Below, one piece after another: positions 1-6,552 of a DNA stretch of 6,552 nt (positions within the stretch are counted from its first letter, which is position 1; each line of letters starts with the position of its first letter). The DNA comes from Bacteroidales bacterium (GTDB lineage Bacteria > Bacteroidota > Bacteroidia > Bacteroidales > UBA10428): contig JAFGQQ010000054.1 of the NCBI GenBank assembly GCA_016935595.1, positions 1 to 6,552 on the forward strand, in the 5' to 3' direction. Position numbers and translations under genes: made by a program. The notes under the pieces are model-generated. The model was not told the DNA's origin and did no database searches. It was given only the letters and a program-made list of their open reading frames with translations.

Positions 1-1192
1 CTTCAACCTGGACTTTCTCGTTAATCAAAGAATCGTTAATTTCAAGTACTAAATTGCTATTTATTTTATTTATAGCAGAAACATCTCCTTTTGTAAAAAA
101 CACCTGATCATGATTTTGTACTGATTTATAGAAATTTTCATACGGACCGGGAGTCCTGATATCATTATAAATAACGTAAACTAATGCAGATGGGATTAAT
201 TCTGTTATATAAACTACTTGTTTTAAAGTAGTTAAACAACAATAATTAGAGCAATATGGCAAATGATTTTTATCTCGTGATCCGGCACATTGTATAAAAA
301 GAATACTTTTAGGTTCTTTTTGATCAGACGGTTTTAAAATTTTTCTGTTGTTAACCATTTTCTCGAACTCAAGATTTGTTATTATATTGCTATGCTTATT
401 GTACCCTAAATGGTTTAAATTATTTGCATCGTAAGGTTTCCATCCCGTTGCCCATATAATTGCACCAACTTTTAAAGTATTTTCTTGCTTATCACGCAAA
501 AATTTAACAATAAATTCACCAGGTTGGCCCGAAATCTCAATTATCTCCGAAGAGGTAAAAATTTGAATATTTTTTAAATTCTCAATTTCATCAATTTTTT
601 CAATAATTATAGGATTTTGTAATTCTGTATGTGAGAATTCCGAAGGAATTTGTTTATACAGATAATTTGACCATCCGCCAATTTTTTTTTCTTTTTCAAT
701 CAAAACAATGCTATAACCTGCTTTTGAGGCCTCAATTGCAGCAGTAATGCCAGTAATTCCACCACCAACAACTAACAAATCGGAATTCAGATTTTCAGCT
801 ATAAAAGGTTTTGGAACTGATATTGTTTTAATTTTAGCAATAGCCATATTTAAAGAATCTTCTGCTAACATTTGTGTGTCTTCATTCATTGGCAAATGCA
901 ACCAGGCTATCTGCTCACGAAAGTTAACCCGCTCACAAATAATATTATTGCTAAAATTAAATTCCTTAACTTTTACCCTGGGAGAACAGGCAGCAACAAC
1001 TATTGCCTCAAAGTTTTCTTTTTCAATATCATTATTAATTTCACTTAATGCATCCTTACTACATAAAAATGAATTGCTTTTGATTTTAATATTTGGATAT
1101 TTATCTGAAATTTTATTTTTTAAAGAATCAATGTCAATACAATTTCCTATTTCACAACCCGAACAAATATATATGCCAATTTTTTTCTCCAT
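1..1192 (-). CDS. qmoB: QmoB, quinone-interacting oxidoreductase subunit B (partial, 3' end outside window)
   Basis: This reading frame is open from an ATG at 1192 to the left edge: 397 codons, roughly the first half of a protein that is usually around 750 residues. QmoB is an HdrA-like flavoprotein of the Qmo complex, which passes electrons between the membrane quinone pool and APS reductase. The N-terminus (MEKKIGIYICSGCEIGNC) and the AACSPR motif near residue 68 are typical of QmoB. A dinucleotide-binding GGGITG motif follows at about 143-148. Later come ATGWKPYDA (248-256), KPSD (287-290) and the Cys-rich QCAGSRD...LPYCSNYCC segment (301-319). The usual C-terminal ferredoxin and MvhD-like parts would lie outside the window. 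It starts 13 bp after the qmoA stop with no clear Shine-Dalgarno, so it is almost certainly co-transcribed. It is a paralogue of QmoA, sharing the ATGWKP, PSD and CAGSRD blocks, but the N-terminal block separates the two. Confidence 0.93.
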   Translation of the reverse strand, partial: MEKKIGIYICSGCEIGNCIDIDSLKNKISDKYPNIKIKSNSFLCSKDALSEINNDIEKENFEAIVVAACSPRVKVKEFNFSNNIICERVNFREQIAWLHLPMNEDTQMLAEDSLNMAIAKIKTISVPKPFIAENLNSDLLVVGGGITGITAAIEASKAGYSIVLIEKEKKIGGWSNYLYKQIPSEFSHTELQNPIIIEKIDEIENLKNIQIFTSSEIIEISGQPGEFIVKFLRDKQENTLKVGAIIWATGWKPYDANNLNHLGYNKHSNIITNLEFEKMVNNRKILKPSDQKEPKSILFIQCAGSRDKNHLPYCSNYCCLTTLKQVVYITELIPSALVYVIYNDIRTPGPYENFYKSVQNHDQVFFTKGDVSAINKINSNLVLEINDSLINEKVQVE

Positions 1193-1205
1193 AGAATTAA
1201 TCAAA

Positions 1206-2450
1206 TCATGAATTTATAATTTGAATGGCTTTTAACGTTTTCCCAGTTGCATCTTTTAAGGAGGCCGATACATCCATGGGTTTTTTTGTATTTGAAACAG
1301 CCATTATACCTTCCGGCAATTCATCTTCGAGAATAAATCCATTCTTATCAACTTTTATTTGATTTATAGATAATTTTTCTGGTACAATACCAGTAGCTAG
1401 AACAACCAAATCAAATTCATCTTTTATTTTTTGTCCTTTAAAAATATCTTCTGCTTCTACAATCAAATTCTTGTTCTCGATATTCTCTTCAATATTTCCG
1501 GCTTTTCCTTTGATTAAAAAGACTCGATCATGGTTTTTCACTTTTTCAAGAAAATCCTCATTTCTTCCACTTACCCTTAAATCAATATAAAAAATTGTTG
1601 CCTGGGCATCTTTGTCTTGTTCCACAAAATTTAATGCCTGCTTTAATGATGCTGAACAACAAACACCTGAACAATAAGGCAAATAATTTTCATCGCGCGA
1701 TCCAGCACATTGAACAAATGCAATTTTTTTTGGAGGTTTATTATCGGAAGGCCTTAATACTTTTCCCTGAGTTGGCCCATTTGGAGCCATAAGTCGTTCC
1801 ATTACAACATTTGTAATAATATTTGATAATACGCCATATTTTAAATTGATAATCTTTTCAGCAGGAAAAGGTTTCCATCCTGTAGCAAATACGATCGCTC
1901 CTGCCCGAATTACTGAAATTTCTTCCTTACATGAAAAATCAATTGCATCGTACTTGCATGCTTCTTTACATTTATTACAATTTTCTTTCTCGCAAAATTC
2001 TTCATCAATAGTATATTTAAAAGGAAAAGCCAGTTCATTCGGAAGATAAATGGCTTTCGTTTTTGATATGCCGTAATTATATTCATCATTTCGCTCAACC
2101 AGACAGACATTCACACAATCGCCGCAAGCCGTGCAATTATCATTTACATAATTAGGTTTGGTTTTTATTTTTACAAAAAAATTACCTTTTTCTCCTGTAA
2201 TTTCTTCAACTATTGAGGAAGTAATCAGTTTAATTTTTTTATTTTGTTTAATCCTTCTAAAGTTAATTTCCAAACCGCAAAACGGAGGACATAATTTCGG
2301 AAAATACTGGTTTATTTTAATTACCCTTCCACCTAAATAAGGAAGTTTCTCAACTATTATTGCCTCATAACCTGTTTCAGCAGCTTCAATTGCAGTAGTC
2401 ACTCCGCTTATTCCCCCACCTATTATAAGTATTGGCAATTTATTACTCAT
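1206..2450 (-). CDS. qmoA: QmoA, quinone-interacting oxidoreductase subunit A
   Basis: This 414-residue cytoplasmic FAD/iron-sulfur protein is of normal length for QmoA. It resembles HdrA and forms, with QmoB and a membrane subunit, the link between quinones and APS reductase. The N-terminal FAD site reads GGGISG (11-16) with PYLGGRV at 37-43, followed by the QmoA hallmark YFPKLCPPFCGLEINFRR (49-66). A ferredoxin-like insert carries two cysteine sets: C106, C109, C112, C116 and C153, C158, C161, C165. The first set ends Cys-Leu where Cys-Pro is usual, but all eight cysteines are present. ATGWKP (189-194), RPSD (233-236), QCAGSRD (247-253) and the CSGVCC cysteines (260-265) follow. The C-terminal PMDVSASLKDATGKTLKAIQ (391-410) is also typical. 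The start is chosen because homology begins at MSNKLPILI. That ATG overlaps the end of another open frame. The gap to the aprA stop is 104 bp, wider than the other joins in this operon. Confidence 0.96.
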   Translation of the reverse strand: MSNKLPILIIGGGISGVTTAIEAAETGYEAIIVEKLPYLGGRVIKINQYFPKLCPPFCGLEINFRRIKQNKKIKLITSSIVEEITGEKGNFFVKIKTKPNYVNDNCTACGDCVNVCLVERNDEYNYGISKTKAIYLPNELAFPFKYTIDEEFCEKENCNKCKEACKYDAIDFSCKEEISVIRAGAIVFATGWKPFPAEKIINLKYGVLSNIITNVVMERLMAPNGPTQGKVLRPSDNKPPKKIAFVQCAGSRDENYLPYCSGVCCSASLKQALNFVEQDKDAQATIFYIDLRVSGRNEDFLEKVKNHDRVFLIKGKAGNIEENIENKNLIVEAEDIFKGQKIKDEFDLVVLATGIVPEKLSINQIKVDKNGFILEDELPEGIMAVSNTKKPMDVSASLKDATGKTLKAIQIINS

Positions 2451-2571
2451 TTACTTGAATTATCGTTTTTATTAATTCATCAAAGCCCAAAGTAACAGCA
2501 GCTATGGCAGTTACTTCTGTTTTAATGCTATTGCTGTCGCTACAGCTAACTTTTTCAATCAACCAGATCAA
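2443..2571 (-). other. Coding-like open frame between aprA and qmoA (small ORF or gene remnant)
   Basis: The 104-bp gap between aprA and qmoA is open in one frame up to a TAA at 2443-2445, overlapping the qmoA start by 8 bases (ATGAGTAA). From the first available TTG (2569-2571) it would encode 42 residues; a second TTG at 2560-2562 gives 39. There is no ATG. The part beyond aprA reads VSCSDSNSIKTEV, then TAIAAVTLGFDELIKTIIQ, which could form a helix. In the 35 codons from GTT to GAG, 30 begin with a purine, a pattern expected of coding DNA, and the G+C content (about 34%) matches the genes rather than the more AT-rich spacers. It could be a small protein with a TTG start, the remnant of a lost gene, or an extension of AprA in the +1 frame after its TGA. 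I do not recognise a family. Confidence 0.35.
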
Positions 2572-4441
2572 TTATATCTTTCCTGACCATTTCCCATTCA
2601 CCAGTTTCAGAATTATATTTACAATTTACAAAACAACGCCACTCTTCTTCATTCAATTCAGGAAAATCAGTCCTAAAATAATATCCCGGCCACCTGGTTT
2701 CTTTTCTGAACAACATTGCATGAACATGGGCTTCTGCTTGTGCCAAACGATGTATATTTTCCCAGCACCGCATTAATTCATTCGAGTCCTCAGCAGCCAG
2801 TTTTTCGATATCTTCTTTTAAAAATTTTAATAATTCTAAAGCTTTTTTTAACATCGCTTCAGAAGTTTTAAAATTAGAGGATGGCCCTCCTGCATATTCA
2901 TCCATTATTTTTTGCATCCTGAACATAAAATCTCTAGGTTTAATAAAATTCGGATTTATGTTTGGATCATTGGCATAATCTTTATGTTCCTGATATAATA
3001 ATAAGGGTTTAAATATCTCATTTTTTAATTGTTCAGTTAATTCTTCCGAAATATCCACTAAATTATTATTTTCAATACAAAAACGAATTGCTTCTTTAGC
3101 TGCAATCCTGCCCTCGGTAAATGAACCAGAAGAAAATTTATGACTTGACGCTCCGGCTGCATCGCCGGCAGCAAACAAACCTTTAATTGTAGTCATTTGA
3201 GCATATCCCCAGAAATATTCACCAGGTGAAAGATCTTCCGGACCACTTACCCACGCACCGGAAGCACCGGAATGTGAACTTATAAAATAAGGTTCACAAG
3301 CAGAAATTTCCGATGGTTGTTCTTCAGGATTTATATTTAATGATGCCCAATGTAAAGCCTGGCTGATTGTCATATCAAGAAAATCTTCCCAGGCCTCATT
3401 TTCCAATTCTTTAAGTTTCCTTTTTTTCTCTTTCTCATCTTCAATATTGCTTACAAGATTCTTAATCGCTTCTTCAGTATGCATATAAATTGGCCCTTTG
3501 CCATCCTGTATATCAAGTAACATTAAGTAATTTCTTAAATTAGCTGGAATAGGTTTTGTTTTTCCGTATTTTCCCCATTTTTCCAATTCTGCAACACGGG
3601 TTTCCATATAATCTTCACCCAGGGCATTTCTTGCCTTTGCCTGAAACAGCAAAAACCAGGCACCTACAGGTCCGTAAGCATCTTTAAACCTTACAGGAAC
3701 AAAACGCACTTCCTGGCAGGTCATTTCGGCACCTGCCCGAATCGTAAAATAAGTGCTTGCTCCTGAATTAAAAGGCGGATACCATGACCTTCCCAACCCT
3801 TCTCCAATCGAACGTGGCTTAAATACATGAACAGCACCTCCCATGGCACATAATACTGCTTTTGCTTTAAAAATGTAAAATTTATTTTCTCTAACACTAA
3901 ATCCTGTTGCCCCAATGCATCTCCCATCCTTCACAATAGGACTTGTTATAAAAATCCTTTCGAAATATTCTCCGTTTTCACCTAATTCTTTTAAAGCATT
4001 TTTGGCTGCCTCAGCAACAATAGTTTTATATGATTCCCCATGGATCATAATTTGCCAACGACCCTCATTAACATATTTTCCTTCTTCGTCTTTCCAAATA
4101 GGTAAACCCCATTTTTCAAATAAATGAACAGAAGAATCAACGTGCCTGGCAATGTTAGCTACCAAATCATCTCGAGTAATGCCCATCAGGTCATTTTTTA
4201 CATACTTCACATAATCCTCAATTGAATTTTTATTTTCTTTTAATCCAATATACATGTTAATGGCTGAAAGCCCCATTGCTACAGCACCACTTCTGTCGAT
4301 TGCAGCTTTATCGACTAATGTTACTTTTAAATTATTTTTCTTTGCCCAATAGGCAGCTTCATAAGCTGCCCCGCAGGCCGACATTCCTCCTCCAAGAATT
4401 AAAAAATCTGTACTTATCTCAACAATTTCAAAAGAATTCAT
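2555..4441 (-). CDS. aprA: AprA, adenylylsulfate (APS) reductase alpha subunit
   Basis: AprA is the catalytic FAD subunit of dissimilatory APS reductase, converting APS and two electrons to sulfite and AMP, or the reverse. At 628 residues it is close to the family range. The N-terminal flavin site is GGGMSACGAA (17-26), then DKAAIDRSGAVAMGLSAIN (44-62); N62 falls where the family has an active-site Asn. GRSWY (217-221) supplies the conserved Trp (W220), thought to sit on the electron path from AprB. VPVRFKDAYGPVGAWFLLF (248-266) contains the catalytic-site Arg (R251). SSHSGASGAWVSGPEDL (388-404) contains the active-site His (H390). AAGDAAG (424-430) is the second flavin-contacting stretch. 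All these residues are intact, which argues for an active enzyme. The gene follows aprB by 21 bp. It stops with TGA at 2555-2557, and an unusual coding-like frame continues immediately after. The name rests on motif recall; the fumarate-reductase-type alternatives lack the AprA-specific HSGASGAW block. Confidence 0.97.
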   Translation of the reverse strand: MNSFEIVEISTDFLILGGGMSACGAAYEAAYWAKKNNLKVTLVDKAAIDRSGAVAMGLSAINMYIGLKENKNSIEDYVKYVKNDLMGITRDDLVANIARHVDSSVHLFEKWGLPIWKDEEGKYVNEGRWQIMIHGESYKTIVAEAAKNALKELGENGEYFERIFITSPIVKDGRCIGATGFSVRENKFYIFKAKAVLCAMGGAVHVFKPRSIGEGLGRSWYPPFNSGASTYFTIRAGAEMTCQEVRFVPVRFKDAYGPVGAWFLLFQAKARNALGEDYMETRVAELEKWGKYGKTKPIPANLRNYLMLLDIQDGKGPIYMHTEEAIKNLVSNIEDEKEKKRKLKELENEAWEDFLDMTISQALHWASLNINPEEQPSEISACEPYFISSHSGASGAWVSGPEDLSPGEYFWGYAQMTTIKGLFAAGDAAGASSHKFSSGSFTEGRIAAKEAIRFCIENNNLVDISEELTEQLKNEIFKPLLLYQEHKDYANDPNINPNFIKPRDFMFRMQKIMDEYAGGPSSNFKTSEAMLKKALELLKFLKEDIEKLAAEDSNELMRCWENIHRLAQAEAHVHAMLFRKETRWPGYYFRTDFPELNEEEWRCFVNCKYNSETGEWEMVRKDIIDLVD

Positions 4442-4462
4442 ATGCTTAACAATATCTTTAAA

Positions 4463-4909
4463 TTATTTATTTTTAATTATTTCAATTTCTTTTATCCCTA
4501 AAGAAGCAGGTTCAGTTCTTAGAAATGGACTATTTATATCATCAGAATTTGTTTCGAAACCTGCATCAGGATCAGCTGAGCCTTCGGGAGTTGTGCGGAT
4601 TGGAAAACGGAATCTCTTAATTTGTTTATTACGGAATTTCACAGACCACATAATTGAATCGGTCCCCCGTAAAGGTTGTACTACACCACCCAAAGGCATA
4701 AAATCTGTATATCCCCTAACCTCAATAGCTTGTGTGGGACATATTTTTACACAATTATAGCACTCCCAGCACATTTCGGGAGCCCGGTTATAGGCTTTAT
4801 TTTTTTCTTTATCGAGCATCATTAAATCATTCGGACAAATATACTGGCAGGCTGTACGGTCTTGAGCTTTACATCCGTCGCATTTACTATTGATAACAAA
4901 ACTAGGCAT
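4463..4909 (-). CDS. aprB: AprB, APS reductase beta (iron-sulfur) subunit
   Basis: AprB is the small electron-transfer partner of AprA, carrying two [4Fe-4S] clusters that accept electrons from Qmo and pass them to the FAD of AprA. The 148 residues contain both cluster motifs: C10, C13, C21, C25 (KCDGCKAQDRTACQYICP) and C47, C50, C53, C57 (MCWECYNCVKICP). The second includes W48, a Trp conserved beside the cluster. PLGGVVQPLRGTDSIMWSV (72-90) is the family's typical beta-sheet segment. The tail, after RTTPEGSADPDAG (106-118), is the part expected to wrap around AprA and is polar and variable. Homology begins at MPSFV, fixing the start. The gene is the first of the operon, with a Bacteroidota-type promoter a short way upstream and no Shine-Dalgarno, only A/T-rich sequence before the ATG. 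Confidence 0.97.
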   Translation of the reverse strand: MPSFVINSKCDGCKAQDRTACQYICPNDLMMLDKEKNKAYNRAPEMCWECYNCVKICPTQAIEVRGYTDFMPLGGVVQPLRGTDSIMWSVKFRNKQIKRFRFPIRTTPEGSADPDAGFETNSDDINSPFLRTEPASLGIKEIEIIKNK

Positions 4910-4941
4910 AAAAATATTATTTTATAATTAACAATGGAGTA

Positions 4942-4971
4942 CAAACATAATTAAATTCAATAAAAAACCAA
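4942..4971 (-). promoter_or_regulatory. Bacteroidota-type promoter for the aprB-aprA-qmoA-qmoB operon
   Basis: On the minus strand, TTG (4971-4969) is followed after exactly 19 bases by TATGTTTG (4949-4942). This fits the Bacteroidota primary sigma factor consensus TTG-N19-21-TAnnTTTG. Transcription would start near 4935, giving a leader of about 25 bases before the aprB ATG at 4909. The leader is very A/T-rich and lacks a Shine-Dalgarno, which is normal in this phylum. No operator-like repeat is evident around it. Confidence 0.7.
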
Positions 4972-5040
4972 TAGTTAATAAATGGAATGAGTGGATAACC
5001 TTGTAATGGAAGAAATTGCAAGGAAAATTAATAACTTAAT

Positions 5041-5274
5041 TTATTTATTTTTTATTTCCGATAAGGTCTCTTTAATTTCGTCAAATTCTTTTAGAATTGC
5101 TTTGCTTGATATAATAATTTTATAATTCATCATTATAATTTTTATTGATACTAACAATACTCCTGCCTCTAATAATAGATCATGCGTGAATCCTTTTGTA
5201 AACAAAGCGATTATAAATAAAAGAAGAGTTGCTGAAATTACTATTAAATCTGCTGCTGACAAGTATTTTTTCAT
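5041..5274 (-). CDS. Small two-helix membrane protein of unknown function
   Basis: This 77-residue protein is not one I recognise. Two hydrophobic segments are visible: about residues 8-25 (DLIVISATLLLFIIALFT) and 33-49 (LLLEAGVLLVSIKIIMM). They are separated by a short polar turn (KGFTHD). The C-terminal third (about 56-77) is charged, with hydrophobic residues spaced in a heptad-like way (L61, F64, I67, L71, I74), so it may form a short coiled coil. The start is the first ATG, giving MKKYL, a common start for a membrane protein. It lies 136 bp downstream of the kinase-like gene and 131 bp upstream of aprB, which has its own promoter, so a role in sulfur metabolism is not implied. It is too small to be the AprM-type membrane anchor of some sulfur oxidisers. 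Coding status is supported by the clean two-helix pattern, not by homology. Confidence 0.65.
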   Translation of the reverse strand: MKKYLSAADLIVISATLLLFIIALFTKGFTHDLLLEAGVLLVSIKIIMMNYKIIISSKAILKEFDEIKETLSEIKNK

Positions 5275-5410
5275 TTATTTATAATTTTATTAGTTTGTAT
5301 ATCCGATTTTTTAATTGATAGTTATATTTTTTCTCGAACATTTTTATTAAAAGAACCCTTTCTAATTCATTTTTAATATAACAAGATAACAAAAATTTAT
5401 TATCCAGCGA
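5275..5410 (-). other. Intergenic stretch, open in the kinase frame beyond its stop, containing a possible 20-residue ORF
   Basis: After the kinase-like gene's TAA the same frame stays open for 43 codons, to a TAA at 5279-5281. Inside it an ATG at 5339-5341 would begin a 20-residue basic peptide (MFEKKYNYQLKNRIYKLIKL) ending 4 bases before the ATG of the membrane-protein gene. Purine-first codons are about half (23 of 43), so there is no strong coding signal, and the composition is what AT-rich DNA produces by chance. I saw no promoter of the TAnnTTTG type and no terminator. The two flanking genes may therefore share a transcript. Confidence 0.2.
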
Positions 5411-6109
5411 TTAAATCATTCCTCTCAATTCCATAATATTAACAATTGCGTTTACTATTTCATCATCAGTAAATCTCATGCAATTAAATGTGACATCAAA
5501 CTGTGTATAATCGGTATTTTTACCATAAAACGAATTTCTGAACTTCTCCCGTTTCTTATCTGTATTAATTATATATTTTTTTGCTTCTTTCACGCTAATA
5601 TTCATTTTTTCGCATAACATCTCAGCCCTCCAAATAACAGGAGCTTCCAATTCTATATGTAAAGATTTAAGAATATCGTGTGTAATTGCCACACTACCCC
5701 TGCCAATTATAATTACATGTCCGTTAACAGCAATAGTTCGTATCACTTCTGAAATTGTTCTGCGAATTCTTCGGTCACTTTTATAATACCGGGTAGATAA
5801 AGAATTTAATATTTCATCCCAGGTACTTCTTTCTTCAAAATCAAAAACATATTGTATTTTAGAGGGTTCTAAATTTAGCTCCTTGGCTGCTTCATTTAAT
5901 ATTTCTTTGCTCACACATTTCCAGTTATAATCTTTTTTTGTTCTTTTTTTATTTAGAGTTAATGCAAGAAGTTTTGATATTCTTTTAGCCGGACAACCTG
6001 TTTCTCTCGAAATAGTAACCACAGGTCCTGGATCTTTAATAATTTTCATTTCTTCTTCAACATTTTGTTTAAAGCGCTGCTCCATGTATTTCATTAATAT
6101 ATTTTCCAT
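5411..6109 (-). CDS. Cytidylate kinase-like family protein
   Basis: This 232-residue protein looks like a member of the cytidylate-kinase-like family (Pfam PF13189 type), P-loop nucleotide kinases common in Bacteroidota and Firmicutes. After a charged N-terminal helix (1-26) comes VVTISRETGCPAKRISKLLA (30-49), which aligns with the family's ISRExGSGGxxIA nucleotide-binding segment. A mid-protein core reads GHVIIIGRGSVAITHD (130-145), followed by LHIELEAPVIWRAE (150-163), matching the family's GRG... and LHV.L.AP...R blocks. The C-terminal lid region has DKKREKFRNSFYGKN (184-198) and DVTFNCMRF (205-213), typical of the R..F...FYG...D pattern. The glycine-rich loop is altered (GCPAKR instead of GSGGR/K), so ATP binding or activity may differ. 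It is distinct from the essential Cmk, so no gene symbol is given. Substrate and role are unknown. No Shine-Dalgarno is evident. Confidence 0.75.
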   Translation of the reverse strand: MENILMKYMEQRFKQNVEEEMKIIKDPGPVVTISRETGCPAKRISKLLALTLNKKRTKKDYNWKCVSKEILNEAAKELNLEPSKIQYVFDFEERSTWDEILNSLSTRYYKSDRRIRRTISEVIRTIAVNGHVIIIGRGSVAITHDILKSLHIELEAPVIWRAEMLCEKMNISVKEAKKYIINTDKKREKFRNSFYGKNTDYTQFDVTFNCMRFTDDEIVNAIVNIMELRGMI

Positions 6110-6190
6110 GACCTTTTTAAAAGTATTATTTCAGGGAGAAATACAATTTATAATATTTAATACCCTCTTTAGCAATTTACAAAAATTTTG

Positions 6191-6233
6191 GCTTTTTTTC
6201 AAGTAAAAATGTATTTTAAAGACTTGAAAAAGC
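6191..6233. repeat. Imperfect inverted repeat in the intergenic region upstream of the kinase-like gene
   Basis: The left arm GCTTTTTTTCAAGT (6191-6204) pairs with the right arm ACTTGAAAAAGC (6222-6233) with two extra T bases. The inner ten pairs are perfect, and the loop is 17 bases that itself contains AAAAT-GT-ATTTT. It sits about 66 bp past the stop of the response-regulator remnant and about 80 bp before the kinase-like start. No U-run follows it on the minus strand, so it is not a standard intrinsic terminator in that direction. It could be a transcript-end stem, a protein-binding palindrome, or chance in AT-rich DNA. Confidence 0.45.
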
Positions 6234-6298
6234 ATAAAATAGTTAAAAATGAAATAGAGAATTTTATTGAAGAATTTTCGCAATTTTATTAAATAAAA

Positions 6299-6472
6299 TC
6301 AAAGGCAAAATTTAAATCCAAAACCATGGATAGTATCAATTTTTATATTCAGATCATCTTTAAAATATTTTCTAATTCGTGATATAAAAACATCCAAACT
6401 GCGTCCCATAAAATAATCATCATCTCCCCATAATGCAATTAAAATATCCTCTCTTTTTATTAAAGTATTTGG
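6299..6472 (-). pseudogene. Truncated OmpR-family response regulator (DNA-binding C-terminus only)
   Basis: Fifty-seven codons, ending in TGA at 6299-6301, encode the C-terminal part of an OmpR/PhoB winged-helix domain: NTLIKREDIL, then ALWGDDDYFMGRSLDVFISR, RKYFKDD and the wing hairpin KIDTIHGFGFKF. The GRSLDVFISRIRK stretch is the recognition helix. This sequence type is characteristic of Bacteroidota response regulators, normally about 230 residues with an N-terminal receiver domain. Here homology stops at about 6470, and an in-frame TGA (6473-6475) lies just one codon beyond. No receiver-domain sequence appears in any frame through to 6552. The fragment has no start codon of its own and is most likely dead. 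A 5' portion could survive elsewhere if an element was inserted. Confidence 0.8.
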
Positions 6473-6499
6473 TCATGGGTTAAATTGACTGAAAATGTG

Positions 6500-6507
6500 T
6501 ATATTTG
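6500..6507 (+). promoter_or_regulatory. Possible Bacteroidota -7 element for the plus-strand gene at the right edge
   Basis: TATATTTG matches the TAnnTTTG -7 consensus and lies 14 bases before the ATG at 6522. A convincing -33 TTG at 19-21 bases upstream is missing: the nearest TTG (6485-6487) is 12 bases away, and TTTG at 6468-6471 is 28 away. It is flanked by TTGAC (6485-6489) and GTCAA (6507-6511), a 5-bp inverted repeat. Confidence 0.35.
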
Positions 6508-6521
6508 TCAAAAACACAACA

Positions 6522-6552
6522 ATGAAACACTACAATTTTATTATCTGTCCGC
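6522..6552 (+). CDS. Start of an unidentified plus-strand gene (partial, 5' end only)
   Basis: An ATG at 6522 opens a frame reading MKHYNFIICP to the window edge, only ten codons. It is preceded by a TAnnTTTG-like element and begins about 50 bp from the point where the response-regulator homology ends. That position and opposite orientation are what an inserted element's transposase gene would show, but ten residues are too few to assign any family. An ordinary gene brought in by rearrangement, or a chance open frame, would look the same. Confidence 0.35.
   Translation, partial: MKHYNFIICP

Follow-up and report, generated by a model that had tools for sequence, protein, structure and literature searches.

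A Bacteroidales aprBA-qmoAB locus whose relatives show no Sat or siroheme sulfite reductase, with a possible role in sulfite supply for sulfonates

The stretch of DNA analysed here (6,552 nucleotides, referred to as the window) carries the features listed in Table 1. In a profile search of the window proteins, AprA scored 908.8 bits against TIGR02061 (cut-off 641.75) and AprB 199.6 bits against TIGR02060 (cut-off 135.65); AprB was also matched by PF12139. Adenylylsulfate reductases (1jnr, 2fja and 3gyx) were the top solved matches of the two proteins, with 1jnr_A matching AprA at 1.1e-244 and 1jnr_B matching AprB. The original prediction of an intact aprBA-qmoAB order was borne out: the four genes are minus-strand frames, and AprA and AprB exceed the curated cut-offs.

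Table 1. Features of the 6,552-nucleotide window
Feature	Position	Strand	Length	Description
aprB	4909-4463	minus	148 aa	APS reductase beta subunit, expected to bind two 4Fe-4S clusters
aprA	4441-2555	minus	628 aa	APS reductase alpha subunit (FAD)
qmoA	2450-1206	minus	414 aa	HdrA-like flavoprotein of the quinone-interacting complex
qmoB, 5' part	1204-2 (feature 1..1204)	minus	401 codons	continues past the window edge
-7 promoter element (possible, Bacteroidota type)	4942..4949	minus		exact TANNTTTG match
cytidylate-kinase-like flanking gene	5411..6109	minus		PF13189, 98.8 bits

HdrA-type NCBIfam models matched QmoA and QmoB, both below cut-off, and no Qmo-specific model matched either protein in the NCBIfam profile search. 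The names of the two genes rest on gene order and on their identity to counterparts in related loci (40-65% for QmoA, 70 loci, alignments of at least 331 aa; 34-55% for QmoB, 62 loci, alignments of at least 330 aa). Complete qmoB relatives in Bacteroidota loci mostly encode 703-717 aa. The position of qmoC lies past the window edge; the gene was present in 25 of 44 Bacteroidota fragments, and in locus L001 its product scored above the NF038018 cut-off. Among the 19 fragments lacking it, 17 stop too early to show it, and in L020 and L168 it was not found downstream despite several kb of further sequence, a point against the reading favoured below. On the reading favoured here, the window holds the first four genes of a Bacteroidales aprBA-qmoABC operon.

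The claim that key motifs and cofactor cysteines are kept was upheld in the alignments. All eight AprB cysteines were invariant (87/87 rows). AprA positions N74, Y95, E141, W234, R265 and H398 (A. fulgidus numbering), which we take to be the APS contacts, were identical in 95/95 rows, E141 in 94/95. On these grounds the AprBA of the window is classed as a dissimilatory APS reductase, with predicted activity on APS.

The host had been placed in the Bacteroidota partly from a promoter type and a response-regulator signature. The sequence TANNTTTG, presumably the Bacteroidota -7 promoter consensus, occurs once 33 bases upstream of aprB; with 7 copies observed in the window and 10.9 expected by chance, it carries little weight and was rejected as evidence of the phylum. 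What had been taken for a response-regulator signature is the remains (50 aa) of an OmpR-type C-terminal domain, preceded by stops. GC content was 0.27-0.39 in the operon and 0.23-0.32 in the flank, and no tandem repeats were found in the window. No single-copy marker gene lies on the 6,552 nucleotides; among the 120 relatives listed for the flanking kinase-like protein, all 11 that name an organism are Bacteroidota. Among the 28 named Bacteroidota loci, where few neighbours were annotated, no neighbouring family other than the operon and cysH recurred in more than 8.

The placement itself was sustained by quick trees, built without bootstrap, of AprA (95 rows; matches covering less than 85% of the length and L181-L183 were left out), QmoA (70 rows) and AprB (87 rows). 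Window AprA, QmoA and AprB each grouped with MAGs titled Bacteroidota (SH-aLRT 99, 97 and 96, respectively). AprA was 73-77% identical to the proteins of the 28 named Bacteroidota loci and 66-72% identical to those of the 52 other loci kept. The same operon was recovered from related genomes (44 Bacteroidota fragments), and the grouping fits an old acquisition, in line with the proposal that any transfer was not very recent. That the phylum is not classically known for this enzyme could be kept in part: the available text of a FEMS 2023 review (PMC10591310) describes the Dsr pathway in Chlorobia and Kapabacteria, both put in the Bacteroidota. The Kapabacteria AprA sequences (L048, L049) fall outside the AprA group of the window.

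All 28 named Bacteroidota genomes are titled as MAGs, which would suit an assembly chimera or an operon of another phylum contaminating Bacteroidota bins. Against this, AprA, AprB and QmoA all form Bacteroidota groups, and the L001 operon lies on a contig of 214,810 bases, adjoining a fucosidase that has a weak, below-cut-off match to a secretion tail typical of Bacteroidota. Furthermore, an AprA relative (P0001, 95%) and a relative of the flanking kinase (P0121, 90%) are both listed from a contig in NCBI that is 5265 bases long; the equal length suggests that they share one contig, so the join between operon and flank probably recurs in an independent assembly. An artefact of this kind is already contradicted and is regarded as extremely improbable.

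Searches for the remaining genes of sulfate reduction were made in Bacteroidota relatives that carry AprA (28 + 15 genomes), and all absences given below refer to these and not to the window's own genome; five control genomes were used for Sat, DsrA and PF01077. Sat (TIGR00339) was found in 0/28 and 0/15 relatives (0/43) and in 5/5 controls, and the siroheme reductase domain PF01077 likewise in 0/28 and 0/15 (0/43) and in 5/5 controls. DsrA was found in 0/28 relatives and 5/5 controls, the 15 other genomes being outside this search. In a sample of 393 genomes of the order, 0 of 26 AprA carriers (24 above cut-off, plus G107 and G332, in which the gene is in pieces) had a detected siroheme reductase; this zero overlap is not significant (p 0.24).

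The sulfate-reduction pathway implied by the original prediction therefore fails in the relatives. Canonical dissimilatory sulfate reduction would require that sat and dsr were missed in the relatives or are particular to the species of the window. Gene order and conserved residues agree with sulfate reducers, and a study of Zodletone, in the text available, counts Bacteroidota as capable of sulfate reduction without specifying the genomes (PMC9040765); one of the loci compared here, L022, is titled Zod_Metabat.768. The genome of L022 is, however, among the 43 that showed neither Sat nor PF01077, and because both are missing in 43 genomes, MAG incompleteness is not a credible cause. We consider canonical sulfate reduction very unlikely. 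Truncated AprB as a marker of disproportionation was also considered and was dropped, as an ISME J 2026 paper (PMC12998232), in the text available, finds that it does not support such use.

Genes of assimilatory sulfate metabolism were common in the relatives. Matches to PF01507, split by frame length and span, gave CysD-size frames in 22/28 and CysH-size frames in 24/28 Bacteroidota AprA genomes; the controls gave a single weak match (G032, E 3.8e-4). CysD exceeded the TIGR02039 cut-off and CysN the TIGR02034 cut-off in G001 and G002, the two genomes in which CysN was scored, and in G002 an APS kinase is fused to CysN. The CysH proteins of G001, G002, G009 and G012 exceeded the TIGR02055 cut-off. 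CysD and CysH were not found in every genome, the genomes being MAGs with completeness not given. A cysH gene lay no more than 5.2 kb from the apr cluster in 14/44 Bacteroidota fragments, in several arrangements, and in 0/52 other loci. In the order sample, CysH at E <1e-60 (211 genomes, slightly above the 208 that pass the curated cut-off) was found in 24/26 AprA genomes and 187/367 others (Fisher p 2e-5). CysH is nonetheless unspecific for a sulfonate route, because it also accompanies siroheme reductases (24/26 genomes of the same sample).

We tentatively favour, at somewhat less than an even chance, a menaquinone-linked APS/sulfite module outside canonical sulfate reduction that most likely provides sulfite for sulfonates, its direction being one that we infer. 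From family membership, AprBA would interconvert APS with sulfite and AMP, and QmoABC would couple it to the menaquinone pool. Sulfate would be activated by CysDN, as in the relatives, in place of Sat, and sulfite would be the end product of the path in the organism of the window because no siroheme sulfite reductase was found in the relatives. Working reductively, the module may carry out menaquinol-driven APS reduction alongside the thioredoxin-type APS reductase CysH, with the sulfite passing into sulfonate synthesis (cysteate, then sulfonolipids); QmoABC may additionally serve as a small electron outlet.

The live rival runs the other way, with AprBA turning sulfite and AMP into APS and electrons passing via QmoABC to menaquinone. 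AprBA is reversible. The sulfite would come from the breakdown of sulfonates or thiosulfate, or be removed as detoxification, and the APS would be consumed by reverse CysDN or by APS kinase, the latter being present as the CysN fusion of G002. Because CysH already converts APS to sulfite, a second APS reductase seems redundant, which counts against the reductive reading; also in favour of oxidation, sulfite would need a sink, as no siroheme sulfite reductase was found in the 43 relatives. On the other side, the enzymes that finish sulfite oxidation, Sat and APAT, were found in 0/43 relatives, and this counts for the reductive reading, although the APAT test is weak (PF09830 was found in 0/43 relatives and also in 0/5 controls, and was matched in 1/14 named genomes). 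CysDN spends GTP to drive APS formation, so it would be ill suited to working in reverse. Sulfite oxidation is accordingly a serious contender, if a rather doubtful one.

Cysteate synthase (TIGR03844), which consumes sulfite, scored above cut-off in 17/43 AprA genomes and 0/5 controls; the 26/43 without such a score count against the sulfonate reading. In the order sample it was found in 11/26 AprA genomes and 92/367 others (p 0.065), and since this enrichment is not clear, the enzyme supports a sulfite sink and not a link to AprA. The Bacteroidota cysteate and sulfonolipid pathway comprises cysteate synthase, CFAT and KCR (PMC11211663); the enzyme matched here may be the same, and the available text of that paper gives no tie to AprBA-Qmo, the tie proposed here being our own.

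Compared with known systems, the locus shares its protein families, the aprB-aprA and qmoA-qmoB order and the catalytic and cluster residues with the aprBA-qmoABC genes found in sulfate reducers such as Desulfobacterota, Bacillota and Kapabacteria, but its 43 Bacteroidota relatives show no Sat and no siroheme reductase, and most of the 28 searched have CysD and CysH. Sulfur oxidisers with rDsrAB (e.g. Chlorobia) run AprBA-Qmo in reverse and share Sat, AprAB and QmoABC, according to the available text of PMC10591310, which favours oxidation; the likeness considered here is one of gene content, and the Bacteroidota relatives differ in showing no Sat and no Dsr. Of the assimilatory CysDN-CysH pathway, most of the 28 relatives carry CysD and CysH, often with cysH near the operon; AprBA-QmoABC catalyses the same APS/sulfite step but is unrelated and linked to quinone, and no CysI-type reductase domain follows (PF01077, 0/43). 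No Bacteroidales AprBA-Qmo unaccompanied by Sat and Dsr was described in the available text of PMC10591310, PMC4411801, PMC11211663, PMC9040765, PMC12998232, PMC12345210, PMC12740246, PMC8067304, PMC8470020 and PMC7883544, supplements and most subscription papers being outside this coverage.

It is quite possible, though less likely than not, that a hallmark enzyme of sulfate respiration was recruited in one old Bacteroidales lineage as a Dsr-free, Sat-free, menaquinol-driven APS reductase whose end product, sulfite, goes into sulfonates such as sulfonolipids. The gene aprA is used as a marker for sulfur-cycling microbes. If the proposal is true, its presence alone in an environmental survey would indicate neither sulfate reduction nor sulfur oxidation. 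In the order sample, 26/393 genomes carry AprA and 0/26 of these show a siroheme reductase, so surveys that count aprA in sediments and sulfidic waters could be misread. The locus also gives a case in which a respiratory complex acting beside the assimilatory enzymes CysDN and CysH could be put to the test, and it may supply sulfite for the sulfonolipids of Bacteroidota.

The original prediction of real aprB, aprA, qmoA and qmoB genes was confirmed: the frames are present, AprA and AprB score far above the curated NCBIfam cut-offs and have APS reductases of solved structure among their matches, and the conserved residues of AprBA are intact. The spacing is 21 bases between aprB and aprA and 104 bases between aprA and qmoA. 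HdrA-type models were the sole model matches of QmoA and QmoB, with scores below the cut-offs of those models; the two names were assigned because of gene order and identity to their counterparts in related loci (40-65% for QmoA, 70 loci; 34-55% for QmoB, 62 loci). The 77-aa frame was without Pfam or NCBIfam match. The OmpR-type response regulator remnant aligns over 48 aa with the end of Trans_reg_C (PF00486, E 1.4e-08); since stop codons lie upstream in the same frame, it is regarded as truncated or decayed.

Features of the window and small inserted frames in AprA-bearing loci of relatives (L005, L009, L015)
Feature	Sequence	Position	Strand	Remarks
OmpR-type regulator remnant	window	6451-6299	minus	
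Cytidylate-kinase-like gene	window	6109-5411	minus	open frame
77-aa frame	window	5274-5041	minus	hydrophobic stretches; between kinase-like gene and aprB
aprB	window	4909-4463	minus	
aprA	window	4441-2555	minus	
qmoA	window	2450-1206	minus	
qmoB	window		minus	first 401 codons; window ends inside gene
First inserted family	L005	9546-9914		aprB/aprA gap
First inserted family	L009	15717-16121		qmoB/qmoC gap
Second inserted family	L015	7390-7692		

AprA relatives were collected by scanning a species-genome collection; 274 were confirmed and the best 80 of these kept. Ranks 1-27 and 29 among the best 80 of 274 (loci L001-L027 and L029) have 73-77% AprA identity and are titled Bacteroidota, Bacteroidetes, Bacteroidales, Bacteroides, Lentimicrobiaceae and, once, Chlorobiota. 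The other 52 of the best 80 have 66-72% identity (Zixibacteria, Bacillota, Deltaproteobacteria-titled, Acidobacteria, Kapabacteria and others). In a quick AprA tree (95 rows), the window, 39 Bacteroidota rows (including order-sample rows, 13 minus unplaced fragments; for the sample see below) and five unnamed proteins formed one group with 99% SH-aLRT, and two Kapabacteria AprA were placed outside it. The QmoA and AprB trees agreed (Bacteroidota groups of 35 rows, 97%, and 36 rows, 96% SH-aLRT), in support of the predicted Bacteroidota host. All 11 organism-named relatives of the flanking kinase-like protein, among 120 matches listed, are Bacteroidota. A chimera is disfavoured, because an NCBI contig of 5265 bases is listed as the source of two relatives, one 95% identical to AprA and the other 90% identical to the kinase-like protein.

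The sulfate-reducer role implied by the operon was not borne out in the relatives. DsrA, Sat and any siroheme reductase domain were each found in 0/28 named Bacteroidota genomes (contigs of at least 3,000 bases; completeness values not given) and in 5/5 controls (Deltaproteobacteria-titled L028, Zixibacteria L030, Desulfosporosinus L035, Kapabacteria L049 and Desulfotruncus L071); the DsrA model was applied to these 28 and the controls. The order to which L001 belongs (presumed Bacteroidales) was sampled with 393 genomes; AprA was present in 26, of which 15 were new, and these gave Sat and siroheme domain in 0/15, or 0/43 pooled for each. Incompleteness is not credible as the cause of joint Sat and siroheme reductase loss in 43 genomes. 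Siroheme reductase occurred in 26/393 order-sample genomes, none with AprA; the zero overlap is not significant (p 0.24).

In its available text, the FEMS 2023 review starts from dsrAB-carrying genomes and for Bacteroidota names Chlorobia and Kapabacteria (PMC10591310); AprA-only genomes are invisible to a survey built on dsrAB. The Zodletone study, in the portion available, places Bacteroidota among sulfate reducers, members not specified (PMC9040765). No description of a Dsr-free, Sat-free AprBA-Qmo module in Bacteroidales was found in the excerpts of the literature searched. The enzymes are already known; what looks new is their combination and setting.

PF01507 frames, assigned by frame length and span, were CysD-type in 22/28 and CysH-type in 24/28 named genomes; the five controls gave one match only, weak. 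In two named-set genomes (G001 and G002) CysD adjoins CysN, over the TIGR02039 and TIGR02034 cut-offs, and the CysN of G002 is fused to APS kinase. With scores over the TIGR02055 cut-off, the CysH proteins of G001, G002, G009 and G012 belong to the thioredoxin-dependent APS reductases. In the order sample CysH was commoner with AprA (24/26) than without (187/367), and was present in 24 of the 26 siroheme-reductase genomes; 187/393 carry CysH without detected siroheme reductase. Since CysH occurs in 211/393 genomes and siroheme reductase in 26/393, APS-to-sulfite conversion is often found in the order with no sulfite-to-sulfide step detected, and the AprBA-Qmo module is set on this background.

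In 14 of 44 fragments (43 genomes) the apr cluster has a cysH no more than 5.2 kb away; none of the 52 other loci of the best 80 of 274 has one near the operon. This cysH precedes the cluster by 0.2-2.9 kb in the same orientation or by 1.9-4.3 kb in the opposite one, or follows qmoC at a distance of about 5 kb. Many fragments without nearby cysH are short, yet it is also absent from several that extend 8-9 kb upstream.

Loci L020 and L168 carry aprA-qmoA-qmoB without a qmoC match in the ~4-6.6 kb after qmoB, and qmoC may have been lost or moved. Small frames of one family (122-134 aa) are inserted in L005, L016 and L017 (aprB/aprA gap) and L009; the L005 and L009 copies are over the cut-off for 23S_rRNA_IVP (PF05635). 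A second small family is inserted at aprA/qmoA or qmoA/qmoB in L015, L017 and L025, the L015 copy being over the cut-off for PDDEXK_3 (PF13366).

The protein families and their order were observed directly; from these, AprBA-QmoABC would couple APS/sulfite to menaquinone. The couple potentials (~-60 and -75 mV) allow either direction. APS reduction is favoured, because activation is by CysDN, in which GTP drives APS formation forward, and neither Sat nor APAT-type enzymes, the finishers of sulfite oxidation, were found in the 43 relatives. That the complex works in sulfite oxidation instead is less likely but quite possible; it would avoid a redundant-looking second APS reductase beside CysH, which the reductive reading entails. 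Taking sulfate only as far as sulfite consumes ATP and would not be expected to sustain growth as a respiration, so the organisms are not called sulfate reducers.

Cysteate synthase (TIGR03844; phosphoserine and sulfite to cysteate) was over cut-off in 17/43 Bacteroidota AprA genomes vs 0/5 controls. Across the order sample its presence is associated with that of CysH (74/103 vs 137/290, p 2e-5) and only weakly with that of AprA (11/26 vs 92/367, p 0.065). A route from phosphoserine through cysteate to sulfobacin B is described for two Bacteroidota in the accessible part of one study (PMC11211663). Sulfonate synthesis is thus a plausible sulfite sink in part of the 43-genome set.
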